Origin: a bacterium | Lineage (GTDB): Bacteria > Electryoneota > RPQS01 | Assembly (NCBI GenBank): GCA_018812265.1 | Contig: JAHJDG010000012.1 | Coordinates: 1 to 33,113 of the forward strand | Direction of reading: 5' to 3' | Length of the DNA: 33,113 nt | Part shown: one piece after another, positions 1-33,113 of the stretch | How the letters are laid out: the number at the start of each line of letters is the position of its first letter | Numbering within the stretch: the stretch's first letter is position 1 | Position numbers and translations under genes: made by a program | The notes under the pieces: generated by a model | What the model was told of the DNA's origin: nothing | What the model saw: only the letters and a program-made list of their open reading frames with translations | Databases searched by the model: none

Positions 1-607
1 GCCGCAGGCGGACGGCTCCATAGAGGAGCGGCACGACGAAGACGACCGCAATTATCCAACCGGCGCGGCGGGGAAGTGCTCGTTTCCAGAGCAGGAATAA
101 GAGAGCGTTCAGCGACAGCACCCAAACCGAAATCCCATAGACGTCGGCCAGATCCGCCGTCTGAATCGCGGGCAGAAACGTCGTCTGTGAAAGAGCCCAG
201 ATGATCCACGGAAAACCCAGCTCGCCGGTTCCCCAGAAGACCTCGAAGAAAACGTAGAGAATGACAAAGAGCCCGGCGGCCCAGCGGAGTCCCGCGCGGC
301 GATACGCGTGCGAGACGGCCCATGCCGTGATGCCCCAGACGGTGGCGAGAATGGCGATGACGACGACCGCTGAAGCCCATGTGAGCGCGGGGGGGGCTCC
401 GCTATTCAGACCGATCCAGTAGAGCGTTCCGGTGTAGAAAACGAAGCCGGCGAGATAGGCCCACCGGAAAGCCCGACCGGGCGACAGTGATACCGAAGCG
501 GAGAGAAACGGAACCAGGGCGATGTACGCGAGCGGCCATCCTCCCACGGGAGGAAAGCTCAGAATTCCGAGAACTGCCGAGAGGAAGAAGCCGAGACCGG
601 GCCACAC
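1..607 (-). CDS. lnt: Apolipoprotein N-acyltransferase, N-terminal part (cut by left edge)
   Basis: Lnt adds the third acyl chain to the N-terminal cysteine of lipoproteins in the inner membrane. I translated this frame by hand: 202 codons are open from a GTG at 607 to the window edge. The start sits 2 bases after the upstream oxidoreductase stop, with GGAG about 12 bases before it. The protein begins VWPGLGFFLSAVLGILSFPP and continues with the Lnt signatures GWPLAYIALVPFL, GFVFYTGTLYWIG, WGTGELGFPW and DLADVYGISVWVL. At least five hydrophobic segments match the N-terminal membrane domain of the family. The nitrilase-like catalytic domain with its Glu-Lys-Cys triad lies beyond the edge, so activity cannot be judged. 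The frame stays open through a run of eight C. Lnt implies a diderm cell with triacylated lipoproteins. Confidence 0.88.
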   Translation of the reverse strand, partial: MWPGLGFFLSAVLGILSFPPVGGWPLAYIALVPFLSASVSLSPGRAFRWAYLAGFVFYTGTLYWIGLNSGAPPALTWASAVVVIAILATVWGITAWAVSHAYRRAGLRWAAGLFVILYVFFEVFWGTGELGFPWIIWALSQTTFLPAIQTADLADVYGISVWVLSLNALLFLLWKRALPRRAGWIIAVVFVVPLLYGAVRLR

Positions 608-609
608 GA

Positions 610-1638
610 CTACTTGTCATCTCCGGGAATCACCTCGCGTCTTTCGGATGCCGCGCGATAGGTGGCCTCGATAATCTCCATGAGCATCACGGCTTCCTCA
701 CCACCGGAAATGGGCGCGCTGCCGGAGAGCAGGCTCTGATAGAAATGATCTATCTCACCCTCGTAGGATTTGTGATAGAGCTCCTGCGGACGCAGGGGAC
801 GACCGGCCGGAGTCACGTTTACGAGGCTGCCCTGCACTTCCTTGGTGATTTTCAGCGGATTGAGAATCGCCGTACCCTTGGTGCCGCTGAAGATCGTCTG
901 GGCTTCGCTCTCATCGGACATGAAGGCCCAGGTTACGTTCAGATAGAGCGAAACGTCACCGGCCAGACTGAAGAAGGCGATAAGCGTATCCTCGACGCGG
1001 AAGCCGAGACGGTCTCGTGACGCGTGGGCGGAAATGCGCTGAACCGCCGGGCCACCGAGACTCCAGAGAGCCACGTCGAGCATCTGAATTCCGAGATCCA
1101 TGAGCACGCCGCCGCCGGAAATACGCGCGTTGCTGAGCCACGGGCTGCGGGACCAGCGATCCGTCTTTTTCAGCCAACGCGAACGAACCGTGATGATGCG
1201 TCCGAGTTCCTCGGCCTCGATCAGTTTTCTAAGCGTGGTGCAATCGGGACGGAACCGCAGGTTCATAGCGACCATGAGGGTGCGGTTCGCCGTGCGCGCC
1301 GCTTCCACCATTCGCTGGGCTTCCGACGCTTTGCGGGCGATGGGCTTTTCGATCAACACGTGTTTGCCCGCCGACAGCGCCGCCAGAGCCACCGCCAGAT
1401 GGGAATTGGTGGGCGTATTCACGTGCACCGCGTCAATATCGTCGCGGGCCAGCAGACGTTCGGGATCGCGGTAAAAGTGAGGAATCTTGAACTTGTCCGC
1501 GATCATCGCCGCCTTGGTCATTTCGAGGTCGGCAATGGCGACGAGTTCCGCGTTGGGATGTTTCTTGACAATCGGGACATGGACGAGCTGCGAGATGCCT
1601 CCCGCTCCAATGATACCGATGCGCAGCTTATCCGCCAC
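610..1638 (-). CDS. Gfo/Idh/MocA family NAD(P)-dependent oxidoreductase
   Basis: A 342-residue protein of the glucose-fructose oxidoreductase / inositol dehydrogenase / MocA family. The N-terminal Rossmann fold is clear: IGIIGAGGISQLVHVP near residues 7-22, then an acidic residue after strand 2 (VAIADLE). The central EKPIARK (about residues 97-103) is the conserved EKP motif, whose lysine contributes to catalysis in this family. The C-terminal half is the usual alpha/beta substrate domain, including GGGVLMDLGIQMLDVALW with the family's conserved Asp near the active site. GTG start with GGAG upstream; the first 11 bases overlap the end of ruvX. Substrate unknown: members act on sugars, inositols, amino sugars or biliverdin. 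The neighbours ruvX and lnt give no pathway hint. Confidence 0.88.
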   Translation of the reverse strand: MADKLRIGIIGAGGISQLVHVPIVKKHPNAELVAIADLEMTKAAMIADKFKIPHFYRDPERLLARDDIDAVHVNTPTNSHLAVALAALSAGKHVLIEKPIARKASEAQRMVEAARTANRTLMVAMNLRFRPDCTTLRKLIEAEELGRIITVRSRWLKKTDRWSRSPWLSNARISGGGVLMDLGIQMLDVALWSLGGPAVQRISAHASRDRLGFRVEDTLIAFFSLAGDVSLYLNVTWAFMSDESEAQTIFSGTKGTAILNPLKITKEVQGSLVNVTPAGRPLRPQELYHKSYEGEIDHFYQSLLSGSAPISGGEEAVMLMEIIEATYRAASERREVIPGDDK

Positions 1639-2062
1639 GGTCGTTCTCTCCGTTATGCAGGACCGAATCGAGATAGGATTGCAAAATGAGGACGGCGGCC
1701 GACATGTCCACTCGACCGCGTTGTTTTTTCTGGGAGACGCCGATTTGGGTCAGGGCGCGGCTGGCGTCCTGCGTCGAGTAGCGTTCGTCCCAGCGCCGAA
1801 CGAGGTAGCCGGCGCGCTCGAGTTCACCGATGAAGCGGTCTACCTGCCGGGCCTTGCGGCCAGCTTCGCCGCGGAGAGTGAGCGGGTAGCCGACGACGAT
1901 TTGCTCCACGCCCTCTTCTCGAACGGCGCGCGCGAGGCGCGACAACAACTCAGGCGTCGGCCAGACGTCATAGCCGACGGCGAGGGTGCCGCGGTCATCG
2001 GAGACGGCGACGCCGGTGCGTTTCTCGCCCCAGTCGAGACCGAAACACCGGGGCACGGCCAC
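1628..2062 (-). CDS. ruvX: RuvX/YqgF, putative Holliday junction resolvase / pre-16S rRNA nuclease
   Basis: A 144-residue YqgF-family protein with an RNase H-like fold, the usual length. It opens with FGLDWGEKRTGVAVSD (residues 6-21), where the first Asp is the expected metal ligand. VGYPLTLRGEAGRKA matches the family's VGLPL-N-G region and carries the Arg/Lys-rich loop. WDERYSTQDASRAL near residue 95 contains the conserved DER-ST motif, and RVDMSAAVLILQSYLD near the C-terminus supplies the last catalytic Asp. E. coli YqgF processes the 5' end of 16S rRNA, and a Holliday junction resolvase role has also been proposed. GTG start one base after the hup stop; the 3' end overlaps the oxidoreductase gene. 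Confidence 0.9.
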   Translation of the reverse strand: MAVPRCFGLDWGEKRTGVAVSDDRGTLAVGYDVWPTPELLSRLARAVREEGVEQIVVGYPLTLRGEAGRKARQVDRFIGELERAGYLVRRWDERYSTQDASRALTQIGVSQKKQRGRVDMSAAVLILQSYLDSVLHNGENDRGG

Positions 2063-2063
2063 G

Positions 2064-2375
2064 TTAAATCTGATCGAGGGGTTTTTTCAGCGACTCCTTG
2101 AGCAGTTTGCCGGGCTTGAAGTGGGTCTTTCGGCGCGCGGCGACGTAGATGATCTCGTTCGTCTTGGGATTGCGCGCTTTCGGCTTGGGCTTGGTTTTCT
2201 TCACCTCGAATACGCCGAAATCACGAATCTCGATTCGCAGCTCGGCTTCACTTCCGGACATGATCTCGCGGAGCACGGTAAACGTGTCGTTGACGATCTT
2301 GGCTACGGTGTCGGGCCGCTCCTGGCTGCGCTGACAGACCCGTTCGACCACATCTTTCTTAATGAAAGTTCGCAT
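2064..2375 (-). CDS. HU/IHF-family DNA-binding protein
   Basis: A 103-residue nucleoid protein of the HU/IHF (DNABII) family, which bends DNA as a dimer. The N-terminal helical part starts MRTFIKKDVVERVCQR. The beta-arm region reads IRDFGVFEVKKTKPKPKARN followed by PKTNEIIYVAARR. The core GxFxV...RxxRNPKT pattern of HU is recognisable, but the arm is unusually Lys-rich (KKTKPKPKAR) where HU normally has a shorter R-A-R stretch. The C-terminus HFKPGKLLKESL matches the family's F-K-P-G-K-xLK ending. The start is supported by a strong AAGGAGG Shine-Dalgarno about 5 bases before the ATG. The 58-base gap after the RelA/SpoT gene holds no clear promoter. HU versus IHF cannot be decided from sequence alone. 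Confidence 0.9.
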   Translation of the reverse strand: MRTFIKKDVVERVCQRSQERPDTVAKIVNDTFTVLREIMSGSEAELRIEIRDFGVFEVKKTKPKPKARNPKTNEIIYVAARRKTHFKPGKLLKESLKKPLDQI

Positions 2376-2433
2376 TCGGCCTCCTTCGGCACTTTCCTGA
2401 GGCAGGATATGTTGAAGTCAGTTGATCGTTCCG

Positions 2434-4665
2434 CTATCGCTCGGGACTCGCCTCTTCGTCCACGCGCTCGACGTGAATGACGTCCTTGATGGCTTTCATG
2501 CGCTTGACGACGCGCGTCAGATGGGGAAGGGATTTCACTTCGATCGTGAGCTGTCCAACGGCGAAGGCGTCTTCCCTTCGCATTTCAAGATAGAGAATAT
2601 TGACCTCTTCCTTGGCCATCGCCGTGGTCAGGTCGTTGAGCAGACGGGGCCGCTCCTTGCCGATCACCCGCACGCGGACGTTGAAGGTCGCTTCTTTGTC
2701 CACGTCCCACTCGACCGCGATATTCCGCTCGGGGCGCTGCATGAGGCGGGGAATGTTCTTGCAGTCCACGCGGTGAACGGAGACGCCGCGGCCGGTGGTG
2801 ATGAAGCCCGTAATGCGGTCGCCGGGCAGCGGTTGACAGCAGCGACCGAACGTGATGGCAACGTTCTCCATGCCGTGAATCCGCACGCCGGATTCATTTC
2901 CCTTGACGCGGCGGATAACTTTGGAGAGAATCGAACCCCAGCCCTGGCCCTGCGACTCCTCGGAAGGGAGAATCTTGCGGAGAACGGACTGCACCGTGAC
3001 GTCGCCGGAACCGAGGGCCGCCAGAAAAGATTGTACGTCGTTGTGTCCGAACAGCAGGGCGATGTCGGCGAGCTCTTTGTCGGTCTTCTTGACGTGAAAC
3101 TTGCCGAGTTCGCGGGTGAGAATCTCGTGACCGAGCTTGACGGACTCATCGAAGTGCTGCTCTTTGAGCCACTTCTTGATCTTGCTCTGGGCGCGCGACG
3201 TGCGGACGAACTGCAGCCAGTCGGTATTGGGTCGTTGGTTGGGGGAAACGATGATCTCGACTACGTCGCCGCTGCGCAGCGACGACTTCAGGGGCGTAAT
3301 CTGGCCGTTCACCTTGGCAGCCATGGCATGAAGGCCGATGTCGGAGTGAACGGCGAAGGCGAAATCCACGGGCGTCGCGTCGCGGGGGAGTGTAATCAGT
3401 CGGCCCCGCGGGGTGAACACGTAAATCTCCTCCTGGAAGAGATTAATCTTGAGGTTCTCGAGAAACTCCTGCGACGTGGTGGTTTCCGCGCGGGATTCGA
3501 GAACGCTGCGCAGCCACTCCATCTGACGGTCGAGTTCCTCGCGGGTGGCTCCCCCCTCCTTGTACTTCCAGTGCGCGGCGATGCCGATTTCCGCCGTGCG
3601 GTGCATCGGCTCGCTGCGAATCTGCACTTCCAGAATCCGGCCCTCGGGGCCGAAAACTTTGGTATGCAGCGCCTGATACATGTTCGTCTTGGGCGTCGCT
3701 ACGTAGTCGGAGAACTTGCCTTCGATGGGAGTGTAGATGGAATGAATGATTCCCAAGGCATGGTAACAATCCTCGAGACGCGGTACGATAATGCGAACGG
3801 CGATGAGGTCGAGAATCTCATCGAAGGAGTAGCCGCGCTTGGAAATCTTGTTGTAGATCGAGTAGAGATGCTTGGCGCGGCCGAAGACGCGCGCCTCGAT
3901 GCCGACGGCCTTGAGCTGCTGCTCGATTCGTTGCGTCACTTGACTGGCAAGCTGCTCGCGTTCGGTGCGTTTCATCTGCACCTTCTCGGCGAGGTCCTTG
4001 TAGGTGCGGGGTTCGAGCACTTTAAACGCAAGATCCTCGAGTTCCCACTTGATCTGATGAATTCCGAGCCGGTGAGCCAGCGGAGCGTAGACGTCGAGAG
4101 TCTCGTAGGCGATGCGCTCCTGTGTCTTGCGGGGCAGATAGCCGATGGTTCGCATGTTGTGCAGACGGTCGGCGAACTTGATGAGAATCACCCGCAGATC
4201 CTGCGACATCGAGAGCAGCATCTTGTGGAAATTCTCGGCCTGCTTCTTCTCGACCGACTCGTACTTGAGCTCGGGAATCTTAGTGACGCCGTCCACCAAA
4301 TTGGCGATGGCGTCGCCGAATTCCCGAGCGATGGTCTCGACCGAAATGTCGGTGTCTTCGACGACGTCGTGCAGAAAGGCCGCGGCCACCGCCACGTCAC
4401 CGACGTTGAGATCGGCCAGAATGCGGGCCACGGCGATGGTGTGGACGATATACGGCTCGCCGGAAATGCGCCGCTGGCCGTGATGCGCCTGAAAAGCGTA
4501 GCGGAAGGCGCGGTCCAACAGGTCGAGGTCGGCGTCGGGCGACTGTTGAATTACGGTCGCACGGATCGCCTCGAACTCCCCCAAGTGCTCAGGCCCGATC
4601 TCCCCATACAGAGGATGGGTGAGCGCAGGCAGGGCGGGATTCTGCTGTCGGGCGGCGGTATCCAC
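2434..4665 (-). CDS. spoT: Bifunctional (p)ppGpp synthetase/hydrolase (RelA/SpoT homologue)
   Basis: A 743-residue long RSH enzyme controlling the stringent response. Domain order is complete. The HD hydrolase contains HHGQRRISGEPYIVHTIAVA and FLHDVVEDTD, so both HD and ED metal and catalytic residues are present. The synthetase contains AKHLYSIYNKISKRG, DLIAVRIIVP and LEVQIRSEPMHR. The TGS domain includes IYVFTPRGRLITLP, and it is followed by the helical/RIS region (GRCCQPLPGDRITGFIT) and a C-terminal ACT domain. Because the hydrolase motifs are intact, this looks like a Rel/SpoT-type bifunctional enzyme and not a hydrolase-dead RelA. No other RSH gene is in the window. GTG start 5 bases after the dnaB stop; the nearest GGAG is about 14 bases upstream, so the exact start is slightly uncertain. 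Confidence 0.95.
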   Translation of the reverse strand: MDTAARQQNPALPALTHPLYGEIGPEHLGEFEAIRATVIQQSPDADLDLLDRAFRYAFQAHHGQRRISGEPYIVHTIAVARILADLNVGDVAVAAAFLHDVVEDTDISVETIAREFGDAIANLVDGVTKIPELKYESVEKKQAENFHKMLLSMSQDLRVILIKFADRLHNMRTIGYLPRKTQERIAYETLDVYAPLAHRLGIHQIKWELEDLAFKVLEPRTYKDLAEKVQMKRTEREQLASQVTQRIEQQLKAVGIEARVFGRAKHLYSIYNKISKRGYSFDEILDLIAVRIIVPRLEDCYHALGIIHSIYTPIEGKFSDYVATPKTNMYQALHTKVFGPEGRILEVQIRSEPMHRTAEIGIAAHWKYKEGGATREELDRQMEWLRSVLESRAETTTSQEFLENLKINLFQEEIYVFTPRGRLITLPRDATPVDFAFAVHSDIGLHAMAAKVNGQITPLKSSLRSGDVVEIIVSPNQRPNTDWLQFVRTSRAQSKIKKWLKEQHFDESVKLGHEILTRELGKFHVKKTDKELADIALLFGHNDVQSFLAALGSGDVTVQSVLRKILPSEESQGQGWGSILSKVIRRVKGNESGVRIHGMENVAITFGRCCQPLPGDRITGFITTGRGVSVHRVDCKNIPRLMQRPERNIAVEWDVDKEATFNVRVRVIGKERPRLLNDLTTAMAKEEVNILYLEMRREDAFAVGQLTIEVKSLPHLTRVVKRMKAIKDVIHVERVDEEASPER

Positions 4666-4670
4666 GGCGC

Positions 4671-6134
4671 TCAGAACGGCTCCTCGTCTTCGCCCGCTTC
4701 GGCCTCGTAGACTTCGCCTGCGGATTCAGCCGGCGGAGCTTCGGTGGTGAGCGGCGCGAACATGGTATATTTGCCGACGAAACTCAACGGCACACTGCCC
4801 ACGGGACCGTTACGATTCTTGGCGACGATGATTTCCGCGAGACCTTCCAAATCGAATTGGCGGCCGGCAACTTCGTACTTCTTGCTTTTAAGGAAATCCT
4901 TGTAAACTTCGGGACGATAAACGAACATCACCACGTCGGCGTCCTGCTCGATGGCTCCCGAGTCGCGGAGATCGGAGAGCATCGGCTTGCGATCTCCGCC
5001 GCGGGTCTCCGGCGCCCGCGAGAGCTGAGACAGACAGATGATCGGCACGCGGAGTTCTTTGGCCAGCGCCTTGAGCGACGCCGATACGAAGGCCACCCAC
5101 TGTTGCAGATTCTCAGCCATCTTGGGCGGCTGGATGAGCTGAAGATAGTCCACGATGATGAGACCGATCTTGTGCTCGATCCAGAGCTGCCGGGCGCGGG
5201 CGCGAAGCGCCTCGATCCCCAGGCCGCTATCATCGAGATAGATGGAAAGATCCGCCAGGCGACCGGCACCTTGCACCAGCCGGCCGTATTCGTCATCGGT
5301 CATTCGGGCGGTGGAATTCAGGCGGCGGAGACCGATATGCGCTTCGGCGGACAACAGGCGCATCATGAGCTGCCGCGCATCCATTTCGAGGGAAAAAACC
5401 GCCACCGGACAATCGGGTTTCTGGGCGGCATGGCGGGCAATGTTCATCGCCAGCGAGGTTTTTCCCATCGAAGGACGAGCCGCAATGATGATCAGTTCGC
5501 CTCGTTTGAATCCGGTCGTAAGATCGTCAAGCTCGTGGAAACCCGAGCTCACTCCGGCCAAATATTCCCCGCTGGCTTTGAGTTGAGTGATGTACTCGAC
5601 GGTGTCATGAGCCACTGAGTCCAGCCGCAGGGCGATACGACCGCGACGTTCGCCAACCAAATCCACGAGCCGCTTCTGCAGGTCATCGAAGACTTCGTCG
5701 GCGCGAGCCGCCGGCTCGTAGCACTCGGCGGTCACCTCGTTGCCCAGTCCGATCATGCGCCGGAGCATCGCCTTCTCGTGGACGATATTGGCATAGTGCT
5801 CGACGTTGGCGGCCGACGGCACGGCATCGGCGAGTTCGGTGAGAGCGACGGGTCCTCCCACCTCTTCGAGTCGGCCCTGCCGCTTGAGTTCTTCGGTAAC
5901 GGTCACCAGATCAATCGGTTCATGGTGACGGTCGAGCGCGCGCATTGCTCCGAAAATAATCGCGTTGGCCGGTCGGTAGAAAGAAGTTTCCTCGATGAGA
6001 TCCCCAATCCGAGCGAAGGCGCTCCCGTCGAGCAGCAGCGCGCCGAGAATCGCCCGCTCCATGTCCAGCGATTGCGGAGGAACGCGCATTCCGACGGTGT
6101 TTTCGACGGTCTTGGCGGCGGGGTAACTCATCAC
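4671..6134 (-). CDS. dnaB: Replicative DNA helicase DnaB
   Basis: A 487-residue hexameric helicase that unwinds DNA 5' to 3' at the replication fork. The N-terminal primase-interacting domain begins PPQSLDMERAILGALLLDGS, followed by FYRPANAIIFGAM. The RecA-like C-terminal domain carries Walker A ARPSMGKTSLAMNIA (H1), the EMDARQLMMRLLS region, Walker B IGLIIVDYLQLI, then ISQ-like CLSQLSRAPETR and the arginine-finger stretch DSGAIEQDADVVMFVYRP. No intein is inserted. The last 25 residues are strongly acidic (EVYEAEAGEDEEPF), a common DnaB feature. GTG at 6134 is followed directly by ATG at 6131, and either could start translation. It lies between the uracil-DNA glycosylase and the RelA/SpoT gene, not beside rplI, its frequent neighbour elsewhere. 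Confidence 0.96.
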   Translation of the reverse strand: MMSYPAAKTVENTVGMRVPPQSLDMERAILGALLLDGSAFARIGDLIEETSFYRPANAIIFGAMRALDRHHEPIDLVTVTEELKRQGRLEEVGGPVALTELADAVPSAANVEHYANIVHEKAMLRRMIGLGNEVTAECYEPAARADEVFDDLQKRLVDLVGERRGRIALRLDSVAHDTVEYITQLKASGEYLAGVSSGFHELDDLTTGFKRGELIIIAARPSMGKTSLAMNIARHAAQKPDCPVAVFSLEMDARQLMMRLLSAEAHIGLRRLNSTARMTDDEYGRLVQGAGRLADLSIYLDDSGLGIEALRARARQLWIEHKIGLIIVDYLQLIQPPKMAENLQQWVAFVSASLKALAKELRVPIICLSQLSRAPETRGGDRKPMLSDLRDSGAIEQDADVVMFVYRPEVYKDFLKSKKYEVAGRQFDLEGLAEIIVAKNRNGPVGSVPLSFVGKYTMFAPLTTEAPPAESAGEVYEAEAGEDEEPF

Positions 6135-6161
6135 TCTCTCGAAGCTCTCACCGAAACGCGG

Positions 6162-6857
6162 TTAGGCAATCATTTCGTCGTACATCTTGCGCATAAGCTG
6201 GAAGTCCTGATCGCCGAAGCGACGCTGACTCATGTTGCGCAGATAATAGGCGGGATGGTAGGTGACCAACACCTTCATTCCCTGCCAGGGAATTACGCGG
6301 CCGCGAAGGTCTTTCATGGGCGCTTCGATGCCGAGCAGCACCGTCGCGGCATGCCGTCCCAGACAAACCAGAATGCACGGCGCGATGATCGAGATCTGCG
6401 TCATCAGATAGGGCCGGCAGGTCTCGATTTCGAGCGGTTCCGGATCGCGGTTGCCCGGCGGCCGGCACTTGAGCACGTTGCAGATGTACACGTGGCGGCG
6501 ATCCAGCCCGACGTCGGCCAGCATCTGATCGAGAAGCTGTCCGGCGCGACCCACGAACGGAATCCCCTGCAAGTCTTCATCGCGTCCCGGCGCTTCACCG
6601 ACGAATACAATCGGCGCGCGCGGGTTGCCGACTCCGAACACGAACTTGGTGCGGGTATGCCCAAGCGGACAGCGCGTGCAGTCGTGAATCGCCTGATGGA
6701 ATGAATCGAGATCCGGCGGCAACGGATCCGCCGCACCGGGAAGAACCGTTCGTTCGGGAGCGAGCCGCTCGGAAGGCGGCAACAACAGGCTGTCCTCGAA
6801 CAGTTCCAGATTGCGGAAGTAGTTCCGCGTCAGATCTCGGGCTTCCCGGAGACTCAC
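6162..6857 (-). CDS. Family 4 (Fe-S) uracil-DNA glycosylase
   Basis: Removes uracil from DNA to start base excision repair. The family 4 hallmarks are all visible. [10 protein letters not shown] provides two cysteine ligands of the 4Fe-4S cluster; [10 protein letters not shown] and the nearby ETCRPYL provide the other two. Motif A is [18 protein letters not shown] and motif B is [11 protein letters not shown]. The reading frame is open back to a GTG at 6920, but the residues between there and 6857 (FCLTFAGRAFRRGRNG) are unlike the family. I prefer the GTG at 6857, which has GGAG 11 bases upstream and gives 231 residues; the true start is uncertain. Some homologues in phages are fused to or mistaken for DNA polymerase fragments, but nothing phage-like is nearby. 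Confidence 0.9.
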
Positions 6858-6932
6858 GTTCGTAATCGCTCCGTTTCGTCCGCGCCGGAACGCACGCCCG
6901 GCGAACGTCAGGCAAAACACACCGCGGAGTCG

Positions 6933-8720
6933 CTACTCCGGTTTTTTCTTTTTCGACGAAGCGCTCTGGCCGGATGAAGTTGCCGTTCTCGTCGCGGATT
7001 CCTGCCGCGATTTTCCGGCGCCGCGTTTCCGGCGGGTCGGCTTCTTTTTTTCGAATGTTGCGGCCGGTTGGGTCGGCTCGGCCTTTTCCGCCGATGAGAC
7101 CTGCTCAACAACGCCAAGTTCCGCCTGTGATCCGGCTTTTTTCGCGCGCGCCTTGGCGGCTCGTCTTCCCCCGCGTCGGGTTTTCGCCGCCTTTTTCGGC
7201 GGTTCAGCAGCCGCTTCAACCACGATCGGCTGAGCAACGGGTTCCTCAGCCACCTCGGTGGAATCCGGTTCCGGCTGTGCAGCTTTCGACGGTTCCTTCT
7301 TCCGACCGCGACCGCGGCGGCGAGGCGAGCGTCCGGTTCTTCCATTGCCGGATACGCTTGGAGTACTCACAACCGGGGGAGGCGCGGATTCCGTCTCGAC
7401 TTCGGATTCTTCGATTTCTTCCGGCACTTCTTCGAGAGGTTCCGGCTCCGGCTCGATCTCCGGTTCCGGATGCCGATAGATCCGAATGACCGCGTCGAGG
7501 ATGACCCGCGCGACTTCACGTTTGGATTGCAGCGGCAACTCGGTGACCTGACCGTTGCGATGAATCAAGAGCACCTGATTGGTTTCCCCCGCGAAACCGC
7601 TGCCGGCCGTGAGCGGATTGTTGGCCACCACGATATCGAGATGCTTATCGCGAAGTTTGCGCAGCGCGTTCTCGAGCAGATTCTCGGTTTCGAGAGCGAA
7701 GCCTACGACGACGCGGTCGCCTTTTTTCTCGCTCAGGTTCCGCAGAATATCCTCGGTGGCGATCAAGTGGACTTCGGCGTCGGGCTGACCTTTCTTGAGC
7801 TTATGCTCGACGGTCTTGGCAAACGTATAGTCGGCGACGGCGGCCGCCATGAGCACGATGCGCGACGGCGCAAACTCCTGCTTGACGGCTTGCGCCATCT
7901 CGGCGGCGGTGGTCACGCGCCGAATGCGCACACCGGCGGGCGGAATCACGTCGGTGGGACCGTGCACCAGCACCACGTCGGCGCCGCGTTCCCGAGCCTC
8001 TTCGGCCAGCGCAAAGCCCATGCGTCCGGTGGCGCGATTGGTCAACACGCGCACCGGATCCCAGGATTCTTCGGTCCGTCCGGCGGTGACGAGTACCCGC
8101 ACACCGCGCAAGTCCTGGGGAGTGGAAAGAAGGTGGCGGATATCGCTATAGATCGCTTCCGGCTCGGCGAGCCGGCCGATGCCTTCTCCCTCGCCGGGGC
8201 GAGCCATCTGCCCCTCGTCGGGCATGATGAACCGATAGCCGCGCGTCCGCAGAATGGAAAGATTATTCTGCGTGGCCGGGTTCTGCCACATGCGATAGTT
8301 CATCGCCGGGCAGAGCACCCGCGGCCGGTCGAGCGTGAGCATGATCGTCGAGAGCAAATCGTCGGCCAGACCGGCGGCAAGTCGCGCCATATGATTGGCC
8401 GTCGCCGGAGCGATCACGGCCAAATCGGGCCAACTGGCCAGTTCCGTATGCCACGGCGAAAACTCGCCGGGCTCGGGAAACATCTCCACGAAAACGTGAC
8501 GTCCGGTAATGGCCTCGAACGTGAGCGGCGCGATGAACTTCGTACCGGCGCGCGTCATTACGACTTGCACGCGCGCACCCGCCTTGACAAAGAGCCGACA
8601 GAGTTCGACGGCTTTATAAGCCGCGATGCCTCCGCACACCCCCAAGAGAATTTTCCGACCGTTGAGTTCTTGAGCCGGCTTGCCGTCGGGGGGACGAGGT
8701 GGATTATTCCTCATATTCAA
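6933..8720 (-). CDS. coaBC: Phosphopantothenoylcysteine decarboxylase/synthase CoaBC with long charged C-terminal tail
   Basis: Bifunctional enzyme making 4'-phosphopantetheine for coenzyme A. The CoaC half (about residues 20-190) has LGVCGGIAAYKAVELCR, SPWHTELASWPDLAVIAPAT (catalytic His) and PAMNYRMWQNP. The CoaB half (about 200-415) has VTAGRTEESWDPVRVLTNRA, MAAAVADYTFA and EHKLKKG. Two oddities stand out. Where E. coli has a catalytic Cys in an ACG-G-GRM motif, this protein reads GQMARPGEGEGIGRL with no Cys. After the catalytic domains (from residue 417) there is a 179-residue low-complexity tail, first Glu/Pro-rich, then Lys/Arg/Ala-rich (GRSPRRRGRGRKK, KTRRGGRRAAKARAKK), ending SSKKKKPE. 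Normal CoaBC stops at about 400 residues. The 5' end overlaps rpoZ by 17 bases, the conserved gmk-rpoZ-coaBC order. Confidence 0.94.
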   Translation of the reverse strand: MNMRNNPPRPPDGKPAQELNGRKILLGVCGGIAAYKAVELCRLFVKAGARVQVVMTRAGTKFIAPLTFEAITGRHVFVEMFPEPGEFSPWHTELASWPDLAVIAPATANHMARLAAGLADDLLSTIMLTLDRPRVLCPAMNYRMWQNPATQNNLSILRTRGYRFIMPDEGQMARPGEGEGIGRLAEPEAIYSDIRHLLSTPQDLRGVRVLVTAGRTEESWDPVRVLTNRATGRMGFALAEEARERGADVVLVHGPTDVIPPAGVRIRRVTTAAEMAQAVKQEFAPSRIVLMAAAVADYTFAKTVEHKLKKGQPDAEVHLIATEDILRNLSEKKGDRVVVGFALETENLLENALRKLRDKHLDIVVANNPLTAGSGFAGETNQVLLIHRNGQVTELPLQSKREVARVILDAVIRIYRHPEPEIEPEPEPLEEVPEEIEESEVETESAPPPVVSTPSVSGNGRTGRSPRRRGRGRKKEPSKAAQPEPDSTEVAEEPVAQPIVVEAAAEPPKKAAKTRRGGRRAAKARAKKAGSQAELGVVEQVSSAEKAEPTQPAATFEKKKPTRRKRGAGKSRQESATRTATSSGQSASSKKKKPE

Positions 8721-9006
8721 ACTTGGTGTTTCCCTGTCTCATTTCCTCCATCGCCAGGATGACCGGTTTGTCGAATTTGGGAACGGGACGGTCAATGGGT
8801 TCGGGCTCGTAAACGTCGTCGGATTCTTCGGCGCGGGCGCGAGCCGCGGCCTGCTCGAGCATCTCGGTCTGACCGAGATGGCGATCTATCTGCCGCTTTT
8901 GGATCTCGCCGACCTGGCGAGCCCGTTGAGCGATGATAAGAACGACCTCATAGATGTTGAATCCCCTGCCCAGGAAGTGTTCGGGGAAGTACTCTTCAGC
9001 TCTCAT
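8704..9006 (-). CDS. rpoZ: DNA-directed RNA polymerase omega subunit
   Basis: A 100-residue protein. The omega signature is split by a spacer: NIYEVVLIIAQRARQVGE (residues 17-34) matches the NRFELVLVAAKRARQL helix, and KPVILAMEEMRQGNTKFE near the C-terminus matches the VxIALEEIxxGKI helix. Between them lies an Ala/Glu-rich stretch of about 45 residues, longer than in E. coli omega. Omega helps fold and hold beta-prime and, in E. coli, forms part of one ppGpp site. The position directly after gmk and overlapping coaBC strongly supports the call. ATG start with the preceding gene 27 bases upstream. Confidence 0.85.
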   Translation of the reverse strand: MRAEEYFPEHFLGRGFNIYEVVLIIAQRARQVGEIQKRQIDRHLGQTEMLEQAAARARAEESDDVYEPEPIDRPVPKFDKPVILAMEEMRQGNTKFEYEE

Positions 9007-9033
9007 GGTTCTCCGGTTATGGGTAGTTGTTTG

Positions 9034-9609
9034 TTACGAACGGATTTCCGCGAAACGCGCCGCGATGGCGGCTTCCGTCTCGGAAACGGCGGTGTTCAGA
9101 TCGTCGTTAATGATTCGAATATCGAACTTGTCCGTCAGACCCAGCTCCATATCGGCGCGGGCGAGGCGGCGCTCAACCAGTTCAGGCGATTCGGTTCCGC
9201 GATTCTGCAATCGCCACCGCAGCACCTCGCGTGAGGGCGGCAGCAGAAAGATCGAAAACGCTTCCGGGAACTCGGCTTTCACGCTCAGCGCGCCCTTCAC
9301 GTCGAGATCGAAGATCATCGTCTCGCCCCGTTCAAGACGCTCGCGGGTGGGAGCGATCAGCGTGCCGTAAAGTTCGCCGTGAACCTCTTCGTGCTCGAGG
9401 AACTCAGCGGTGCGGACGCGACGCAGAAATTCCTCGCGCGACAGGAAATGGTATTCGCGGCCATCCTGTTCGCCGGGACGCGGCGGGCGGGTGGTGGCGC
9501 TGATCGAAAAGCCCCAGTCGGGATGATTCTCGCGAAGACGGCGGATGATCGTGCTCTTGCCGCCGCCGGCGGGCGAGGCGACGACGATCAGGCGGCCGCG
9601 GCTACTCAA
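9034..9609 (-). CDS. gmk: Guanylate kinase
   Basis: Phosphorylates GMP to GDP. The open frame runs far upstream into yicC, but that part is antifamily sequence. Homology begins at SSRGRLIVVASPAGGGKST, so I place the start at the TTG at 9609, which overlaps the yicC stop (TTGAGTAG) and gives 191 residues. GMP-binding and lid residues are present: ISATTRPPRPGEQDGREYHF with the usual T-T-R-x-P-R-x-G-E pattern, FLEHEEVHGELYGT, and DLDVKGALSVK. The P-loop SPAGGGKS has Ser where the first Gly of GxxGxGKS/T is usual; other GMP kinases tolerate Ala there, so it is probably active. Translation is likely coupled to yicC through the overlap. Confidence 0.93.
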   Translation of the reverse strand: MSSRGRLIVVASPAGGGKSTIIRRLRENHPDWGFSISATTRPPRPGEQDGREYHFLSREEFLRRVRTAEFLEHEEVHGELYGTLIAPTRERLERGETMIFDLDVKGALSVKAEFPEAFSIFLLPPSREVLRWRLQNRGTESPELVERRLARADMELGLTDKFDIRIINDDLNTAVSETEAAIAARFAEIRS

Positions 9610-10483
9610 TATTCTGCACCTGCTCGCGCAGGCGTTCGATTTCCTCGCGGATACGGACGCCGTGATGTGAGATCTCGAGGCTGGCCGTTTTCGAGCCGAC
9701 GGTGTTCGCTTCGCGGTGCATTTCCTGAAGCAGGAATTCGAGGCGTTTCCCGGCGGTCCCGTCGGGAGCTTCGAGCGTCCGGCGGAACGCATCAATGTGG
9801 CCGCGGAGACGAACGCACTCCTCGGTGATGTCCATGCGGTCGGCCAGCACCGCCAGTTCCATTTCCAGACGATATTCGTCGTAGGCTTGCGGAAGCGTGA
9901 GCCGCTTTACGCGCTCGCGGAGCTTCTCGAGCGCTCGCGCAGGAACCACTTCACCAAGCTGCACGATCTCTTCGAGGGCGTTCTCGATGACGGTCAAGCG
10001 CTCGTTCATGTCGGCGGCGAGAACGCGGCCCTCTTGCTGGCGCATGCGGCGAAGATCATCGAGCGCGGCCGTGGCGGCCTCGCGCGATAGTCTCAGCAAG
10101 AGTTCGCTGATCTCGGGATCTTCGGGCTGAGCCAGCAGCTCGGGAAAATGCAGCAGGTGATCGAGCGTCACTCCCCCGTTCAAGCCCAAACTCTTGGCAA
10201 GGTCCGTCAGTTCGGAGGCCAACCGTTTGGCCGCGGCTTCGTCAATGCGCGCCACGGCGGGTGCATCCGTTCCCCGCATTTCAGACAACGACAACGTGAG
10301 TTTCCCGCGCTGAATGTGGGTGCGACAGAGTTCGCGCAGTTCACTTTCAAAGTTCTGAAGGCTGCGCGGAGCGCGAAGACTGAAATCGAAATAGCGGCTG
10401 TTGAGGGTGCGAACCTCGGCCGCAATACGGACGCCCTGCGCGGAAACCTCGCCGCGTCCGTAGCCGGTCATGGAATAGATCAT
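9602..10483 (-). CDS. yicC: YicC family endoribonuclease
   Basis: A 293-residue YicC/YloC-family protein. The N-terminus MIYSMTGYGRGEV is the family signature, and the first domain continues VRTLNSRYFDFSLRAPRSL and LRELCRTHIQRGKLTLSL. The C-terminal DUF1732 part ends with GKRLEFLLQEMHREANTVGS and the final helix SHHGVRIREEIERLREQVQN. E. coli YicC has been reported as an endoribonuclease that acts on the small RNA RyhB; the role here is inferred by family only. The central part (residues 120-230) is Glu/Arg/Leu-rich and likely helical. It starts at an ATG 40 bases after the PorV-like gene and overlaps gmk, a conserved pairing in many bacteria. Confidence 0.93.
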   Translation of the reverse strand: MIYSMTGYGRGEVSAQGVRIAAEVRTLNSRYFDFSLRAPRSLQNFESELRELCRTHIQRGKLTLSLSEMRGTDAPAVARIDEAAAKRLASELTDLAKSLGLNGGVTLDHLLHFPELLAQPEDPEISELLLRLSREAATAALDDLRRMRQQEGRVLAADMNERLTVIENALEEIVQLGEVVPARALEKLRERVKRLTLPQAYDEYRLEMELAVLADRMDITEECVRLRGHIDAFRRTLEAPDGTAGKRLEFLLQEMHREANTVGSKTASLEISHHGVRIREEIERLREQVQNIE

Positions 10484-10523
10484 TCTTGAAGAATACCGCT
10501 GCCGTCTCGCGTGTGCGCGGCGC

Positions 10524-11507
10524 CTACCATGTCACGCCCAGCGAGACGCGGTGCGTGAAACCAAGGTCCTCGTGATCCTGAAAGGCCGCGTTGACGTGAA
10601 TCCATGCGAAATTCAGTCCGGCTCCGAAGGCGGGACTGTCTCCGTTCATCCCGCCGCGGAGCGCGACGGTCCTGGCGATCAGATATTCGAGTCCGACCCG
10701 CGGCTCGGCGGAAAGTGGTCCCGCTTCCACCGATTCCGCTTCGCCGCGCGACTCGAAATGCGCGTCCACGTCGGCGGCAATCGTGACGTCCGCGTTGAGT
10801 GAAGAAAGCGCGCACGACCACGCACCGCCGACCACGAACGAAGGCAGAATCGCCTCCGTGCGGCCGGTACTCCACGCCAGAATGCTGGTGGTCAAATCGC
10901 GGGCGGCGAGTCCGACTTCGAATCGCTTGCCGAGCGAGCGACCGATTCCGAGATCGAGACCCAGGCCATAGGCCGACTCGTCGGCTACGGTCTTGAAGAG
11001 CAGCTTCGCGTTCGCACCAACTCGCCATCCGCCGGAAAGCTGCCGGGCGGCGGCGGCCATGAGAGCCAGCTCGTGATCACCGGTCTTTTTCTCGACGATC
11101 ACCCGGTTGGCGTCGCTGAGCGGCGCCGACGGATCAGCGAGCCGGGTGATGGGAATATCGCCGACGCGCGTATAGAGCACGGTGAGCGCTCCCGCCAGAC
11201 CCCCTTCCATCGGCTGCGCGAATGACAGGTAGTCGTAAGTGTAGAGATTATCGAACTGCGAGGCGTGCATGAATTCCACGTGCCGCCGCTCGATTCCCAC
11301 CAGTCCCGACGGATTGTAATAGCCCGCGCTGGACGGCGTCGGGCTGGCAACGGACGCCCCCCCCATCGCGAGGGCGCGCGCCCCCGCTCCGAGAGACAGA
11401 AATTCTCCAGCATACCGACCAATCACAAGCTGAGCGGACGCGTGTGAAAACGGCCAGCAGAACATGATGACCGCGAGCGTGATATAGGCGAACCGGACGA
11501 TGGTCAC
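10524..11507 (-). CDS. PorV/PorQ-like outer-membrane beta-barrel protein
   Basis: A 327-residue exported protein. The first 26 residues form a signal peptide with the hydrophobic stretch FAYITLAVIMFCWPF and a likely cleavage after SHASA. The mature start YAGEFLSLGAGARALAMGGA and the following SSAGYYNPSGLVGI are typical of the PorV/PorQ (UPF0164) family related to FadL barrels. The rest alternates short polar and hydrophobic strands and ends with Val-Thr-Trp, an aromatic end as in barrel proteins. PorV homologues act in type IX secretion in Bacteroidetes, but relatives in many FCB-group lineages have no known role and no other type IX gene is in the window. GTG start with a very good Shine-Dalgarno (GGGGAGGG about 6 bases upstream). 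A promoter lies about 200 bases upstream. Confidence 0.8.
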   Translation of the reverse strand: MTIVRFAYITLAVIMFCWPFSHASAQLVIGRYAGEFLSLGAGARALAMGGASVASPTPSSAGYYNPSGLVGIERRHVEFMHASQFDNLYTYDYLSFAQPMEGGLAGALTVLYTRVGDIPITRLADPSAPLSDANRVIVEKKTGDHELALMAAAARQLSGGWRVGANAKLLFKTVADESAYGLGLDLGIGRSLGKRFEVGLAARDLTTSILAWSTGRTEAILPSFVVGGAWSCALSSLNADVTIAADVDAHFESRGEAESVEAGPLSAEPRVGLEYLIARTVALRGGMNGDSPAFGAGLNFAWIHVNAAFQDHEDLGFTHRVSLGVTW

Positions 11508-11536
11508 TTTTCCCTCCCCATCTTCAGTCTTGCATT

Positions 11537-11545
11537 AGGATAGCA
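11537..11545 (-). promoter_or_regulatory. Possible extended -10 element upstream of the PorV-like gene
   Basis: On the minus strand the sequence reads TGCTATCCT, which fits an extended -10 (TGn then TATnnT-like). It would start RNA roughly 25 bases before the GTG start. No good -35 hexamer is visible at 16-18 bases. This would be a second, shorter start site for the same gene; weak evidence. Confidence 0.25.
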
Positions 11546-11713
11546 TGGAGAACGCACAAAACAGCCACGTGTAAACGGAAACGCAAGGAGCGTTCCGCCA
11601 CATGGAATTCTCCGCAATGCTACCGACTACGTTTGGAAACAACGTGCTCGACGGAGGGAACGTCCGCCGCGTCAACGGTCATGCGGCATCCTAAGAAATC
11701 GTTAGTTCTAATA

Positions 11714-11742
11714 AAATTAACGAAAAGCACACGGATAGTCAA
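11714..11742 (-). promoter_or_regulatory. Sigma-70-type promoter overlapping the mutS stop codon
   Basis: On the minus strand a TTGACT -35 box (11742-11737) is followed after exactly 17 bases by TAATTT (11719-11714). The -35 box contains the mutS stop codon TGA. The predicted start near 11707 would give a leader of about 200 bases before the PorV-like gene, which sits in the largest intergenic gap of the window (231 bases). The local sequence is much more AT-rich than the genes on either side. Just upstream, CAAGCC...GGCTTG can form a 6-base stem around the end of mutS, but no T-run follows it. Confidence 0.6.
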
Positions 11743-14351
11743 GCCTTTTTCTCAGGCTTGCTAACTTGCGAATCGTCAAGCAATTTCTTGATTTCAAATA
11801 ATTTATCAATAGCTTGACGAGGGCTTAACTGCTCCGGATTCAATGCGAGGAGGGCATCTACGATGACTTGAGTCTTAGATTCAAATAGAGTTAGCTGGAT
11901 GGTGGGGGTAGGCTGGAGGGGTGGGGAAGGTGCGGCGGACTGCGACAAATCCGCATTCCAAGTGGGAAGAAGTTCGCGCGCTCGCTCAACAATCGCGGCG
12001 GGCAAACCGGCCAGCCGAGCCACCTCCACACCGTAGGAGCGGTCGGTTTCGCCGGGCGTAATTCGATGCTGGAAGACGACGCGATCTCCCCACTCCTCGA
12101 CTTCAACGCGGAAGTTGCGGATGCGCCCGAATTGCCCGGTCATCCGGTTCAGTTCGTGATAGTGGGTGGCGAAGAGCGTCTTGGCGGCGATAGCGGGATT
12201 GTCGTGGAGGTGTTCGGTGATCGCCCAGGCGAGGGAAAGTCCGTCGTAGGTCGAGGTGCCGCGACCGACTTCGTCGAGAATGACCAGCGATCGCGGAGTG
12301 GCATTGCGCAGGATGTTGGCCACCTCCGTCATCTCGACCAGAAACGTGGACTCTCCGGCGGCCAGGTTGTCGGCAGCCCCAATGCGGGTAAAAATGCGGT
12401 CCACAATTCCGACCGCGCATGACTGGGCGGAAACGAACGAACCCATGTGCGCGAGAATGACGATGAGCGCGGCCTGGCGGAGATAGGTGGACTTGCCGGC
12501 CATGTTGGGTCCGGTCAGGATCATGATCTGGAAATCATCGCCGCCGATGCAGAGATCGTTGGGGATGAAGTTGACTCCGGCGGGGAGCAGAGCTTCCACG
12601 ACCGGATGCCGGCCCTTGCCGATCTCGATCCGATTCTCTTCGCTGAGCGACGGACGGACGAAATTCCGCTCGCGGGCGACGCGAGCCAGACTGAACAGCG
12701 CATCGAGCTCGGCCAGCGCGCGGGCGATGCGGCTGATGCTCTCCGCACGTCCGACAATCTCGTCGCGCACCCGCTCCCAGATTTCGGTTTCGAGTTCGGC
12801 CACCTTCTCGTCGGCGGTGAGAATCTTCTCTTCCCACGTTTTGAGCTCGGGCGTCACGTACCGCTCGGCTCCCGTGAGTGTCTGCTTGCGGATATAATCC
12901 GACGGGACTTTCTCTTTGTGAGCGTTCGTGATTTCGATGTAGTAGCCGAAAACTTTGTTGTAGCCGATCTTAAGCGAGGAGATACCGGTGCGGGTGCGCT
13001 CCTGCTGCTGATGATCGAGAATCCACTGGCGGGCGTGGGTCTTGACGCCGCGCAGTTCATCCAGTTCGGGGGAAAATCCTTCGCGGACGGTACGGCCGTC
13101 TCCGGCGGCGAGGGGCGGGTCATCCACCAGAACCCGGTGCAGAAACAGCGTCAGATCATGCTCGGGTTCGAGTTGATCCACCAGCGGCGATAGGGGTGAC
13201 TCGCCGCGTTCGCGGAGAATTTCCTGCAAACGCGGCAGCTTCTCGAACACCATCCGAAGTCCGACGGCATCACGGGGCGAGGCGCGGCGCGTCGTGAGGC
13301 GAGCGAGGGTTCGCTGCAAATCGCCGGTTCCGGTTAGCCAATCGGAAACCGACGCCAGAAGCGAGGGACTATCGAATAGATGCGCGACGCGCTCCTGGCG
13401 GAGGAGAATGGCAGCGAGCGCAGCCGGCGGCGCGAGCAGCCATCGTCGGAGCAGACGCGCTCCGGGCGACGTGCGGCAGCGATTGATGACGGAGAACAGC
13501 GTGGTGCGGGGATCGCCGGACAGCGATTCCACCAGTTCGAGGTTGCGCTGTGTAGAAGAATCGAGAACCAGTTCCTGCGACGTGCGGAAGATCTGCAGGT
13601 CGGGCAGGACGGGCGATTTGTCCACCAGACTCGACCGCAGATAGTGGACGAGCGCGCCGGCGGCCTGCACGGCGAGATCCATTCCGCTGAGTCCGAATCC
13701 GCGGAGCGTGGCGACACCGAAGTGCTCGCTGAGTGTGCGGCTGGAGGCTTCCGTGGTAAACTGCCAGCGCGGGAGGGCGGTCAGGGCCGACGACGAGCAC
13801 TCGGCGAACGGTTCGATATCGCCGCGTTGGTCGGTGGCACAGAGCAGCTCGGAGGGTTCGAGGGCCTTCAGGCGGGAAGCGAGTTCGCCCGCGGGAAGGA
13901 CTCCCGTGAAAAACTCGCCGGTGGTGACGTCGGCATACGCCAAACCCGCGCTATCCTCGTCGAGAACCACCGCCGCGAGGTAGTTGTTGCGGGATTCCTC
14001 AAGAGCGTTTTCCGAGAACGTGGTCCCGGCGGACACGACCTCGGTGACGGCGCGCTTGACGATCCCTTTGGCCTTCTTGGGATCTTCGACCTGTTCGCAG
14101 ACCGCCACTCGATGACCGGCGCGAGTCATCCTCGACAGGTAGTTCTCGAGCTGATGATGAGGAAAACCGGCCAGCGGAACGTCGCCCTCTTTTCCGTGAT
14201 TCCGCTTGGTGAGCGTGAGACCGAGCACGTCGGCGGCCAGCCGCGCGTCGTCATAGAAGAGTTCGAAAAAATCTCCCATGCGAAAGAACAGCACGGCACC
14301 GGGGTAGCGCGACTTGATCTCGTGATACTGTTTCAGCATGGGAGTGGACAC
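11739..14351 (-). CDS. mutS: DNA mismatch repair protein MutS
   Basis: An 870-residue MutS1 protein. The mismatch-binding motif GDFFELFYDDA near residue 30 carries the Phe-x-Glu that stacks on the mispair. ILTGPNMAGKSTYLRQAALI is Walker A, and LVILDEVGRGTSTYDGLSLA contains Walker B and the signature loop; THYHELNRM follows. The C-terminus LNPEQLSPRQAIDKLFEIK is the conserved helix-turn-helix tail. GTG start at 14351, with an ATG four codons later (14339) as alternative; a GGAGG lies 13 bases before the GTG. The last 60 or so codons differ from the rest: the 60 bases 11761-11820 are only 32% GC by my count (19 of 60), while the body of the gene is GC-rich. mutL is not adjacent. Confidence 0.97.
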   Translation of the reverse strand: MSTPMLKQYHEIKSRYPGAVLFFRMGDFFELFYDDARLAADVLGLTLTKRNHGKEGDVPLAGFPHHQLENYLSRMTRAGHRVAVCEQVEDPKKAKGIVKRAVTEVVSAGTTFSENALEESRNNYLAAVVLDEDSAGLAYADVTTGEFFTGVLPAGELASRLKALEPSELLCATDQRGDIEPFAECSSSALTALPRWQFTTEASSRTLSEHFGVATLRGFGLSGMDLAVQAAGALVHYLRSSLVDKSPVLPDLQIFRTSQELVLDSSTQRNLELVESLSGDPRTTLFSVINRCRTSPGARLLRRWLLAPPAALAAILLRQERVAHLFDSPSLLASVSDWLTGTGDLQRTLARLTTRRASPRDAVGLRMVFEKLPRLQEILRERGESPLSPLVDQLEPEHDLTLFLHRVLVDDPPLAAGDGRTVREGFSPELDELRGVKTHARQWILDHQQQERTRTGISSLKIGYNKVFGYYIEITNAHKEKVPSDYIRKQTLTGAERYVTPELKTWEEKILTADEKVAELETEIWERVRDEIVGRAESISRIARALAELDALFSLARVARERNFVRPSLSEENRIEIGKGRHPVVEALLPAGVNFIPNDLCIGGDDFQIMILTGPNMAGKSTYLRQAALIVILAHMGSFVSAQSCAVGIVDRIFTRIGAADNLAAGESTFLVEMTEVANILRNATPRSLVILDEVGRGTSTYDGLSLAWAITEHLHDNPAIAAKTLFATHYHELNRMTGQFGRIRNFRVEVEEWGDRVVFQHRITPGETDRSYGVEVARLAGLPAAIVERARELLPTWNADLSQSAAPSPPLQPTPTIQLTLFESKTQVIVDALLALNPEQLSPRQAIDKLFEIKKLLDDSQVSKPEKKA

Positions 14352-14420
14352 GGGGAGACGAAAACCTCCGGTTCAGTCACTCGGCTTGCACGACTTCTTT
14401 CAACGTGTGGATGCGGGAAA

Positions 14421-14444
14421 CGCCGCCTCGCGCGCGAGACGGCG
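14421..14444. repeat. 24-base GC-rich inverted repeat between the SPOR gene and mutS
   Basis: Two 12-base arms, CGCCGCCTCGCG and CGCGAGACGGCG, abut with no spacer. On the plus strand there is one C-A mismatch. In RNA made from the minus strand the same pair is G-U, so every position pairs, apart from the loop bases that must open. It sits in the 123-base gap after the SPOR-domain gene. No T-run follows on the minus strand, so it is not a standard intrinsic terminator. It could be a transcript-stabilising hairpin, a processing site or a protein-binding palindrome. Confidence 0.6.
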
Positions 14445-14474
14445 CCCACGGGAAAAACGGTCTGCCGTCCCTGA

Positions 14475-15572
14475 CTACTCCGAGAGGATGACGGTGGGCA
14501 GGCCGAAATCGTTTTTTAATTTCTCCCTTGCGGGTTCGGCGGCCGCCCGGTCGGGATAGCCCCCCACCCGAACCTGCAGCAGTTTGCGCTCCGTGTTTTC
14601 GCGCATGACAAGTTTCACGGGAAAACCGGCCTTCTGAAGGTCTTTGGCCAGCCGATGAGCGTTGTCGAAATTGCCGAACGCACCGACCTGAATGTACCAG
14701 TGACCGTTGGAAACGGGGCGCGAGGGCGACTCGACGGACTCGGTAATCGGAGCGGCCGGTGTTTCGGCGACCTGCTCGACCACCGGCTCGTGTGGAGTCT
14801 CGGAAACGGGAGTTTCCTCGACGATTGGCTCTTCGATTGACGATGCTACTACGGTTGTTTCCACTACGGCCGTCTCCTCAGAGACGACCGGCGGAGTAAT
14901 CTCCGGCTCCGGTTCCTCGGATATCTCCGGAACAAGGGTGGGAACCGCTGATTCCTGCGGGATTTCTTCGGACTCCATCTCTTCCGGTTCCGGTGAAACA
15001 GACTCCGATTCGGCGACCGGCGGCATCTGCGGTAAATCCGGAGTCAACGATGGAACGGCGGAAGCCTCGTCGGAAACGACCGGCGGCTCTTTAACCACTG
15101 GCTCGGAAGCAACTGCTGACTCCGGCTCCAACTCTTCCTCTGCAGAAGCAGGCGGGGAAACCACGGCCACCGGCGCGGGCATTTCCGCCGCTGCGATGGG
15201 GGGAGCGGGCACGGCGAGGTCAAGAGGTTTCGCGGCGTCGGGAGCATCCGCCCACTCGGCGATTGGCGCGACGACGTAGCCGATGTCGTGGGCTTGCTTC
15301 AGACGAGCGCGGGCGACGGTGTCGCAATCGGACTGGGGATAGCGAATGGCGATCACTTGATACAGCGAGCACGCGCGCGCCACGTCGGACTCGATCAGCG
15401 CATAGTAGATGATCTGGTAGCGGGAGCTGAGCTTGGAGTTGTCGAGCACACTGCGGGCTTCTTTGTAGCGGCCCTCCAGCATGAGGTCAAGGGGCGTCTT
15501 GTTCTTCGCCTTCTCGGCCACGGCTACGGATACCAGCGCCAAGAGGGTGATGATCGCGATGGTTCTACACAT
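14475..15572 (-). CDS. Exported SPOR-domain protein with acidic Pro/Glu-rich linker
   Basis: A 365-residue protein. It has an N-terminal signal peptide (RTIAIITLLALVSVAVA, likely cut after AVA), then a helical region of about 75 residues (LDLMLEGRYKEARSVL, RACSLYQVIAIRYPQSD) resembling a single TPR-like hairpin. A linker of about 180 residues follows, rich in Glu, Pro, Val and Ser and almost free of aromatic residues. The C-terminal SPOR domain (about residues 286-365) begins GHWYIQVGAFGNFDNAHRLA and includes LLQVRVGGYPDRAAAEPARE. SPOR domains bind denuded glycan strands of peptidoglycan at division sites, and the linker could let the domain reach the wall. The start overlaps the lapB 3' end by 8 bases, suggesting the gene is translated with the envelope-assembly pair upstream. 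Confidence 0.85.
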   Translation of the reverse strand: MCRTIAIITLLALVSVAVAEKAKNKTPLDLMLEGRYKEARSVLDNSKLSSRYQIIYYALIESDVARACSLYQVIAIRYPQSDCDTVARARLKQAHDIGYVVAPIAEWADAPDAAKPLDLAVPAPPIAAAEMPAPVAVVSPPASAEEELEPESAVASEPVVKEPPVVSDEASAVPSLTPDLPQMPPVAESESVSPEPEEMESEEIPQESAVPTLVPEISEEPEPEITPPVVSEETAVVETTVVASSIEEPIVEETPVSETPHEPVVEQVAETPAAPITESVESPSRPVSNGHWYIQVGAFGNFDNAHRLAKDLQKAGFPVKLVMRENTERKLLQVRVGGYPDRAAAEPAREKLKNDFGLPTVILSE

Positions 15573-16707
15573 GATACGTATCCAGCTTGTTGCAGCGGGG
15601 ACAGAGCCACAATGGCTCGGTAGAGACGTTACCGCAGCTTGAGCAGGTGAACTCGTATTGTTCCTTCATCACGCGAGCGAGAATCTCGCGCGCGATTTGC
15701 AGCACCCGGTCCATGTCGCGCACCTCGCCATAGAGCTGAATCAGCAGACGGCGAAGCCAGAGGCTGTCCGGATTCTGATGAACGCCGTCATGCAGCACGG
15801 CCACGGCGTCGGCCCGGTCGCCTCGTTTGTCGAGGAAGCGAGCCAGCGCGGCGTAGGCGTGAACGTTCTGCGGGTAGCTGCGGATGAGGGCGCGGTAGAT
15901 TTGCTCGATCTCCGAGAAGCGACCGAGGTCGAAGAGGCGCGACTCGAGACGCTCGAAAACAAGATGCGACTGGGCGGGATTGACGTTCAGTAGTCTCCGC
16001 CAAATGCGAACGGCGTCTTCCGTGCGGTTCTCGCGAATGTAGGAATCTCCCCAGTAAAGATAGGGAGCGATCATGGTGGAATCGTGCTTGATCGCCTCGC
16101 GGAATCGGATGCGGCCGTCCCGCTCCTTCTTGTTCTCACAGAATCGGAGACCTTCCTGCACTTTGAGCGCGGCCAGAAATCGTTGCGAGACGTCGCCGCC
16201 GAGTGCCGCCAGTTTTTCGGCCGTGTCGTAGGCGTGATCCCAATCCTTCTGGCTGACGAGTAGCTGCAGTTTTTTCTCGAGCGCCCAGCGATCCTTCTTG
16301 GCAAACGAAAGAACGCGCTCGATGGCTTCAAGCGCCGCCGGAACGTCGGCGGCTTTGAGATAGTCCTCGGCGAGATTGCGATAGACCGCGATTTTTTGCG
16401 CGAGCGTGAAGTCGGAGCGAAAGGTCAGCGACTTGTGGATTTTTATGGCTCGCGGCACGTCTCCGATTTCAGCGAACAGAACGCCCAAGCGGAGGTAGGC
16501 GTCCACGTTGGACGAATCGGCGGACACGACTTCGCGCAGTTTCTGGATAGCCCGCAGATGATCGCCGTCCAGCGCGGCGCGTAAACCCTCGGCGTAGGGG
16601 CTGACGGGAGTCGTGCGGACGCGGTCACGGCGCTGTAAATAGTAATACGCGCCGCCGGCGCCGGCCATGATGGTGGCGAGAAGGAGAAAGAGCTCGGCAA
16701 GACTCAC
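15565..16707 (-). CDS. lapB: LapB (YciM) TPR / rubredoxin-like envelope assembly protein
   Basis: A 380-residue protein close to the 389 of E. coli LapB. Residues 4-24 (LAELFLLLATIMAGAGGAYYY) form one membrane anchor. Several TPR repeats follow, for example VDAYLRLGVLFAEIGDVPRA and VHAYAALARFLDKRGDRADA. The C-terminus has the diagnostic rubredoxin-like zinc site: CSSCGNVSTEPLWLCPRC, two CxxC pairs, ending NKLDTYHV. In E. coli, LapB works with FtsH and the PbgA/YejM protein to tune LpxC and so LPS amount. The GTG start overlaps the lapA stop in a GTGA arrangement, so the two are translationally coupled as in the E. coli lapA-lapB pair. It supports an LPS-bearing outer membrane. Confidence 0.9.
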   Translation of the reverse strand: MSLAELFLLLATIMAGAGGAYYYLQRRDRVRTTPVSPYAEGLRAALDGDHLRAIQKLREVVSADSSNVDAYLRLGVLFAEIGDVPRAIKIHKSLTFRSDFTLAQKIAVYRNLAEDYLKAADVPAALEAIERVLSFAKKDRWALEKKLQLLVSQKDWDHAYDTAEKLAALGGDVSQRFLAALKVQEGLRFCENKKERDGRIRFREAIKHDSTMIAPYLYWGDSYIRENRTEDAVRIWRRLLNVNPAQSHLVFERLESRLFDLGRFSEIEQIYRALIRSYPQNVHAYAALARFLDKRGDRADAVAVLHDGVHQNPDSLWLRRLLIQLYGEVRDMDRVLQIAREILARVMKEQYEFTCSSCGNVSTEPLWLCPRCNKLDTYHV

Positions 16708-17039
16708 GTTTCGTCCTCCGGATCGCGAGCGATACCGGTTTCCGGAAGATCGCCTTCGAGAGCGAAATTGCGGAGGCGGTCAAGCTCGATTTGCATTTCA
16801 CGGTTCTTACGACGGGCCGCCGCGAGCTGGGAGCGGAGGCGAATCTGGTTCGTCAAGGCCACCAGCAGGCAGACAAGATAGCCAAAGACTCCCGCCAGAA
16901 ACAGCGCATAGGACAGCGGAAGCTCGGGCGACGCCCAGCCCAGCAGTCGAACGGCCACGATCTGTTCGGAATTCTGGGATAGAAATCCGACGAGAAAAAA
17001 GATGATGACAATGGCGAACAGCCAACGGAGGATCCACAT
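16704..17039 (-). CDS. lapA: LapA domain (DUF1049) membrane protein
   Basis: A 111-residue small membrane protein. Two hydrophobic segments are visible, residues 3-20 (ILRWLFAIVIIFFLVGFL) and about 43-63 (LSYALFLAGVFGYLVCLLVA). They are separated by SQNSEQIVAVRLLGW, which matches the NxxxVxVxxxG region of the family. A charged, probably coiled-coil tail follows (RSQLAAARRKNREMQIELDR). Its position directly before lapB with a 4-base overlap is the strongest support. The start is an ATG at 17039 with GAGG about 7 bases upstream. Confidence 0.85.
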   Translation of the reverse strand: MWILRWLFAIVIIFFLVGFLSQNSEQIVAVRLLGWASPELPLSYALFLAGVFGYLVCLLVALTNQIRLRSQLAAARRKNREMQIELDRLRNFALEGDLPETGIARDPEDET

Positions 17040-17052
17040 ACGCAGTCCTCGA

Positions 17053-17115
17053 TCAAGAAAGAAGGTTCAAGAGATTGAGAAGTGAGGCCGGCAGGAAATC
17101 CGGCGCGGTGTTCAT
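17053..17115 (-). CDS. Possible 20-residue leucine-rich small ORF between miaB and lapA
   Basis: An ATG at 17115 overlaps the miaB stop as ATGA and opens a frame of 20 codons ending in TGA 13 bases before the lapA start. It would encode a short peptide with seven leucines in its last 13 residues (PASLLNLLNLLS). It could be a small membrane peptide or a leader that couples miaB to lapA translation. It has no Shine-Dalgarno of its own beyond what coupling would provide, and it may be chance in a 72-base gap. Confidence 0.25.
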   Translation of the reverse strand: MNTAPDFLPASLLNLLNLLS

Positions 17116-18506
17116 TGAACGCGCAACAAACGCTCGGCGCGAAAGGTGAAGCCCACAAGCTCGGTCAGACGCACGAGGCTCACATCGCCGATCCGATCCC
17201 CGTTCTTGGCGATCACGACCGGACGATAGTCGGGCGTGCGACCCATCCACATGGCGGAGTCTTTGGGAGCCTCACCCTCGACAAGAATCTCGGTCCGCTT
17301 GCCAAGCTGCTCCAGATTGCGCTCGCGGGAAATCCGCTTTTGCAGCGTGTTGAGTCGTTCGAGACGCTCGATCTTCACCGCATCGGGAACGTCATCGTCG
17401 AGCCGCGCCGCCTTGGTTCCGGGACGAGCCGAGTATTTGAAGGTGAACGCCGTATCGTATCGGACTTCCCGAACGAGTTCAAGCGTTTGTTCGAAGTCTT
17501 CCTCGGTCTCGGCGGGAAAGCCGACGATCAGATCCGTCGAGAGCGCGAGCTCCGGCATCCGCTTACGAGCCACGGCAATGATCTTCAGATAATGTTCGCG
17601 CGTGTAGGGACGGTTCATCCGTTCGAGAATCCGGTCGCTCCCCGCCTGTGCCGGAAGATGGAGGAACGGACAGATCTTCGGCTCGCCGGCCATCACGTCC
17701 AGCAGCTGTTCGGAGATGTCGGACGGATGCGAGGTCATATAGCGCACGCGGGCCAGTCCGTCCACCTTCGCCACCGCCGAAAGACAATCGGCGAAGACGC
17801 GATCTTCCCAACGGTACGAATCCACGTTCTGACCGAGCAGCATGACTTCGCGAACACCCTGCCCGACCAGCGCTTCCACTTCCCTCAGGATCGAGGGCAG
17901 CGGACGGGAGCGCTCGCGGCCCCGCGTACGGGGAACGATACAAAAACTGCAGAACTTGTCGCAGCCGCGAATGATGGTCACGAAGGCGGTCACGCCGCCG
18001 TGATGACGAGGGACGACTTCGTCGTAGAGTTCTTCGCGAACGAGCGCAGTTTCGAGCAGTCCGGGTGTGCCGGGTGGAGAAATCAATCGCTCTTCGAGCA
18101 GCGCGGGCAATTTCCGATAGGCGTCGGGGCCGACGACGATATCCACGTAGGGCATGGCATCGAGAATCTCGCGACGGCGGGCTTGTGCGACACAACCGAG
18201 AATGCCGATGACCGTGTGCGGCTTCGTCTTTTTCAGCCGAGCCAGATCGGCCAGTTGTCCGAGCGCGCGCGTCTCCGCGTGTTCACGGACGGCACAGGTA
18301 TTGATGAGCACGACGTCGGCTTCGTCCGGCGAATTCGCGAAGGAGTACCCGGCTTCATTCAAGAGCGATTCGATGGTCTGCGAGTCCGACACGTTCATCT
18401 GACAGCCGTAGGTCCGGATGTAGACGGACGGACCGGCCACCGCCGTTTCGCTGGGGAGTGAAGCCGTTTCCGTGAGATCAGACTCGAATGGGACGAAAGC
18501 GGACAT
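17112..18506 (-). CDS. miaB: tRNA-2-methylthio-N6-dimethylallyladenosine synthase MiaB
   Basis: A 464-residue radical SAM methylthiotransferase that adds the 2-methylthio group to i6A37 of tRNAs. The N-terminal UPF0004 domain has YIRTYGCQMNVSDSQTIES (first cluster Cys), VVLINTCAVREHAETR and IGILGCVAQ. The radical SAM motif is CDKFCSFC near residue 160, followed by IVPRTRGRERSRP, the MiaB-type form that distinguishes it from MtaB and RimO. The C-terminal TRAM domain ends with MWMGRTPDYRPVVI. The first 25 residues before VYIRTYG are extra and lack family similarity. It lies 54 bases after hisS; miaA is not adjacent. Confidence 0.95.
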   Translation of the reverse strand: MSAFVPFESDLTETASLPSETAVAGPSVYIRTYGCQMNVSDSQTIESLLNEAGYSFANSPDEADVVLINTCAVREHAETRALGQLADLARLKKTKPHTVIGILGCVAQARRREILDAMPYVDIVVGPDAYRKLPALLEERLISPPGTPGLLETALVREELYDEVVPRHHGGVTAFVTIIRGCDKFCSFCIVPRTRGRERSRPLPSILREVEALVGQGVREVMLLGQNVDSYRWEDRVFADCLSAVAKVDGLARVRYMTSHPSDISEQLLDVMAGEPKICPFLHLPAQAGSDRILERMNRPYTREHYLKIIAVARKRMPELALSTDLIVGFPAETEEDFEQTLELVREVRYDTAFTFKYSARPGTKAARLDDDVPDAVKIERLERLNTLQKRISRERNLEQLGKRTEILVEGEAPKDSAMWMGRTPDYRPVVIAKNGDRIGDVSLVRLTELVGFTFRAERLLRVQ

Positions 18507-18560
18507 TGTGTATTGTTTCGGTAAAACACGTGGGGCGAATCAGGAGATTCGCCGCCGCGA

Positions 18561-19901
18561 TCACAAAGAGCGGAGCAGTGCTGCGATTTTCGGAACGGCT
18601 TCGGTTCGTGCGAACTCCTGCTGTTCGCCCGTTCGCATATTCTTGACGGCAACAGTTCCCCTTGCGCGCTCGTCGGGTCCGGCCACAATCACCAGTGGAA
18701 TCTCTTGCATATTGGCGTAGGCAAACTGCTTCTTCAGCTTGTCGTCGTCGTACCAGACTTCCACGCGGACACCGGCTTTTCGCAATTCCGCTGCGAGTTC
18801 GAGTGCAAACGGAACCCCTTCGGCATCGAAGCGCGCAATGAGAACTTGCGTGGTCGAAGCGAGCGGCTGGAACTTACCGATTTCGGTCAACGCAGTTTGA
18901 ATGCGGTCGAGGCCGATGGTGGTTCCGGTCGCGGGAACAGACTGCTTCGAGAATGTCGAGACCAAGCCGTCATAGCGGCCACCCCCCGAAAGCGAACCAA
19001 TGTGCGGGTGGTCGGGCAGAACCGTCTCGAAAATCGGGCCGGTGTAGTAGTCGAGACCGCGAGCGAGGAAAGGATCACAAACAATGCTTTGTTCGGGAAC
19101 ACCGAGGCGGACGGCATGGTGGTAGACTTCTCTGATCTCATTCAGAGAATGTCGCACTGTGTCAGTCTTACCAAGTGCATAAGCAACGGCTGTGAAATCC
19201 GCCTGAGCAAGATGTTGCTTTATCACCTCAAACTCAGGATGTTCTCTCAGATGAAAGCCATGTTGCAGGAGTTCCTCAGCGACTCCATCCCAACCTATCT
19301 TATCCAGCTTATCAAAAGCGCGACAAAACGGTATGAAGTACGATTCATCATGCGTCGCCCACATCACTAGATCGAGAAGGAATTTTCTCGACGACAGCCG
19401 AATCTTGAAGTTCTCAAATCCGAGATCGCGCAGCACCTCATAGGTGAGCGCGATGATTTCCGCGTCGGCAAGGAGCGAATCGGTGCCAACGATGTCGGCG
19501 TCGCACTGGACGAACTCGCGGAAGCGGCCCTGCCGGGGCTGCGGACGGTCGGCCCGCCACACCGGTTGAATCTGATAGCGCTTGAACGGCCGCGGCAACT
19601 CGGGATACTGCGCGATCACCCGCGCCAGCGGAACCGTCAAGTCATAGCGCAGCGCGATGGCCGACTCGGCGGATTCCTCCTCCCCGCCCCGCGCCCGCTT
19701 GATCTCATAGATGAGCTTGTCGTTTTCCTCGGACTTGCCGGTGAGAATCTCGAGATACTCGATGGCCGGAGTCTCGAGAGGTTGAAAGCCGTAACGGCGG
19801 TACGCCTCCTCGATGGTCTCGAGAATCCGCCGCCGAGCCAGGAGTTCACCGGGCAGAAAGTCCCGCGTGCCGCGGAACGTACGGGGAGTAATGATCGGCA
19901 A
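18561..19901 (-). CDS. hisS: Histidyl-tRNA synthetase
   Basis: A 446-residue class II synthetase. Motif 1 starts RGTRDFLPGELLARRRILE. The motif 2 region contains RYQIQPVWRADRPQPRQGRF. The HisA motif is ARGLDYYTGPIFE, and GGGRYDGLV lies in motif 3. The C-terminal anticodon-binding domain ends with QEIPLVIVAGPDERARGTVA. The only usable start is the TTG at 19901: a stop lies six codons upstream and no other start fits before the first conserved residues. No Shine-Dalgarno precedes it, and the upstream 20 bases are AT-rich, so initiation may not depend on one. Codons for roughly residues 167-257 are much less GC-rich (47-48% in two 60-base blocks counted) than the flanks (77% in 19501-19560). The 198 bases upstream hold no recognisable T-box or terminator. 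Confidence 0.96.
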   Translation of the reverse strand: MPIITPRTFRGTRDFLPGELLARRRILETIEEAYRRYGFQPLETPAIEYLEILTGKSEENDKLIYEIKRARGGEEESAESAIALRYDLTVPLARVIAQYPELPRPFKRYQIQPVWRADRPQPRQGRFREFVQCDADIVGTDSLLADAEIIALTYEVLRDLGFENFKIRLSSRKFLLDLVMWATHDESYFIPFCRAFDKLDKIGWDGVAEELLQHGFHLREHPEFEVIKQHLAQADFTAVAYALGKTDTVRHSLNEIREVYHHAVRLGVPEQSIVCDPFLARGLDYYTGPIFETVLPDHPHIGSLSGGGRYDGLVSTFSKQSVPATGTTIGLDRIQTALTEIGKFQPLASTTQVLIARFDAEGVPFALELAAELRKAGVRVEVWYDDDKLKKQFAYANMQEIPLVIVAGPDERARGTVAVKNMRTGEQQEFARTEAVPKIAALLRSL

Positions 19902-20099
19902 AGTATAGATAAATTAAATGATTACGTGATTCGAATCCACAGCAATCCGCGAATACTCTTGCTTTGAGAGGCAGGAGTCCGAATTGGCACTGACCCAAAC
20001 ATGTATCATGCAAAATATGCTCAGGAAAATCAAGGGGCTCAGCGAATTCAGTGGTTCCGGGCGAGTAGGGGCATTCGCACCCGAAAAGAGAGTGGCGGG

Positions 20100-21422
20100 T
20101 TATTCGGAAGGAGCGAGGAGGTAGTATTTTCGGCCTTTCTTGTGGCCGATTGCCGAAAGGACGCCGAGGGTAACCAAAGTGGAGAGGCGAATTCGGGCGG
20201 ACGCTTCGGAAATGTCGAATTCGCGGACAACCTGCCCGGTAGTCACGGGATTGTCGCGGTGCTCGATCAGGAAACGAACCCAGCGGTCGCGATCGCGGAA
20301 CAGCGAGGGACGAGCTTCCCGCAGCCGCGAATGAATCCACGTGAGTAGGGCATGAGTTTCCGTTCGAACACTCTTGGGAACGTCGGCCGGCAGATCAACG
20401 ACGTCAATAGATTCATCGTTACAGAGCAGGAACGCCCGTTCGAGAGTGAAGATGAGCTCACGGACGTTTCCCGGCCATTGATGAGTCGTCAAGCGATCCC
20501 TCGCTTCACCGGTCAGTCCGGTGGGAGATGACCGCCGGTGGCGACGACGAAAATCGGCCAGGACGTGGGCTACGAGAGCCGGAATATCCTCCGAACGCTC
20601 GCGAAGGGGCGGAACGAAGAGCGGAACGAGAGCAATGCGGAAGTAAAGGTCCTTTCGGAAATCGCCGGATTCAACCATCTCTTCGAGATTGCAGTTGGTG
20701 CTGCAGATGAGACGGACCGTGACTTTCCGGGACTGAGCCCGGCCGATCTTCTGAACCTCCCCCGAATCGAGAAATCGCAGAAACGCAGCCTGACCGGCGG
20801 GAGCCAGATCGCCGATTTCGTCGAGCAGCAGCGTGCCTCCGTCGGCCGCCTCGATCTTACCCAGCCGTCCGCGCGGTGCGGCTCCCGTGAATGCCCCCGG
20901 TTCATAGCCGAACAGCTCCGCCATCAGCAGTGTGTCGGGAACGGCCGCACAATTCACGGTGATAAGAGGTCCGCTCGCAACCGCGGATGCTTTATGGATC
21001 AGGCGGGCGAAGAGTTCCTTGCCGGTTCCGGTTTCCCCGCTGATCAGAACGGGCACTGTCGTGGGAGCGAGACGCAGCGCGATCTCGACGGCTTGCAGAA
21101 TCACCGGCGATGATCCGATGATCAGTTTGGATGCCAGATCGCGATGGTCCGGCGGGACGGTCCCCTCGCGAAGTTCGCGATAAAGATCCAGCCCGGGGAG
21201 TCCGACCGGAAAAGCTTTGGTGACGAGTTTGGATTTCGGCGAGCCGTCGGCAATGAAAAGTCCCGGTTCGGGAGCAGTACACTGCGTGAACAGAGACTCG
21301 AGAGCTTCCTGCAGAATTCGGGTCTCGACCTCTTGCCGGTCGGCGTCGGCCGGCACGCCCATGTGAGTCCAGAGGCGAATCAGGTTACGACGAAGCTGCT
21401 GTTTCAGATCCTCCGTACTCAT
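20100..21422 (-). CDS. Sigma-54-dependent AAA+ transcriptional activator, non-Fis C-terminus
   Basis: A 440-residue bacterial enhancer-binding protein. The AAA+ core is complete: Walker A GETGTGKE (129-136), the sigma-54 contact loop GAFTGA (176-181), Walker B GTLLLDEIG (195-203), FRKDLYFRI with the arginine finger, and WPGNVREL. The first 100 residues match no receiver, GAF, PAS or PRD domain I recognise. The C-terminus lacks the usual Fis helix-turn-helix. It instead reads VTTGQVVREFDISEASARIR followed by LGVLSAIGHKKGRKYYLL, which looks like a winged helix. It overlaps adenine deaminase as ATGA, the last gene of the hprK-PTS unit, so its activity may follow the phosphorylation state of that PTS. 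rpoN itself is not in the window. Confidence 0.92.
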   Translation of the reverse strand: MSTEDLKQQLRRNLIRLWTHMGVPADADRQEVETRILQEALESLFTQCTAPEPGLFIADGSPKSKLVTKAFPVGLPGLDLYRELREGTVPPDHRDLASKLIIGSSPVILQAVEIALRLAPTTVPVLISGETGTGKELFARLIHKASAVASGPLITVNCAAVPDTLLMAELFGYEPGAFTGAAPRGRLGKIEAADGGTLLLDEIGDLAPAGQAAFLRFLDSGEVQKIGRAQSRKVTVRLICSTNCNLEEMVESGDFRKDLYFRIALVPLFVPPLRERSEDIPALVAHVLADFRRRHRRSSPTGLTGEARDRLTTHQWPGNVRELIFTLERAFLLCNDESIDVVDLPADVPKSVRTETHALLTWIHSRLREARPSLFRDRDRWVRFLIEHRDNPVTTGQVVREFDISEASARIRLSTLVTLGVLSAIGHKKGRKYYLLAPSE

Positions 21423-23137
21423 GACACGGCCAGATCAACGAATTGGAACCGGTCCACGTCCACCAAACCGCGATCCGTCAGCTTGAGATGAGGAATCACC
21501 GGCAACGCCAGAAACGAGAGCGCCATGAACGGCGCGGCCAACCGGCAGCCGATGGAACGGGCCGCTTCGTGCAGACTCTCGATAGCCTTCACGACCGCGG
21601 TGGCGGGCTCACCGGACATCAGTCCGGCAACGGGAAGCGGCAGATGAGCGATCGTCTGTCCGCCTTCCACTACCACGAGTCCTCCCCCCCCATCGGCAAG
21701 GACTTCAACGGCTCGCAACATATCTTCGTCGGAGACGCCGAGACAGATCAGATTATGCGAATCATGGGCAACGGTCGAAGCCAACGCTCCCCGAGTAATC
21801 CCGAAACCGCGCGCGAATCCCTTGCCGACGTTTCCCGTGCAGCCGTGTCTCTCAATAACCAGCAGCTTGGCAATGTCCTGCGTAGTATCGGCCTGCCACG
21901 CTCCGTCACGGACGGGGAGGCGGGCCGTGGAACTGCCGGTAACGATCTGATCGGGGATGACGTCAATGATGCGAATCGCCTCACTCGTCGCGGCAACGGC
22001 CAAGTCGGCGAGAGTGAGTTTGGGAATCCTGACCGAACCCCGCACGGCCGCGGCGGGAACATCACGCAGATCGGATGTGAGCTGTCCGTCCTGCGCAACC
22101 AATATACCGTCTCGCCACACGCGGTGCGGACGGAAGCTTGTGAGGTCCTGAAACGCGACGAAATTCGCTCGCCGTCCGGGAGCGATGGCACCGATGTCCC
22201 GGCGGCCGAAGATGGCGGCGGTATGACTCGACGCCATCGCCACCGCGAGTACCGGATCGAGTCCGCGCGCGACCGCTTTGGTCAGCGTAGCATTCAGATG
22301 ACCTTCGCGGATCAGATCGTCGGCGTGGCGATCGTCGGAGACGAACGCGAAACGATGCGCGCGAGCCGGCGTAACCAGCGGCAGAAGCGCTTCAAGGTTG
22401 CGGGCGGTGGAACCTTCGCGGATGAGAACGTACATGCCGCGGCGGAGTTTCTCCTCGGCTTCCTCGGCGGTGGTGCTTTCGTGATCGGTGGCGATTCCGG
22501 CGGTAACGTAGGCGTTCAGCCACTTGCCGCTCACGCCCGGCGCGTGTCCGTCCACCGGGCGTCCCTCGGCCAAGGCGATCTTTCCCAGCACACTCTCATC
22601 ACCGAAGACGACTCCCGGGAAGTTCATGACTTCGGCCAGACCGAGTACGCGCGGATGCGATAAGAACGGCTTCAAACGTTCGGCGGTCAACTCGGCTCCC
22701 GACGTTTCCATGTGTGTGGCGGGAACGCAGGAAGGCAGCATCACGAATACGTCGAGCGGAACCTTCTCCGTCGCGGCGAGCATGTACTCGATTCCCGCTT
22801 CGCCGCAGACGTTGGCGATCTCATGCGGATCGCAGACGACGGCCCCCGTTCCCCACGGCACCACCGTCCTCGCGAACTCAACGGGAGACAGCAGACTCGA
22901 TTCAATATGAATGTGACCGTCTATCAGGGACGGAGCGAGATAGGCGCCCTTAAGGTCAACAACTTCGCGGGCTTCGTAGTCGCCCAGTCCCACGACGCGG
23001 CCGTCAGCGACGGCCACACTGACGTCCTCGATTTCACAGGAGAGAGTGTTGACGACGCGGCCGCCGCGTAAGAGAAGATCGGCGGGAGTATCACCGCGAG
23101 CGACGGCCAGCAGGCGTTGAAGGCGGGGAATGTTCAT
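21419..23137 (-). CDS. ade: Adenine deaminase
   Basis: A 572-residue amidohydrolase converting adenine to hypoxanthine. The metal site is DGHIHIESS near residue 75. CDPHEIANVCGEAG, FVMLPSCVPATHMETSGAE and FPGVVFGDE are all typical of the AdeC/YicP family, as is DGHAPGVSGKWLNAYVTAGI with its conserved His, then SDDRHADDL with the last metal-binding Asp. The C-terminal domain contains RHGCTGNVGKGFARGFG and VAHDSHNLICLG. Purine salvage is its known role. Its ATG overlaps the mlaD-like stop as TAATG, and its own TGA overlaps the sigma-54 activator start. A purine enzyme inside a PTS-regulatory unit is unexpected. Confidence 0.94.
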   Translation of the reverse strand: MNIPRLQRLLAVARGDTPADLLLRGGRVVNTLSCEIEDVSVAVADGRVVGLGDYEAREVVDLKGAYLAPSLIDGHIHIESSLLSPVEFARTVVPWGTGAVVCDPHEIANVCGEAGIEYMLAATEKVPLDVFVMLPSCVPATHMETSGAELTAERLKPFLSHPRVLGLAEVMNFPGVVFGDESVLGKIALAEGRPVDGHAPGVSGKWLNAYVTAGIATDHESTTAEEAEEKLRRGMYVLIREGSTARNLEALLPLVTPARAHRFAFVSDDRHADDLIREGHLNATLTKAVARGLDPVLAVAMASSHTAAIFGRRDIGAIAPGRRANFVAFQDLTSFRPHRVWRDGILVAQDGQLTSDLRDVPAAAVRGSVRIPKLTLADLAVAATSEAIRIIDVIPDQIVTGSSTARLPVRDGAWQADTTQDIAKLLVIERHGCTGNVGKGFARGFGITRGALASTVAHDSHNLICLGVSDEDMLRAVEVLADGGGGLVVVEGGQTIAHLPLPVAGLMSGEPATAVVKAIESLHEAARSIGCRLAAPFMALSFLALPVIPHLKLTDRGLVDVDRFQFVDLAVS

Positions 23138-24030
23138 TAGAAAAGAACGATCTTATTGCGCAGACCCTTCGTACGGATTTCATGAATCAGCGAATCGGCC
23201 TCGGCCAGAGTCCGATTCAGACGGTGATAGAGTTCATCATTCGTGACGAGCTGCCCGGCCGTTCCTTCCCCGCTCTGGATGCGATCCACGAGCCGGCGAA
23301 TGGAAACGGACAGCTCGGTGAGACGAGTCAGGGCCGTATCGGCGGAGGTGAGGGTGGAGGTGAGCCGGGCTTCGGCAGTTTCTACGGTCGAATGGAGCGA
23401 AGTGAGGGTCTCTTCGAGTTGAGTCAAAATGGAAGTCAGGCGGGCGCGGTTATCGGAGAGCCACTCATTCGTCGTCTGCGCCGCTTCGCGGGACTCGGCC
23501 AGCAGACCGGCGATGTTCTCTTGGTTGGCGGTATCGCCGGCGATGCGATTCAGATTGACGAGCAGTTTGTTGAGGGTGTGGAGGGTGGTCTGGAAGTCGG
23601 CGGAAACCTCTTCGAAGATGGCCACGGCGTCGCTCACACCCAGCGGAGTTTGTCCATTGAGAATCTGGGTGACATCGGCGGGGGGTTCTTTTTCGCCGGG
23701 ATAGATGGACAACACCTTGCCGGCCATGACGGTGGGAGATTCGATGGTGATGCGATAGTCGGAATAGAGCGTCACGCCCTTATCCACCGCCGCCCGCACG
23801 AAGACCTTTCCTTCGTGCAGTTCAATACCGGTGACGCGGCCCTGAACGACACCGTTGGCCAGCACGTTGCTGCCCGGTTCGAGTCCGCCGACGTTTTCAA
23901 AGACTACGACAATATTGTAGCGGGCCGCACGAAGTGAATAGCCCTTGCCCCACATGATGCCGCCCACGAGGATGACGAGTGACAAGAGAACTGCGATGCC
24001 GACCTTAATTTCATTTCGTCGCGAGTCCAA
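23137..24030 (-). CDS. mlaD: MlaD-type MCE domain lipid-transport protein
   Basis: A 297-residue substrate-binding component of a Mla-like phospholipid or sterol transport system. One N-terminal membrane anchor (VGIAVLLSLVILVGGIMWG, residues 10-28) is followed by the MCE domain (about 37-115): VVFENVGGLEPGSNVLANGV, then VTGIELHEGKVFVRAAVD and SPTVMAGKVLSIYPG. The remaining 180 residues are mainly helical, Thr/Leu/Glu-rich and probably coiled coil, as in MCE proteins that form hexameric rings with a helical barrel. The start is a TTG with GAGGAG 6 bases upstream, 3 bases after the EIIB stop. Neither MlaE-type permease nor MlaF-type ATPase genes lie beside it, so partners must be elsewhere. Confidence 0.88.
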   Translation of the reverse strand: MDSRRNEIKVGIAVLLSLVILVGGIMWGKGYSLRAARYNIVVVFENVGGLEPGSNVLANGVVQGRVTGIELHEGKVFVRAAVDKGVTLYSDYRITIESPTVMAGKVLSIYPGEKEPPADVTQILNGQTPLGVSDAVAIFEEVSADFQTTLHTLNKLLVNLNRIAGDTANQENIAGLLAESREAAQTTNEWLSDNRARLTSILTQLEETLTSLHSTVETAEARLTSTLTSADTALTRLTELSVSIRRLVDRIQSGEGTAGQLVTNDELYHRLNRTLAEADSLIHEIRTKGLRNKIVLF

Positions 24031-24033
24031 CGG

Positions 24034-24534
24034 CTACTCCTCGTAGGGTATCGGTTTGGCGACCGGCAGATCCTGGCATACGATCTTGACGCCATGTTTT
24101 TTAAGTTCGGTGAGGGTGGTGCGCTCCCAGTCGGAAAGGAAAAGGTAGGGAAGCAGTTCCTCCCGACCTTCGCGATAGTGCAGACCGCCGAGGGTGAGGG
24201 ATTTCAGCGGAACTCCCAGCTTGACAAGCTTCAGAGCGTCCACCGGCGACTCCACGACCACCATCGCGCGCGTGCCCTTGAAATCGCCGCGAATCCACTG
24301 CTCGGCCACGTCGGACAGCGACCGAACGTCACCGCACAGTTCTTCGGGAATCAGCCCGCGATAGGTGGTGCAGAGGGCCGGATCCTTGCTGACGCGATCC
24401 GAAGCGAGCAGCACGGGCTTCAACCCGAGAGTCTGCCCCCACCCCACCACGACCTGACCATGCAGCAGCCGGTCGTCCACGCGGACGATCGGAAAAAGAA
24501 GCTTGTCCTTCTTGGAGAGCAGGGGCAGGTTCAT
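24034..24534 (-). CDS. PTS EIIB, mannose/fructose/sorbose family
   Basis: A 166-residue IIB domain of the mannose-type phosphotransferase system. The phosphorylation site is His25 in RVDDRLLHGQVVVGWG, the standard VDDRLIHGQV-W motif. The family fold continues with LLASDRVSKDP, AMVVVESPVDALKLVKLGV and LTLGGLHYREG. The ten residues before the motif (LLSKKDKLLF) form a short basic extension. No EIIC or EIID permease gene is present, so this IIB probably does not serve sugar uptake here. A regulatory role is inferred. The ATG overlaps the EIIA stop by four bases (ATGA). Confidence 0.92.
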   Translation of the reverse strand: MNLPLLSKKDKLLFPIVRVDDRLLHGQVVVGWGQTLGLKPVLLASDRVSKDPALCTTYRGLIPEELCGDVRSLSDVAEQWIRGDFKGTRAMVVVESPVDALKLVKLGVPLKSLTLGGLHYREGREELLPYLFLSDWERTTLTELKKHGVKIVCQDLPVAKPIPYEE

Positions 24535-24905
24535 GACGCGCTAAGCTGAATACCGCGGTGTCCGTCGGTTTCGGCAACCTTCATAAGCTCGGCGAACGAG
24601 AGCTTGTCGCGCTTGGTAAAGAAAGAGAAAAGCATGGGCAGATTCACACCCGAGAGGATCGCACAGGATGGATGAGTCTGCTTGAGGGTTTGACAGGCAA
24701 TGTAAGGAGATCCGCCGCAAAAGTCAACAAACACGGCCGTCGGCTGATCGGTCAGGATTGTACCGACCCGCCGGACAATCTCCTCCAACGAAACGCCTTC
24801 GTTGGATACAACGTGAACATCGGTTTGCGGACCCAGTATGGCGACGACCGACTCCATAAGAGTCCGTCCCAACGATCCATGCGTGACGATGATGGCCGCG
24901 TACAT
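24531..24905 (-). CDS. PTS EIIA, mannose family
   Basis: A 124-residue IIA domain of the mannose-type PTS. The active site is His9 in AAIIVTHGSLGRTLMES. VFVDFCGGSPYIACQ corresponds to the conserved DLFGGSP region, and LSGVNLPMLFSF matches the family's GxNLPML motif. In complete systems IIA takes phosphate from HPr and passes it to IIB. Here it lies 17 bases after hprK, which in other bacteria phosphorylates a serine of HPr, but no HPr or enzyme I gene is in view. It is translationally coupled to EIIB. Confidence 0.93.
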   Translation of the reverse strand: MYAAIIVTHGSLGRTLMESVVAILGPQTDVHVVSNEGVSLEEIVRRVGTILTDQPTAVFVDFCGGSPYIACQTLKQTHPSCAILSGVNLPMLFSFFTKRDKLSFAELMKVAETDGHRGIQLSAS

Positions 24906-24922
24906 GGCGATGGCCTTGAACC

Positions 24923-25891
24923 CTACTCGAAATCCTTCTCCAGATACGTTTCGAGGCGCGAACGCACTTGCATGGCCTGATTCAAGTCGGAGCTGAACTG
25001 CTTGGCCGGATGGAAACCGTAGACTTTCAGGTGCAGGTTCAAGGCGATGGTCTCCGCCAGCATGGTGATGTTCTTACCCGGGAAAATCGGAAGGCGGACG
25101 TGGGGGATTTTCACGCCGAGGTATTCCTTGTACACGTCCTCCATTCCGGTCCGCTCGTAGTCTTGATCCTGACTCCAGTCCACCAGCTCCACCTCGGTCT
25201 CCACGCGCTTCTGGAGGCGGATGGCGCGAACGCCGAACATCCGTCCGACGTCAATGATCCCGATCCCGCGGATCTCCATGTAGTGCTTGAGAAGTTCCGA
25301 GCCTTGACCGATGATCACGTTGTCGGCGGTGCGGGTAAGCGTGACGACGTCGTCCGAAACCAGTCGGTGTCCGCGCTCAACGAGATCGAGCGCCACTTCC
25401 GACTTGCCGATCCCGCTGCGGCCCGTGAAGAGCAGTCCCGTTCCATAGACGTCCACCAGCGAACCGTGGACGAGGGCCGACGGAGCGAATTTATGATCGA
25501 GATAGCCCGACAGGAGATGCGTCAGAGTGGTCGTGTTCAGCGGAGTCGAAAAAAGGGAAATGCAGACCTGATCGGCCCGTTGAATGAGCTCGGGCGGCAG
25601 CGGATTGGCATTGGAGACGATGATGCAGGGGATATCGTAGGCGAAAAACTTCTCGAGAGACTGCCCGCGGGCCTCGGGGGAAAGCGACTGCAGATAGCGG
25701 ATCTCGGTGTTGCCGAGTACCTGTACGCGGTTGAAGGTGAACAGTTCGAGAAATCCGGCCAATGCCAAGCCGGGACGGTGGAGATCCTTCTGAGTGATTT
25801 CGCGGACAAGCCCCTTGGGCGTGTTCACCAGAGTGAGCGACAGCCGCTCCTGCATGTCCTGGAAGAATGCTCCGACCTGCAACTTCTCCAT
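24923..25891 (-). CDS. hprK: HPr kinase/phosphorylase
   Basis: A 322-residue HprK, the bifunctional serine kinase and phosphorylase of the PTS carrier HPr. Key residues are in place: ALVHGSLVDVYGTG (His142, active site), Walker A FTGRSGIGKSE (157-164 core), RGHRLVSDDVV with the paired Asp, the signature YMEIRGIGIIDVGRMFG and a C-terminal KIPHVRLPIFPGKN. The N-terminal 130 residues form the usual nucleotide-fold domain of unclear role. In many Gram-negative bacteria hprK sits near hpf and partial PTS genes and is thought to act in regulation, not sugar uptake; this cluster fits that picture. Starts at ATG 25891, 33 bases after hpf. Confidence 0.95.
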   Translation of the reverse strand: MEKLQVGAFFQDMQERLSLTLVNTPKGLVREITQKDLHRPGLALAGFLELFTFNRVQVLGNTEIRYLQSLSPEARGQSLEKFFAYDIPCIIVSNANPLPPELIQRADQVCISLFSTPLNTTTLTHLLSGYLDHKFAPSALVHGSLVDVYGTGLLFTGRSGIGKSEVALDLVERGHRLVSDDVVTLTRTADNVIIGQGSELLKHYMEIRGIGIIDVGRMFGVRAIRLQKRVETEVELVDWSQDQDYERTGMEDVYKEYLGVKIPHVRLPIFPGKNITMLAETIALNLHLKVYGFHPAKQFSSDLNQAMQVRSRLETYLEKDFE

Positions 25892-25924
25892 AGTTCGTCT
25901 CCCGTAGTCCGCTCCGCCGGAACG

Positions 25925-26227
25925 TCATTCCTCGGTGGAACGCTTGGCTAGTTGCTTTCCCTTGAGTTTCTTGATCTGCTGCTCGAGCTTGTCTACGGCG
26001 AGAGCAATGGATTTGTGAAAGTCATCGGACGTTTCGGAAGCGTGCAACACCGTGCCGTTCACGTTGACGTGAACGCGGGCTTCCTTATTGGTCTTGGTAT
26101 ATGTGAATTCGACGTCGCAACCGAGGATGTCATCGGTAAGTTTCTCCAGTCGCAGCACCTCCTTCTCGGTAAAGTCCTTGAGGGAATCGGACGCCTTGAA
26201 ATGAATGGAGGCAATCTTGGTCCTCAT
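25925..26227 (-). CDS. hpf: Ribosome hibernation-promoting factor (short HPF/RaiA family)
   Basis: A 100-residue protein, about the size of short HPF. It begins MRTKIASIHFKASDSLKDFT, then KLTDDILGCDVEFTYTK, and ends with HKSIALAVDKLEQQIKKLKG, the conserved helix that contacts the ribosome. It binds the decoding region of idle ribosomes. The reading frame extends 11 codons upstream to 26260, but AGGGG lies 6 bases before the ATG at 26227 and the extra residues are not family-like, so I use the inner start. hpf followed by PTS genes recalls the E. coli rpoN-hpf-ptsN order. Confidence 0.92.
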   Translation of the reverse strand: MRTKIASIHFKASDSLKDFTEKEVLRLEKLTDDILGCDVEFTYTKTNKEARVHVNVNGTVLHASETSDDFHKSIALAVDKLEQQIKKLKGKQLAKRSTEE

Positions 26228-26251
26228 CGGTACCCCTTTCTCCATGGTTGG

Positions 26252-26302
26252 CCGGCGCAAAGCCGGTCGGTGACAAATGAGACGAGGGCACTCCCGCGGG
26301 AG
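26252..26302 (-). other. Two GC-rich hairpins between xerC and hpf
   Basis: Minus-strand RNA would first form CTCCCGCGGGAG (26302-26291), a perfect 12-base palindrome with GGG/CCC flanks that extend pairing outside a small bulge. It would then form CCGGC-TTTGC-GCCGG (26266-26252). Neither is followed by a run of T, so this is not a standard terminator. It may mark an mRNA processing or stabilising site at the border between xerC and the hpf-hprK unit. Confidence 0.4.
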
Positions 26303-26308
26303 AACCCT

Positions 26309-27229
26309 TCATTTTTTCGTCGCGTGCGGATGAGCCTGCGCGTAGGCCGCTTTCAGCCGCTCGGCGGAGACGTGCGTGTATTTCTCGGTGGTCTTCAGCG
26401 AATGGTGTCCGAGAAGCTCCTGGACCGCCCTCAGGTCCGCGCCATGATCGAGAAGATGGGTCGCATAGCAATGACGAAGCACGTGGGGCGACGTCTTCTC
26501 GCCGTGGAGGGGACCGAGTTCACGGCGGACGATCTGATACGCGCGATAGCGAGTCAACGGTTGACCGCGATCGCTCAGCCACAGGTGGCCGGAATCCGGA
26601 ATTCCCTTTTCCTGCAGAAACTCCCGGCGAGCGTTCAGGTAGTCACCCATGGCCTGCACGGCCGCGCGGGAAATGGGAACCACGCGCTCCTGGGAGCCTT
26701 TGCCCAGAACGCGAACCGAACCGCGCGAAAGATCCATACGGGCGATCCGCAGGCCGAGAAGTTCGGAGACGCGAAGCCCGCCGCCGTAGAGCATTTCGAG
26801 TAACGCTTGGTTGCGAACCGATGCGAAGCCTTCCGGCCGTGGCGTATCGAGGATACTCGACAGAGCGCTCTCGGAGTAGGTGACGGGAAGCTTGCGGCGG
26901 GAACGAGCGCGCCGCAGACCGGCCACCGGATTGTAACCCAAAAGTCCGCGGCGAACGAGATATTTCGCGAACTCGGAGACGGCGGCGCGTTTGCGCTCGA
27001 TGGTCGAGCGCGCCCGGCCGGCTTCCGACAAGCCGTGCAGGAACGTTCTCACGCTCGCCACCGACAGGTGATCGGGAGTGGATCGCCCTCCGCCCGGCGG
27101 CTCGATGGCGGCGATGAACTGCAGCAGATCGCGGCCATACGCCTCGACGGTGAGATCCGCTCGCCCCCGCCGCGCGGCGAGGTCAAGCAGAAACTCGGGC
27201 AAATGTTCGCGGAGCGTTCGCGCGCTCAC
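26309..27229 (-). CDS. xerC: Tyrosine site-specific recombinase XerC/XerD
   Basis: A 306-residue recombinase that resolves chromosome dimers at dif. The SAM-like N-terminal domain begins LPEFLLDLAARRGRADLTVE. The catalytic residues are all visible: Arg in GGGLRVSELLGL, Lys in VLGKGSQERVVPIS, His and Arg in SPHVLRHCYATHLL, His in LLGHHSLKTT and Tyr in EKYTHVS. The frame extends upstream to 27364 inside topA, but a GTG at 27229 overlaps the topA stop as GTGA and gives the normal family length, so I place the start there. XerC versus XerD cannot be fixed without the second recombinase. Being coupled to topA and followed by no cargo genes, it looks like a housekeeping recombinase and not an integrase. 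Confidence 0.9.
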   Translation of the reverse strand: MSARTLREHLPEFLLDLAARRGRADLTVEAYGRDLLQFIAAIEPPGGGRSTPDHLSVASVRTFLHGLSEAGRARSTIERKRAAVSEFAKYLVRRGLLGYNPVAGLRRARSRRKLPVTYSESALSSILDTPRPEGFASVRNQALLEMLYGGGLRVSELLGLRIARMDLSRGSVRVLGKGSQERVVPISRAAVQAMGDYLNARREFLQEKGIPDSGHLWLSDRGQPLTRYRAYQIVRRELGPLHGEKTSPHVLRHCYATHLLDHGADLRAVQELLGHHSLKTTEKYTHVSAERLKAAYAQAHPHATKK

Positions 27230-29712
27230 TTCTCGGTGGTTTCCTCCACCGCGATTTTGTGGCGGCACTTGGGACACTGCCGGATGTGGCCGCTCTTGAG
27301 CGGCTTGTCTTCCATATAGTGATGTCCGCAACTCGGACAGGGTTCCAGAATCGGTTTGTACCACGAGATGAAATCACACTCGGGATACTTCGAGCATCCC
27401 CAGAAGGTGCGACCCTTGCGGGACTTCTTCTGGCTCACGCGGCCGTCACAGCCCGCCCGCGGACAGGGAACGCTCTCGCCGTTGACCAGCGGCAGGGTGG
27501 TGCGGCAGGACGGATAACCGGTGCAGCCAAGAAACCATCCGAAACGGCTGCGCTTGGCCGTCATCGGTTTGCCGCACGACGGGCAAGCCGTCTCGGGAAC
27601 TTCGGGAGCCTTCTCCGATTCGAGCGGCTCGGTGTGCTTGCAGTCGGGATAGTTGGAACAACCCAGAAACTGACCCGCCCGTCCCCACTTGACGATCAAA
27701 TGGGAGTCACACTTGGGACACTTCTTGTCCGTGACTTCCTCGCTCGCCTTGCGCAGCGTGTGCCGGTTCTGATTGACCTTCTCCAGTCGTTTCGAAAACG
27801 GCTCGTAGAAGTCGCGCACCACCTGCTTCCAAGCCAGTCCCTCATTCTCCACCGAGTCGAGCTCTTCCTCCATCTTGGCCGTGAACTTCACGTCGAAGAT
27901 ATCGGGGAATTGATCCACCAGAATCCGGTTCACCGTTTCCCCCAGCGTCGTCGGGTGGAAGCGGCGTTCCTTCTGCTCCATGTAGCGGCGTTTCACCAGT
28001 ACGGAAATAATGGACGCGTAGGTGGATGGCCGACCGATGCCAAGCTCATCGAGAGTCTTGACGAGTGACGCGGAGTTGAAGCGGGCCGGCGGTTCGGTGA
28101 AATGCTGGGTCGGGGTGACCTCTTCACACGGATACTCCTTGCCGACCCGCAACTCGGGCAGCAAACGAGTGTCCTCCGGTTCGTCGTCGCCGTTGGGACG
28201 CTGCGGTTTCTCTTCGGTCAGCGCGGCCATGACCTGCAGGTGTCCGGCGAAGAGCAACCGGCGGCCGATGGCGCGAAATTCGTATTCCCCCGCCATGAGC
28301 TGCGCCGTGGTCACCTCGAACTGGGCATCGGCCATTTGCGAAGCCAATGCGCGCTGCCAGATCATGTTGTAGAGCTTGAACTGCTCGACCGTGAGATACT
28401 TCTTGACCGACGCCGGATCGCGGTTCACGTCGGTCGGGCGAATCGCTTCGTGAGCATCCTGCGCTGACTTCTTGGCGGCGAACACTCGCGGTTTGTCGGG
28501 CACGAACTCCGGGCCGAACCTTCCGCCGACGTAATCGCGCATCGCCGCCACGGCTTCGGGAGCCAATCGCGTGGAGTCGGTGCGCATGTAGGTAATCAGA
28601 CCGACCAATCCTTCCGCGCCGACCTTGATCCCTTCATACAACGCCTGCGCGACGCCCATCGTGCGATCGTTGGAAAACCCGAGACGACGGGCCGCATCCT
28701 GTTGAAGCGTGGAAGTCGTATAGGGCGGCGAAGGCTGAGACTTGGCGGGCCGGACCTTTAGATCGGTCAGCACGAACGGATGCTTACGAATCTGCGCCAC
28801 CGCCGTCTTGGCCGACTTTTCGTCCTTCAGTTCGGGCTTCTTGCCTTCGATCTTGACGAGTCGCGCAACGAACGTCTCCTTTTTAGTTGCACGGAGAAGC
28901 GCCTCGATGGTCCAGTATTCTTCCGAAACAAAAGCGCGAATCTCCGCCTCGCGTTCGCAAATCAAACGCAACGCCACCGACTGCACGCGACCGGCCGACA
29001 GACCGCGCGCGATAATCTTTTGAAGAAGCGGCGAGACCAGATAACCGACCAGCCGATCCAGCACGCGGCGCGCCTGCTGAGCCTCGACTTTACGTTCGTC
29101 AATGGAACCGGGCGCGGCAATGGCCTTGCGGATACTGTCGCGGGTGATCTCGTTGAACAGCACGCGATGAAGTTCACGCCGGCCGTTTCCCAATTCTTTG
29201 GCCACGTGATAGGCGATGGCTTCCCCTTCACGGTCGGGGTCGGTAGCCAGAAAAATATGGCGCACGCCGTCGGCGGATTTCTTCAGAGCCTTGATCACGT
29301 CCTGCTTGCCGGTAATGACTTCGTACTCCGGCTCGAAATCATGCTCCACGTCCACACCGAGACGCTTGGGCGGCAGATCCCAGATGTGTCCCACCGTCGC
29401 CTGAACGTGGAAGTCCTTTCCCAAATAGGCCGTGATCGTACGGGCTTTGGCGGGAGATTCGACGATGACGAGTCCCTGCGCGGGAGCCGAGGTCAATATC
29501 TCATCGCGAGCCGCGGACGACGACCGTTTGGCGGTCTTGGAGGTCTTGGCGGACGCCGGGGTTTTCCGTGCGCGGGAAGCCGAGGTCTTCTTGGCTACAG
29601 CCTTGCCCGCTGCGGCCGGCTTCTTGGCCACAGGTTTCTTGGACGGCTTACTGGACTTCTTCGAAGTCGAGCGAGGGCTCTTGGAACGGGTTTTAGATGG
29701 GGTCTTGGGCAT
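27226..29712 (-). CDS. topA: DNA topoisomerase I with basic N-terminal tail
   Basis: An 828-residue type IA topoisomerase that relaxes negative supercoils. The TOPRIM domain starts at residue 81: LVIVESPAKARTITAYLG, with LATDPDREGEAIAYH carrying the acidic metal site. The active-site Tyr is in GLITYMRTDSTR. The C-terminus holds four zinc-ribbon repeats, for example CPKCDSHL...CSNYPDC, CPSCGKPM...CTGYPSC and a final CPSCGHHY...CPKC. The first 69 residues are an unusual low-complexity tail with 17 Lys, 6 Arg and no acidic residue (KKPVAKKPAAAGKAVAKK). Such a tail could bind DNA non-specifically. The start ATG at 29712 is the only one that includes the tail; an internal start cannot be ruled out. 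Confidence 0.95.
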   Translation of the reverse strand: MPKTPSKTRSKSPRSTSKKSSKPSKKPVAKKPAAAGKAVAKKTSASRARKTPASAKTSKTAKRSSSAARDEILTSAPAQGLVIVESPAKARTITAYLGKDFHVQATVGHIWDLPPKRLGVDVEHDFEPEYEVITGKQDVIKALKKSADGVRHIFLATDPDREGEAIAYHVAKELGNGRRELHRVLFNEITRDSIRKAIAAPGSIDERKVEAQQARRVLDRLVGYLVSPLLQKIIARGLSAGRVQSVALRLICEREAEIRAFVSEEYWTIEALLRATKKETFVARLVKIEGKKPELKDEKSAKTAVAQIRKHPFVLTDLKVRPAKSQPSPPYTTSTLQQDAARRLGFSNDRTMGVAQALYEGIKVGAEGLVGLITYMRTDSTRLAPEAVAAMRDYVGGRFGPEFVPDKPRVFAAKKSAQDAHEAIRPTDVNRDPASVKKYLTVEQFKLYNMIWQRALASQMADAQFEVTTAQLMAGEYEFRAIGRRLLFAGHLQVMAALTEEKPQRPNGDDEPEDTRLLPELRVGKEYPCEEVTPTQHFTEPPARFNSASLVKTLDELGIGRPSTYASIISVLVKRRYMEQKERRFHPTTLGETVNRILVDQFPDIFDVKFTAKMEEELDSVENEGLAWKQVVRDFYEPFSKRLEKVNQNRHTLRKASEEVTDKKCPKCDSHLIVKWGRAGQFLGCSNYPDCKHTEPLESEKAPEVPETACPSCGKPMTAKRSRFGWFLGCTGYPSCRTTLPLVNGESVPCPRAGCDGRVSQKKSRKGRTFWGCSKYPECDFISWYKPILEPCPSCGHHYMEDKPLKSGHIRQCPKCRHKIAVEETTEK

Positions 29713-29754
29713 GGGTAATCAGAGCAGAAAAGCTTCAAGCAGGTGCTCAAAGCT

Positions 29755-29783
29755 CTTATACTGCCAAAAACGTGACAGGTTCA
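29755..29783 (-). promoter_or_regulatory. Possible promoter for topA
   Basis: Minus strand TATAAG (29760-29755) lies 17 bases after TGAACC (29783-29778). The -10 is fair and the -35 poor. RNA would start about 36 bases before the topA ATG. It sits downstream of the candidate terminator 29801-29828, which would make topA partly independent of smg. Confidence 0.3.
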
Positions 29784-29800
29784 CGATGTCGCATAAGCCA

Positions 29801-29828
29801 TTGAAAAGCGCCAACATCGCGGTTGGCG
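29801..29828 (-). terminator. Candidate intrinsic terminator or attenuator between smg and topA
   Basis: Minus-strand RNA forms CGCCAAC-CGCGAT-GTTGGCG, a perfect 7-base stem with a 6-base loop, followed by CTTTTC. The T-run is only four long, so termination would be partial at best. Its position just after smg and before the possible topA promoter is sensible. Confidence 0.4.
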
Positions 29829-29859
29829 ATGGTTGATGTCCACGAACCGGATGGCCAGC

Positions 29860-30336
29860 TCAGTGGACCCGTTCCGGCCACGGGCGGGTTGGGCAGCCGT
29901 TTAAACTCGACTCCTTGTGGCAGGGATCTTTCTCAAGCAGGTGGGTGGCGACGAACACCTTCATCTCATCTCCACCAACGTTGAGATTCCCCAGCAGCAC
30001 ACATCGTTCAATGATTTCCTCTACATCCTCGTGATCGAGAATGCTCATTCGGGCCATCTCGATCAGGTAGCCGTAGGCTTCGGGGCTTACGTACTGTCGT
30101 TCGAGATCATGCAATACCCGATGAGCATAAGGGAAGGCGGGGAAGGCGACGAACGTTCGTTTCGACTCGGTGAGCAGGCGGTCCGCGAAAACGGAGATGG
30201 CCGTGGACACCTCCCGTTGCGAAAAGCCACGCTGCATGAGTTCATCTGAAATCCCCTCAATCTCCTCGATCCGAATCCGGCGGGACTGGAGCTCGCCGAT
30301 CACATACATTAAAATCTCTACAATTCGTTGATCCAT
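29860..30336 (-). CDS. smg: Smg family (DUF494) protein
   Basis: A 158-residue protein. MDQRIVEILMYVIGELQSRR opens the family domain, ISDELMQRGFSQREVSTAI is the central helix, and RMSILDHEDVEEIIERCVLL with VGGDEMKVFVATHLLE near the end matches the Smg C-terminal helices. Smg lies beside smf/dprA and topA in many Gram-negative bacteria; its function is not established. The frame extends 74 codons upstream, but AAGGG precedes the ATG at 30336 by about 6 bases and homology starts there. The 148-base gap to secA upstream holds TATAAA (30393-30388) with no convincing -35. Confidence 0.85.
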   Translation of the reverse strand: MDQRIVEILMYVIGELQSRRIRIEEIEGISDELMQRGFSQREVSTAISVFADRLLTESKRTFVAFPAFPYAHRVLHDLERQYVSPEAYGYLIEMARMSILDHEDVEEIIERCVLLGNLNVGGDEMKVFVATHLLEKDPCHKESSLNGCPTRPWPERVH

Positions 30337-30484
30337 GCGCAGCCCTTGGTTTTGGCGGCCGGTTCCGATACTTTTTCTGACAGGCATTTTATAAGGTGCG
30401 GATCGCGCGCTGCACGCAGGACTGTCGGTCAACCATGCGGCAGAAGCAAAGTAATAAAAAGGAAGCCGAAAGGCAAGCGAAAAC

Positions 30485-30916
30485 TCAATGCGGCGAATGA
30501 ACGGTGGCTCCGCAACATTTCTTGTATTTCTTGCCACTTCCACACGGACACGGGTCATTTCTGCCTACCTGAGGGCTGACCCGGATGGGTTGACGCTTCC
30601 CGGCTTGGGGGGGAGTTCCTTCGCCTCCCGCGGGCGATGCCGCATCGGATCCCGGCTGAATTGCCTGTGAATATGCCATGCCTGCTGACTCGGCATGTGA
30701 GTAACTAAGAGCAGGTGTGGAAGTCGGCGGAGAAACCGGACGGCGTTGAGCCGGGCCTTCCGCAACGGGTCGGGCACGAAAGATGATCCGCAGCGCATCG
30801 CCGTTGACGGCATCCAGCATATCCTGAAAGAGCTCGAATCCTTCCTTCTTATACTCAATCAGCGGATCCTTCTGACCATAGGCGCGCAGGCCGACGCCTT
30901 CCTTCAAGCCGTCCAT
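30485..30916 (-). CDS. secA: C-terminal part of SecA, separated by an in-frame stop
   Basis: These 143 residues are the end of SecA, not an independent gene. [20 protein letters not shown] continues the helical scaffold, a Pro/Ser-rich linker follows, and the SEC-C zinc site [18 protein letters not shown] (C-x-C-x8-C-C) binds zinc and SecB or phospholipid. The same reading frame extends upstream past the ATG to 30991 and encodes [20 protein letters not shown], the part of the two-helix-finger region that precedes the ATG. A single TAA at 30994-30992 separates it from the main SecA part. If translated alone it would lack all ATPase and preprotein-binding domains. Confidence 0.85.
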
Positions 30917-30991
30917 GGCATAGAGGTGATCGCGCCATTTCTCGTCAATGACACGGAGAATGGCATAGCGCTGGAGTCCCTTAAACAGGTT

Positions 30992-30994
30992 TTA
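30992..30994 (-). other. secA: In-frame TAA stop codon inside secA
   Basis: On the minus strand the codons run GGG TAA AAC CTG TTT AAG. Both sides are in the same frame and both are plainly SecA. Aligned by eye with other SecA proteins, the stop occupies one residue position in the LG-x-LMRxLERY-type segment. One base change from AAA, CAA, GAA or TCA would explain it, with no insertion or deletion needed. Confidence 0.9.
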
Positions 30995-33113
30995 CCCCAG
31001 CAAGTTGAGCCGAATCTGACGGGCCTTCTCGATCTCCTCGAGGCTTTTCGAGCGCAACTGATCCTCGTTCAGGCTGCGGAATTCCTCGTCCCGCGACATA
31101 TCCACCAGAAACGTGCGAACCAAGTCCTCGGCCAATCCGTCGTAATTGATCTCCGCTTCGCGACCCTGTCCAACGCTATTTTTTTCGAGGAGGTAATCCA
31201 CGTAGTCGGAGATCATCTCCTGAACCAGCGGTTCGGGATCACCGCCCCGCAGGGCAACGTTACGGCGCGTATAGACGACCGTGCGCTGCTGATTCATAAC
31301 GTCGTCATACTTGAGAAGATGCTCACGAATGGAGAAGTTGTATGCCTCTACCTTCTGCTGAGCGCGGCCGATGGCTCTTGTGATCAGCGGATGGGTTATG
31401 ACCTCTCCCTCCTGCACGCCCAGCCGATCCATGATACGGGCAATCCGGTCGGACCCGAACAGCCGCATGAGGTCATCTTCGAGCGAAAGGAAGAACTGGC
31501 TGACGCCCGGATCGCCCTGACGACCCGACCGACCGCGAAGCTGTCGGTCAATACGGCGGGACTCGTGGCGTTCCGTTCCCAGAATAAACAGACCGCCTTG
31601 GGCCTGAGTCTTATCGCCTTGTTCGCCCAGCCATTCCACGACTCCCTGACCGAGCTTGATGTCCGTCCCGCGGCCGGCCATGTTGGTGGCGATGGTCACG
31701 GCGCCGGGTTGACCGGCTCCCATCACAATTTCCGCTTCGCGCTCGTGCTGGCGGGCGTTGAGCACGTTGTGCGGAATATTCTTGCGCCGCAGCATTCTCG
31801 AGATAACTTCCGAAGTCTCCACGGTGACCGTACCGACGAGAACGGGCTGACGACGCTCGTGAAGCTCGGCGATCTTTTCGATGGCGGCGTTGAATTTCTC
31901 GCGCCGCGTGCGATAAACCATGTCGTTGAGATCCGAACGACGCACCGTCTCGTGAGTGGGAATAACCATCACCTCGAGCTTGTAGATCCCCCAGAACTCG
32001 TTTTCCTCCGTCTCCGCGGTGCCGGTCATTCCGGCCAGCTTGTCGAAGAGACGGAAGAAGTTCTGGAGCGTAATGGTGGCGATGGTCTGAGTTTCGCGCT
32101 CAACCTTCACGCCTTCCTTGGCTTCAATCGCCTGATGGAGACCGTCCGAGTAGCGCCGTCCGGAGAGGATGCGGCCGGTGAACTCGTCCACGATCATCAC
32201 CTTGCCGTCCTGCACGACGTACTCGACGTCCTTCTCGTAGAGGCAGTAGGCGCGCAGGAGCTGCGAAACGTTCTGGACGCGCTCACTGCGCTCGGCGTAC
32301 ATCTCCTGCAGACGAGCCTTCGTGGCCGCCTTCTCTTCGAGGGACGGCGACTCATCCTGATCTATCTTGGCGAATTCTTCGGGAAGATCGGGCAGAATGA
32401 AGAGATCGGGATCGCCACCGTAGAATTTGGTGAGTTGGGTGCGACCTTTGTCGGTCAGATCGGCGATGTGCGAGCGCTCTTCTATCGAGAAGTAGAGCTC
32501 CTCATCGAACTCGTGCATCTTCTTCTCGCGGAGCAGATCGTTTTCGACGCGCTGGCGTAAGCGAATGTTGGAAGGTTCCTGAAAGAGTTTCATCATCCGC
32601 TTGTGCTTGGGAAAGCCGCGGTAGCCCAGGAGCAGCTTGCGACCGACTTCCCACTCGTCGAAACCCTCTTTTTGCAGCTCGGTTTCCGCCCCTTCGGCAA
32701 GCTGCGTGATGAAGCTCGATTGCAGGCGGACGAGTTGCTCGACGGGCGACTTCATCTCCCCGAATTTCTGAGTGGAGTGCGCGACCGGACCCGAGATAAT
32801 CAGCGGCGTGCGGGCTTCGTCAATCAGCACGCTGTCCACCTCATCCACGATGGCGTAGTGGTGGCCACGCTGGACGACCTCCTCCAGCGTCAGAGCCATG
32901 TTGTCGCGGAGGTAGTCGAAGCCGAATTCGTTGTTGGTGCCGTAGGTGATGTCGCAGGCGTACTGCTCGCGGCGAACGGGGGGCGGCATGTCGGAAATGA
33001 TGACGCCCACGCTAAGACCGAGGAAGCGAAAGATCGGACCCATCCACTCGGAGTCGCGCTGCGCCAGATAGTCGTTGACCGTGACCAGCCACGCGCCCTG
33101 CCCTTCGAGGGCA
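30992..33113 (-). CDS. secA: Protein translocase ATPase SecA, main part (5' end beyond right edge)
   Basis: SecA drives proteins through SecYEG. The frame is open to the right edge: the last bases encode ALEGQGAWLVTVNDYLAQRD, matching the NBD1 segment just after Walker A, which is itself off the window. Visible motifs include ITYGTNNEFGFDYLRDNM, the DEAD-type Walker B VDEVDSVLIDEARTPLIISG, the preprotein crosslinking domain after it, GMTGTAETEENEFW, TNMAGRGTDIKLG and GRSGRQGDPGVSQFFLS in NBD2. The coding part stops at TAA 30992 shortly before the helical-scaffold finger, so the product as read would lack the two-helix finger and zinc domain and should not work. The next segment downstream supplies the missing end in frame. 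Confidence 0.93.
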   Translation of the reverse strand, partial: ALEGQGAWLVTVNDYLAQRDSEWMGPIFRFLGLSVGVIISDMPPPVRREQYACDITYGTNNEFGFDYLRDNMALTLEEVVQRGHHYAIVDEVDSVLIDEARTPLIISGPVAHSTQKFGEMKSPVEQLVRLQSSFITQLAEGAETELQKEGFDEWEVGRKLLLGYRGFPKHKRMMKLFQEPSNIRLRQRVENDLLREKKMHEFDEELYFSIEERSHIADLTDKGRTQLTKFYGGDPDLFILPDLPEEFAKIDQDESPSLEEKAATKARLQEMYAERSERVQNVSQLLRAYCLYEKDVEYVVQDGKVMIVDEFTGRILSGRRYSDGLHQAIEAKEGVKVERETQTIATITLQNFFRLFDKLAGMTGTAETEENEFWGIYKLEVMVIPTHETVRRSDLNDMVYRTRREKFNAAIEKIAELHERRQPVLVGTVTVETSEVISRMLRRKNIPHNVLNARQHEREAEIVMGAGQPGAVTIATNMAGRGTDIKLGQGVVEWLGEQGDKTQAQGGLFILGTERHESRRIDRQLRGRSGRQGDPGVSQFFLSLEDDLMRLFGSDRIARIMDRLGVQEGEVITHPLITRAIGRAQQKVEAYNFSIREHLLKYDDVMNQQRTVVYTRRNVALRGGDPEPLVQEMISDYVDYLLEKNSVGQGREAEINYDGLAEDLVRTFLVDMSRDEEFRSLNEDQLRSKSLEEIEKARQIRLNLLG

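Follow-up and report, generated by a model that had tools for sequence, protein, structure and literature searches.

Within the 33,113-nt stretch of Electryoneota (RPQS01) DNA analysed here, which we call the window (contig JAHJDG010000012.1 of assembly GCA_018812265.1; C12 of genome G000), lies a run of six closely spaced genes that is probably the first half of a mannose-class phosphotransferase (PTS) operon, led by hprK and carrying, embedded in it, the MCE gene of a split MlaFED-type lipid transporter. An initial annotation of this DNA had interpreted the same genes as a dedicated, permease-less signalling operon. That interpretation is not sustained, because the genome encodes IIC, IID, HPr and EI elsewhere and because 2 of the 6 genes, ade and a sigma-54 activator gene, are only patchily associated with the locus.

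The six-gene locus and its conserved core

All 6 genes were located on the minus strand where the initial annotation had placed them, and profile matches agreed in every case with the family claimed. They are given below in order of transcription, preceded by the 3 genes that lie upstream of hprK on the same strand.

27226..29712 (-): topA, DNA topoisomerase I (TIGR01051, 9e-238), heading a conserved gene string
26309..27364 (-): xerC-type tyrosine recombinase (PF00589, TIGR02224), within the conserved string
25925..26260 (-): hpf, ribosome hibernation promoting factor (TIGR00741, 2e-17), often directly upstream of hprK
24923..25891 (-): hprK, HPr(Ser) kinase/phosphorylase, 322 aa (TIGR00679, 1.4e-105; PF07475/PF02603)
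24531..24905 (-): mannose-class PTS IIA, 124 aa (PF03610, 3.5e-12), sole copy in the genome
24034..24534 (-): mannose-class PTS IIB, 166 aa (PF03830, 7e-34)
23137..24030 (-): mlaD, single-MCE-domain lipid-transport subunit, 297 aa (PF02470, 4.6e-13), of the hprK-linked subfamily
21419..23137 (-): ade, adenine deaminase, 572 aa (TIGR01178, 1.6e-181)
20100..21422 (-): sigma-54 activator, AAA+, 440 aa (PF00158, 4.1e-61)

The phospho-acceptor histidines, IIA His9 (in THG) and IIB His25 (in RLLHGQ), are intact as first described; HprK has its P-loop, GRSGIGKS, at residue 157, and the sigma-54 activator retains both GAFTGA and Walker A. MlaD consists of a short cytosolic tail, one transmembrane helix, the MCE domain and a long helical C-terminus. 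Downstream of the 6 genes, after 198 bases, come hisS, then miaB, then a lapA/lapB-like pair at 15565-17039 (-), so that LPS-regulating genes lie near the PTS/mlaD locus; the hisS-miaB-lapA-lapB order is kept in relatives L033 and L037, and L042 shows hisS-miaB-lapA. Elsewhere in the window, secA contains a single in-frame TAA at 30992-30994 (-), within the wing/scaffold domain (LNLLG*NLFKGLQ), beyond which the frame runs on to a SEC-C motif; this is either an assembly error or a damaged gene.

The junctions were as originally reported: +17 bases for hprK-IIA, -4 for IIA-IIB (ATGA), +3 for IIB-mlaD, -1 for mlaD-ade (TAATG) and -4 for ade-activator (ATGA). Junctions this tight are ordinary for operons. 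From them, coordinated stoichiometry of the products had been proposed, a proposal that fails on comparison with relatives, where the junctions range from -1 to 248 bases (mostly -1 to 32, with others of 111-248), exact overlaps are not conserved, and ade and the activator gene come and go. It should be noted that many of the relatives' assemblies are fragmented, and that many of the genomes are kin, so that counts among them are not independent.

A search of gene neighbourhoods across these relatives, as the initial annotation had suggested, showed that hprK-IIA-IIB-mlaD recurs while the last 2 genes do not do so consistently. The core order topA-xerC-hpf-hprK-IIA-IIB-mlaD is found in the same family, in the sister family and in part of the phylum. 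In contrast, ade was seen at this position in no family other than the window's own, and is lacking from it in G002 and in the sister family; the activator gene is present at the locus in G001, G002, G005 and G010 and absent from it in G007, G008, G009 and G003, with G007 and G010 belonging to one genus. Both genes are recent, patchy additions, which makes the set of six a loose association of recent date. Although 6 tightly joined genes are what a dedicated signalling operon of fixed stoichiometry would look like in the window, the absence of ade or of the activator gene from the locus in these relatives and the wide variation in junction length make such an operon extremely improbable. In G002 (L037), the activator gene adjoins mlaD, yet no RpoN match (PF04552) was found in the assembly, which is 97% complete.

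At the hprK loci of G017, G022, G031, G034, G046, G090 and G126, IIA and IIB are lacking and mlaD still follows hprK, and the order hpf-hprK-mlaD persists where IIA/IIB are gone.

The probable second half of the mannose-class PTS

The statement that no sugar permease, HPr or EI is present is correct for the window and incorrect for the genome: searches for EI, HPr, IIC, IID, MlaE/F and RpoN, all of which had been recommended, found each of them. Single-family searches gave one IIA of the mannose class, one HPr, one EI, one IID and one RpoN match, and the IIB of the window has no second match anywhere in its genome. HPr and EI are mutual neighbours at the end of contig C150. The end of contig C13 carries IIC and IID, the latter truncated by the contig boundary; the genome encodes all 4 mannose-class subunits (IIA, IIB, IIC and IID). 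IID adjoins HPr in the relatives examined, and those of the same family and the sister family have a single ispA-IIC-IID-HPr-EI block; from this arrangement, the ends of C13 and C150 very probably belong together in the window's genome. HPr keeps both the His15 motif and the Ser46 motif (...NAKSIMGVM...), so that the 2 parts of an HPr kinase circuit, HprK with its P-loop and HPr bearing Ser46, are both encoded. A polyprenyl synthase gene lies upstream of this second PTS half (L006/L007, on C13 and C150), and genes resembling those for phosphoglucose isomerase and NDP-sugar pyrophosphorylase, as judged by eye from the translations, lie downstream; these flanks suggest that the sugar enters pools used for the envelope or for glycolysis.

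Among 61 genomes, IIB and IID occurred together in 18, IIB without IID in 6, IID without IIB in 2, and neither in 35. Given this co-occurrence and the presence of IIC and IID, the simplest role for IIA and IIB is in a mannose-class permease that is split, the 2 loci being read as a single permease, putatively for sugar uptake, with its genes in 2 half-operons. The alternative of orphan IIA and IIB proteins was rejected once HPr, EI, IIC and IID were found in the same genome.

Loci from outside the phylum present the same genes in a joined form. About 16 of 66 further hprK loci hold hprK, IIA, IIB, IIC, IID and HPr together. In G095 (L135, a single 5.0 Mb contig), one operon reads lptB-rpoN-hprK-IIA-IIB-mlaD-gap-IIC-IID-HPr-EI; it is the window's operon together with its absent half, with mlaD embedded. 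The gap between mlaD and IIC (L135, 3312-4024) comprises about 700 bases without an evident open reading frame on the operon strand, and includes what appears by eye to be a short dockerin-like remnant.

These observations bear on the model put forward in the initial annotation, namely that the PTS is regulatory, IIA and IIB reporting PEP/ATP status and adjusting sigma-54 genes as well as the MCE lipid transporter. The matching IIC and IID, co-occurring with IIB, argue against it. In its favour, hprK and mlaD stay adjacent where IIA, IIB and IID have all been lost (G017, G022, G031 and G034), and this adjacency recurs in 5 cases, from 5 families, outside the phylum. Also, all 6 genomes that have IIA-IIB without IID are from family f5, 2 of them with mlaD, so purely regulatory IIA and IIB are possible in that family. 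Candidates there are L048, L103, L105 and L107, in which hprK-IIA-IIB occurs with no IID in the genome and no mlaD at the hprK locus, mlaD adjoining mlaEF instead. Envelope control by PTS and sigma-54 has, in addition, been proposed in the literature (PMC3162934). For the window's own locus, however, we consider a regulatory PTS improbable, also in view of the features of MlaD and of the sigma-54 activator that are described below.

A putatively split MlaFED-type transporter

The window's genome has one MlaD, that encoded next to hprK on C12, and one MlaE, whose gene lies with mlaF on C158, where mlaD is not among the neighbours. The MCE protein, the MlaE permease and the MlaF ATPase are thus all encoded, in a genome that lacks the usual placing of mlaD next to mlaEF, which is customary and not part of the definition of the protein. 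Across 61 genomes, an MlaE gene without adjoining mlaD was present in all 23 genomes with hprK-linked mlaD, versus 5 of the 32 others having MlaE (Fisher test, p 6e-11, with kin genomes not independent); 2 of the 5 exceptions are incomplete assemblies (77-79%) whose MlaE falls inside the same clade as the rest. Where genomes had extra Mla systems, the extras were ordinary mlaEFD clusters.

Phylogenetic trees gave a corresponding picture. In the MlaE tree, 28 of the 29 sequences encoded without a neighbouring mlaD fell in one clade (99% SH-aLRT), which takes in genomes from outside the phylum (G044, G046, G090, G095 and G126). Rows with very long branches, 3 from G126 and 1 from G044, were left out of this tree; an earlier tree that contained them placed elsewhere one of the G126 rows encoded without a neighbouring mlaD. 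In the MlaD tree, the 26 hprK-linked proteins grouped together with a support of only 92, the sole intruder being one row from elsewhere with 12% of its columns filled. Both are quick trees with some long branches. In the aggregate, MlaD and the MlaE encoded without mlaD form matching subfamilies that reach past the phylum. From the counts and the trees, we infer a split MlaFED-type transporter: its MCE subunit, encoded next to the HPr kinase, would pair with the distant MlaE and MlaF.

Taken together, the observations lead us to propose the following. The PTS half-operon lies in a conserved topA-xerC-hpf-hprK neighbourhood, with mlaD embedded after IIB. Phosphate would pass from PEP through EI, HPr (His15) and IIA (His9) to IIB (His25). 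Uptake and phosphorylation of a sugar would then fall to the IIC/IID permease of the ispA-IIC-IID-HPr-EI half-operon, with HprK phosphorylating HPr at Ser46 according to energy state. Independently, MlaD would sit in the inner membrane over MlaEF, supplied from a third locus, and move phospholipid. The ade and sigma-54 activator genes would be later gains in the window's family. As a conjecture, the supply of MlaD may be tied to carbon, growth or energy state through transcription of mlaD together with hprK and the PTS genes.

Why hprK and mlaD stay together

The initial annotation had also suggested that PTS phosphorylation state reports to the envelope lipid system and to sigma-54 genes. The physical link of PTS/hprK with an envelope lipid gene is conserved beyond the phylum; signalling through it is conjecture. 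MlaD has a cytosolic tail of about 10 residues in which no Ser, Thr or His is conserved, and for this reason HprK or HPr is unlikely to phosphorylate it directly. The sigma-54 activator has no PTS regulation domain and no named C-terminal DNA-binding domain (Pfam: AAA+ and lid only), and a search of the window for -24/-12 sites, allowing up to one mismatch, was negative. A regulatory link between HprK/PTS and MlaD is possible. One form of it, in which the MlaD of a distinct MCE subfamily, encoded apart from MlaEF, is retained beside HprK across distant bacteria since PTS/HprK-dependent expression sets its availability for envelope lipid transport, seems to us doubtful.

The leading alternative on this one point, which is compatible with the half-operon reading, is that the order is a relic: pieces of an old cluster of envelope genes (mla-kds-lpt-rpoN-hpf-pts) would simply have remained side by side, HprK/PTS and MlaD being functionally unconnected. 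We give it an even chance. In E. coli K-12, mlaFEDCB, yrbG, kdsDC, lptCAB, rpoN, hpf, ptsN, rapZ and npr all lie within 12 kb; lptB-rpoN still stands beside hprK-mlaD in G095 and G126; and topA, xerC and hpf likewise stay adjacent with no known link. Yet, mlaD has parted from its own mlaEF and remains beside hprK in distant lineages, and neutral order alone is not a ready explanation for this. The E. coli neighbourhood resembles the window in that genes for MCE lipid transport lie close to hpf and to PTS genes, and differs in that mlaD is with mlaEF, on the other strand and several kb off, and in having IIA(Ntr) and no hprK.

Connections among sigma-54, LPS transport and PTS genes are reported by Francke et al. 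2011 (PMC3162934), and an rpoN-ptsK-IIA(Man)-HPr-EI cluster has been described as ancestral in Proteobacteria by Comas et al. 2008, who for Desulfovibrio vulgaris also noted a putative transporter of the mannose class (PMC2405797). The association of PTS, rpoN and LPS transport is thus already published (PMC2405797, PMC3162934) and, together with the E. coli neighbourhood, means that finding PTS genes close to envelope lipid genes is in itself no novelty. The window shares with the cluster of Comas et al. an hprK (ptsK) beside mannose-class PTS genes and the same phosphoryl-transfer chain; it differs in that the operon is interrupted past IIB, which mlaD follows, and in that the second half (IIC, IID, HPr and EI) and rpoN are both encoded elsewhere. 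As in LevR/CelR-type control (PMC3162934), a sigma-54 activator stands beside mannose-class PTS genes, but the one in the window is without the PTS regulation and EII-like domains of that type and is variable in position. The three-component, Veillonella-type MlaEFD core (PMC10665443) is similar in its MlaE, its MlaF and an MlaD longer than that of E. coli, and differs in that mlaD in the window is apart from mlaEF and sits with hprK; furthermore, as judged from sequence, the 297-aa MlaD with its helical C-terminus shows no trace of the C-terminal beta-barrel domain.

The hprK-linked mlaD with distant mlaEF is the part for which we found no earlier description in open-licence papers, where nothing was returned for hprK combined with either mlaD or 'mammalian cell entry'. 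A 2023 survey of Mla systems based its MlaDE phylogeny on clustered markers only (PMC10665443), and studies that depend on the Mla genes being clustered overlook the split mlaD/mlaEF arrangement. Should the split prove functional, the old idea that the PTS/sigma-54 neighbourhood helps in control of the outer envelope would become testable; should it be only a relic, it would still correct the reading of such loci as permease-less signalling operons.
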